From positions 1 through 30,615 of IMG/VR virus record IMGVR_UViG_3300006928_000045: a stretch of DNA of 30,615 nt; one strand, 5' to 3'. Both the position numbers and the translations under genes were made by a program. The notes beneath the pieces were generated by a model, which was given only the letters and a program-made list of their open reading frames with translations, was not told the DNA's origin and did not search any database. The DNA comes from a virus. Positions within the stretch are counted from its first letter, which is position 1. Every line of letters starts with the position of its first letter. Below, one piece after another: positions 1 to 30,615 of the stretch.

Positions 1-123
1 GGAATACTATCTGAATACAGCTGGGAATGTAAGAACCAAGAGAAATTAAACATTTGGAAAGCATTGCACCAAAGCGAAGGCGATGCAAGAGGCACGTTAA
101 AAACGCCTGTAGTAGTTTTTACA
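1..123. repeat. Terminal direct repeat, left copy (circular overlap)
   Basis: These 123 bases are repeated exactly at 30493-30615. The repeat lies inside one nuclease gene that becomes complete when the ends are joined, so it marks a closed circular or circularly permuted genome of about 30,492 bp. An exact overlap of this size is typical of assembler k-mer overlap. A true short terminal repeat cannot be excluded from sequence alone. Confidence 0.95.
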
Positions 124-216
124 AAGAATCACGAAAATGATTACTGTGCATTAAGGTATGAAGATTTTATTAATATATTATTAGAGCTTGATGAATTGCG
201 TAATGAAAGCAAATGA
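1..216 (+). CDS. Resolvase-like PD-(D/E)XK nuclease, C-terminal part (gene crosses the ends)
   Basis: This is the 3' part of a 117-residue gene that starts at 30355 near the window's right end; codon 47 falls on base 1. It carries the core WECKNQ (Glu55, Lys57 in whole-protein numbering), the Glu-x-Lys half of a PD-(D/E)XK active site, followed by TPVVVFTKN, a typical closing strand. The Glu12 and Asp41 partners are encoded in the right-end part. Small nucleases of this type resemble archaeal Holliday junction resolvases and would process recombination or replication intermediates, perhaps before packaging. The stop (TGA, 214-216) overlaps the start of the sigma-like gene, so the two are probably translationally coupled. 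The fold is inferred from motifs only. Confidence 0.8.
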   Translation, partial: GILSEYSWECKNQEKLNIWKALHQSEGDARGTLKTPVVVFTKNHENDYCALRYEDFINILLELDELRNESK

Positions 217-715
217 TGTTTTAAATATATTACACGATCACCAACAAACTTGGTTATTAATTGCTGACCGTTTACTGTATAGAGATGATGAACAAACAAC
301 ACAGGACATAGTACAAGAAATGTATCTACAGATATATGATTTATTAGAAGATGATAAACTACAACCACAGCAGATAATAATAAACAACAAGCCACACTTT
401 GGAATAGTGAAACGAATTATAGAACAATTAATACAACACCAAGCCAATAATGAAAACAGATTACCAAAGGATGATAACTGTGTATTAAACAACATAGTAC
501 AGGATGAGGTAGAAAACGTGGAGGAGCTAACTACATTGATTGAAGAAATACTACAAGAAATGCATTGGTTTGATAGAAAACTATTCAAGCTATATGTAAA
601 GAAATTCAATAGCGTAAGATCATTAGCAAAAGAAACCAAGTTAGGACACGTTACAGTATATAATACAATAAACAAATGCAGAAACAATATAAAAAAAAAG
701 TTAAATGAAAAGTAA
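203..715 (+). CDS. Sigma-factor-like transcription regulator (ECF type)
   Basis: This 170-residue protein has the two parts expected of a small sigma-70/ECF factor. Residues 14-50 resemble region 2, with QDIVQEMYLQIY matching the usual EDLVQEVFLRLW pattern. Residues 122-166 resemble region 4, with a helix-turn-helix at about 137-158 (SVRSLAKETKLGHVTVYNTI). The linker is acidic. ATG 203 is chosen because it overlaps the upstream nuclease stop; TTG 188 and ATG 191 are also in frame. It lies late in the early transcript, just before the terminase genes, a fitting place for a factor that redirects host RNA polymerase to late promoters. The two identical-register modules at 3082 and 11141 are candidate targets. 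Sigma activity is inferred from sequence resemblance. Confidence 0.7.
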   Translation: MKANDVLNILHDHQQTWLLIADRLLYRDDEQTTQDIVQEMYLQIYDLLEDDKLQPQQIIINNKPHFGIVKRIIEQLIQHQANNENRLPKDDNCVLNNIVQDEVENVEELTTLIEEILQEMHWFDRKLFKLYVKKFNSVRSLAKETKLGHVTVYNTINKCRNNIKKKLNEK

Positions 716-1094
716 AGGATTAGGCGATACCGTAGAAAAGGTAACAAAGGCAACAGGACTAAAGAAAGCAACAGATTTCATATTTAATAAATTAGGGGTT
801 GATTGCGGATGTGATAAAAGAAAAGAAAAATTAAATAAGTTATTTCCATATAAGAAACCTGAATGTTTAACAGAAGAAGAATATATGGTACTGAAAGGAT
901 TCTTTAAAAGAGTTAAGAGCAATATATCAGCAAGCGAACAAACCGCATTGCTTGATATTTACAACAGAGTATTTAAACAGAATAGGCAACCATCAACCTG
1001 CGGAAGCTGTGTAAAGGAATTAGTAAATGACATGAAAACACTATTTAAAGAGTATGAACAAGAACAAGAAGCACAAACTGAAAAAGGAAGCTGA
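705..1094 (+). CDS. Conserved phage protein of unknown function
   Basis: A 129-residue protein that starts inside the end of the sigma-like gene (11-bp overlap). Its N-terminus (GLGDTVEKVTKATGLKKATD, then a CGCD motif near residue 34) looks like a family I recognise from Bacteroidetes phages, always without a known function. Four cysteines (two in CGCD, two in CGSC near residue 105) could form a metal site. The C-terminal 25 residues are strongly charged and Gln/Glu-rich. Its place between the sigma-like gene and the terminase genes hints at late transcription or packaging, but this is only context. Confidence 0.8.
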   Translation: MKSKGLGDTVEKVTKATGLKKATDFIFNKLGVDCGCDKRKEKLNKLFPYKKPECLTEEEYMVLKGFFKRVKSNISASEQTALLDIYNRVFKQNRQPSTCGSCVKELVNDMKTLFKEYEQEQEAQTEKGS

Positions 1095-1173
1095 AGATAA
1101 ATTAAGAGAGTATCTTAATGAATATGAACAAGATATAAACAACAATGAAAATACAATGAGAGATGAGCAATAA
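1054..1173 (+). CDS. Very small charged protein (39 aa)
   Basis: A 39-residue frame that starts inside the previous gene (41-bp overlap) and ends 11 bp into the small terminase gene. It is almost wholly charged or polar (MNKNKKHKLKKEAEDKLREY at the start), with no hydrophobic core. It fills the only gap in an otherwise overlapping gene chain, the main reason to call it. No family is recognised. It could also be a translational bridge with no function of its own product. Confidence 0.4.
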   Translation: MNKNKKHKLKKEAEDKLREYLNEYEQDINNNENTMRDEQ

Positions 1174-1504
1174 TGAAAACTTAAAACATTTTGAAAAAGG
1201 ACAAAGCGGAAATCCTAAAGGCAGACCAAAAGGCAGTAAGAACCGCAGCACAATAGTTAAGGAAATATTAAACTTAATGGTGCAAGTAAAAGATGATGAA
1301 GGTAATGATAAATGGCAAAGCAATGAGTATCTAATAGTACAGGCAATGGTAAACAAAGCAATTGAAAAAGGTGATGTTGCTGCGTTCAATGCGTTGTATG
1401 ATAACCTATATGGCAAACTAAAGGATACTGTTGATATGAATACTACTGAAACAATAAACCACGATTTTAAAAAGCTAATTAGTGGAATTAAGTTTAAGCA
1501 GTAA
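1163..1504 (+). CDS. terS: Terminase small subunit-like protein (DUF5681-type)
   Basis: A 113-residue protein whose N-terminus, FEKGQSGNPKGRPKGSKN (residues 10-27), is the hallmark of DUF5681-type proteins found next to large terminases. The Arg/Gly/Lys-rich stretch suggests nucleic-acid binding. The rest is predicted helical (IVKEILNLMVQ; AMVNKAIEKGDVAAFNALYDNLYG). It ends 23 bp inside the large terminase gene, which supports the role of small subunit: recognising phage DNA and handing it to the packaging motor. The assignment rests on motif and synteny. Confidence 0.75.
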   Translation: MSNNENLKHFEKGQSGNPKGRPKGSKNRSTIVKEILNLMVQVKDDEGNDKWQSNEYLIVQAMVNKAIEKGDVAAFNALYDNLYGKLKDTVDMNTTETINHDFKKLISGIKFKQ

Positions 1505-2690
1505 ATACAGAGTATTCCATACATCAGATGCACGTTACTTTATTGTAACAGGCGGCAGGGGTTCAGGTAAATCATTTGCAATAAACACCATACTGTTAAT
1601 GCTTACCTATCAAGCAGGGCATACCATACTATTTACAAGATACACATTACGAGCAGCAGCCATTAGTATCATACCAGAATTTATTGAGAAGTTAGAATTG
1701 TTAAACGTTTCACAGGAGTTTAAAATAACACGTGATGAAATAATAAACAAAGGCAACGGAAGCAAAATAATATTTCGTGGGATTAAAACCTCATCAGGTG
1801 ATCAAACAGCTAATCTAAAATCATTGCAGGGTATCACTACTTGGGTTATGGATGAGGCAGAAGAATTAAACGATGAGGATATCTTTGATAAGATTGATTT
1901 AAGTGTACGTAACAAAGCACAGGATAATAGAGTGATACTAATATTGAATCCAACTACAAAAGAACATTTCATATATCAACGTTGGTTTGAATCACGCGGC
2001 ATTGAAGCAGGTGCAAACATAACTAAAGAAGATACATCATACATACACACTACCTACAAGGATAACATAGAGAATCTTTCACCAAGTTATATTAAGCAAA
2101 TAGAAACAATGCAGAAGCGCAGACCAGAACGCTACAAGCACACAATACTTGGTAGTTGGTTAGATAAAGCAGAGGGTGTTATATTTGATAATTGGATAGT
2201 AGGAGAATTTAAGCAGGTTGGCAAAATAGTATTTGGGCAGGATTACGGTTTCAGTAATGATCCAAGTACATTAGTAAAAACAAGCATAGATAAATCAAAC
2301 AAGGTTATATATGTGCAGCTATGTTTCTATCAACCTAAACTAACCACAAGTGAGATAGCAGTATTGAATAAAAAGTTTGCAGCTAATAACTTAATTGTTG
2401 GTGATAGTGCTGAACCACGTTTAATAACTGAACTGAGCGCACATTGTAATATAGTGCCTGCAATCAAAGGGCAAGGCAGCATTACATACGGTATTAGTTT
2501 ACTACAGGATTATGATTTAGTAATAGATCCAGAAAGCACAGATATAATAAAGGAGCTTAACAACTATTGTTGGTTAGAAAAGAAAAGCCAAACACCAGTA
2601 GATAATTTTAATCACGCACTTGATGCATTACGTTATGCAGTTAGTTATCAATTGCAGAATCCACATTTAGGTGAGTATCATTTATATTAA
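1482..2690 (+). CDS. terL: Terminase large subunit (packaging ATPase and nuclease)
   Basis: A 402-residue packaging motor of the PBSX/Terminase_3 kind. The ATPase has Walker A GGRGSGKS (24-31), Walker B WVMDEAEE (121-128, catalytic Glu125) and coupling motif LNPTT (155-159). The C-terminal RNase H-like nuclease has its acidic residues at Asp254 (GQDYG), Asp308 (GDSAEP) and Asp381 (HALDALRY). The protein pumps DNA into the prohead and cuts it. No ATG is available before the ATPase core, so GTG 1482 is the likely start, overlapping the small subunit by 23 bp. It is the last gene of the early transcript before a 432-bp noncoding region. Length is normal for the family. Confidence 0.95.
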   Translation: MELSLSSKYRVFHTSDARYFIVTGGRGSGKSFAINTILLMLTYQAGHTILFTRYTLRAAAISIIPEFIEKLELLNVSQEFKITRDEIINKGNGSKIIFRGIKTSSGDQTANLKSLQGITTWVMDEAEELNDEDIFDKIDLSVRNKAQDNRVILILNPTTKEHFIYQRWFESRGIEAGANITKEDTSYIHTTYKDNIENLSPSYIKQIETMQKRRPERYKHTILGSWLDKAEGVIFDNWIVGEFKQVGKIVFGQDYGFSNDPSTLVKTSIDKSNKVIYVQLCFYQPKLTTSEIAVLNKKFAANNLIVGDSAEPRLITELSAHCNIVPAIKGQGSITYGISLLQDYDLVIDPESTDIIKELNNYCWLEKKSQTPVDNFNHALDALRYAVSYQLQNPHLGEYHLY

Positions 2691-2784
2691 AATAAAACAA
2701 TTAATTAAGTATCTTAAGTTCATTGATAAAAAGAAAATGGAGTATATGATTAAAGCAGGCAGAGCAATGTTTTAATTGTAGCGT

Positions 2785-2843
2785 GGCTTAAGCCCTCCTT
2801 AAGCATTAAGATAAGAAAAGATAAAATAAGATATATATGCAAA
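2785..2843 (+). repeat. 59-bp stem-loop and AAGATAAG repeat, intergenic copy
   Basis: By eye this matches 27631-27689, inside the replication initiator gene, at 49 of 59 positions without gaps. It opens with a perfect 7-bp stem and 5-base loop (GCTTAAG, CCCTC, CTTAAGC at 2786-2804) and continues as a purine-rich run of AAGATAAG-like units, ending ATATGCAAA. The loop differs from the other copy while the stem is kept. Phage initiators often bind repeats in their own gene, so this is a candidate replication origin or initiator binding site. There is no T-run after the stem, so it is not an ordinary terminator. Confidence 0.6.
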
Positions 2844-2859
2844 AAAAGTTTAAAAAAGT

Positions 2860-2889
2860 TTTGTATTTAAATAATTATAATTATATTTG
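2860..2889 (+). promoter_or_regulatory. Bacteroidetes-type promoter for the noncoding RNA
   Basis: TTTG (2860-2863) and TATATTTG (2882-2889) are separated by 18 bases, a full match to the TTTG / TAnnTTTG promoter of Bacteroidetes. The spacer ends in the palindromic ATAATTATAATTA (2871-2883), which recurs in the same position relative to the -7 box of the early promoter at 24329-24341. It reads into a stretch without a plausible gene and with a terminator about 180 bp later. Confidence 0.7.
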
Positions 2890-2893
2890 AAAT

Positions 2894-3075
2894 ATGAAAA
2901 GTAGTTATTTAGCTTAAAGACGTTTAAGTTATCCAATTATTAACAAGTGTATTTTAATACAAAAACGGAGAATAAATAACGAAATAAGAAACATAAAACA
3001 AGAGGCAGCCGCGTCTTAGACAGCGTAAGTCCTCATAACATTAAAGAGCTATTCACTATGAGTAGCTTTTTTTTT
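2894..3075 (+). ncRNA. Candidate phage noncoding RNA, about 180 nt
   Basis: The stretch has a strong promoter in front and an intrinsic terminator at its end, with only a seven-codon frame (MKSSYLA, 2894-2917) inside. It can fold a small hairpin at 2948-2961 (TGTAT, TTTA, ATACA). It also has a more GC-rich nested stem at 3002-3034: GAGG with CCTC outside, then CGC with GCG and GTC with GAC around a UUA loop. GC content here is clearly above the AT-rich surroundings, which suggests a selected structure. It does not fit a tRNA. The 5' end is estimated from the promoter. A long leader RNA for the tail operon is an alternative if the terminator is read through. Confidence 0.5.
3043..3075 (+). terminator. 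Intrinsic terminator before the tail operon
   Basis: AAAGAGCTA (3043-3051) pairs with TAGCTTTTT (3063-3071) with one G-U pair, and a run of nine T (3067-3075) follows. The loop can form an extra TCA/TGA pair. It ends the candidate noncoding RNA and separates early from late transcription. Confidence 0.7.
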
Positions 3076-3081
3076 ATATTT

Positions 3082-3120
3082 GTGCATAACACTAAGCACT
3101 TTTTTTTACATTATATATAA
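3082..3120 (+). promoter_or_regulatory. Late-type hairpin/promoter module, copy 1 (tail operon)
   Basis: GCATAACACT (3084-3093), 13 bases, then TACATTA (3107-3113), followed by TATATAA just before ATG 3123. The same two blocks with the same 13-base gap occur before the scaffold gene at 11147-11176. The first block also lies in a hairpin, GTGC (3082-3085) with GCAC (3096-3099), followed by eight T, so it may act as terminator and promoter together. No TTTG box is found at the usual distance, so it is not a standard host promoter. A promoter for the phage sigma-like protein is the favoured reading. Confidence 0.55.
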
Positions 3121-3122
3121 CT

Positions 3123-3752
3123 ATGAAAGCACAAATTAAAGTACCAGAATCACTTGAAGAAATTACACTTAAGCAATACCAGAAGTGGTTAAAGATTTCA
3201 GAAGGCAAAGAACTTGATTCATTTTTACAACAAAAGATGATAGAGATATTTTGCAATGTACCGCTTAAAGAGGTGTTAACTATTAAAGTAAATTACGTTA
3301 ATCAAATATGTACAGCTATAGATGAATTGTTTAAAAAGCAACCTATGTTTATTAATAGGTTTAAATACAAAGGTGTACAATACGGCTTTATACCTAAACT
3401 GGATGATATTACATTTGGAGAATATGTTGATCTGGATACTTACCTTGCTGATTGGAGTTTAATGCATAAAGCAATGAGTGTATTATACAGGCGTATTAAT
3501 TTTGAAAAGGATAAAGAATACATTATTGATCCTTATGAAAGTGCAGAAGCATACGATTTGCAAAGCATAACTTTAGATATTGTATTTGGTGCGCTTGTTT
3601 TTTTTTACAATTTAAGCAACGAGTTACAGAATCGTATCCTGAATTATTTAGCGACACAGGAGGAAGTGGAACTGCCTCAAGATTTGAGGGCTTCAGTACT
3701 AAATGGGGATGGTATCAATCCATCTATGGATTATGCAAAGGGGATATTATGA
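3123..3752 (+). CDS. Tail assembly chaperone, zero-frame product (G-like)
   Basis: A 209-residue cytoplasmic protein, first gene of the tail operon. It has a mostly helical, charged N-terminus (LEEITLKQYQKWLKISEGKE) and a mid part FIPKLDDITFGEYVDLDTYL that I recognise from Bacteroidetes phage tail regions. The gene carries a T9 run at 3598-3606 with the in-phase heptamer T_TTT_TTT. Slipping back one base there enters a frame that is open to 3865. A short product plus a longer frameshifted product is the arrangement of the lambda gpG/gpGT tail chaperones that coat the tape measure before tail tube assembly. Unusually, the tape measure gene is 4.7 kb downstream rather than adjacent. Role inferred from frameshift architecture and context. 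Confidence 0.65.
   Translation: MKAQIKVPESLEEITLKQYQKWLKISEGKELDSFLQQKMIEIFCNVPLKEVLTIKVNYVNQICTAIDELFKKQPMFINRFKYKGVQYGFIPKLDDITFGEYVDLDTYLADWSLMHKAMSVLYRRINFEKDKEYIIDPYESAEAYDLQSITLDIVFGALVFFYNLSNELQNRILNYLATQEEVELPQDLRASVLNGDGINPSMDYAKGIL
3599..3605 (+). other. Programmed -1 ribosomal frameshift site (T_TTT_TTT)
   Basis: Within the run of nine T the zero-frame codons are GTT TTT TTT TAC, giving a canonical X_XXY_YYZ slippery heptamer. Before the slip the chaperone frame encodes ALVFF. After it, the -1 frame continues LQFKQRVTESYPELF and stays open for 86 residues to TGA 3863-3865. Both frames encode protein-like sequence after the slip, which argues against simple decay. A weak ACGA/TCGT stem (3619-3635) may help; no strong pseudoknot is evident. 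Confidence 0.65.
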
Positions 3753-3865
3753 AAATTGATGAGGTAACAAATATTAAACTACACACTTGTCTGATGCACT
3801 TATCATTTGAAAAAGATAAAGCAGAACTTGAACAACATATAATAAAGAGCAATGCAAAGAGATGA
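3605..3865 (+). CDS. Tail assembly chaperone, -1 frame extension (T-like domain)
   Basis: This 86-residue extension is reached by the frameshift at 3599-3605, making a fusion of about 247 residues. The segment TKWGWYQSIYGLCKGDIMKI followed by DEVTNIKLHTCLMHLSFEKDKAELEQ is well ordered and resembles C-termini of Bacteroidetes phage tail chaperones (W-x-W-Y, a GD turn, then a Cys/Leu helix and an EK-rich helix). Its last 38 codons also have their own ATG at 3749, overlapping the zero-frame stop as ATGA, so independent translation of a 38-residue peptide is possible. The frame before ATG 3749 is as protein-like as the part after it, which favours the fusion. It ends 14 bp into the next gene. Confidence 0.65.
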   Translation, partial: LQFKQRVTESYPELFSDTGGSGTASRFEGFSTKWGWYQSIYGLCKGDIMKIDEVTNIKLHTCLMHLSFEKDKAELEQHIIKSNAKR

Positions 3866-4118
3866 TATATTAAAAGAAATAATGGATCGCGAGATGTTTG
3901 GCAAGGATGAATATGTAATACTTGCTGATGGTTTTGAGGATGCGTTTTTAGGTGTTACAGCAGTTAAACCTGCTCGTGCAGTATATAGTTATTGGAAGTG
4001 TTTAGATATTATTATGAAACAAGATGATAGCGATTTTGATGAAGCACTTGATTGGTTAAATGAATTTATAGATGAAGAATTAGGAGAACACGCTCCATTA
4101 TATATTAAATTATTATGA
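3852..4118 (+). CDS. Small acidic protein in the tail operon, unknown
   Basis: An 88-residue protein overlapping the chaperone extension by 14 bp and the next gene by 4 bp (ATGA). It is acidic with aromatic clusters (AVYSYWKCLDIIMKQDDSDF) and an Asp/Glu-rich C-terminal helix. No signal peptide, membrane segment or recognised motif is visible. Tight coupling between tail genes suggests a virion assembly role, but the product could be an accessory chaperone or a minor structural protein. Confidence 0.75.
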   Translation: MQRDDILKEIMDREMFGKDEYVILADGFEDAFLGVTAVKPARAVYSYWKCLDIIMKQDDSDFDEALDWLNEFIDEELGEHAPLYIKLL

Positions 4119-4570
4119 AAAGTTTTTACAACGTAATAGATAAAATTAAAACGGTAGTTACAACAGAACCGTTTAACAATGAAATAACATTTGGTGATAT
4201 TGCTGATATTGATTTAAAGAAGCAGAGTTTGTTTCCATTGGCACACGTAATGATAAACAATGCCACAATAAACAACCAGTATGTAACAATGAACATTACA
4301 ATATTCTTTATGGATTTAGTAGATATTAGTAATGAGCAAACAACAGATTTATACAGGGGCAACGATAACAGGCAAGATATACTAAACACACAACTGGCAT
4401 TAGCCACAAGGGTAATAAGAGTATTGCAAAAAGCAGAGCCATACAGAGATGAGTTTGAATTGTTAACGGATGCAAGCTGTGAGCCATTTACAGAACGTTT
4501 TGATAATATGCTTGCAGGATGGGCAGTAACGTTTGATATAGGTGCAAAAGATGATATGACACATTGTTAA
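4115..4570 (+). CDS. Putative tail terminator or tail-completion protein
   Basis: A 151-residue protein with mixed strand and helix content. Features include NITIFFMDLVDISN in the middle, a conserved-looking helix (LNTQLALATRVIRVLQ) and a closing segment PFTERFDNMLAGWAVTFDIG. This pattern resembles tail terminator or neck proteins that lie next to HK97 gp10-like genes in Bacteroidetes phages. The next gene is exactly such a protein and starts on the last base of this stop codon (TAATG). The protein would cap the tail tube or join it to the head. Assignment by position and pattern only. Confidence 0.5.
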   Translation: MKSFYNVIDKIKTVVTTEPFNNEITFGDIADIDLKKQSLFPLAHVMINNATINNQYVTMNITIFFMDLVDISNEQTTDLYRGNDNRQDILNTQLALATRVIRVLQKAEPYRDEFELLTDASCEPFTERFDNMLAGWAVTFDIGAKDDMTHC

Positions 4571-5043
4571 TGAAAGAATTTGATAAGATATTAAAAAAGT
4601 ATGCTGATTACGTAATACGTGAATCAAGGAATAATTTAGTTAGGGGTAAAAACAATGCTTCACAAAGGTTATCTGATTCATTGGGTTACACTATCAAAGA
4701 TACAAGCGTTAAGTTTGAGGGCGAATATTATGGGCAGTTTGTAGATAAAGGTGTGCGAGGTGCTGAATCAACATATCCAGAAAGCGGAAGTTCTCCATTT
4801 AAATACACTAACAAAATGCCACCATCAAAAGCATTTGATAAGTGGACTGTTAGAAAAGGCATAGCACCAAGAGATAAGGAAGGCAAGTTTTTAAAAAGGC
4901 AATCATTAAATTTTTTAATAGCAAGAAGCATTTACAAAAAAGGAATTAGAGCAACATTGTTTTTTACAAAACCATTTGAAAAGGGGCAGGAGCTTTTTGG
5001 AGATGATTTTGCGGAAGCAGTAATAAAAGATAAATTAATATGA
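4570..5043 (+). CDS. HK97 gp10-like tail-completion protein
   Basis: A 157-residue basic protein. An N-terminal helix with Lys/Arg pairs is followed by GEYYGQFVDKGVRGAEST (about residues 51-68), which matches the Y-x-x-FV-x-x-G core of HK97 gp10/neck-type proteins. A Pro/Gly-rich loop and a C-terminal domain (FLIARSIYKKGIRATLFFTK) follow. Proteins of this type sit at the head-tail junction. ATG 4570 is preferred over TTG 4564 because it overlaps the previous stop as TAATG. The next gene overlaps by 4 bp. Confidence 0.7.
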   Translation: MKEFDKILKKYADYVIRESRNNLVRGKNNASQRLSDSLGYTIKDTSVKFEGEYYGQFVDKGVRGAESTYPESGSSPFKYTNKMPPSKAFDKWTVRKGIAPRDKEGKFLKRQSLNFLIARSIYKKGIRATLFFTKPFEKGQELFGDDFAEAVIKDKLI

Positions 5044-6176
5044 GTACAATAATAAGAACAAGATCACCATATTTTATAAGGACACCACAGGAAACGAATG
5101 TAAATTTAAATTACTTTCAAATAGTAATAACAGTTCACGGAGGGCTAACAGGTTCAGTTACAGTATGCGATGATTTGTATGCTACATATACATTACAGAA
5201 AAAACCATTACCAAACGAGGATTCAGTTTCTTTTGATATTAGTGAAATAGTTAACGATCATTTAATACAAACATTTAACGGCACATATTCTAATAGTGCA
5301 TTAACACAAGCAATTTGGGTTGATGTATCAACAACGGCAAGAGAATCTGATGGCACTATTATAGGGAGTGCAACAAACACTACATATCTTGCAAAGGAGG
5401 GTTATAATAAATTTAAAGAGGGCGTTAATTATGTAACAGAACCTACAAGCATGATGAGCGCGGATTATTTAGAATACCATAAAGGAAGTTATATAACACT
5501 ACCAATAAATGCAGAACGGGTTAATAGCTTAACATGGAAATTAAACAGTAGCACAATATCAACAGTTAGCTATACAGATAATGGTAATCAGAATCAAAAA
5601 ATAAAATATGGAACAGTAAACACAGCAGCACAAAGCTATGATGAGGTTGTAGTTACTTATGATACATCATCAACAAAATCTATTACACTAAAAGAAATAA
5701 GCGAATGTAAATATCCAGTAAATAAAATTACCTTTTTAAATAGGTGGGGCGCATTACAAGACATATTCTTTTTTAAAAAATCAATTGATAGTTTAGATAC
5801 AAGAGGCGAACAATTTAACAGGAGCATTTTTAAAGCAAGAAGCGTATCATTAGAGCCACCAGAAGAAGGGGAAGACTGTGAAGAAACAATTACATACAAT
5901 TCATATAGCACAACAGCACACGCAAAAAAAACATTTAATGTAAATGGGGTTGAATCAGTTTCTTTAAATAGTGGCTTTGTTAGTGAAACAGCTAATGTAT
6001 ATTTTGAGGAATTAATGGTTAGTGAATATATTTGGCTAACAGATTCAGATGCAGTTGTTTATCCTGTAACATTAAAAGATAGTTCATTTACTTATAAAAC
6101 AGGATTAAATGATAAGCTAATAAACTATACAATGAACTTTGAAAAAGCATTTGATTTAGCAAACAATATTAGATAA
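5040..6176 (+). CDS. Tail protein, probably distal tail or baseplate (378 aa)
   Basis: A large, strand-rich, Thr/Ser/Asn-rich protein without a signal peptide or membrane segment, as expected for a virion component. The segment ITFLNRWGALQDIFFFKKS (about residues 229-247) is a pattern I recognise from Bacteroidetes phage tail proteins of unknown function. The first 120 residues look like a tandem beta-sandwich. It overlaps both neighbours (ATGA before, TAATG after), and the next gene encodes an even larger virion protein, so the two probably form the tail tip together. A precise role cannot be read from the sequence. Confidence 0.65.
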   Translation: MSTIIRTRSPYFIRTPQETNVNLNYFQIVITVHGGLTGSVTVCDDLYATYTLQKKPLPNEDSVSFDISEIVNDHLIQTFNGTYSNSALTQAIWVDVSTTARESDGTIIGSATNTTYLAKEGYNKFKEGVNYVTEPTSMMSADYLEYHKGSYITLPINAERVNSLTWKLNSSTISTVSYTDNGNQNQKIKYGTVNTAAQSYDEVVVTYDTSSTKSITLKEISECKYPVNKITFLNRWGALQDIFFFKKSIDSLDTRGEQFNRSIFKARSVSLEPPEEGEDCEETITYNSYSTTAHAKKTFNVNGVESVSLNSGFVSETANVYFEELMVSEYIWLTDSDAVVYPVTLKDSSFTYKTGLNDKLINYTMNFEKAFDLANNIR

Positions 6177-8377
6177 TGCAAAAAGTAATATTATACATAC
6201 AGCCACAATTAAGAACTACTACAACGGTACAGGATTATGTGCGTGTTGATTTAATGGATGCAGATCTTATTGAACTTACACAGGTAATACAAGATGTAAA
6301 AAGCATTGATAAAGTATTTACGGATTACAGTAAAACATTTAATTTGCCTACAAGCAAAACAAATAACAAGATATTCAAATGGTGGTACAATCCAGATGTT
6401 GAAGGTTTTGATAATCAGATAATGGCTAATGCAAGAATTGAGTTGAATCATTTTGCATTTAAGGAGGGCAAAGTAAAACTTGAAAGCGTTACTATGAAAA
6501 ATGGCGAACCAAGTTTGTACAAGATAACCTTTTTTGGAAATACAATAAAATTAACTGATTTAATTGGAGAAGATAAACTTGAAAATTTAGTTTGGTTAAA
6601 TAACTTTAATCATGAAAATAGTAATGCTAATGTTAAAAGCGGATTAGAGGCGGGGTTAGATTTTACAGTTGGAGGTAGAGCTTATGCTGATGCTATTGTC
6701 TATCCATTGATTGCACACAGCCAACAATACATATATGATGCAACGGGGAATGGAAGTTCTGGATTAAATATTGCAGCAGTAAGCACACACCATACCAAAA
6801 GAGGTGTTTTCCCTGAAGATTTAAAACCTGCTATACTTGTAAAAAATATTATTAAGGCAATTGAAGAACAATATAACATAACTTTTAAAACTGGTGAATT
6901 TTTTAACAGTAATCATGTTGCCAATATGTATATGTGGTTACATAGGGTAAAAGGAAATATTGTTGCAGATAAATATAAACTTATTGATGATCAAGCATTT
7001 ACCTGCGCCTCATCAGGTTCTATATGTACACATTTTGCAAGTTCTGGAAATAATGTTTACTTTAATACATCAAAAGGTACATATACTTTTTATGATACTG
7101 AATCACAAGGGTTAGGTTTTCCAGAAAGTTTTGATTTTGGTGTTGAAATAGTTCCATCAACAGCAGATTTATATACTATTGAAGTTGTTGATATTTTAAC
7201 AGATACTGTTTATGCAGTTAGAGAAAATTGTAGTGGAACACAAACTTTAAATAGTTCATTTGGTAATGATTTAGCAACAAGAATACCAATAACAATAAAT
7301 CAAAATTTTGAACTTGCAGCAAGAGTAAAAACTCCGTCTGTTATGACATTTGCAGCAAATATTCAGATAGATCATAGGTATTATGATTATTCACTTGGCA
7401 GGCAAACAATATCAGGAACATATAATTCTAATTCTCTTGTTATTGCACTAATATCAGATATGGTGATTACTGAACAAATACCAGATATAAAGGTTCTTGA
7501 CTTTCTTAATGGTATGTTTAAGATGTTTAATTTAACGGCATATTTAAATTTTACTGATGAAATAGTTGTTAAAAGGTTAGATGATTATTTTAGTAGTGGT
7601 CAAACACATGATATAACTGAATATATAAAAATTGGTACACATACAGTAGGAACTACAATACCATATAGCGAAATAGATTTAGAATATGCAGAACCAAAAA
7701 GCATATTAGCACAAAGGTTTTTAAATACTAATAACAGAAAGTATGGTGAAGTGGAATATAAAACTGATATTACTGATAATAAAACATATAAAGTTACTGC
7801 ACCATTTGAACACATGCTTTATAGTAGATTAAATGATTTAACGGCAGGAACATTTACTGATGTGCAAACAGGTTGTTTTTTAGATGAAGAATTAAAATCA
7901 AGTATTGGTCAACCATTATTATTTTATGGCATACAAAGAACGGGAATAACCACAGAAATAAATTTTGTATACACTACAAGACCAGAAACTTATGGAGCTT
8001 TAGCAGGCACACCTGGCACTAATTATTATTTGGATGCATATTGGATGCCACACCATGCTAATGAATTAGGCAGCGTAGGTACAGCGCCCACATATAATCT
8101 CAACTTTGGTAGTGAAATAGATACTTATAACTTAACAGATTATTCAGGACAAAACAATTCATTATTCTTAAAAAACTATCAAGAATACATAACAAGAATA
8201 TATAATAAAAAAACAAGATTATATAAATACAGCGCAATACTACCATTAAAAATATTATTACAACTAACATTAGATGATAAGGTAATAGTAGGAACAAGAA
8301 TATTTACAATAAATAAAATGAGCAGCAAACTACAAAGTGGAGAAACAGAATTTGAACTATTAAACGAAGCACCATAA
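6176..8377 (+). CDS. Large tail-tip/baseplate protein (733 aa)
   Basis: The second largest structural gene of the tail operon. The N-terminus is a compact domain (YVRVDLMDADLIELTQVIQD, then SKTFNLPTSKTNNKIFKWW) that I associate with Bacteroidetes phage tail proteins upstream of or near the tape measure. The middle is Ser/Thr-rich beta structure, and the C-terminus (ILPLKILLQLTLDDKVIVGT) resembles hub or baseplate domains. No enzyme motif is seen. Position between the 378-residue tail protein and the tape measure supports a tail hub or tip role, which is inference. Confidence 0.65.
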   Translation: MQKVILYIQPQLRTTTTVQDYVRVDLMDADLIELTQVIQDVKSIDKVFTDYSKTFNLPTSKTNNKIFKWWYNPDVEGFDNQIMANARIELNHFAFKEGKVKLESVTMKNGEPSLYKITFFGNTIKLTDLIGEDKLENLVWLNNFNHENSNANVKSGLEAGLDFTVGGRAYADAIVYPLIAHSQQYIYDATGNGSSGLNIAAVSTHHTKRGVFPEDLKPAILVKNIIKAIEEQYNITFKTGEFFNSNHVANMYMWLHRVKGNIVADKYKLIDDQAFTCASSGSICTHFASSGNNVYFNTSKGTYTFYDTESQGLGFPESFDFGVEIVPSTADLYTIEVVDILTDTVYAVRENCSGTQTLNSSFGNDLATRIPITINQNFELAARVKTPSVMTFAANIQIDHRYYDYSLGRQTISGTYNSNSLVIALISDMVITEQIPDIKVLDFLNGMFKMFNLTAYLNFTDEIVVKRLDDYFSSGQTHDITEYIKIGTHTVGTTIPYSEIDLEYAEPKSILAQRFLNTNNRKYGEVEYKTDITDNKTYKVTAPFEHMLYSRLNDLTAGTFTDVQTGCFLDEELKSSIGQPLLFYGIQRTGITTEINFVYTTRPETYGALAGTPGTNYYLDAYWMPHHANELGSVGTAPTYNLNFGSEIDTYNLTDYSGQNNSLFLKNYQEYITRIYNKKTRLYKYSAILPLKILLQLTLDDKVIVGTRIFTINKMSSKLQSGETEFELLNEAP

Positions 8378-8532
8378 TGAAAACAATTTTAGAAGCATTA
8401 GAGTTTTGTAAAGAAAATAAATTATATGGAAAACATATAAATATAGCATTAGGCAAAAATAAATTTGTACAAACTTGGGAAGAAGGAGAAACACAAAATA
8501 AGATAAAAGAATATGAAAACATTTACAGTTGA
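8377..8532 (+). CDS. Small protein before the tape measure (51 aa)
   Basis: A 51-residue frame (starting MKTILEALEFCKENKLYGKH) that begins on the last base of the previous stop and ends 20 bp inside the tape measure gene. Both junctions match the coupling style of this genome, and the sequence is a plausible soluble helix-strand unit with a conserved-looking TWEEGETQ. No family is recognised. Its position suggests an accessory tail assembly factor, but that is inference. Confidence 0.6.
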   Translation: MKTILEALEFCKENKLYGKHINIALGKNKFVQTWEEGETQNKIKEYENIYS

Positions 8533-10396
8533 GCTTGAGGTAGGTACTAAAAAGGCAATAAAAAACATTGGCGATCTTGAAGATGAAATTGAAAGATTAT
8601 CAAACGAGCTAAAAGGCGCAGATTTTGGTAGTGATGAATTTAAAAAATTATCAACTGAATTAATAAAGGCGCAAAAACAAATTAAAAACACAGAGCTATC
8701 ACTTGAATCATTAGATTCTGAACAGGTTGCAAGTGAGTTTGGAAGTGTTGTTGGTGCTGTTGGTGATATGACTGGCGCAATGGTGTTGCTTGGGGGTACT
8801 GGTGGAGCTGTTGAGCAAACTGCTGAAAACATAGAAAAAGCAATTGGTATTTCAATGGCGTTTAAAGGAGCTATTGAAGGGGTTTCATCTGGTATGAAAT
8901 TATTTAACAACATTGTTAAAACAAACACGTTATTACAAAAAGCTAATAATACTATTAATGTACTTGCCGCAGGAACATTTAAAGTATTAGGATTTTCTGT
9001 TGATACAACATCTGTTGCATTTAAAGGGTTAAGAGCCGCAATGATTGCTACAGGGATTGGTGCTTTAATAGTTGGTGTTGGTTTATTAATTGCAAACTTT
9101 GATAAATTAAAAGCTGCAATGACAGGAATAAGCGAGGCACAACGCGAAAGAACTGATTCAGCACAGAAAGCAGTAGAAGCAGCAGATAAGGAATATGAAC
9201 TTTCTAAATTACAAATAAACAATTTAAAATTACAGGGTAAAACAGAGGAACAGATTGTTAAGTTTCAGATGAAAGCTCTACAAACAAGATTAAATGCACA
9301 GGTAGCATTAATTAAGGAACAGAAAAAATTAAATGCTGAACAATTAGAGGGAACAACAAGTTGGAATGAATCTTTAGCCACTACAATAGAATGGTACGGA
9401 AAAATAATTGGCTTTATTCCAAGAGGAATAGCATTTGCAATTGAATTTTTAACAGGACAGATAAATGATGTGTTTGCACAAATACAAGATACTACTGTTG
9501 GAAAATATTTATTTGGCGATGAGAAAATAAACATACAACTTGAAACTGGTACTGCTTTAGATAAAGGTATTGAAGATCTTTCAGGTTGGATAGCTGAATT
9601 AGTTTTTGATCCTGAAGCTGTTAAGGAAGAAGGAGATAAAGAACTTGAAGCATTAGAATTAGCAAATCAACAAATGTTAAGTGAGATGGCAGGGCTTCAA
9701 TTAAATTTAGAGGGCATTCAAAAAGAAAATTCAAAAGTAGCAAAATCAATAACTGCTGGAAATATTGATTCAAATAATAAATTAGTTGAAAACACTAAAA
9801 GCACTTTAAGCGTATTGCAAGATACTTGGGCAGAATACTATAAAAAACAAAGAGAGCAGCGGGAAAAAGATTTAGCAAATGAAATAGCTATAATGAATGC
9901 AAGACACCAATTACAGGATGCATACGTTTCCGCAACCTCATCAGCTTTGCAAAGTATTGCAGAACTTGCAGGGGAAGGAACAAAAATAGCCAAAGCAGCA
10001 GCGTTATCAGATATTATTATTACAACTGGAGTTGGTTTTGCACAAGGTTTGGATATTGCACAAAAATCAGCAAAAGGAACTGGTGTAGCAGCAGCAGCAG
10101 CATTCCCCCTATTTTACGCAACACAAATAGCAGCCGTTTTAGCTATGGTTGTAAAGGCAAAAAATATTTTATCAAAGGTAAAAGCAGGCCCATCTCCATC
10201 ATTATCAACACCTGCGCCAGGCGTTGGCGGTGCAGGTTCACAAGCACCACAATTTAATATAGTGGGGCAAAGCGGATTTAATCAAATAGCATCAGCATTA
10301 GGGCAACAGCCACCAGTACAGGCGTATGTAGTAGCGCAAGATGTTACAACAGCACAACAATTACAAAACAATACAATACAAACAGCAACTTTTTAA
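8513..10396 (+). CDS. Tape measure protein
   Basis: A 627-residue protein with the usual tape measure make-up: a charged coiled-coil N-terminus (IGDLEDEIERLSNELKGADF), a Gly/Ala-rich middle, a hydrophobic stretch AAMIATGIGALIVGVGLLIA (about 176-195), a long helical part, and a second Ala/Gly-rich hydrophobic stretch near 500-545. The C-terminus is Pro/Gln-rich. It sets tail length and is ejected ahead of the DNA, where the hydrophobic stretches can enter the host inner membrane. At the usual 0.15 nm per residue the tail would be about 94 nm. No lytic domain is visible. It is separated from the tail tube gene by the head genes, an uncommon order. Confidence 0.9.
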   Translation: MKTFTVELEVGTKKAIKNIGDLEDEIERLSNELKGADFGSDEFKKLSTELIKAQKQIKNTELSLESLDSEQVASEFGSVVGAVGDMTGAMVLLGGTGGAVEQTAENIEKAIGISMAFKGAIEGVSSGMKLFNNIVKTNTLLQKANNTINVLAAGTFKVLGFSVDTTSVAFKGLRAAMIATGIGALIVGVGLLIANFDKLKAAMTGISEAQRERTDSAQKAVEAADKEYELSKLQINNLKLQGKTEEQIVKFQMKALQTRLNAQVALIKEQKKLNAEQLEGTTSWNESLATTIEWYGKIIGFIPRGIAFAIEFLTGQINDVFAQIQDTTVGKYLFGDEKINIQLETGTALDKGIEDLSGWIAELVFDPEAVKEEGDKELEALELANQQMLSEMAGLQLNLEGIQKENSKVAKSITAGNIDSNNKLVENTKSTLSVLQDTWAEYYKKQREQREKDLANEIAIMNARHQLQDAYVSATSSALQSIAELAGEGTKIAKAAALSDIIITTGVGFAQGLDIAQKSAKGTGVAAAAAFPLFYATQIAAVLAMVVKAKNILSKVKAGPSPSLSTPAPGVGGAGSQAPQFNIVGQSGFNQIASALGQQPPVQAYVVAQDVTTAQQLQNNTIQTATF

Positions 10397-10407
10397 AATA
10401 AAACAAA

Positions 10408-10995
10408 ATGGAAATAGTAGAATTATTATTGGATGAAGAAAACGAGGTTACTGGCATAGATGCCGTATCTATCGTAGAATCACCTGCAATTGAAAGCGAT
10501 TTCATTGCATTAGCAGAGCAAGAAGTGAAACTTGCAAAAGTAGATGAAGATAAAAGGATCTTAATGGGCGCTGCCTTGATACCTAACAAACCAATCTTCC
10601 GTAAAAATGGCGAAGAAATGTTTTACGTGTACTTTTCAAAAGATACAGTACGCAGAGCAAGCGAGTTATTTTTTATGAATGGTAATCAAAACAATGCAAC
10701 ACTTGAACACAGTATGAATATTAACGATCTAACGGTTGTTGAATCTTGGATTGTTGAAGATACTAAAATGGATAAAACTGCTAAATACGGGTTAGATGTT
10801 CCAGATGGCACTTGGATGATCAGTATGAAAGTAGAAAACGATGAGGTTTGGAACGATTACGTAAAAAGCGGAAAAGTAAAAGGATTCAGTATTGAAGGAT
10901 ATTTCGCGGATAAAGCAAAGATTAAGAAATCTGAAGAAATGAGTGAAGAAGCAGCACAAAAGAAAATTGAAGAAATTGTAAACTTATTAAAATGA
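10408..10995 (+). CDS. Prohead protease, XkdF-like
   Basis: A 195-residue protein matching the phage XkdF serine protease pattern: VESPAIESDF near residues 23-32, then GAALIPNKPIFR, a His in LEHSMN (His101), VESWIVEDTKMD (111-122) and a Ser in GFSIEGYF (Ser161). His and Ser would be catalytic in the herpesvirus-assemblin-like fold used to mature proheads. The C-terminal EEMSEEAAQKKIEEIVNLLK is a coiled helix that may act as a targeting tail. It precedes a scaffold and a capsid gene, the normal assembly set, but a terminator/promoter module separates them. Confidence 0.8.
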   Translation: MEIVELLLDEENEVTGIDAVSIVESPAIESDFIALAEQEVKLAKVDEDKRILMGAALIPNKPIFRKNGEEMFYVYFSKDTVRRASELFFMNGNQNNATLEHSMNINDLTVVESWIVEDTKMDKTAKYGLDVPDGTWMISMKVENDEVWNDYVKSGKVKGFSIEGYFADKAKIKKSEEMSEEAAQKKIEEIVNLLK

Positions 10996-11129
10996 AAAAG
11001 AAATATAAAACTCCAAGCAACTCATCGCCTAAAAACAGTAATAGAGGATGTTTATGTGCAGATGGCAAAAGATACAGTACTAAATGCTGCGATGGCAGCT
11101 TACAAGCACAAGGAATAGGTAAAGTGTAA
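10992..11129 (+). CDS. Cysteine-rich microprotein (45 aa)
   Basis: A 45-residue basic peptide that starts as ATGA on the protease stop. After a Lys-rich start it has GCLCADGKRYSTKCCDGSLQ, with four cysteines as C-x-C (20, 22) and CC (32, 33), then AQGIGKV. I recognise similar short C-x-C...CC-DGS...QGIG proteins in Bacteroidetes phages, so a real gene is likely despite the size. The cysteines could bind zinc or form disulfides. A hairpin terminator follows 12 bp later. Function unknown. Confidence 0.75.
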   Translation: MKKKYKTPSNSSPKNSNRGCLCADGKRYSTKCCDGSLQAQGIGKV

Positions 11130-11140
11130 AATTTTTTTGC

Positions 11141-11170
11141 AAAAACGCATAACACTTAACGTTTTTTTTT
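11141..11170 (+). terminator. Intrinsic terminator after the tail operon
   Basis: AAAAACG (11141-11147) pairs with CGTTTTT (11160-11166) around a 12-base loop, and the T-run continues to 11170. It closes the operon that ends at 11129. It overlaps the second promoter module, whose GCATAACACT block starts in the stem and fills most of the loop. Confidence 0.65.
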
Positions 11171-11190
11171 ACATTAAGTATATATAATAA
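11147..11190 (+). promoter_or_regulatory. Late-type hairpin/promoter module, copy 2 (head operon)
   Basis: GCATAACACT (11147-11156), 13 bases, then TACATTA (11170-11176) and a TATATAATAATAA stretch before ATG 11198. This repeats the layout at 3084-3113 exactly in spacing. The flanking stems differ but still pair (GT with AC in copy 1, AC with GT in copy 2), which looks like covariation. Copies lead the tail and head operons only. Best read as a phage-specific late promoter fused to a terminator. Confidence 0.55.
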
Positions 11191-11197
11191 TAACATT

Positions 11198-11788
11198 ATG
11201 AAAGCAAACGAAATACTAAACAAAATCAAAAATATTGTTGGTGTTGAACTTTCTGAAACCAAAACAGAATTAGCTGAAATCGTACTTGAGAATGGTACTG
11301 TACTTGTTGCAGAATCATTTGAAGCAGGAAAAGCAATCTTCATTAAAACAGAAGAAGAAGAAATTGCATTGCCTGTTGGTGAGTATGAATACGAAGGTAA
11401 AGTTCTTGTGGTTAAAGAAGAAGGTTTAATTGACAGTATCAAAGAGGCGGAAGCAGAGGCTGAAGCTGAAGAAGAAGCGGAAACTGAAGAAGTAGAAGCT
11501 AAAGAAGAAGTTCAATTTGTAAGCGTAGAACAATTTAATTCTACCATTGAAGAACTTAAAGCATTAATTACAGAGTTAAAAAGTGAAACTGAACTATCTG
11601 AAGAAACTAAAGAAGAAACAGAAGAAGAAGAAGTTGTTACTGAATTAGCTGCTGTAAAAGAAGAATTGGTTGCTCCAATTAAACACAATCCAGAAGAAAT
11701 GCAAAACTCAAACACAGGTAGAAAAATAGCACCTAAAAGAGAACGCACAATAATGGATAGTGTATTTTCAAAAATTTCAAATAAATAA
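11198..11788 (+). CDS. Putative scaffold protein (acidic)
   Basis: A 196-residue, strongly acidic protein directly before the major capsid gene. Residues 1-80 look folded (VLENGTVLVAESFEAGKAIF, GEYEYEGKVLVVKEEG). Residues 83-155 are runs of Glu/Ala and coiled coil, and the tail is basic (GRKIAPKRERTIMDSVFSKI). An acidic coiled coil with a basic C-terminal capsid-binding end is typical for scaffolds. Repetitive GAAGAA codons make this an area of low DNA complexity. Scaffold function is inferred from charge pattern and position next to protease and capsid. Confidence 0.65.
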   Translation: MKANEILNKIKNIVGVELSETKTELAEIVLENGTVLVAESFEAGKAIFIKTEEEEIALPVGEYEYEGKVLVVKEEGLIDSIKEAEAEAEAEEEAETEEVEAKEEVQFVSVEQFNSTIEELKALITELKSETELSEETKEETEEEEVVTELAAVKEELVAPIKHNPEEMQNSNTGRKIAPKRERTIMDSVFSKISNK

Positions 11789-11812
11789 TATTAATAATAA
11801 AAAACAAAAAAA

Positions 11813-12745
11813 ATGGCAAATACTGTAACGGGTAGTACTTATGCTGGTGAGTTCGCTGGAGATTATGTAGCAGCAGCTTTATTGAGTGCGCCTACTTTAG
11901 AAAAAGGGTTAATTACTATTTTACCTAACATTCACTATAAAAGAGTGATGAAAAAAATTAGTACAACTGGAAGTGCATTGGTTGATGCAACTTGTGATTT
12001 TGATCACAATATGGATGTTGATGTTGCTGAAAGAGTTTTAACTCTTGAAGAATTTCAATCTAACGTTCAATTATGTAAGAAAGATTATCACCAAGATTGG
12101 ATTGGTGCGCAAGCAGGTTATTCAGCTTACGAAGATCTTCCAAGTAACTTTAAAGATTTTATGATTGGTCACGTTGCTGGAATGGTAGCAGCCAAAATGG
12201 AAACTAACATTTGGGAAGGCGCTAACGCATCTTCAGGACAGTTTGATGGTTTAGTAACTTTAGCTTTAGCTGATGCATCTGTAAACGATGTAGGATCTCA
12301 CGCTGCTGTAACAGCTACTAACGTAATTGATAAACTTGGTTCTATAGTTGACCTAATCCCGTCAACTCTTTACGGATCTGAATCATTAAAAATATTTGTT
12401 TCTCAAAATATTGCAAAAGCATACGTGAGAGCATTAGGTGGTTTTGTTGCTACAATAGGTGGTGCAGGTACAGAAAACAAAGGAACGCAATGGTATGCTA
12501 ACGGATCACTATCTTTTGATGGTATTCCAGTTGTTGTTGCTAACGGTATGGCAGATGATACTGCGATAGCTGCTGAAAGTTCAAATTTATTCTTTGGATG
12601 TGGTTTACTTTCTGATATTAATCAAGAAGTTAAGTACATTGATATGAGCGAAGTTGATGGTTCTCAAAATTGCAGAATCATAATGAGAATGAGCGCAGGT
12701 GTACAATATGCAATTGGTTCAGACATCGTTCTTTACCACGCGTAA
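11813..12745 (+). CDS. Major capsid protein
   Basis: A 310-residue HK97-fold-type capsid protein. It has a short N-arm (GSTYAGEFAGDYVAAALLSA), an E-loop/P-domain region with KKISTTGSALVDATCDF, a long spine-helix region (FKDFMIGHVAGMVAAKMETN) and a C-terminal A-domain with KIFVSQNIAKAYVRALGG and FDGIPVVVANGMADDT, a common capsid pattern. The leader is A-rich with no Shine-Dalgarno site, as in strongly expressed Bacteroidetes genes. A strong terminator follows after 16 bp. There is no long N-terminal delta domain, in keeping with a separate scaffold. Capsid identity rests on pattern and context. Confidence 0.85.
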   Translation: MANTVTGSTYAGEFAGDYVAAALLSAPTLEKGLITILPNIHYKRVMKKISTTGSALVDATCDFDHNMDVDVAERVLTLEEFQSNVQLCKKDYHQDWIGAQAGYSAYEDLPSNFKDFMIGHVAGMVAAKMETNIWEGANASSGQFDGLVTLALADASVNDVGSHAAVTATNVIDKLGSIVDLIPSTLYGSESLKIFVSQNIAKAYVRALGGFVATIGGAGTENKGTQWYANGSLSFDGIPVVVANGMADDTAIAAESSNLFFGCGLLSDINQEVKYIDMSEVDGSQNCRIIMRMSAGVQYAIGSDIVLYHA

Positions 12746-12761
12746 GAAATTAATTAATAAT

Positions 12762-12787
12762 GGAGGGTTGTAATTACCCTCCTTTTT
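12762..12787 (+). terminator. Intrinsic terminator after the capsid gene
   Basis: GGAGGGT (12762-12768) pairs with ACCCTCC (12776-12782) around a 7-base loop, followed by five T. It lies between the capsid and tail tube genes and should set the capsid level by partial termination. Confidence 0.85.
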
Positions 12788-12799
12788 AAAACTTTAACA

Positions 12800-13348
12800 A
12801 TGGCTTGTGATTTAACAATTGGGCGTAAGGTACCTTGTAAAGATGTGGTTGGTGGTTTAGTTAGATGTTGGTTTGTAAACTATGGTGGTTTAGGAAACAA
12901 TGCAAAAACAAACGATGAAATCACTGATCTTTCAGGAACATTTACTGCCTTTCAATACGAACTAAAGGGTACGAACTCTTTAGATCAAACCATTACCTCA
13001 TCAAGAGAGAATGGAACTACATTTGCAGAGCAAACGTTAACTTTAACTTTTCCTAAAATGGAAAAAGAATTTCATAAGGAATTGAAGTTAATGGCTTACG
13101 GTAGACCTCACGTAGCAGTAGAGGACAGAAACGGTAATTTCTTCCAGTGCGGTTTAGAACACGGAATGGAGATTACTACTATTGCTGTTGCAAATGGTAC
13201 TGCAATGGGTGATTTAAGTGGATACACATTAACATTAAGTGGCATGGAAACTGATCCTGCTAACTTTATTGCTGGTGGTACATCTGCTGATCCTTATGCA
13301 GCAATGAGTTCAGCAACAGTTACTGTAACTGTAGGAACTAATAGCTAA
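12800..13348 (+). CDS. Major tail tube protein (putative)
   Basis: A 182-residue beta-rich protein. It starts MACDLTIGRKVPCKDVVGGL and ends with the segment DLSGYTLTLSGMETDPANFI, a pattern of Bacteroidetes phage tail tube-type proteins, plus a Ser/Thr/Val-rich tail. The segment EDRNGNFFQCGLEHGMEIT resembles the tube-protein core strand pair. It lies between two strong terminators, a layout expected for a very abundant structural protein. No promoter is evident in the 54-bp gap, so it probably relies on read-through from the head operon. Moderately confident of tail tube identity. Confidence 0.65.
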   Translation: MACDLTIGRKVPCKDVVGGLVRCWFVNYGGLGNNAKTNDEITDLSGTFTAFQYELKGTNSLDQTITSSRENGTTFAEQTLTLTFPKMEKEFHKELKLMAYGRPHVAVEDRNGNFFQCGLEHGMEITTIAVANGTAMGDLSGYTLTLSGMETDPANFIAGGTSADPYAAMSSATVTVTVGTNS

Positions 13349-13392
13349 CATAATTCATAATTGTGTGATTCATAATATATAGTTTGATTGGT

Positions 13393-13425
13393 GGGGAGGA
13401 AGTAGTTATCCTCCCCTTTTTTTTT
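13393..13425 (+). terminator. Strong intrinsic terminator after the tail tube gene
   Basis: GGGGAGGA (13393-13400) pairs perfectly with TCCTCCCC (13409-13416) around an 8-base loop, followed by nine T. It is the most stable terminator in the genome. The preceding 44 bp hold two TTCATAAT copies of unknown meaning. Confidence 0.9.
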
Positions 13426-13443
13426 AAATTATTTTGATACGAT

Positions 13444-13800
13444 ATGCAAATACTTACAACGACAGGAACAAGAGTAATAAATTTTATACCACGCGAAATA
13501 ATAAGCGGTGCAAAAACATATCAACTAATTATCAAATCTGAAGCACAGAATAAAATTATTTTAACAGATAGTACAGCTACATTTGTAGAATTAGATTATT
13601 TTTACACTTATACAACAACACAGGCATTGGTAGAAAACAATTTTTATACTATTACAATAACCAACACAACGGATAACACAATTATTTTTAAAGATAAAAT
13701 GTATTGCAGCGATCAAACGTTATCAGATTATGAAATTAGTAATGGTGTATATATAGAACAAAGCACAGGAGATAATCAATTTATATATTACAATGGATAA
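13444..13800 (+). CDS. Small beta-rich virion protein before the portal
   Basis: A 118-residue protein that looks like a single beta-sandwich (YQLIIKSEAQNKIILTDS, FYTITITNTTDNTIIFKDKM) and ends with TGDNQFIYYNG. This ending and its position directly before the portal match a small family I know from Bacteroidetes phages. It overlaps the portal gene by 8 bp. It could be a head decoration or tail protein. No enzymatic or membrane features are seen. Confidence 0.7.
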   Translation: MQILTTTGTRVINFIPREIISGAKTYQLIIKSEAQNKIILTDSTATFVELDYFYTYTTTQALVENNFYTITITNTTDNTIIFKDKMYCSDQTLSDYEISNGVYIEQSTGDNQFIYYNG

Positions 13801-15604
13801 TTTACACTTAATACAATTAGGACAATACGAACGACCAACGGTAGTTGAAGAAAGAAACAAGGATTGGGTTGGTATTGGCGATAACAATGATTATTATCAA
13901 TGCTTAATTGATGCTTATATGGATAGTACAACAAACAATGCTGTTATTAATGGTGTTGTTAATTGTATTTATGGGAAAGGTATTGATGCAACGGATTCAA
14001 GCAGAAAGCCAGAGCAATATGCACAAATGCGATCTTTATTAAAACCTAAAGATTTACGCAGAGTTTGTCAAGATTTAAAACTATTAGGCGAAGCATCTTT
14101 TCAAATTACTTACAATAAGGATAAGATAGCAAGCATAACACATTTTCCACGTGAAACATTACGAGCTGAAAAAATGGATGATGAAGGTAACGTTAAGCAT
14201 TATTTCTATGCGCCTGATTGGAGTAAAGTTACCAAAAGCACAAAATTAAAAAAGTTTCCTGTATTTGGAAGCGGTGCTAAAAACGAAATTTATATAATTA
14301 AAAGATACGTAACAGGTTTCTACTATTATTCTCCTGCGGATTGGGGTACAAGTTATCCTACTTTAGAAAAGGAGATTGCAGATTATTTAATAAATGATGC
14401 ACAATCATCTTTTAGTGGTACGAAGGTTATCAATTTTAACAATGGCGTGCCAGATCGTGAGAAGCAATTATCAATTAAAAATGATGTTTTAGGCAAGTTA
14501 ACGGGTAGCTACGGAGAAAAAGTGATTGTTGCATTCAACAACAATGCAGAAAGCAAAACAACAGTTGAGGATGTACCCTTAAATGATGCACCTGCACACT
14601 ATGAATATTTATCTACAGAATGCCAACGTAAGATACAGGTAATGCACCGCGTGACATCGCCATTATTAATTGGCTTACGTGATGGTAATAGTTCACTTGG
14701 CAGCAATGCAGATGAGATTAAAAATGCAAATTTATTATTTAATAACGTTGTTATTCAACCGTATCAAGATTTAATAATTGATTCGTTAGATGAAATATTT
14801 GCTTACAATGATATTAGTTTAAATCTATATTTTAAAACACTTGAGCCGCTTGAGTTTATGGATTTAGATAGTTTTGATAACGAAGAACAAAAAGAAGAAG
14901 AAACAGGGATTAAAAACGAAGATACAGAGCTTGAAATAATGGCTTCTAAAACAAAAAACAATGATATACCTGAAGAAGTATATAATGCAGTATTAGAAGG
15001 GCTTAAAGGCGAAGCAATGGGATCTGAATGGGAGATTGCTGATATAAGAGATTACAATGAAGAAAACACAAGCGCAGAAGAATGGGCTAACGATGTTATT
15101 CATTTAGCAAAAGAACCAAAAGCAGATACACCTATAAAAAATATACCAGAAAAAGGATCAACACTTGATAAATCTTATTATGCTGTAAGATACAAGTATG
15201 ATGTAGGTACAGCAAGAGGAAGTGGAGGAAGTTCAAGACCATTCTGCCAATCTTTAATGAGCAGAACAAGACAAGGAGTTGTTTATAGGATAGAAGATAT
15301 TAATAAAGCAATGATTGATAAATCTTTGTTCATAAAATACGATTTACCTATGCACAAAAATCAAACCTTTGATTTGTTTAAATTTAAGGGCGGAATTAAC
15401 TGTAGGCATATTTGGAAGGAAGTATTATATAAAATGAAAATACAACCTGCTTTAGAAGGCAAAAAAGGCAGTAGTGATTTAGGAGATTATAAGAATGTAG
15501 ATAAAATACCTAAAAGTTATAAACCAACGCCAAGAGGGCATAAAAGAGCTGCGAAAGCAGAACGAACAAGAAGTGATAGAGGAGCATATCCAACAAGTAA
15601 ATAA
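13793..15604 (+). CDS. Portal protein with C-terminal minor-head extension
   Basis: A 603-residue protein. Residues 1 to about 375 have portal features: an early NNAVINGVVNCIYGKGI segment, the wing/stem region with FPRETLRAEKMDDEGNVKHY, and the crown part CQRKIQVMHRVTSPLLIGLR with a stem helix ending in EIFAYND. An acidic linker (EEQKEEETGIKNEDTELEI) leads to a separate C-terminal domain with KGGINCRHIWKEVLYK (about 531-546), a motif that in other phages closes minor-head (MuF-like) domains. The portal forms the dodecameric DNA gate. The extra domain would lie inside or at the head vertex. It is longer than a plain portal and may be a fusion. The tail is basic. Confidence 0.8.
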   Translation: MDNLHLIQLGQYERPTVVEERNKDWVGIGDNNDYYQCLIDAYMDSTTNNAVINGVVNCIYGKGIDATDSSRKPEQYAQMRSLLKPKDLRRVCQDLKLLGEASFQITYNKDKIASITHFPRETLRAEKMDDEGNVKHYFYAPDWSKVTKSTKLKKFPVFGSGAKNEIYIIKRYVTGFYYYSPADWGTSYPTLEKEIADYLINDAQSSFSGTKVINFNNGVPDREKQLSIKNDVLGKLTGSYGEKVIVAFNNNAESKTTVEDVPLNDAPAHYEYLSTECQRKIQVMHRVTSPLLIGLRDGNSSLGSNADEIKNANLLFNNVVIQPYQDLIIDSLDEIFAYNDISLNLYFKTLEPLEFMDLDSFDNEEQKEEETGIKNEDTELEIMASKTKNNDIPEEVYNAVLEGLKGEAMGSEWEIADIRDYNEENTSAEEWANDVIHLAKEPKADTPIKNIPEKGSTLDKSYYAVRYKYDVGTARGSGGSSRPFCQSLMSRTRQGVVYRIEDINKAMIDKSLFIKYDLPMHKNQTFDLFKFKGGINCRHIWKEVLYKMKIQPALEGKKGSSDLGDYKNVDKIPKSYKPTPRGHKRAAKAERTRSDRGAYPTSK

Positions 15605-15614
15605 ATTTAAAGAA

Positions 15615-15980
15615 ATGGAAACAATAAAAACAGTTTTTGAAAAGATAGCATTAAATTCTAATAAATATGAATTTGCATTATTAGATGATATAAAAAGTAC
15701 AAGTGAGAAATTAAAAAAAATGTGGGAAAGCTCTTTAGAAATAGCTGTTGATGGCGCATCTAAATTAGCTACTAAAACTTCAAAAAGTTCTAAAGCATTA
15801 AATGATCAAATATTTGAATTAAAAAAAGAAATACAAGAGTTTGACAAGAAAGTTAAAGATTTAGGTATTAATATAAATGATGTACCAAATTTTAAAAAGT
15901 TTGAAAAAGAATTACAAATTGCAGAAGCAAGAAGTAAAAGAATTGATAAAATAGTACAAGATTTAAAAAATATATATTAA
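15615..15980 (+). CDS. Coiled-coil virion-associated protein, paralog 1
   Basis: A 121-residue helical, Lys/Glu-rich protein. ATG 15615 is chosen over GTG 15573 because the first residues METIKTVFEKIA line up with MKTIKTVFKKVA of the next gene. Both share a late segment (DLGININDVPNFKKFEKELQ here, ELGVNSNDVKGFKELDDNLD there). The pair is a tandem duplication between portal and connector, and the family is one I recognise from Bacteroidetes phages without a known function. It may be an internal head or connector-linked coiled coil. Confidence 0.7.
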   Translation: METIKTVFEKIALNSNKYEFALLDDIKSTSEKLKKMWESSLEIAVDGASKLATKTSKSSKALNDQIFELKKEIQEFDKKVKDLGININDVPNFKKFEKELQIAEARSKRIDKIVQDLKNIY

Positions 15981-15991
15981 TATAAAATAAA

Positions 15992-16348
15992 ATGAAAACA
16001 ATAAAAACAGTTTTTAAAAAGGTTGCTGAAGATAAAGTTGAGTTAGCAAGTGAAAGGATTGAGTTATCATTGGCTGCTGATATTCAGAAAATTCTAAAAA
16101 ACATTAATTCTAAAATAAAAGATATAAATAATGTAAAAAAAACACTTGAAAAAGTAAAAGATAATGCATTAGATATTAGAGAAGAAGGCAAAAATATTTT
16201 TGATCGTGGAATGGCTGTAAGAGAAGATATAATTGAAATGGCTAAAGAATTAGGCGTTAACAGTAATGACGTAAAGGGCTTTAAGGAATTAGATGATAAT
16301 CTTGATTTAATAGAAAAAGAATTTCAAGAATTACTAAAAATGATTTAA
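15992..16348 (+). CDS. Coiled-coil virion-associated protein, paralog 2
   Basis: A 118-residue helical protein, paralog of the gene just upstream. The first 11 codons are almost identical at the DNA level, and a C-terminal helix with G-x-N-x-x-D-V is shared. The middle has diverged (LAADIQKILKNINSKIKDIN, DNALDIREEGKNIFDRGM). The two genes are separated by 11 bp and the next starts 3 bp later, so they are co-translated. Function unknown. Confidence 0.7.
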   Translation: MKTIKTVFKKVAEDKVELASERIELSLAADIQKILKNINSKIKDINNVKKTLEKVKDNALDIREEGKNIFDRGMAVREDIIEMAKELGVNSNDVKGFKELDDNLDLIEKEFQELLKMI

Positions 16349-16350
16349 AA

Positions 16351-16851
16351 ATGGCAAAAGCACTATTTGTAACAAGACAAGATATATCAGTTTTCACGGC
16401 TGCTAATGGCAACATTGATAATGATAAGCTATTACCATTTATTAACCAAGCGCAAGATATTCATATACAGAACTATTTAGGCACAGATCTATACGATAAG
16501 ATACAAGCGGATATTGTTGCAGGTACTTTAGCAGGTGTTTATTTAACATTAGTTACTGATTATGTAAAAAGTATGTTATTGCATTGGAGTATGGTTGAAT
16601 ACTTACCGTATGCAGGCGTTAACATTGCAAATGGTGGTATATATACAAAGAATCCTGAAAACAGCACAGCATTGAGTAAAGATCACGTTGATGCATTGAT
16701 AGAAAAATCACGAGATACAGCACAGTTTTACACGCGCAGGTTTATTGATTATATGACGTACAATTTATCTTCATATCCTGAATATCAAAGCAATTCAAAC
16801 GATGATATGTATCCAGATGATATTGCAGAAAACAGGGGTTGGGTATTATAA
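16351..16851 (+). CDS. Head-tail connector protein (DUF6712-like)
   Basis: A 166-residue, mainly helical protein. The start FVTRQDISVFTAANGNIDND, the segment INQAQDIHIQNYLGTDLYDK (about 32-51) and the later VKSMLLHWSMVEYLPYAGVN are features of DUF6712-type proteins, which occupy the head-tail connector position in Bacteroidetes phages. It would extend the portal channel. Position between the portal group and the adsorption genes agrees with this. Confidence 0.7.
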   Translation: MAKALFVTRQDISVFTAANGNIDNDKLLPFINQAQDIHIQNYLGTDLYDKIQADIVAGTLAGVYLTLVTDYVKSMLLHWSMVEYLPYAGVNIANGGIYTKNPENSTALSKDHVDALIEKSRDTAQFYTRRFIDYMTYNLSSYPEYQSNSNDDMYPDDIAENRGWVL

Positions 16852-16862
16852 AATAAAATATT

Positions 16863-17855
16863 ATGGCAAACACGATAGATTGGGGAAAAGCAACACAGAA
16901 TAACACTAATGGTTATGGTAAATACCAGAATACTATTGGTGCTGCATCTGTATATGAAGATTCTTGGGCAGGTGAAACTGCGGTAGTTGGTACAAGCGCA
17001 GCATTTACTTATGCGAAAAGTTCATATCATCAAGATGAAAGCGATCCAACGCCAACTATTACAGGAACATCAGGCGGTACATTTAGTGGTACAAGCGGCA
17101 TTGTGTTTGTGGATAGTGGTACAAATTCAGACAGTTCTACAGGTCAGATTGATTTAAGTGCTTCAACAATACAGGCGAACACAATTACTTATACTGTTAG
17201 TGGAGTTAGTGCTAATTTCAGTTTAAGCGTTACAGCTTCGCCATTCTTGGCTAATACCTATTCAATGGAATTTGATGGGGTTGATGAGTATATAGATACA
17301 AGCGTTTCATCTGTAGGTTTAGATTTTTCGTTTTCGTGTTGGTTAAAACATAGCGGCACTTTTAGCGCAAATTATAAGGATATAGCTTTTCACAGTTTAG
17401 AAACAACAAATATTTCAAAAGGCGGGTTTTATCTTTATCACAGTAGTGGCTCAAGCCTTGTTTTACGATGTGATTTAGATGCAACAAGAGGAACAACTCA
17501 ACTTGGAACTGGATGGAATCACGTTGCAGGAGTTTGGAATAATACAACTAAATCATTAGTATATTATTTAAATGGTCAACCAGAGATAAGTATGACGCTT
17601 CCAGCGTATGCGTTAATATCAAGAGATTTATATTTAGGCGGTGTTATAAGCGGTTACAATAGTGCAGGTTATAATCTTTTTAACGGTTTGATTGATGAAT
17701 ATGCATTTTGGAATACAGAACTTTCAGCTGATGCAGTTACAGAGATTTACAACGCTACAAACAACAATAGCGGAAAAGCATTAGATCTATTAACAGATTC
17801 AGGAAATTATAGTTCAAGTTCTAACCTACAGTATTGGAATAGGTTAGGTGACTAA
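16863..17855 (+). CDS. LamG-domain tail/adsorption protein (330 aa)
   Basis: The N-terminus (MANTIDWGKATQNNTNGYGK, then SWAGETAVVG) is a short W/G/N-rich module seen at the start of Bacteroidetes phage surface proteins and is probably a virion anchor. Residues about 55-130 form a Ser/Thr/Gly-rich beta domain. From about 137 on there is one concanavalin-like LamG domain (YSMEFDGVDEYIDTS, WNHVAGVWNNTTKSLVYYLN, GLIDEYAFWNTELSADAV). LamG folds bind sugars, so a role in attachment to host polysaccharide is likely. The domain is close in sequence to the fifth LamG of the next gene, which suggests shared origin. Confidence 0.75.
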   Translation: MANTIDWGKATQNNTNGYGKYQNTIGAASVYEDSWAGETAVVGTSAAFTYAKSSYHQDESDPTPTITGTSGGTFSGTSGIVFVDSGTNSDSSTGQIDLSASTIQANTITYTVSGVSANFSLSVTASPFLANTYSMEFDGVDEYIDTSVSSVGLDFSFSCWLKHSGTFSANYKDIAFHSLETTNISKGGFYLYHSSGSSLVLRCDLDATRGTTQLGTGWNHVAGVWNNTTKSLVYYLNGQPEISMTLPAYALISRDLYLGGVISGYNSAGYNLFNGLIDEYAFWNTELSADAVTEIYNATNNNSGKALDLLTDSGNYSSSSNLQYWNRLGD

Positions 17856-17869
17856 TATTAAAAAAAATT

Positions 17870-20800
17870 ATGAGTACAAAATACATAGCAAGCAACTGGA
17901 GATTACCTAATCAAGAAAATAGTAGTAAAAACGATAACTATGGGCTAACCTTTGATGGGGATGAGTCCATAAACTGTGGTACAGCTATTGCGTATGATGA
18001 ATTTACTTTATCTGCTTGGGTTAAAAAAGATTCTTCAGCAGAAAACTGGGTGGGTATTTTTGGAAGTAGAAATGGCTCAAGTGCTACTTTTATATATTTA
18101 CTTGGATTAGATAATACAGGAAAATTTAGATTTATAGCTGATGGAAGTACAAGCATACTAAGTGATAGTGTAGTTTCAGATGATGTTTGGTATCACATAG
18201 TTGGAACAGCTGATGGAACTACTATGAAAATGTATGTTAATGGACAATTACAAAGTTCTACAGCTTCCTATACAACTCCTCTTCCTACTCCAACTAATGA
18301 TTTAATGATTGGTAAACAATGGGATACTGCTACACAATATGAATGGATAGGAGAAATATCTGAATGTTGTTTATTTGATTATGCACTTTCAGAATCACAA
18401 ATAAGCACTTTATACGGAAGCAGTTCTTTAGGTTCAGGTAATCCAATGGCTTTAAAACCTCAACCTGTAGCATTTTATCCTTTAGGCGATAATAGTTCTT
18501 CTAATCCACTAACACAACCAAACGTGGCTGTAGAAGATGCAACTGCTTTTGATAGCAGTGGTGGTTCATATATAACTACCAAAACATTAAGCGAATTTTC
18601 TGTATCAACATCGTTTTCTTTTTCATTTTGGGCTAATATTCAAGCATTTGTAAATTATGAACATTTAATAGGGGCAAGTAATGCTGCTTGGAATCAAGGT
18701 TTTGGACTATATATAACAAGCGGCGCTGGTAAAATACAATTTTGGGTTGATACATATAATGGCTCTGGAAAGTTTGTTCAGTCAGATAACAATTTATCTA
18801 CTAACAAATGGTATCATATAGCTTGCACTTATGATGATACAAATGGAGGATTAATGTATATAGATGGAGTTGCTCAAAGTTCTGGGAGTGCTTTCACAAG
18901 TGCAACTTTAGATGCTAATGACCTTGATAAAATTATAAGAATATTTGGGACTACAAGCGGCTATACTTCAGACGCCTTTATGTCCAATGCACAATTATGG
19001 AACACAGAGCTTTCAGCTTCAGAAGTTACTACACTTTACAATTCAGGAGTACCATTATACACAGGCACACAACCACAAGCAGCTAACTTAAAATCTTGGT
19101 ATAAACTAAACAACACAGCAAACTGGGAAGCAGATAGTTCAGGAAATTGGCAAATACCAGAAGCTACTTCAGCATATCCACAGAGTTTTAATTTTGATGG
19201 GAGTGACTATGTAAATGGTGGTAATTCTACAGAATTACAAATTGCAGATAATTTAACTATTTCAGTTTGGTTTAAAATATTAAACAATTCTGGAAATAGA
19301 GCTTTAGTCGCAAGAGATACTGGTAGTACACAAAGAAACTGGTCTTTATATATTGGCACAACAGGAACTTTAAAATTGTTGATAAGAAATAATACTGACA
19401 CAGCTTATAATACTGTTGAATCGCCATCTGCTTATGATGATGGTAAATGGCATCACGCGGCTTTTGTTTATACACCGTCTACATCATTAATATTATATGT
19501 TAATGGGGTTGCTGTAGACACAAATACAACAAGTATAACTCCTTTAATAAATAATGAAACAGCAGATTTTACCATTGGTGCATATAGTCCTAATCAAGGT
19601 TATACAGGAGATAGATGGACAGGTGAAATTTCTAATGTTCAATGTTGGAATAGTTCACTACCAGCAACAGGAACAGATTCAGTTGAAACACTATACAACA
19701 ACGGAAGCCCACTAACAACAGCAATAGCAAGTTCTAATTTAAAATTATGGGCAAAACTTGATAACAATGAAAAGTTTGATGGTACTAATTGGAGTGTAGA
19801 GAATCAGAAATATCCTGCGGGGTTTGATAGTGCTTTAAGTTTTGATGGAATTAATGATGATATCAGTATAACTCAAAGTAATTTAGGAACGAGCAATACT
19901 ATTTCGTTATGGTATAAAAGTAATGGTAAAATTCCAAATTATTTTACTTTATTAGGTGATAGTACAGCTCCAAATAAATATGCTATCTTGGTATATTATA
20001 GCACAGCTATTTATTATAAAGTACAAGATGCATCAAATGGAAGTATAAATTGGAGTGTTTCAAATGTTGACGATGGTAAATGGCATAATTTTGTTTTTGC
20101 AAGAACAAACACCACAGTAAATTTTTATATAGATGGAAATTTGCAAACAGTAAATAGTAATACTTTAGCAAATAATGATACTAAAATAGATAGAATAGGG
20201 TCTAAACCAACTTTAGGAGATTTTTTTAAAGGAGAACTTTCTAATTTAGTTATTTGGAACTCTGACCAAAGCTCTGAAAAAGATAATATTTACAATAATG
20301 GAACTCCCTCTAATTCTTATACTAATACTCCCGTATCTTGGTGGAAGTTAAACAACTTAACTACAGGAATACAAGATAGCACAGGAAGCAATGACGGAAC
20401 TAATAACGGAGCTACTAAAGTAAACACCTTTGTAAGTACAGAAGCAGCTACAAGTTCAGGAATGACAGAACAAAGTTTAGTAAACAACAATGTATCTACG
20501 TTAAATGGTGAAAGTAGTGGAATGACTTCAGCGAATTTAGTAACATCTGATTTAACGAGGGCTATTCCTTATGATAATTATAGTATGGAATTTGATGGGA
20601 CAGACCAATATATTGATATTACTAATACTGATTTAGGTCTTAATAACACTACATCTATTTGGTTTAAGAGATCTGCAACAGGTACACATACATTATTAGG
20701 TTCAGGAAGTGGTGGTAGTTGGAATAATTATACAATTCAAATACAATCAACTGGAAAAATTAGATATGCTAATGAAGATATAAATTATGTTGAGTTTGAT

Positions 20801-21382
20801 AATGCTACCACTCAATCAATAATTAATACTACAGATACGTGGATAAATATTATAATAATTAGAAATGGGGCAGATGCTAATTTATACGTAAATAGCGTAG
20901 ATTATGATGGTACTAAAACATTTTCTTCAGGCACAACAGTAGCAACAGTTGTTAACACAATCGCGGCTTCAGGTGGTGCTTCAGGAGGTGAGAAAATATT
21001 TGAATTTGCTGGTAAAGCAAGTAATATTTCACTATTTAACGAAGCTCTCACATCAACAGAAGTACAAAAATTATATGCTAACGGTGTACCGCAAGATTTA
21101 AGCAGCTTCACTCCGCAGCCACAGGCTTGGTATCCATTAGGAAGCAATAGTTTCTGGAATGGTTCAGCTTGGACTTGTAGAGATATGATTGGTTCAAACG
21201 ATGGCACAAGCGCAAACATAGGCGCAGATGGGTTAGTAGGCGATGTACCACGTTCAGAAGCAAATGGAACAGGTACTAATATGGATGTGCCAAGTAACTT
21301 GGAAGGAAACACAAAATGGAGCAGTAACAATAGTTATAGTGTTAATATGAGCAGTTTAGCTCGTGTTGAGGATGTAGCTTAA
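17870..21382 (+). CDS. Giant multi-LamG receptor-binding/adsorption protein (1170 aa)
   Basis: The largest gene. By eye it holds five LamG-type beta-sandwich domains starting near residues 22, 223, 437, 648 and 900. Each has an F-DG-D opening, a W-x-H/N-x-x strand followed by MY-VNG-type turns, and an end W-x-x-LS-x-x-V-x-x-LYN-G. Each domain is followed by a short W-Y/K-L linker (AFYPLGDNSSS, SWYKLNN, WAKLDNNE, SWWKLNN, AWYPLGSN). The C-terminus (MDVPSNLEGNTKWSSNNSYS, then VNMSSLARVEDVA) is a module common to such proteins. It would form a long sugar-binding fibre. There is no signal peptide and no sign of a reverse-transcriptase diversity system. The domains differ enough to bind different glycans. 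Confidence 0.8.
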   Translation: MSTKYIASNWRLPNQENSSKNDNYGLTFDGDESINCGTAIAYDEFTLSAWVKKDSSAENWVGIFGSRNGSSATFIYLLGLDNTGKFRFIADGSTSILSDSVVSDDVWYHIVGTADGTTMKMYVNGQLQSSTASYTTPLPTPTNDLMIGKQWDTATQYEWIGEISECCLFDYALSESQISTLYGSSSLGSGNPMALKPQPVAFYPLGDNSSSNPLTQPNVAVEDATAFDSSGGSYITTKTLSEFSVSTSFSFSFWANIQAFVNYEHLIGASNAAWNQGFGLYITSGAGKIQFWVDTYNGSGKFVQSDNNLSTNKWYHIACTYDDTNGGLMYIDGVAQSSGSAFTSATLDANDLDKIIRIFGTTSGYTSDAFMSNAQLWNTELSASEVTTLYNSGVPLYTGTQPQAANLKSWYKLNNTANWEADSSGNWQIPEATSAYPQSFNFDGSDYVNGGNSTELQIADNLTISVWFKILNNSGNRALVARDTGSTQRNWSLYIGTTGTLKLLIRNNTDTAYNTVESPSAYDDGKWHHAAFVYTPSTSLILYVNGVAVDTNTTSITPLINNETADFTIGAYSPNQGYTGDRWTGEISNVQCWNSSLPATGTDSVETLYNNGSPLTTAIASSNLKLWAKLDNNEKFDGTNWSVENQKYPAGFDSALSFDGINDDISITQSNLGTSNTISLWYKSNGKIPNYFTLLGDSTAPNKYAILVYYSTAIYYKVQDASNGSINWSVSNVDDGKWHNFVFARTNTTVNFYIDGNLQTVNSNTLANNDTKIDRIGSKPTLGDFFKGELSNLVIWNSDQSSEKDNIYNNGTPSNSYTNTPVSWWKLNNLTTGIQDSTGSNDGTNNGATKVNTFVSTEAATSSGMTEQSLVNNNVSTLNGESSGMTSANLVTSDLTRAIPYDNYSMEFDGTDQYIDITNTDLGLNNTTSIWFKRSATGTHTLLGSGSGGSWNNYTIQIQSTGKIRYANEDINYVEFDNATTQSIINTTDTWINIIIIRNGADANLYVNSVDYDGTKTFSSGTTVATVVNTIAASGGASGGEKIFEFAGKASNISLFNEALTSTEVQKLYANGVPQDLSSFTPQPQAWYPLGSNSFWNGSAWTCRDMIGSNDGTSANIGADGLVGDVPRSEANGTGTNMDVPSNLEGNTKWSSNNSYSVNMSSLARVEDVA

Positions 21383-21417
21383 AGAAAAAATATTAAATTA
21401 GTAAACAAATAAAAAAA

Positions 21418-21660
21418 ATGGCAACTTATATAGTAATAGATTTAGATGATACAGCAAAAGTAGATTACTCACAAGTAAACACTACTTCAGCTCAAACAAT
21501 GCGTAGAAACGTAGCAAATTCACAGGGAATGATTTCATACGATGTTGAGCCAAGTTATATCTCAAACGGTAGATTAGTACCAGTTTCAACACTTAATCAC
21601 GCAGAGGCATTGGCTTTATTGGCTACGCCTGAATGGACACCAGAAGAACCATCAGAATGA
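21418..21660 (+). CDS. Small conserved protein after the LamG gene (80 aa)
   Basis: An 80-residue protein with VIDLDDTAKVDYSQVNTTSA and a C-terminal TLNHAEALALLATPEWTPEE. I recognise this arrangement from small proteins that follow LamG fibre genes in Bacteroidetes phages, function unknown. The leader is A-rich (AAATAAAAAAAATGG). The next small gene overlaps as ATGA. A fibre chaperone or minor fibre component is possible, but this is context only. Confidence 0.75.
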   Translation: MATYIVIDLDDTAKVDYSQVNTTSAQTMRRNVANSQGMISYDVEPSYISNGRLVPVSTLNHAEALALLATPEWTPEEPSE

Positions 21661-21785
21661 GAGGGTTAAGTGCGAAAATAGAGAAAACGAAAAAAAAGCG
21701 TAAAGGCATACACGCTAAAAGTAAGATGTCTAAAAATGTAAATAGTAAAAATTATGTAAAACCTTATGCACGGCAGGGTAAATAA
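21657..21785 (+). CDS. Basic microprotein (42 aa)
   Basis: A 42-residue peptide with a very high Lys/Arg content (TKKKRKGIHAKSKMSKNVNS, then KNYVKPYARQGK). The KKKRKGIHAK...SKN-x-NSKNY pattern is one I know from short proteins in the same position in other Bacteroidetes phages. ATGA coupling to the previous stop supports translation. The basic charge points to nucleic acid or capsid-interior binding, without firm evidence. Confidence 0.75.
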   Translation: MRGLSAKIEKTKKKRKGIHAKSKMSKNVNSKNYVKPYARQGK

Positions 21786-21792
21786 TATAAAA

Positions 21793-22110
21793 ATGGAAGA
21801 TCACTCACTTATAATGATCGTATCAGCGTTAGTAACTGCGCTTGGTGTGAAAGAAATTTGGCAAATCGTAAAACAGAAAATTGATATTAATGCCAAGAAG
21901 AATGAAAAGTTAGAAGAACGAGCAGATACTATTTACACAGATCAGATTGAACAACTTACCAACAAGATTTCACAATTAGAGGTAAAGATTGATGAACTTA
22001 TTAAAGAAAATTTACACTTAAAAGTTAAGATTGTAAAAATGGAAGCACGCCTTGTAAAAAATGCATCTTCCAAAGTATCAACCAAACGTCATAGAGATGA
22101 GAAAAGTTAA
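21793..22110 (+). CDS. Membrane-anchored coiled-coil protein, lysis region
   Basis: A 105-residue protein with one N-terminal membrane segment (SLIMIVSALVTALGVKEIWQ, residues 5-24) and then a long charged coiled coil (EQLTNKISQLEVKIDELIKE, KMEARLVKN). ATG 21793 is preferred to ATG 21766, which would overlap the basic microprotein and adds an unlikely MHGRVNNIK extension. It lies directly before the amidase and overlaps it by 14 bp, so a lysis or superinfection role is likely. It could be a holin-like or antiholin-like accessory. No lipobox is present, so it is not the spanin. Confidence 0.65.
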   Translation: MEDHSLIMIVSALVTALGVKEIWQIVKQKIDINAKKNEKLEERADTIYTDQIEQLTNKISQLEVKIDELIKENLHLKVKIVKMEARLVKNASSKVSTKRHRDEKS

Positions 22111-22603
22111 TAAAATTATTATTCATTGTACTGCTACCGTTGAAGGAAATAACGTTAGTGCTGGAACTATACGCCAATGGCATTTACGTAGAGGATGGAG
22201 CGACATAGGATACCATTATATCATTGGTACAGATGGGGCAATACAACCTGGAAGAAGCGTACAAATACAAGGAGCGCATACACGCGGACATAACGAAGAT
22301 AGCATTGGCATATCATACGTGGGAGGATTAGATGCAAACAGAAAGCCAAAAGATACACGTACAGAACAACAAAAAGAATCATTAGTTGATATTATTAAAA
22401 TCTTAAAAAACATTTATCCAAAGGCAAGTATTCACGGGCATAGAGATATGAGTAAAGACAATGATGGCGATGGTGTTGAGCGACACGAATGGATGAAAGC
22501 CTGTCCTTGTTTTGATGCGGAGAATGAATATTTAGATCTACAACCAAAAACATTTAAAGCACGTAGTAAAAAAGTTAAGGATAAATTAAAAGATAAAAAA
22601 TGA
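22097..22603 (+). CDS. Endolysin, N-acetylmuramoyl-L-alanine amidase
   Basis: A 168-residue Amidase_2/T7 lysozyme-type zinc amidase that cuts the bond between MurNAc and L-Ala in peptidoglycan. Zinc ligands are expected at His10 (IIIHCTAT), His115 (HGHRD) and Cys136 (KACPCFDA). The GYHYIIGTDGAI segment (38-49) is the conserved active-site strand, and the C-terminal KARSKKVKDKLKDKK is a basic wall-binding tail. ATG 22097 is chosen since MRKVNKIIIHC is the normal family start; the longer ATG 22061 frame would add 12 residues overlapping the previous gene. There is no signal peptide, so a holin is needed for export. Confidence 0.95.
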   Translation: MRKVNKIIIHCTATVEGNNVSAGTIRQWHLRRGWSDIGYHYIIGTDGAIQPGRSVQIQGAHTRGHNEDSIGISYVGGLDANRKPKDTRTEQQKESLVDIIKILKNIYPKASIHGHRDMSKDNDGDGVERHEWMKACPCFDAENEYLDLQPKTFKARSKKVKDKLKDKK

Positions 22604-22800
22604 GTAATAAAACAAAGAACATAATCACAAATATATTAGGTTTAGTATTATTTGCATTTAATACGTTTGAATTCTATTTTGATGAATTTTCATTATTACA
22701 GTATTTTGGCGGTTTAGTAGTAGCATTAGCATTATTTTTATTCAAAGCAACAGAGACAAAAGAATGGTTAAGAAAGGCATTATCCAAATTTTCTTCTTAA
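22600..22800 (+). CDS. Holin candidate (two membrane segments)
   Basis: A 66-residue protein with two membrane segments, about residues 9-25 and 34-49, joined by a short acidic loop (FYFDEFSLLQ) and ending in a basic tail (KEWLRKALSKF). Small size, two helices and position between amidase and spanin fit a class II-like holin, which would let the amidase cross the inner membrane. It overlaps the endolysin as ATGA and the spanin gene by 37 bp. Function inferred from topology and position. Confidence 0.7.
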   Translation: MSNKTKNIITNILGLVLFAFNTFEFYFDEFSLLQYFGGLVVALALFLFKATETKEWLRKALSKFSS

Positions 22801-23204
22801 TTCTTGTCGCTTGTTCACCTCAAAAGCAATTAAACAGAATAATTGAAAACAATCCGCATTTAACGGAAACAGATACAGTACATATTATTGATACTGTTGT
22901 TATTAATAATTATTCATTTGATACTATAAACAGAGTTGAATCACACGACACAGTAATTATACAAAACAATGAAAGAGTTGAAGCACGATACTTTTACGAT
23001 ACTGTCAGGCAAGAGATCTGGCACGAAATCCAATGTAAAAATGACACGATTACTGTTGATAGATTTATACCTATTGAAACGGTCGTTTACAAGGAACTCA
23101 CAGTTTACGAGAAATACAAGGATGTGGCTATAATTGCAATATGTGCAATTGTATTGTTATTTATAGTTTTAGTTGTTTTAAAAGCGGTTAACAAAATCAT
23201 ATAA
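22764..23204 (+). CDS. Unimolecular spanin candidate (outer-membrane lipoprotein with C-terminal TM)
   Basis: A 146-residue protein with an N-terminal signal and lipobox FLILVACSPQ (Cys17 the likely lipidated residue) and a C-terminal membrane helix (AIIAICAIVLLFIVLVVLKA, about 121-140). Between them lies a strand-rich periplasmic segment. Lipid at one end and a membrane helix at the other is the topology of T1 gp11-type u-spanins, which fuse outer and inner membrane at the last step of lysis. It follows the amidase and holin, as expected. The start at 22764 lies inside the holin gene. No sequence match is claimed. Confidence 0.75.
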   Translation: MVKKGIIQIFFLILVACSPQKQLNRIIENNPHLTETDTVHIIDTVVINNYSFDTINRVESHDTVIIQNNERVEARYFYDTVRQEIWHEIQCKNDTITVDRFIPIETVVYKELTVYEKYKDVAIIAICAIVLLFIVLVVLKAVNKII

Positions 23205-24281
23205 GTGAGTAATAAAAAAAGAAACTTAAAGGCGCACCACAACCGCAGGGCAGAAGAAGGTAATCCAAAATACAGGTTAAATGAACAAGAAGCGAATTTA
23301 ATTCGTGAGTATAGGAGAATCCAGCAGGAGGCAGAAAGCGCAGGATTAAATCCTAAAGATGTGCATAGTGGTTGGATAAAATCAAAGGAAGCAAGTATAT
23401 ACTTTAAGAATCCACATCATAAAAAAGAAGATGTAAAAAAGCTGTATAAAGATTTAGTTAATGATTTAAAGGAATATTCACCAGAATATCCAACTATTAA
23501 AAGACCTAAACAAATTGATGGGCATTTATTTTTTTGTTGCCCAAGTGATTTACACATTGGTAAATTATGCAAATCTTTTGTAAGCGGCGAGGAATACAAC
23601 AGCCAGATAGCTGTATTACGTGCTTTAGAAGGCGTTAGAGGCTGTATTGAGAAAGCTAAAGGGTTTCATATAGATAAGGTAGTTTTCTTGCTGTCAGGAG
23701 ATCTTTTACACGTTGATAATTTAAGGAACACTACCACAGCAGGAACGCCACAGGATGTGGATGGTTTATTTAGCGATAATTTTTTACTTGCAAAAAGGTT
23801 AATGGTTGAGATTATTGAACTATTAATGCAGTTAGCAGATGTTCACGTAATGTACACAAGTGGCAACCACGATCATATATCTGGTTTTTTAATGGCACAA
23901 ATTTTACAAGCGCATTTTAGAAAAAGCAAAAACATTACTTGGGATATTAGTTTACAGATGCGTAAATACTATAGGTATAATGAAACATTAATTGGTAGTT
24001 GTCACGGTGATAAAGTTAAATGGGGGTTATTACCTATGTTAATGGCAGATGAATCAAGGGATTGGAGCGATACTAAATACAGATATATGTTTACGCAGCA
24101 CGTTCACCACAAAGTAACGAATGACTTTATAGGTGTAACATTGGAAAGTTTACGCAGCCCATCAGAAGCAGATTCGTGGCATCATAAAAGTGGCTATCAA
24201 TCATCAAACAATAAAGCAATAGAAAGCTTTATTTTTCATAAGCAACACGGACAGGTTGCCAGAATTACACATTTGTTTTAA
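23205..24281 (+). CDS. Calcineurin-like metallophosphoesterase
   Basis: A 358-residue enzyme with all metal-binding motifs of the calcineurin-like superfamily: DLH (115-117), GD (165-166), GNHDH (220-224), HGD (267-269) and H-V-H-H (299-302). The 100-residue N-terminus is helical and basic. Such phage proteins may be nucleases or phosphodiesterases acting on DNA or nucleotides. The substrate cannot be read from sequence. The start is GTG 23205, immediately after the spanin stop. It is the last gene of the late block, followed by the early promoter. Confidence 0.85.
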   Translation: MSNKKRNLKAHHNRRAEEGNPKYRLNEQEANLIREYRRIQQEAESAGLNPKDVHSGWIKSKEASIYFKNPHHKKEDVKKLYKDLVNDLKEYSPEYPTIKRPKQIDGHLFFCCPSDLHIGKLCKSFVSGEEYNSQIAVLRALEGVRGCIEKAKGFHIDKVVFLLSGDLLHVDNLRNTTTAGTPQDVDGLFSDNFLLAKRLMVEIIELLMQLADVHVMYTSGNHDHISGFLMAQILQAHFRKSKNITWDISLQMRKYYRYNETLIGSCHGDKVKWGLLPMLMADESRDWSDTKYRYMFTQHVHHKVTNDFIGVTLESLRSPSEADSWHHKSGYQSSNNKAIESFIFHKQHGQVARITHLF

Positions 24282-24312
24282 ACATTCCATTGTTAATAAA
24301 GTTTTTAGTGTG

Positions 24313-24347
24313 TTTTGTAATTTGTATTATAATTATAATTACATTAG
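24313..24347 (+). promoter_or_regulatory. Early promoter with shared palindrome
   Basis: TTTTG (24313-24317) or TTTG (24321-24324) lies upstream of TACATTAG (24340-24347), with gaps of 22 or 15 bases, a near match to the TTTG / TAnnTTTG promoter. The 13-mer ATAATTATAATTA (24329-24341) overlaps the first two bases of the -7 box exactly as at 2871-2883. It lies in the 93-bp gap before the first early gene. A repressor or activator site is a natural reading of the palindrome. Confidence 0.6.
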
Positions 24348-24374
24348 CATTATCAATTTAAAAAACTAATAATT

Positions 24375-24533
24375 ATGAACAGAGAAATATCTTACACAAC
24401 AAGAACATTTTACGTAAAAGCAGATAAAATTGATACGCTGCTTGAATTTCAAGAGAAATGTAGAAACAACGGGCGCAGATCATACAGCGAGGTTTTATTG
24501 GAATTAATGGAAAACTATAATAAAACTAATTGA
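24375..24533 (+). CDS. Ribbon-helix-helix-type regulator (52 aa)
   Basis: A 52-residue protein with an N-terminal strand SYTTRTFYVKADKID (5-19), a helix (TLLEFQEKCRNNGR) and a second helix (SYSEVLLELMENYNK). This is the size and order of ribbon-helix-helix proteins, which bind palindromic DNA as dimers. It is the first gene after the early promoter and is separated from it by a short leader, suggesting self-control. The palindrome shared with the 2860 promoter could be its site. Sequence resemblance is moderate. ATG 24375 follows an A-rich leader. Confidence 0.65.
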   Translation: MNREISYTTRTFYVKADKIDTLLEFQEKCRNNGRRSYSEVLLELMENYNKTN

Positions 24534-24534
24534 T

Positions 24535-24831
24535 ATGATAACCTATCCTAACAACGATTATACTGAACATTGGTATAGATTAGATACGCATCAATACTTG
24601 CACGACAGGATGTTGAATTTAGTAATACAAGCAAACTGGAACAAGCGAGTAATATGTGGCTTTTATTTATCGCCAAATGATTTAGAAATACACAAAAATA
24701 GATTCTCACAATACTTAACAAGTTTGGATGGCATAGCTGAACAAATGAAATTAGTTGACATTCATTACGATGAAAAGAGAATCAACAAAATAAAAACTAT
24801 ATTAACTAAAATTATGAATTATGAAAATTAA
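24535..24831 (+). CDS. Early protein of unknown function (98 aa)
   Basis: A 98-residue protein starting 1 bp after the previous stop. It is Tyr/Trp/His-rich in the first half (YTEHWYRLDTHQYLHDRMLN) and helical in the second (RINKIKTILTKIMNYEN). No signal peptide or known motif. It overlaps the next gene by 11 bp. Early position points to host takeover or replication, but nothing more can be said. Confidence 0.75.
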   Translation: MITYPNNDYTEHWYRLDTHQYLHDRMLNLVIQANWNKRVICGFYLSPNDLEIHKNRFSQYLTSLDGIAEQMKLVDIHYDEKRINKIKTILTKIMNYEN

Positions 24832-25195
24832 AGAACTTGCACAAAAATACAATCTTGGAAAAGATGATTTCTGGGAGTTAAAAAGAGGCGCACGCTCAAT
24901 GTGGATTATTACACACGATGCTTGTGAAAAGATAGCAGCCAAAGAAAACATACAATTTGGTGCGCCTACAGTATTTAGAGAAAACAACCAAGATGTTGCA
25001 ATGGTAGGAGATGCAAAACGTGGTAATAAAATAATGTGGAGTACAGGTGAAGCATCACCAAACAATTGTAAAGCACCCTATCCATTTGCAATGGCAGAAA
25101 AACGTTTAAAAGATCGTTTAACACTTAAATTAATATCCGCATACGAATATGGCATCTATTCAGATGTTGAAGCAGATTCATTTAAAAAAGATTGA
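24821..25195 (+). CDS. Conserved early protein, possible recombination factor
   Basis: A 124-residue protein. The C-terminal part APYPFAMAEKRLKDRLTLKL (85-104) resembles the helix shared by Rad52/Sak-like annealing proteins (YP-x-x-x-AEKRA-x-x-R) and is followed by EYGIYSDVEADSFKKD. The first half has WIITHDACEKIAAKENI and an acidic AMVGDAKRGNK. I recognise the family from Bacteroidetes phages. With an exonuclease two genes downstream, a role in recombination is plausible, but this is inferred from weak resemblance. Confidence 0.65.
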   Translation: MKIKELAQKYNLGKDDFWELKRGARSMWIITHDACEKIAAKENIQFGAPTVFRENNQDVAMVGDAKRGNKIMWSTGEASPNNCKAPYPFAMAEKRLKDRLTLKLISAYEYGIYSDVEADSFKKD

Positions 25196-25196
25196 T

Positions 25197-25319
25197 ATGA
25201 AACTAATTAAAAAAATAACAAACGATTTACAAAAGCTACAAGAATTAATTGATGAGCAGAAACAAATTGATGAACAATTTAAGGAAGCCGTAAGAAAGTT
25301 TGATAAAGAAAAAAAATAA
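25197..25319 (+). CDS. Coiled-coil microprotein (40 aa)
   Basis: A 40-residue charged helical peptide (KKITNDLQKLQELIDEQKQI, then DEQFKEAVRKFDKEKK) with a clear heptad pattern, starting 1 bp after the previous stop. No family recognised. It sits between the putative annealing factor and the exonuclease, so it may be a small partner of either. The clean heptads and spacing support a real gene. Confidence 0.55.
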   Translation: MKLIKKITNDLQKLQELIDEQKQIDEQFKEAVRKFDKEKK

Positions 25320-25334
25320 ACTAAACTATATATT

Positions 25335-26069
25335 ATGAAAAAAGATCATTTAAGTTACAGCGCATTATGCCAGTTTAAAAAATCTCCTAACCATTTACTT
25401 GCGTATTGGAACAAGGAAACTAAAACAACTGATGCAATGCACTTTGGACAGATAATACACAAGATGTTATTACAGCCAGAATCCTTTAAAGATGATTTTG
25501 CTGTGTTTGAAGGCGCAAGGCGTGCAGGTAAAGCGTGGCAAGAGTTTAAAGCGGATCAAGATAATAAAACTATTATTAAACAGCAGGAGTTAGATGAAGC
25601 AAACAGAATCATAAACAATTCAATGCAGCACGAAGCATTTGCAGAAATGTTAAAAAATGCAACAGCTAAAGAACAAAAGTTAAATTGGAATTATAAAGAT
25701 GTTGATTTCATTGGCTATGCTGATCTAATTACGGAGTTTAACGGCAAGCAATGCGTTGTGGATATAAAAACTACTAACGATGCAGGCAGCAGGTTCTACA
25801 GGGATTTATATTACAACGATTATAAAATGCAACTTGCGATGTACACAGAGCAATTTGGTAAAGAGTATGATGCTTATATAGTAGCAATTGAAACAAGCAC
25901 ACCATTTAACGTACAAGTTTATAAATTAGATGAAAGTTTACTATTCAAAGGATGGATGGATTACGATCACTATGTAGATAAATACAATCAATGGGATGGT
26001 AAGCCGCAGGGATATAGTAACGCAGTAATTGAGGTTGCTACTGATATAGAAGAAATTATTAATAAATGA
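25335..26069 (+). CDS. PD-(D/E)XK exonuclease (RecE/PDDEXK_1-like)
   Basis: A 244-residue nuclease. It has the helix HFGQIIHKMLLQP (36-48), the core FIGYADLI with Asp130, VVDIKTT with Asp143 and Lys145, and KMQLAMY with Gln166 and Tyr170, which together define exonucleases of the RecE / Cas4-like branch. It would resect DNA ends for annealing-type recombination, together with the Rad52-like candidate at 24821. The next small gene overlaps by 4 bp. Length is typical. Confidence 0.85.
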   Translation: MKKDHLSYSALCQFKKSPNHLLAYWNKETKTTDAMHFGQIIHKMLLQPESFKDDFAVFEGARRAGKAWQEFKADQDNKTIIKQQELDEANRIINNSMQHEAFAEMLKNATAKEQKLNWNYKDVDFIGYADLITEFNGKQCVVDIKTTNDAGSRFYRDLYYNDYKMQLAMYTEQFGKEYDAYIVAIETSTPFNVQVYKLDESLLFKGWMDYDHYVDKYNQWDGKPQGYSNAVIEVATDIEEIINK

Positions 26070-26215
26070 GTAAGCATAAAGAAATAGAAGAATTAGCAAA
26101 AAAAATTATGCGTGGTGAACACGATGTTAAACCACAAACGCACGGTACACATTTTCAACGGTGGTGCTATGCATACGAAATAGCAAAACAATTAATAACC
26201 AAGAAAAACAAATAA
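26066..26215 (+). CDS. Small early protein (49 aa)
   Basis: A 49-residue protein starting as ATGAG on the exonuclease stop. Sequence runs MSKHKEIEELAKKIMRGEHD, then VKPQTHGTHFQRWCYAYEIA, then a basic tail. The His/Trp/Cys cluster could bind metal. No family is recognised. Coupling to the exonuclease supports translation. Confidence 0.6.
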   Translation: MSKHKEIEELAKKIMRGEHDVKPQTHGTHFQRWCYAYEIAKQLITKKNK

Positions 26216-26219
26216 AATT

Positions 26220-26411
26220 ATGAAAAAAATTGTTGAATTTTATATAACTACTAAAAGAGAATTAAAGTTTCAATTAGAATTTACAGATTTTCAATATAAT
26301 GATTGGTTAGAAAATCAATTAGATTCAGATATTGAACAACTTATAATGAATTATTATGATGAAAATTCAGAAGAAATTGAAATGAATTTTAAACACAAAT
26401 TAATAAATTAA
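26220..26411 (+). CDS. Acidic early protein (63 aa)
   Basis: A 63-residue, acidic, aromatic-rich protein (FYITTKRELKFQLEFTDFQY, NYYDENSEEIEMNF). Possibly an all-beta start and a helical end. No known motif. The strong net negative charge is seen in phage proteins that mimic DNA or inhibit host proteins, but this is speculation. It sits in the early operon with 4 bp and 19 bp gaps. Confidence 0.6.
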   Translation: MKKIVEFYITTKRELKFQLEFTDFQYNDWLENQLDSDIEQLIMNYYDENSEEIEMNFKHKLIN

Positions 26412-26430
26412 CAAATAAAAACAAACAACA

Positions 26431-26685
26431 ATGAATAAAAAAGAAGAAACAATATACTGCGGAAGCGGTAAAGTAATGAATGAAAAATGGTTGAAAGTAA
26501 CTATTAATCCAACTAAAATTGTGGATTACATTCAGGAGTTTAATGGAAACAAATTTATTAAATTAAATGTTAACATTAAGCCAGAAGCAGATCAATATGG
26601 TAAAGATGTTAGTATTAGCGTTGATACTTGGAAGCCAGAAGAAAAACAGGCAAAAGTAGAATCATCAAACGATTTACCCTTTTAA
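26431..26685 (+). CDS. Putative single-stranded DNA-binding protein (SSB-like tail)
   Basis: An 84-residue protein with a compact beta-rich body (YCGSGKVMNEKWLKVTINPT, FIKLNVNIKPEAD, SISVDTWKPE) and a C-terminus ESSNDLPF. Bacterial SSBs end in an acidic tip, usually DDIPF, that binds replication and recombination partners. The NDLPF end is a close match. It is about half the length of a typical SSB, but the position before the initiator and helicase genes fits. Assignment by tip and context, not by a full OB-fold match. Confidence 0.55.
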   Translation: MNKKEETIYCGSGKVMNEKWLKVTINPTKIVDYIQEFNGNKFIKLNVNIKPEADQYGKDVSISVDTWKPEEKQAKVESSNDLPF

Positions 26686-26702
26686 ATTTAAAAAGATAAT
26701 TG

Positions 26703-27008
26703 ATGCGCTACAAAGACGAGGATTGGAATTTGATTTTACCTGCTATACAAGAATTATTGATTGAGGGCTATACATTGCCACAGATCGCAAAAAAATTAGA
26801 TATAACGTATAACAAGATAATTCACTATTACAAGCCAATAAAGAAAAACTTCAAGTACATTGATTACCAACAAAAAGATAGAAAGGTGGAGGCAGTAAAT
26901 GCTTCTGCCTTTTCTTTTAATAAAGTTTATACTTGGGAATCATTAAGCGATGAAGATATAAAAGGATATAAATATTACGAATCAAAACACAAAGCATATT
27001 ATGAATAA
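26703..27008 (+). CDS. Helix-turn-helix early protein
   Basis: A 101-residue protein with a likely helix-turn-helix at about 15-37 (LLIEGYTLPQIAKKLDITYN then KIIHYYK). It has a basic mid segment (KPIKKNFKYIDYQQKDRK) and an acidic C-terminus (SLSDEDIKGYKYYESKHKAY). It may bind DNA to control early genes or replication. ATG 26703 is preferred to TTG 26700. A terminator-like hairpin lies inside the gene at 26890-26918. It overlaps the next gene by 8 bp. Confidence 0.65.
   Translation: MRYKDEDWNLILPAIQELLIEGYTLPQIAKKLDITYNKIIHYYKPIKKNFKYIDYQQKDRKVEAVNASAFSFNKVYTWESLSDEDIKGYKYYESKHKAYYE
26890..26918 (+). terminator. Terminator-like hairpin inside a gene
   Basis: AGGCAG (26890-26895) pairs with CTGCCT (26905-26910) around a 9-base loop, then TTTCTTTT. 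It lies within the helix-turn-helix gene, so it could attenuate transcription into the replication genes. It could also be chance pairing within a coding stretch. Confidence 0.35.
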
Positions 27009-27327
27009 AGAAATAGCAAAAGAATTAAATAAATTTGCACAAAAAATAGCAGAACTATATTCAAAAAAAGATAGGGAAGGTAATTATAATAATGAAGATT
27101 TTAAACTAAAAGAAGCAATACCAACTTCTGATCATACTGCTACTGTTATAATGGAAAAAAATACTGGTAAATTAGCTGCTTATTTTTTTTATTATATTAA
27201 AAGCGGGAAAAGTAAAGGTTGGAAATATTTTATACCAACAGATTCTCATATTACAGGTATGAGAGCTTTTGAATATTATAAACTACAATGCGAAAGAATA
27301 AACTATAAAGAAAATTTTGATAACTAA
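27001..27327 (+). CDS. Early protein of unknown function (108 aa)
   Basis: A 108-residue protein with a helical start (KEIAKELNKFAQKIAELYSK), a strand-rich middle (HTATVIMEKNTGKLAAYFFY, GWKYFIPTDSHITGM) and a charged end. No known motif. It overlaps the helix-turn-helix gene by 8 bp and precedes the initiator gene, so a replication role is possible. Nothing stronger is visible. Confidence 0.7.
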   Translation: MNKEIAKELNKFAQKIAELYSKKDREGNYNNEDFKLKEAIPTSDHTATVIMEKNTGKLAAYFFYYIKSGKSKGWKYFIPTDSHITGMRAFEYYKLQCERINYKENFDN

Positions 27328-27333
27328 TCAACT

Positions 27334-27948
27334 ATGAAAGAACTACCTTATTTTAAATTTTATCCTAACCAATGGATTACAGGATCAATTATCTTTATGG
27401 ATTTAGATGTGCAAGGCGCGTTTATGAAGATCTGCTGCTACTACTGGAGCAAAGAATGCAACGTATCCAGAGATCAAGTTAAAACATTAGTACCGCACCA
27501 ATGGGGCAAACTACTTGATAGTGAGCTACTTAAGATTGAAGAAGATAACATTAGAATTAAATGGCTTGATGAACAATACAAAGAAAGGTTAAAAGAACAT
27601 AAACGAAATGTAAGCAACGGAAAGAAGGGGGGCTTAAGCAGGGCTAAAGCATTAAGAAAAGATAAGATAAGAAAAGATAAATATGCAAATGATAATTTAC
27701 TTAAAGTAAATAAAGATATAAACACATATAAAAGATTTGCTCATTTATCTATGAGTTTAGATGAGTTTAAAAAATTAGAAGAAAATTACACTAAAGATCA
27801 AATTGATTCTGTATGTGATGCAATTCAAAACTTTAAAAAAAATACAAATTATAAAAGTTTATATTTAACTGCTAAGAATTGGCTAAAGAAAGAACAAACA
27901 AAAAAAGAATTAGAAACAAGTAAAGGATTTAAATCACCGTGGGATTAA
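27334..27948 (+). CDS. Replication initiator (replisome organizer)
   Basis: A 204-residue protein. The N-terminal part YFKFYPNQWITGSIIFMDLD matches the start of winged-helix phage initiators (DUF1376 / Lin1244-like). Residues about 91-116 form a Lys/Arg-rich linker (GKKGGLSRAKALRKDKIRKD). The C-terminal domain (SMSLDEFKKLEENYTKDQID, then NYKSLYLTAKNWLKKE) resembles the DnaD-type C-terminal module. It would bind the origin and load the helicase encoded next, whose GTG start it overlaps by 10 bp. The linker DNA is the second copy of the 59-bp repeat (27631-27689), consistent with an origin inside the gene. Confidence 0.75.
   Translation: MKELPYFKFYPNQWITGSIIFMDLDVQGAFMKICCYYWSKECNVSRDQVKTLVPHQWGKLLDSELLKIEEDNIRIKWLDEQYKERLKEHKRNVSNGKKGGLSRAKALRKDKIRKDKYANDNLLKVNKDINTYKRFAHLSMSLDEFKKLEENYTKDQIDSVCDAIQNFKKNTNYKSLYLTAKNWLKKEQTKKELETSKGFKSPWD
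27631..27689 (+). repeat. 59-bp stem-loop and AAGATAAG repeat, copy in the initiator gene
   Basis: Second copy of the repeat at 2785-2843 (about 49 of 59 identical, no gaps). It holds the same 19-base stem-loop geometry (27632-27650, one A-A mismatch, loop CAGGG instead of CCCTC) followed by AAAAGATAAG units. It encodes the basic linker of the initiator, so it serves as both coding sequence and possible initiator binding site. Confidence 0.6.
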
Positions 27949-28847
27949 AAGGATATAAAGTAACAGAAGCTAAAGATATAATTAGCAAGATATATAAACA
28001 CAGGGATAACTTTAATCAAAAGGGTAAGTACTTAGGTTGGAAAAGTTTAGATGAGTTTTATAGTATGCAATTAGGAAACTGCACCGACTGGACAGGTTTT
28101 CCTATGAGTGGTAAAACACAGGTTTTAATGGAGTGCTTACTAAACACAAGTAAGTTCTATAGCTGGAAGCATCTTGTTTATTTTCCTGATGTTGGTAGTA
28201 ATGTAGAAATAGTTGCTGATTTAATACATAAACTAACAGGTAAAAGTTTTAATCCATTAGAAAAAAATGTAATTAAAGATATTGAAATTACAAATAGTTT
28301 AGATTGGATATTTGAACACTTTAAAATATTAACTAAAGAAGATGTTAAAGCAAAGATGACACCGTTTGAATTTTATGATTATGCCGTTGAACTAAAACAA
28401 AAACACGGATTACAAACAGCAAGTATTGATAGCTGGAAAGATTTAAGCCATCCATATAATTTATACGGTGGTTACGCACAATATTTAGAAGTGGTGTTGC
28501 CATATAGAAACCAAATAGCAGAAGATAATGATTTACACTTACATACAATCATACATCCTAAGCTAACTGAAAAAGTAAACGGTAAAAGAAGTGTGCCATC
28601 TCCTTACGATTTAAAAGGTGGTTCTGAATGGTTTAATAGTGGTAAATGTATGATAACAGTACATCGTGAAGATTTAACTCATAATTTAGCAATGATTAAC
28701 TTTAACAAGATTAAACCACGTTCAGTTGGTAACATAGGGCGGCTTTTATTATGGTTTGATAAAGAAAAGTTTTTATATTACGAACAGGATAATCCAGCAC
28801 CAAATATTTACAATAAGGTGTACGCACAAGAAAAACAAAAAGAATGA
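27939..28847 (+). CDS. Replicative helicase (DnaB/T7 gp4-like RecA-fold ATPase)
   Basis: A 302-residue RecA-fold ATPase. Walker A is GFPMSGKTQ (53-61), the Walker B strand is TASIDSW (160-166, Asp164), then HTIIHPKL (202-209) with the sensor His, and DLKGGSEWF (224-232) typical of the DNA-binding loop region. The family is the TOPRIM/primase-less helicase branch of phages. It would unwind DNA at the fork. GTG 27939 overlaps the initiator gene by 10 bp, an arrangement that fits a loader-helicase pair. No primase gene is recognised, so priming probably depends on the host. Confidence 0.8.
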   Translation: MGLKGYKVTEAKDIISKIYKHRDNFNQKGKYLGWKSLDEFYSMQLGNCTDWTGFPMSGKTQVLMECLLNTSKFYSWKHLVYFPDVGSNVEIVADLIHKLTGKSFNPLEKNVIKDIEITNSLDWIFEHFKILTKEDVKAKMTPFEFYDYAVELKQKHGLQTASIDSWKDLSHPYNLYGGYAQYLEVVLPYRNQIAEDNDLHLHTIIHPKLTEKVNGKRSVPSPYDLKGGSEWFNSGKCMITVHREDLTHNLAMINFNKIKPRSVGNIGRLLLWFDKEKFLYYEQDNPAPNIYNKVYAQEKQKE

Positions 28848-29491
28848 AGATATTAAATTTATACGCTTGTTTAGGCGGTAACCGTTACAAATGGGATGAG
28901 GTTACAGATGTAGAAGTAACTGCTGTTGAGTTAGACCCTGAATGTGCAAGATTGTATCAAGAAAGGTTTCCTAATGATAAAGTAATTGTAGCAGATGCTC
29001 ACCAATATTTATTAGACCATTATAAAGAGTTTGATTTTATTTGGAGTAGCCCACCTTGCCCAACACATAGTAAAATTAGACATAGCCAAAGAAACAGAAA
29101 AAACATAAGACCAGTTTATCCATCTATGAGCCTTTACGAAGAAATTATATTTTTAGATAACTATTTTAATGGTAAATATGTAGTTGAGAATGTAATACCT
29201 TACTACGTTCCGTTAATACCTGCAAAGAAAAGAGGCAGGCATTTATATTGGACAAACTTTGTACTTCCTGGTAATTTGGGAGAGAGAAAAATAGACTCTA
29301 AAAAATTTATAACAGGTAGTACTTCATACCTTTCTAAGTTTCATGATTACGATTTCACAAAGTACAAAGGAAAACAAAGGCGTGACAAAATATGTAGAAA
29401 CTTAGTAGACTATGAAGCTGGCAAAACGATATTAGAAATAGCTGTAGGAATAGTAAGAAAACAAAACGTAAAACAAACAGAATTATTTTAA
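28844..29491 (+). CDS. Compact DNA cytosine-C5 methyltransferase
   Basis: A 215-residue enzyme with motif I LNLYACLGGN (4-13; usual GIGG is CLGG here), motif II AVELDPECARLY (27-38), motif IV SSPPCPTHS (68-76, catalytic Cys72), motif VI ENV (115-117) and KKRGRHLYW (128-136) like motif VIII. It lacks the long target-recognition domain of standard 330+ residue enzymes. It would methylate cytosine in phage DNA, probably to evade restriction. No endonuclease partner is nearby. The start overlaps the helicase stop as ATGA. Confidence 0.85.
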   Translation: MKILNLYACLGGNRYKWDEVTDVEVTAVELDPECARLYQERFPNDKVIVADAHQYLLDHYKEFDFIWSSPPCPTHSKIRHSQRNRKNIRPVYPSMSLYEEIIFLDNYFNGKYVVENVIPYYVPLIPAKKRGRHLYWTNFVLPGNLGERKIDSKKFITGSTSYLSKFHDYDFTKYKGKQRRDKICRNLVDYEAGKTILEIAVGIVRKQNVKQTELF

Positions 29492-29501
29492 AAAATAAAG
29501 A

Positions 29502-29741
29502 ATGAAATACAAATACGAAAACATAGATAGGTTTATGGAATATAAATCTTGGACTGATAAACAAAAGATAGATCAACTGCTTCATATAGATTGCAACCTG
29601 TATGCAAATCTTGGAACAGATTCAACAAAAGATGAAAAGGATGAGGTAAAAAGAAAAAGTTTAATTATATACAGATTAATAAAAACATTAGATAGGAAAC
29701 TTGGAGATGAATTTCTGTATTCAATGGATATGAAACGATGA
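29502..29741 (+). CDS. Early protein of unknown function (79 aa)
   Basis: A 79-residue charged, helical protein (RFMEYKSWTDKQKIDQLLHI, KRKSLIIYRLIKTLDRKLGD). It overlaps the next gene as ATGA. The AAATAAAG leader is A-rich. No known motif. It follows the methyltransferase in the same transcript. Function unknown. Confidence 0.7.
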   Translation: MKYKYENIDRFMEYKSWTDKQKIDQLLHIDCNLYANLGTDSTKDEKDEVKRKSLIIYRLIKTLDRKLGDEFLYSMDMKR

Positions 29742-30001
29742 ATGATTTAGATTATACAATAGCAAAAAACCGTTTAGAGATATTGTTATTAAAAGCACAG
29801 GAAAGTTTAAAGGAAGGCAGAGTAACACAAAGCAAGATGGAGGCAATAGAAACGCTGCAATCAACTTTAAAAGCTATGATTGATTTGCGCTTAACAATAG
29901 ATGAATTAAACAAAAAGAATACACTAATCACCTTACAGAACGTCAAAGCATATAAAGAAACTGCTGAACTTAAGAAAAAATTTAGTAATTTTAAACAATG
30001 A
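29738..30001 (+). CDS. Coiled-coil early protein (87 aa)
   Basis: An 87-residue protein that is predicted helical throughout with heptad repeats (NRLEILLLKAQESLKEGRVT, STLKAMIDLRLTIDELNKKN). It overlaps both neighbours by four bases (ATGA before, ATGA after). It may be a scaffold or inhibitor; no family is recognised. Confidence 0.7.
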   Translation: MNDLDYTIAKNRLEILLLKAQESLKEGRVTQSKMEAIETLQSTLKAMIDLRLTIDELNKKNTLITLQNVKAYKETAELKKKFSNFKQ

Positions 30002-30096
30002 ACGCTATATATTACACAATGCTGATTGCAATACTACTTGCATTTTTCGCAGGTGTGTTTACTGTTCTATTGTATCAACAAATATTTGAAAAATGA
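29998..30096 (+). CDS. Single-pass membrane microprotein (32 aa)
   Basis: A 32-residue peptide whose middle (MLIAILLAFFAGVFTVLLYQ, residues 8-27) is a clear membrane helix, ending QIFEK. Start and stop overlap the neighbours as ATGA. Small phage membrane proteins of this kind may act in superinfection exclusion, but nothing else supports a function here. Confidence 0.55.
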   Translation: MNAIYYTMLIAILLAFFAGVFTVLLYQQIFEK

Positions 30097-30212
30097 AACA
30101 AGCAATTTTGAAAACATTAGCTGCAATACTTGGATTAATACTTACACCAGTATGGCTGCCAATTACATTAACATTTTATTTAGTTGACAAATGGCGAAAA
30201 AAAGGACAATGA
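30093..30212 (+). CDS. Membrane microprotein with basic tail (39 aa)
   Basis: A 39-residue peptide with a hydrophobic middle (LAAILGLILTPVWLPITLTF, residues 9-28) and the tail DKWRKKGQ. The Pro pair could form a hairpin helix. It is ATGA-coupled before and after. It lies next to another membrane microprotein, suggesting a pair with a shared role, unknown. Confidence 0.55.
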   Translation: MKQAILKTLAAILGLILTPVWLPITLTFYLVDKWRKKGQ

Positions 30213-30355
30213 ACGAATTACGACAAACAAAGGATACTGTTTATGAACATCCATATTATCCAGTAGAAAACGGCTTAAATTACTTGTGTGCTATATATCC
30301 AAACGATGCAGATCTTGGAGCAGCCATAAGATTACACTTTGATAAATATAAATAA
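30209..30355 (+). CDS. Small early protein (48 aa)
   Basis: A 48-residue protein (MNELRQTKDTVYEHPYYPVE, then NGLNYLCAIYPNDADLGAAI, then RLHFDKYK). It is ATGA-coupled to the previous gene and TAATG-coupled to the nuclease. It is aromatic-rich with one Cys. No family is recognised. Its close fit in the gene chain argues for a real product. Confidence 0.6.
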   Translation: MNELRQTKDTVYEHPYYPVENGLNYLCAIYPNDADLGAAIRLHFDKYK

Positions 30356-30615
30356 TGTTAAACGCTAACCAAAAAGGAAAACGCTTTGAACTACGCATTG
30401 CAAAAGATCTTGCAAAACGTTTTAAAACAGATATAAAGAGGACACCAAATTCAGGTGGGCTCAGCTTCAAAGGGGACATTTTAACAACAAGTGGAATACT
30501 ATCTGAATACAGCTGGGAATGTAAGAACCAAGAGAAATTAAACATTTGGAAAGCATTGCACCAAAGCGAAGGCGATGCAAGAGGCACGTTAAAAACGCCT
30601 GTAGTAGTTTTTACA
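30355..30615 (+). CDS. Resolvase-like PD-(D/E)XK nuclease, N-terminal part (gene crosses the ends)
   Basis: This is the first 87 codons of the gene completed at 1-216 after circularisation (117 residues in all). It shows NQKGKRFELRIAKDLAKRF with Glu12, then KRTPNSGGLSFKGDI with Asp41, and WECKNQ with Glu55 and Lys57. This is the full E...D...ExK set of Hjc-like nucleases, which cut branched DNA. It follows four tiny coupled genes at the end of the early transcript and is followed by the sigma-like gene. In this window it runs off the right end; it is not a truncation in the genome. Confidence 0.8.
   Translation, partial: MLNANQKGKRFELRIAKDLAKRFKTDIKRTPNSGGLSFKGDILTTSGILSEYSWECKNQEKLNIWKALHQSEGDARGTLKTPVVVFT
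30493..30615. repeat. Terminal direct repeat, right copy (circular overlap)
   Basis: Exact copy of bases 1-123. Removing either copy leaves a circle of 30,492 bp with all gene overlaps intact. Confidence 0.95.

What the first reader, a model, noticed from the sequence alone, without database searches (positions are those of the whole stretch)
2785..2843. 59-bp stem-loop repeat shared with the replication initiator gene: candidate origin
Seen: about 49 of 59 bases match 27631-27689 without gaps. The 19-base stem-loop keeps its geometry while the loop changes completely (CCCTC against CAGGG). AAGATAAG units follow in both. In the intergenic copy the same reading frame has three stops, and similarity ends sharply at both edges, so a functional site is more likely than a gene relic. 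Known: initiators of many phages bind repeats in their own gene.
Basis: partly seen in the sequence, partly recalled or inferred. Interest (0 to 1): 0.7.

Follow-up and report, generated by a model that had tools for sequence, protein, structure and literature searches.

The report
Phage origin site copied beside terminase
A short DNA array inside a marine phage's replication-starter gene has a second, non-coding copy next to its DNA-packaging gene, kept in most relatives, which looks like the paired replication sites of the Bacillus phage SPP1 in an unrelated group of viruses.

Summary
In detail: 49 of 59 bases match without gaps (83%, E 8e-13 within the genome). It is conserved far beyond this window. 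Of 15 near-complete genomes including the window, 13 carry exactly this pair: one copy inside the initiator gene and one 3.9-6.2 kb further on, in the same orientation, between terL and the next gene. Inside the gene, synonymous variation is almost nil over the 16 codons that encode the array (0.010 against 0.265 expected), so the DNA itself is selected. The element is better read as short iterons (GCTNAAGC + 3 bp, 11-bp step) followed by AAGAT-type pentamers than as a stem-loop: the hairpin is never perfect in the gene (0 of 69) and shows no compensation. The gene copy differs from the intergenic copy mainly where the intergenic letter would make a TAA stop. The array follows the initiator type, not the terminase. 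Best reading: initiator-binding origin sites arranged like SPP1 oriL (inside gene 38) and oriR (non-coding, late region). Origin activity, binding and fork blocking are inferred, not shown. GC skew gives no support. A minority of relatives has the initiator but no second copy.

The parts
2785..2843 (+). Intergenic copy of the array: two 8-bp units GCTTAAGC (2786-2793) and CCTTAAGC (2797-2804) at an 11-bp step, then ATT and AAGAT-type pentamers (about 2808-2834)
27631..27689 (+). Copy inside the initiator gene: GCTTAAGC (27632-27639) and GCTAAAGC (27643-27650), then ATT and the pentamer array (about 27654-27681)
27634..27681 (+). Codons 101-116 of the initiator: almost no synonymous variation in 77 distinct relatives
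27334..27948 (+). Initiator (replisome-organizer-like): winged-helix-like N-terminal domain, linker of low confidence (within 99-126) encoded largely by the array, helical C-terminal domain
   Evidence: phrog_29280 4.9e-19 and phrog_13246 'replisome organizer' 4.7e-4; AlphaFold2
27939..28847 (+). Neighbouring helicase-like ATPase gene
   Evidence: phrog_5482 1.5e-73; primase/helicase families 1.5e-11 and 2.1e-11
1482..2690 (+). Terminase large subunit, upstream of the intergenic copy
   Evidence: PF04466 8.4e-36, PF17288 8.6e-20
2844..3122 (+). Variable cassette slot between the intergenic copy and the next conserved gene: AT-rich stretch, probable small RNA, terminator 3043-3071

Best explanation
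The two copies are binding and unwinding sites for the phage's own initiator. The copy inside the initiator gene, in the stretch that encodes the linker between the two protein domains, is most likely the main origin of replication: the initiator binds the short iterons and the adjacent pentamer-rich, AT-rich DNA is opened for the helicase encoded next door. The copy at 2785-2843 is a second, accessory initiator site in the late region beside terL, comparable to SPP1 oriR; it may act as a late origin or as a block that stalls forks coming from the first site and helps the switch to concatemer synthesis for packaging. Shown here: pairing, conserved place and orientation, DNA-level constraint, link to initiator type. 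Inferred: binding, origin activity and any fork block (the last step perhaps 0.35 likely).
For: 13 of 15 near-complete genomes (28 kb or more, window included) hold both copies with at most 2 mismatches to the motif; background matches begin at 6-7 mismatches. Distance from gene copy to intergenic copy 3.9-6.2 kb, same strand, in all 18 genomes measured. Second copy between terL and the next conserved gene in 62 of 75 loci, 53 of 62 distinct intervals. Synonymous difference 0.010 over codons 101-116 against 0.265 for amino-acid-matched codons, 0 of 20000 draws as low. The gene copy avoids in-frame TAA: base 4 of unit 2 is T in 0 of 69 gene copies and 38 of 59 intergenic copies; N of AGANAAGA is A in 69 of 69 and T in 59 of 59. 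Where the initiator is visible, the second copy is present in 31 of 35 contigs with this initiator (32 when G033 is read by hand) and in 0 of 3 with an unrelated DnaD-like initiator, whose terL is 75-81% identical to the window's. That unrelated initiator sits in the same slot upstream of the helicase (G030; phrog_2514 3.4e-29) and carries its own 11-bp repeats followed by a 9-bp array in its linker. SPP1: both origins consist of direct repeats plus an AT-rich unwinding region, oriL within gene 38, oriR in a late-region segment with moron genes (PMC6316719, passages).
Against: No binding, replication or coverage data. GC skew does not point to either copy. L013, L065 and L074 have the initiator but no second copy beside terL. 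The window's own gene shows no significant 11-bp periodicity (19/33, 60 of 300 codon shuffles as high); the iteron reading rests on relatives. Similarity between the two copies of one genome exceeds that between genomes only slightly (0.706 against 0.688; 4 of 10000 permutations as high), and the spacer-type agreement in 32 of 33 pairs amounts to about one event on the tree. The structural matches of the N-terminal domain are weak (Foldseek best E 0.54; Z at most 5.2).
Confidence: 0.7

Rival explanations
1. The array is mainly a conserved recombination junction. Homologous exchange at it swaps initiator C-terminal domains at one copy and cassettes at the other; sequence conservation reflects use as a crossover site, not initiator binding.
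For: Initiators up to 97% identical over codons 1-115 diverge abruptly at or soon after the array end into different tails. Flavobacterium phages share the C-terminal part of a related protein from residue 144 on at 98.8% while only 37% of the query matches. The slot around the intergenic copy holds different cassettes.
Against: A crossover site alone does not explain a fixed non-coding copy at one place beside terL, the near-total synonymous constraint across diverged N-terminal domains, or the link to initiator type. It can coexist with an origin.
Confidence: 0.15
2. The intergenic copy is the packaging (pac/cos) signal read by the terminase, as it lies beside terL.
For: It starts within 10 nt of the end of the terL match in 33 of the 62 loci that have it (counted).
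Against: Relatives with terL 75-81% identical but another initiator lack it, and the same array sits inside the initiator gene. L013, L065 and L074 have terL but no copy beside it.
Confidence: 0.05
3. The element acts in RNA as a stem-loop (antitermination, decay or translation signal) in two transcripts.
For: 31 of 59 intergenic copies can form a perfect 7-bp stem.
Against: 0 of 69 gene copies form it; the variable pair 5 shows A-T, A-C, T-T, A-A and T-C combinations with no compensatory change in the intergenic set; some lineages have more than two units (G027). No RNA family matches above its threshold.
Confidence: 0.05
4. The intergenic copy is a relic of a duplicated initiator gene.
For: 83% identity to a coding stretch, with stops in the same frame.
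Against: It is conserved at one place across relatives with terL 76-100% identical, with fixed intergenic-type letters (T in 59 of 59 at AGANAAGA), and in the window the similarity does not run on into the flanks.
Confidence: 0.03

Closest known systems
Bacillus phage SPP1 oriL / oriR with initiator gp38 (G38P)
   Same: One site inside the initiator gene, a second in a non-coding late-region segment with moron genes; repeats and AT-rich DNA; helicase gene nearby (SPP1 facts from passages of PMC6316719 and PMC3485210).
   Different: No sequence relation between the initiators was shown. The sites are 3.9-6.2 kb apart against 12-13 kb. Binding and origin activity are demonstrated for SPP1 only. 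The second site is missing in some relatives here.
Phage lambda ori inside gene O
   Same: Repeats with inner symmetry plus an AT-rich stretch inside the initiator gene, in a protein with an N-terminal DNA-binding and a C-terminal partner-binding domain joined by a flexible linker (passages of PMC6022878).
   Different: Lambda has four iterons with 18-bp inverted repeats. A second non-coding copy is not mentioned in the passages read.
DUF1376-like phage proteins (phrog_29280; Cellulophaga phi10:1, Leeuwenhoekiella Arctus_1, Flavobacterium morran9-1)
   Same: Related N-terminal domain; repeats and AAGAK-type arrays in the linker part of the gene.
   Different: Different repeat sequences; no second copy outside the gene found in the stretches read. 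Pfam DUF1376 is below its cut-off in the two members it matched and absent for the window.

Membership tests
SPP1-type paired origin (oriL in initiator gene + oriR elsewhere) | Matching repeat array inside the initiator gene and at one distant non-coding site | tested here: met
   13 of 15 near-complete genomes
SPP1-type paired origin (oriL in initiator gene + oriR elsewhere) | Direct repeats plus AT-rich unwinding element at both sites | tested here: inconclusive
   Pentamer/AT-rich part clear; 11-bp repeats clear in relatives only
SPP1-type paired origin (oriL in initiator gene + oriR elsewhere) | Initiator binds both sites; theta replication starts at the in-gene site | not testable with these tools
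   needs binding and replication assays
Replisome organizer / initiator family | Sequence match to known replisome organizers | tested here: inconclusive
   phrog_13246 4.7e-4 over residues 132-191 only; no Pfam family at E <= 0.01
Replisome organizer / initiator family | Place beside the helicase-like gene; replaced there by a DnaD-like loader in a relative | tested here: met
DUF1376 (PF07120) | Score above the curated cut-off | tested here: not met
   window no match; best relative 21.1 bits against 30.1
RNA stem-loop element | Pairing kept by compensatory changes | tested here: not met

The most novel reading that the evidence does not exclude
The paired arrays are both initiator-bound fork-pausing sites and hot spots of modular exchange: pausing at the in-gene copy drives swaps of the initiator's C-terminal domain, pausing at the terL copy drives the switch to concatemers and the turnover of cassettes beside it. 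This would be an SPP1-like two-site replication strategy reached independently in a widespread uncultured phage group.
Probability: 0.25. Interest if true: 0.72.

Novelty: new member of a known kind. Interest (0 to 1): 0.52.

Why it matters
It gives a sequence-based origin candidate, with strong evolutionary support, for a large group of uncultured phages, and a natural comparison set: lineages with both sites, with only the in-gene site, and with an unrelated initiator and neither site. That opens the role of a second initiator site (late origin, or fork block that triggers concatemer formation, as proposed for SPP1) to comparative and experimental test. The stop-avoiding differences between the copies also show how a DNA site is fitted into a reading frame.

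Tried and rejected
Stem-loop as the conserved feature: rejected. GC skew as a locator of the origin: uninformative. 11-bp periodicity as a general test: at lag 11, 0-5 of 300 codon shuffles were as high in 9 of 19 initiator genes (G018, L066, G024, G025, G030, G019, phi10:1, Nekkels_2, Arctus_1); weak in G027 and G026 (12 and 29 of 300); not significant in the window, L056, L020, G028, G020, morran9-1, lillamy9-1 and tooticki6-1. So it is not claimed for the window by itself. Own-genome likeness of the two copies: small effect, none in the pentamer part (0.679 against 0.680), and about one independent event. Relatives in bacterial genomes: 201 pattern matches, none confirmed. Fold search: weak winged-helix-like matches only; the model has mean pLDDT 66.7. 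Rfam: one sub-threshold match, L20 leader, 21.1 against 58.7 bits, dismissed. Literature: five searches; from these I cannot say that nothing is in print on this phage group. Papers were seen as passages only (PMC6316719, PMC3485210, PMC6022878), the rest as search listings.

Rows and choices: near-complete means 28 kb or more among 38 records picked for length from the 159 loci, plus the window; 25 of the 38 records were fetched, a few longer ones only up to 20000 bases. The terL and initiator searches kept the best 80 loci each, out of 590 and 199 confirmed, so counts lean to close relatives. Identical sequences were merged where 'distinct' is written. In one search G033 was scored unknown by the script because its terL is split by the contig ends; one search shows its copy at 525, just after terL. 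In one search the initiator was not visible in 47 of 85 contigs (37 with, 7 without a second copy, 3 unknown), which say nothing about the link to the initiator. In one search codons whose amino acid differs from the window's were left out. One search leaves out 6 of 81 loci in which the next conserved gene was not reached.

Full report
Observation. The window is a circular phage record: its first and last 123 bases are identical. 2785-2843 lies between the terminase large subunit gene and the gene at 3123. 27631-27689 lies in the gene 27334-27948, next to a helicase-like gene.

Relatives. terL and initiator searches gave 80 loci each. The downstream region of terL was read directly and the motif context extracted. 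A degenerate motif built from both copies was then scanned in 26 records including the window: true copies have 0-2 mismatches and background starts at 6-7. Of 15 near-complete genomes, 13 have both copies, G020 has only the gene copy, and G030 has neither. In 18 genomes the intergenic copy lies 3899-6248 bases downstream of the gene copy on the same strand. Between terL and the next conserved gene the copy is found in 62 of 75 loci, 53 of 62 distinct intervals. In 33 of the 62 it starts within 10 nt of the end of the terL match; in others, cassettes lie between.

DNA-level constraint. In 77 distinct initiator genes, codons 101-116 vary synonymously by 0.010 on average; codons matched for amino acid elsewhere in the gene give 0.265 (sd 0.051), and 0 of 20000 draws were as low. 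The edges are sharp: codons 99, 100 and 117 vary freely (0.52, 0.34, 0.50). This is the strongest evidence that the stretch works as nucleic acid.

What the element is. Units GCTNAAGC separated by 3 bp recur at an 11-bp step; some relatives have more units (G027). They are followed by AAGAT/AAGAA pentamers. Because the units are near-palindromes, two of them always suggest a hairpin, but the hairpin is imperfect in all 69 distinct gene copies and shows no compensatory change in 59 distinct intergenic copies. The two copies differ at fixed places where the intergenic letter would create TAA in the gene: unit 2 base 4 (T in 0 of 69 against 38 of 59) and AGANAAGA (A in 69 of 69 against T in 59 of 59). 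I read this as one DNA site fitted to a reading frame; that is inference.

Link to the initiator. Contigs in which this initiator can be seen have the second copy in 31 of 35 cases by script, 32 when G033 is read by hand; the clear exceptions are L013, L065 and L074. Three contigs with an unrelated initiator (L060, L063, L081) have none, although their terL is 75-81% identical to the window's. The unrelated initiators of G030 and G019 carry other 11-bp repeats and a 9-bp array in their linkers, and no second copy was found. More distant cultured phages, Cellulophaga phi10:1 and Leeuwenhoekiella Arctus_1, also have significant 11-bp repeats and pentamer-type arrays inside the related gene. So an origin-like array in the linker of the initiator gene seems common, while the second copy belongs to this lineage.

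Protein. The window's initiator matches phrog_29280 and weakly a replisome-organizer family, no Pfam family. AlphaFold2 gives a winged-helix-like N-terminal domain (ten-residue blocks of 79-90 over residues 21-90), a linker mostly under 50 that coincides with the array, and a helical C-terminal part of low to moderate confidence. Structural matches are weak.

Recombination. Initiators up to 97% identical over codons 1-115 diverge abruptly at or soon after the array end into different tails: 50 of 77 have an EVQKLL-type tail, 22 a PYL/ST-type, 3 the long part as in the window, 2 other. The array therefore also marks a junction of modular exchange.

Against. GC skew does not mark either site. 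The likeness of the two copies within a genome is only slightly above that between genomes and reflects about one change on the tree. The second copy is dispensable in some lineages. Nothing here shows binding or replication.

Comparison. SPP1 has oriL inside gene 38 and oriR in a non-coding late segment with moron genes, both of direct repeats plus an AT-rich unwinding element; gp38 binds both, and its complex at oriR is proposed to stall forks and trigger the switch to concatemers (passages of PMC6316719 and PMC3485210). The window's arrangement works like that by anatomy. The phage group also encodes nucleases and a Holliday-junction-resolvase-like protein of the kind used in that switch: exonuclease VIII-like 25335-26069, DNA repair exonuclease-like 23205-24281, and a RusA-like resolvase, scanned as the G030 gene that by eye resembles the window gene running across the record's ends at 30355. 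Membership is not claimed beyond the arrangement: the initiators were not shown to be related, and binding was not tested.

Verdict. A genuine, conserved DNA element, most likely a pair of initiator sites (in-gene origin plus accessory site beside terL): a new member of a known kind.

Noticed in passing
window 2991-3080: Conserved hairpin GAGGCAGCCG...GTAAGTCCTC followed by an intrinsic terminator (3043-3071); in relatives the closing pairs change together (GAGG/CCTC, GAGC/GCTC), which suggests a small structured RNA.
   Followed up: partly
window 3069-3119 and 11132-11182: 75% identical leader-like repeats directly before the genes at 3123 and 11198; probably a phage promoter or leader.
   Followed up: no
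window 27681 onwards; L085, L091, L095, L162: The initiator's C-terminal part is exchanged at or just after the end of the array between close relatives.
   Followed up: yes
G028 3500-3550 and 27030-27060: The gene copy of G028 matches the upstream units of its own intergenic copy almost letter for letter, as if the two had exchanged sequence.
   Followed up: no
window 2844-3122; L017, L024, L027, L045: The interval around the intergenic copy is a cassette slot: inserted genes, small ORFs with their own promoter-like sequence, or RNA hairpins in different relatives.
   Followed up: partly
window 2690-2778: Possible short ORF of about 27 residues just after terL without a clear start; a similar short ORF follows terL in L058 and L063 (read).
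   Followed up: no

Follow-up and report, generated by a model that had tools for sequence, protein, structure and literature searches.

A conserved T9 run joining two overlapping reading frames in a putative tail assembly chaperone gene of a tailed phage

Organization of the locus

The window, i.e. the whole stretch of DNA analysed here (30,615 nucleotides), belongs to a tailed phage and corresponds to a 30.6-kb IMG/VR record. The gene in question comes directly after the terminase gene (1482-2690), and its zero-frame ORF (3123-3752, plus strand) encodes a G-like product of 209 amino acids, residues 1-161 of which are common to both predicted products. The zero-frame protein was assigned to phrog_32199 (function unknown) with an E value of 3.5e-14, and its searches returned no named family from Pfam or NCBIfam and nothing useful from solved structures. 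The AlphaFold2 model of this protein had a mean pLDDT of 81.5, with low confidence at residues 194-209. Further downstream, the tape measure protein (8513-10396, plus strand; phrog_24676 tail length tape measure protein, E 2.4e-15), an XkdF-like protease (10408-10995), the capsid (11813-12745; phrog_1623 virion structural protein together with a sub-threshold Pfam capsid match) and the portal (13793-15604) are encoded. The structural gene order from 1482 to 15604 is unusual, being terminase, frameshift gene, tail-like genes, tape measure, protease, capsid, putative tube protein (12800-13348) and portal.

A run of nine T (T9) is located at 3598-3606 (plus strand) within the zero-frame codons GTT TTT TTT TAC (3597-3608), and the heptamer T_TTT_TTT at 3599-3605 stands in register with the zero frame where the overlap begins, in keeping with the X_XXY_YYZ pattern of slip sites. 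The -1 frame is open from stop to stop at 3539-3865 and, read onward from the slip at 3605-3865 (plus strand; 86 codons and the stop codon), gives LQFKQRVTESYPELFSDTGGSGTASRFEGFSTKWGWYQSIYGLCKGDIMKIDEVTNIKLHTCLMHLSFEKDKAELEQHIIKSNAKR, which is homologous to the C-terminal part of the single-ORF relatives described below and was modelled alone by AlphaFold2 as helical (pLDDT 69.5). The predicted fusion, join(3123..3605,3605..3865), would consist of zero-frame residues 1-161 followed by these 86. The nine T, their register, the open -1 frame up to 3865 and the arithmetic of two predicted products of 209 and 247 residues (161 + 86 = 247), all given in a preliminary description of this DNA, were thus borne out.

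In synonymous-codon shuffles, runs of at least nine T inside some gene were expected 1.4 times over all genes; one was seen, and a T9 in a gene, taken alone, is not rare in this AT-rich window. The chance of an open -1 frame across the 48-codon overlap was about 0.0024. Other runs of eight or nine T were found at 3067-3075, 3100-3107, 11162-11170 and 13417-13425, all of them intergenic and shortly upstream of the start codons at 3123, 11198 and 13444, and these are possible terminator or leader elements. A run of nine A at 691-699, near the end of ORF 188-715 and just before the start of an overlapping +1-frame ORF (705-1094), might be a second slippage site or a chance occurrence.

Conservation of both frames and single-ORF relatives

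The zero-frame protein and the -1 tail were each used as query to collect homologs and returned largely the same contigs; a further scan, with the protein of phage P12024L, added members at 25-33% identity to that protein. Profiles of both parts were run on all loci, and the loci carrying both parts gave 152 distinct sequences, many of them closely related (41 clusters below 80% identity). The second ORF lies in the -1 frame in 152/152, and every one of them has T_TTT_TTT in register at the junction (T9 in 147, T10 in 5), at the identical codon pair in 149 and one codon upstream in three. Since all distinct homologs retain both the -1 ORF and the in-register heptamer, the observation lies far beyond chance, and the homolog alignment proposed as a check in the preliminary description thus found the T run and both frames conserved throughout. 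The cultured Nonlabens phages P12024L and P12024S, in which the gene is annotated as two hypothetical proteins, are among the 152, and the slip is kept as well in a Flavobacteriaceae MAG contig (L160), the sole match of one contig scan. W-G-W-Y is invariant across 37 diverse members. The length of the fusion varies little and that of the zero-frame tail, much shorter in P12024L and in locus L163, varies far more, and this points to the fusion as the product whose end is defined. The 55-aa family phrog_38404 (P12024L_41, L158:6525-6692), the ATG of which overlaps the zero-frame stop, appears to be the last part of the -1 tail, annotated as a gene in its own right.

Differences at the three codon positions were 0.211, 0.120 and 0.422 upstream (zero frame), 0.254, 0.140 and 0.266 in the overlap (-1 frame) and 0.212, 0.121 and 0.341 downstream (-1 frame), respectively. 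Because third-position freedom is reduced in the overlap (3606-3749, plus strand; both frames open) and the -1 order of constraint is retained there, the substitution pattern shows dual coding with the -1 frame dominant. The most conserved -1 motif, KWGWYQ, is encoded by the same DNA (3701-3718, plus strand) as the conserved zero-frame N-G-D-G-I-N. In view of the -1 dominance, this sharing of NGDGIN with KWGWYQ, the low-confidence end of the zero-frame model and the short tails of P12024L and L163, the zero-frame tail itself may matter little.

Single-ORF relatives were reached by Foldseek against BFVD, which led to Flavobacterium phage 6H and from there to further phages. Single-ORF proteins of 293-301 aa were found in the Duneviridae (FPSV-F7, 23T, laban6-1 and Ingeline) and others in Leef_1 (259 aa) and a Microcystis phage (274 aa); the distant single-ORF relatives as a whole belong to Duneviridae and Helgolandviridae, plus the Microcystis phage. 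Scans of IMG/VR with these relatives found almost nothing further. The fusion profile aligned with them over its full length (residues 2-247, E 5.9e-13), whereas the alignment of the zero-frame profile ended at residue 124; the -1 tail alone aligned at the expected place (p 0.0018), and the zero-frame tail gave no alignment with them (p 0.73). In laban, Ingeline and the Microcystis phage the junction encodes LFF by TTA/TTG/CTG, then TTT TTT, then G, and holds T6 only, without the slip heptamer. Judged by these alignments, the single-ORF relatives read in one frame what the slip-site family would read via a -1 shift, and we regard this homology as the strongest evidence that the predicted fusion is a genuine product. 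In phage 6H itself (KC959568, L224:10352-10927), the relative is interrupted and has 191 aa in place of 293: a segment of about 50 bases differs from FPSV-F7 and 23T and is two bases longer, so that the frame ends early; this is either a real variant or an error of the record.

The readings that dispense with a frame change have to be set against this evidence. A homopolymer sequencing or assembly error, with the gene truly in one continuous frame, was named as the main rival in the preliminary description; T9 is error-prone in some methods and single-ORF relatives exist, but the same run and frame relation recur in 152 distinct sequences from many samples, two cultured phage genomes included, and both frames are constrained in the overlap. 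An identical error would be needed in every record, so that this reading is effectively refuted, with practically no probability left to it. Separate translation of the -1 ORF, through internal initiation or reinitiation at the ATG at 3749, is suggested by the ATGA at 3749-3752, in which the ATG overlaps the zero-frame stop in the window, and by the annotation of the -1 ORF as its own gene in P12024L. This ATG is not conserved, however, and in the window the -1 reading opens at the slip with a TTA codon; the tail is conserved right from the slip onward, including KWGWY, which precedes the ATG. The slip run, too, is conserved, and in the relatives the tail is part of one continuous protein. An independent start was ruled out by the unconserved ATG and the TTA codon, and its probability is very small. 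A -1 change joining two conserved coding frames, as proposed in the preliminary description, is strongly supported by the 152/152 homologs, the dual coding and the single-ORF alignments. The two frames, the conserved slip site, the dual coding and the homology of the -1 tail to the single-frame tails were established by sequence comparison, and on this footing the frame change taken by itself is nearly certain.

Ribosomal or transcriptional slippage

Slippage of RNA polymerase on T9, with one U added (or two lost), would lead into the -1 frame as well and yield the same two products. For ribosomal slippage seven T in register are required, and the T run is never below nine in the 152 sequences; transcriptional slippage goes with an A/T homopolymer of some nine nucleotides or more where the frame changes, and T9 or T10 is present there in 152/152. 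The preceding codon encodes V, I, L or F and the following one Y, W or C, so that the first and last T of the run are explicable by the encoded residues, which counts against transcriptional slippage. A change of T to C in the A-site codon would alter neither protein (zero frame, Phe; -1 frame, Leu, TTA/TTG to CTA/CTG), and yet TTC was found there in only 2/151, both with a T10 run extending one codon further upstream, as compared with 12-42% at eight other conserved Phe columns. The TTC deficit among the 41 cluster representatives gave Fisher p values of 0.005 (A-site codon) and 7e-6 (both slip codons), respectively, the clustering lowering relatedness in these tests and not removing it. For RNA structure downstream, the mean z was about 0 at 40, 60 and 100 nt in the 41 representatives and z was +0.93 in the window, and a downstream hairpin was rejected, none standing above shuffles in either. 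Stimulatory RNA structures downstream are common in genes with programmed -1 frameshifting and are not obligatory.

The constant run of at least nine T, the near absence of A-site TTC and the lack of downstream structure fit slippage of the polymerase as well. UUY codons, as a class, shift well in E. coli (PMC4066793), and a purely ribosomal site might therefore tolerate C. T runs longer than eight have been reported for transcriptional slippage, e.g. in Shigella mxiE, with thresholds near nine A/T (PMC1088944; PMC3711429). The ribosome was nevertheless kept ahead, since the tail chaperone shifts known so far are ribosomal (PMC5009743) and UUU may simply outslip UUC on the ribosome in these hosts, and it is somewhat more probably the ribosome than RNA polymerase that slips. 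Production of the two proteins by polymerase slippage is a possible, less probable course. More tentative still is the fuller proposal that polymerase slippage on the conserved T9 makes both tail chaperone forms, the run occupying the old LFF motif that holds T6 in the single-frame relatives; the ratio of the two forms would then be set at transcription. T9 offers a clean case for telling ribosomal from transcriptional slippage.

Putative tail chaperone role and comparison with known systems

In tailed phages, the pairing of a short protein with a -1-extended form is characteristic of tail assembly chaperones (PMC5009743). The gene has this G/GT layout at the sequence level, with predicted products of 209 and 247 aa and an N-terminal domain in common, and the layout is conserved. 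Foldseek against BFVD gave a weak match to a 'Tail assembly chaperone protein' (ctCpR1, E 0.026, prob 0.97), and Foldseek and VIA-align against PDB gave weak helical matches only, with no tail chaperone among those listed; a chaperone fold may nonetheless be present. Lambda GT scored no better against the fusion profile than shuffled sequence. The chaperone gene immediately precedes the tape measure gene in lambda and HK97, whereas the present gene adjoins the terminase gene, five genes before the tape measure. A location between the tail tube and tape measure genes is usual for chaperones, not universal, and since the structural and tail genes of this genome are in unusual order generally, gene position is weak evidence here.

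The lack of sequence similarity to lambda GT and of a solved-structure match, together with the position beside the terminase rather than immediately before the tape measure, would fit a real frame-shifted pair that is some other structural or assembly protein in two forms. The layout typical of tail chaperones (PMC5009743), the weak fold match to a protein so named, the place of the Ingeline single-ORF relative between adaptor and tape measure genes and the small weight of position in an unusual tail gene order argue against it, and such a pair is unlikely. A chaperone role is likely on the strength of the G/GT layout, the presence of a tape measure gene and the one weak fold match; if the gene encodes a tail assembly chaperone, the tape measure protein (8513-10396) is its expected client. 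Of the tail chaperone frameshift in the preliminary description, the frame change accordingly stands, and the chaperone label is likely by architecture, genome context and the weak Foldseek match.

In the explanation proposed here, the gene would make two nested proteins with residues 1-161 in common. Most translation would remain in the zero frame and give the 209-aa protein, and a minority, presumably at a low programmed rate, would shift by -1 at T9 and give the 247-aa protein, the 48-residue zero-frame tail being swapped for an 86-residue, mostly helical tail with the KWGWY motif. On the model of lambda gpG/gpGT, the two proteins would most likely be tail assembly chaperones, the common domain binding the tape measure protein and the less abundant, extended product recruiting the tail tube protein. 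The fusion, a ribosomal shift and the chaperone role jointly are only a little better than an even prospect, and the preliminary interpretation as a whole is partly supported.

The frameshift gene is an unannotated one of known kind. In the open-access literature on tail chaperone frameshifting in flavobacterial or Bacteroidetes phages, or on transcriptional slippage in tail assembly, the frameshifted family (phrog_32199/phrog_38404) was found unreported, which is not proof of novelty. Two families of 'unknown function', widespread among phage contigs from metagenomes and found also in cultured phages of flavobacteria, are explained as one frameshifted gene and linked to the single-ORF phrog_25418 of cultured Bacteroidota phages. 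Because some phages read this gene in a single frame and others by way of a slip, the benefit of a two-form system can be tested directly.

Among known systems, lambda gpG/gpGT and HK97 gp13/gp14 are alike in having a short protein and a rarer -1-extended form, with a slippery heptamer towards the 3' end of the first ORF, and lambda, HK97 and the window phage are all tailed phages with a tape measure gene. The present gene differs in its heptamer (T_TTT_TTT within T9, as against G_GGA_AAG in lambda), in the lack of detectable sequence similarity to lambda GT and in its place next to the terminase rather than immediately before the tape measure gene. Shigella mxiE (T run) and Thermus dnaX (A9) resemble it in that the frame changes on a homopolymer of about nine (PMC1088944; PMC3711429), and differ in that a canonical ribosomal heptamer is also in register here, where transcriptional slippage is a candidate only. 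The phrog_25418 proteins (function unknown) of Duneviridae, Helgolandviridae and Microcystis phages share full-length homology with the predicted 247-aa fusion, tail included, and differ in their one continuous frame, three of them encoding LFF with T6.
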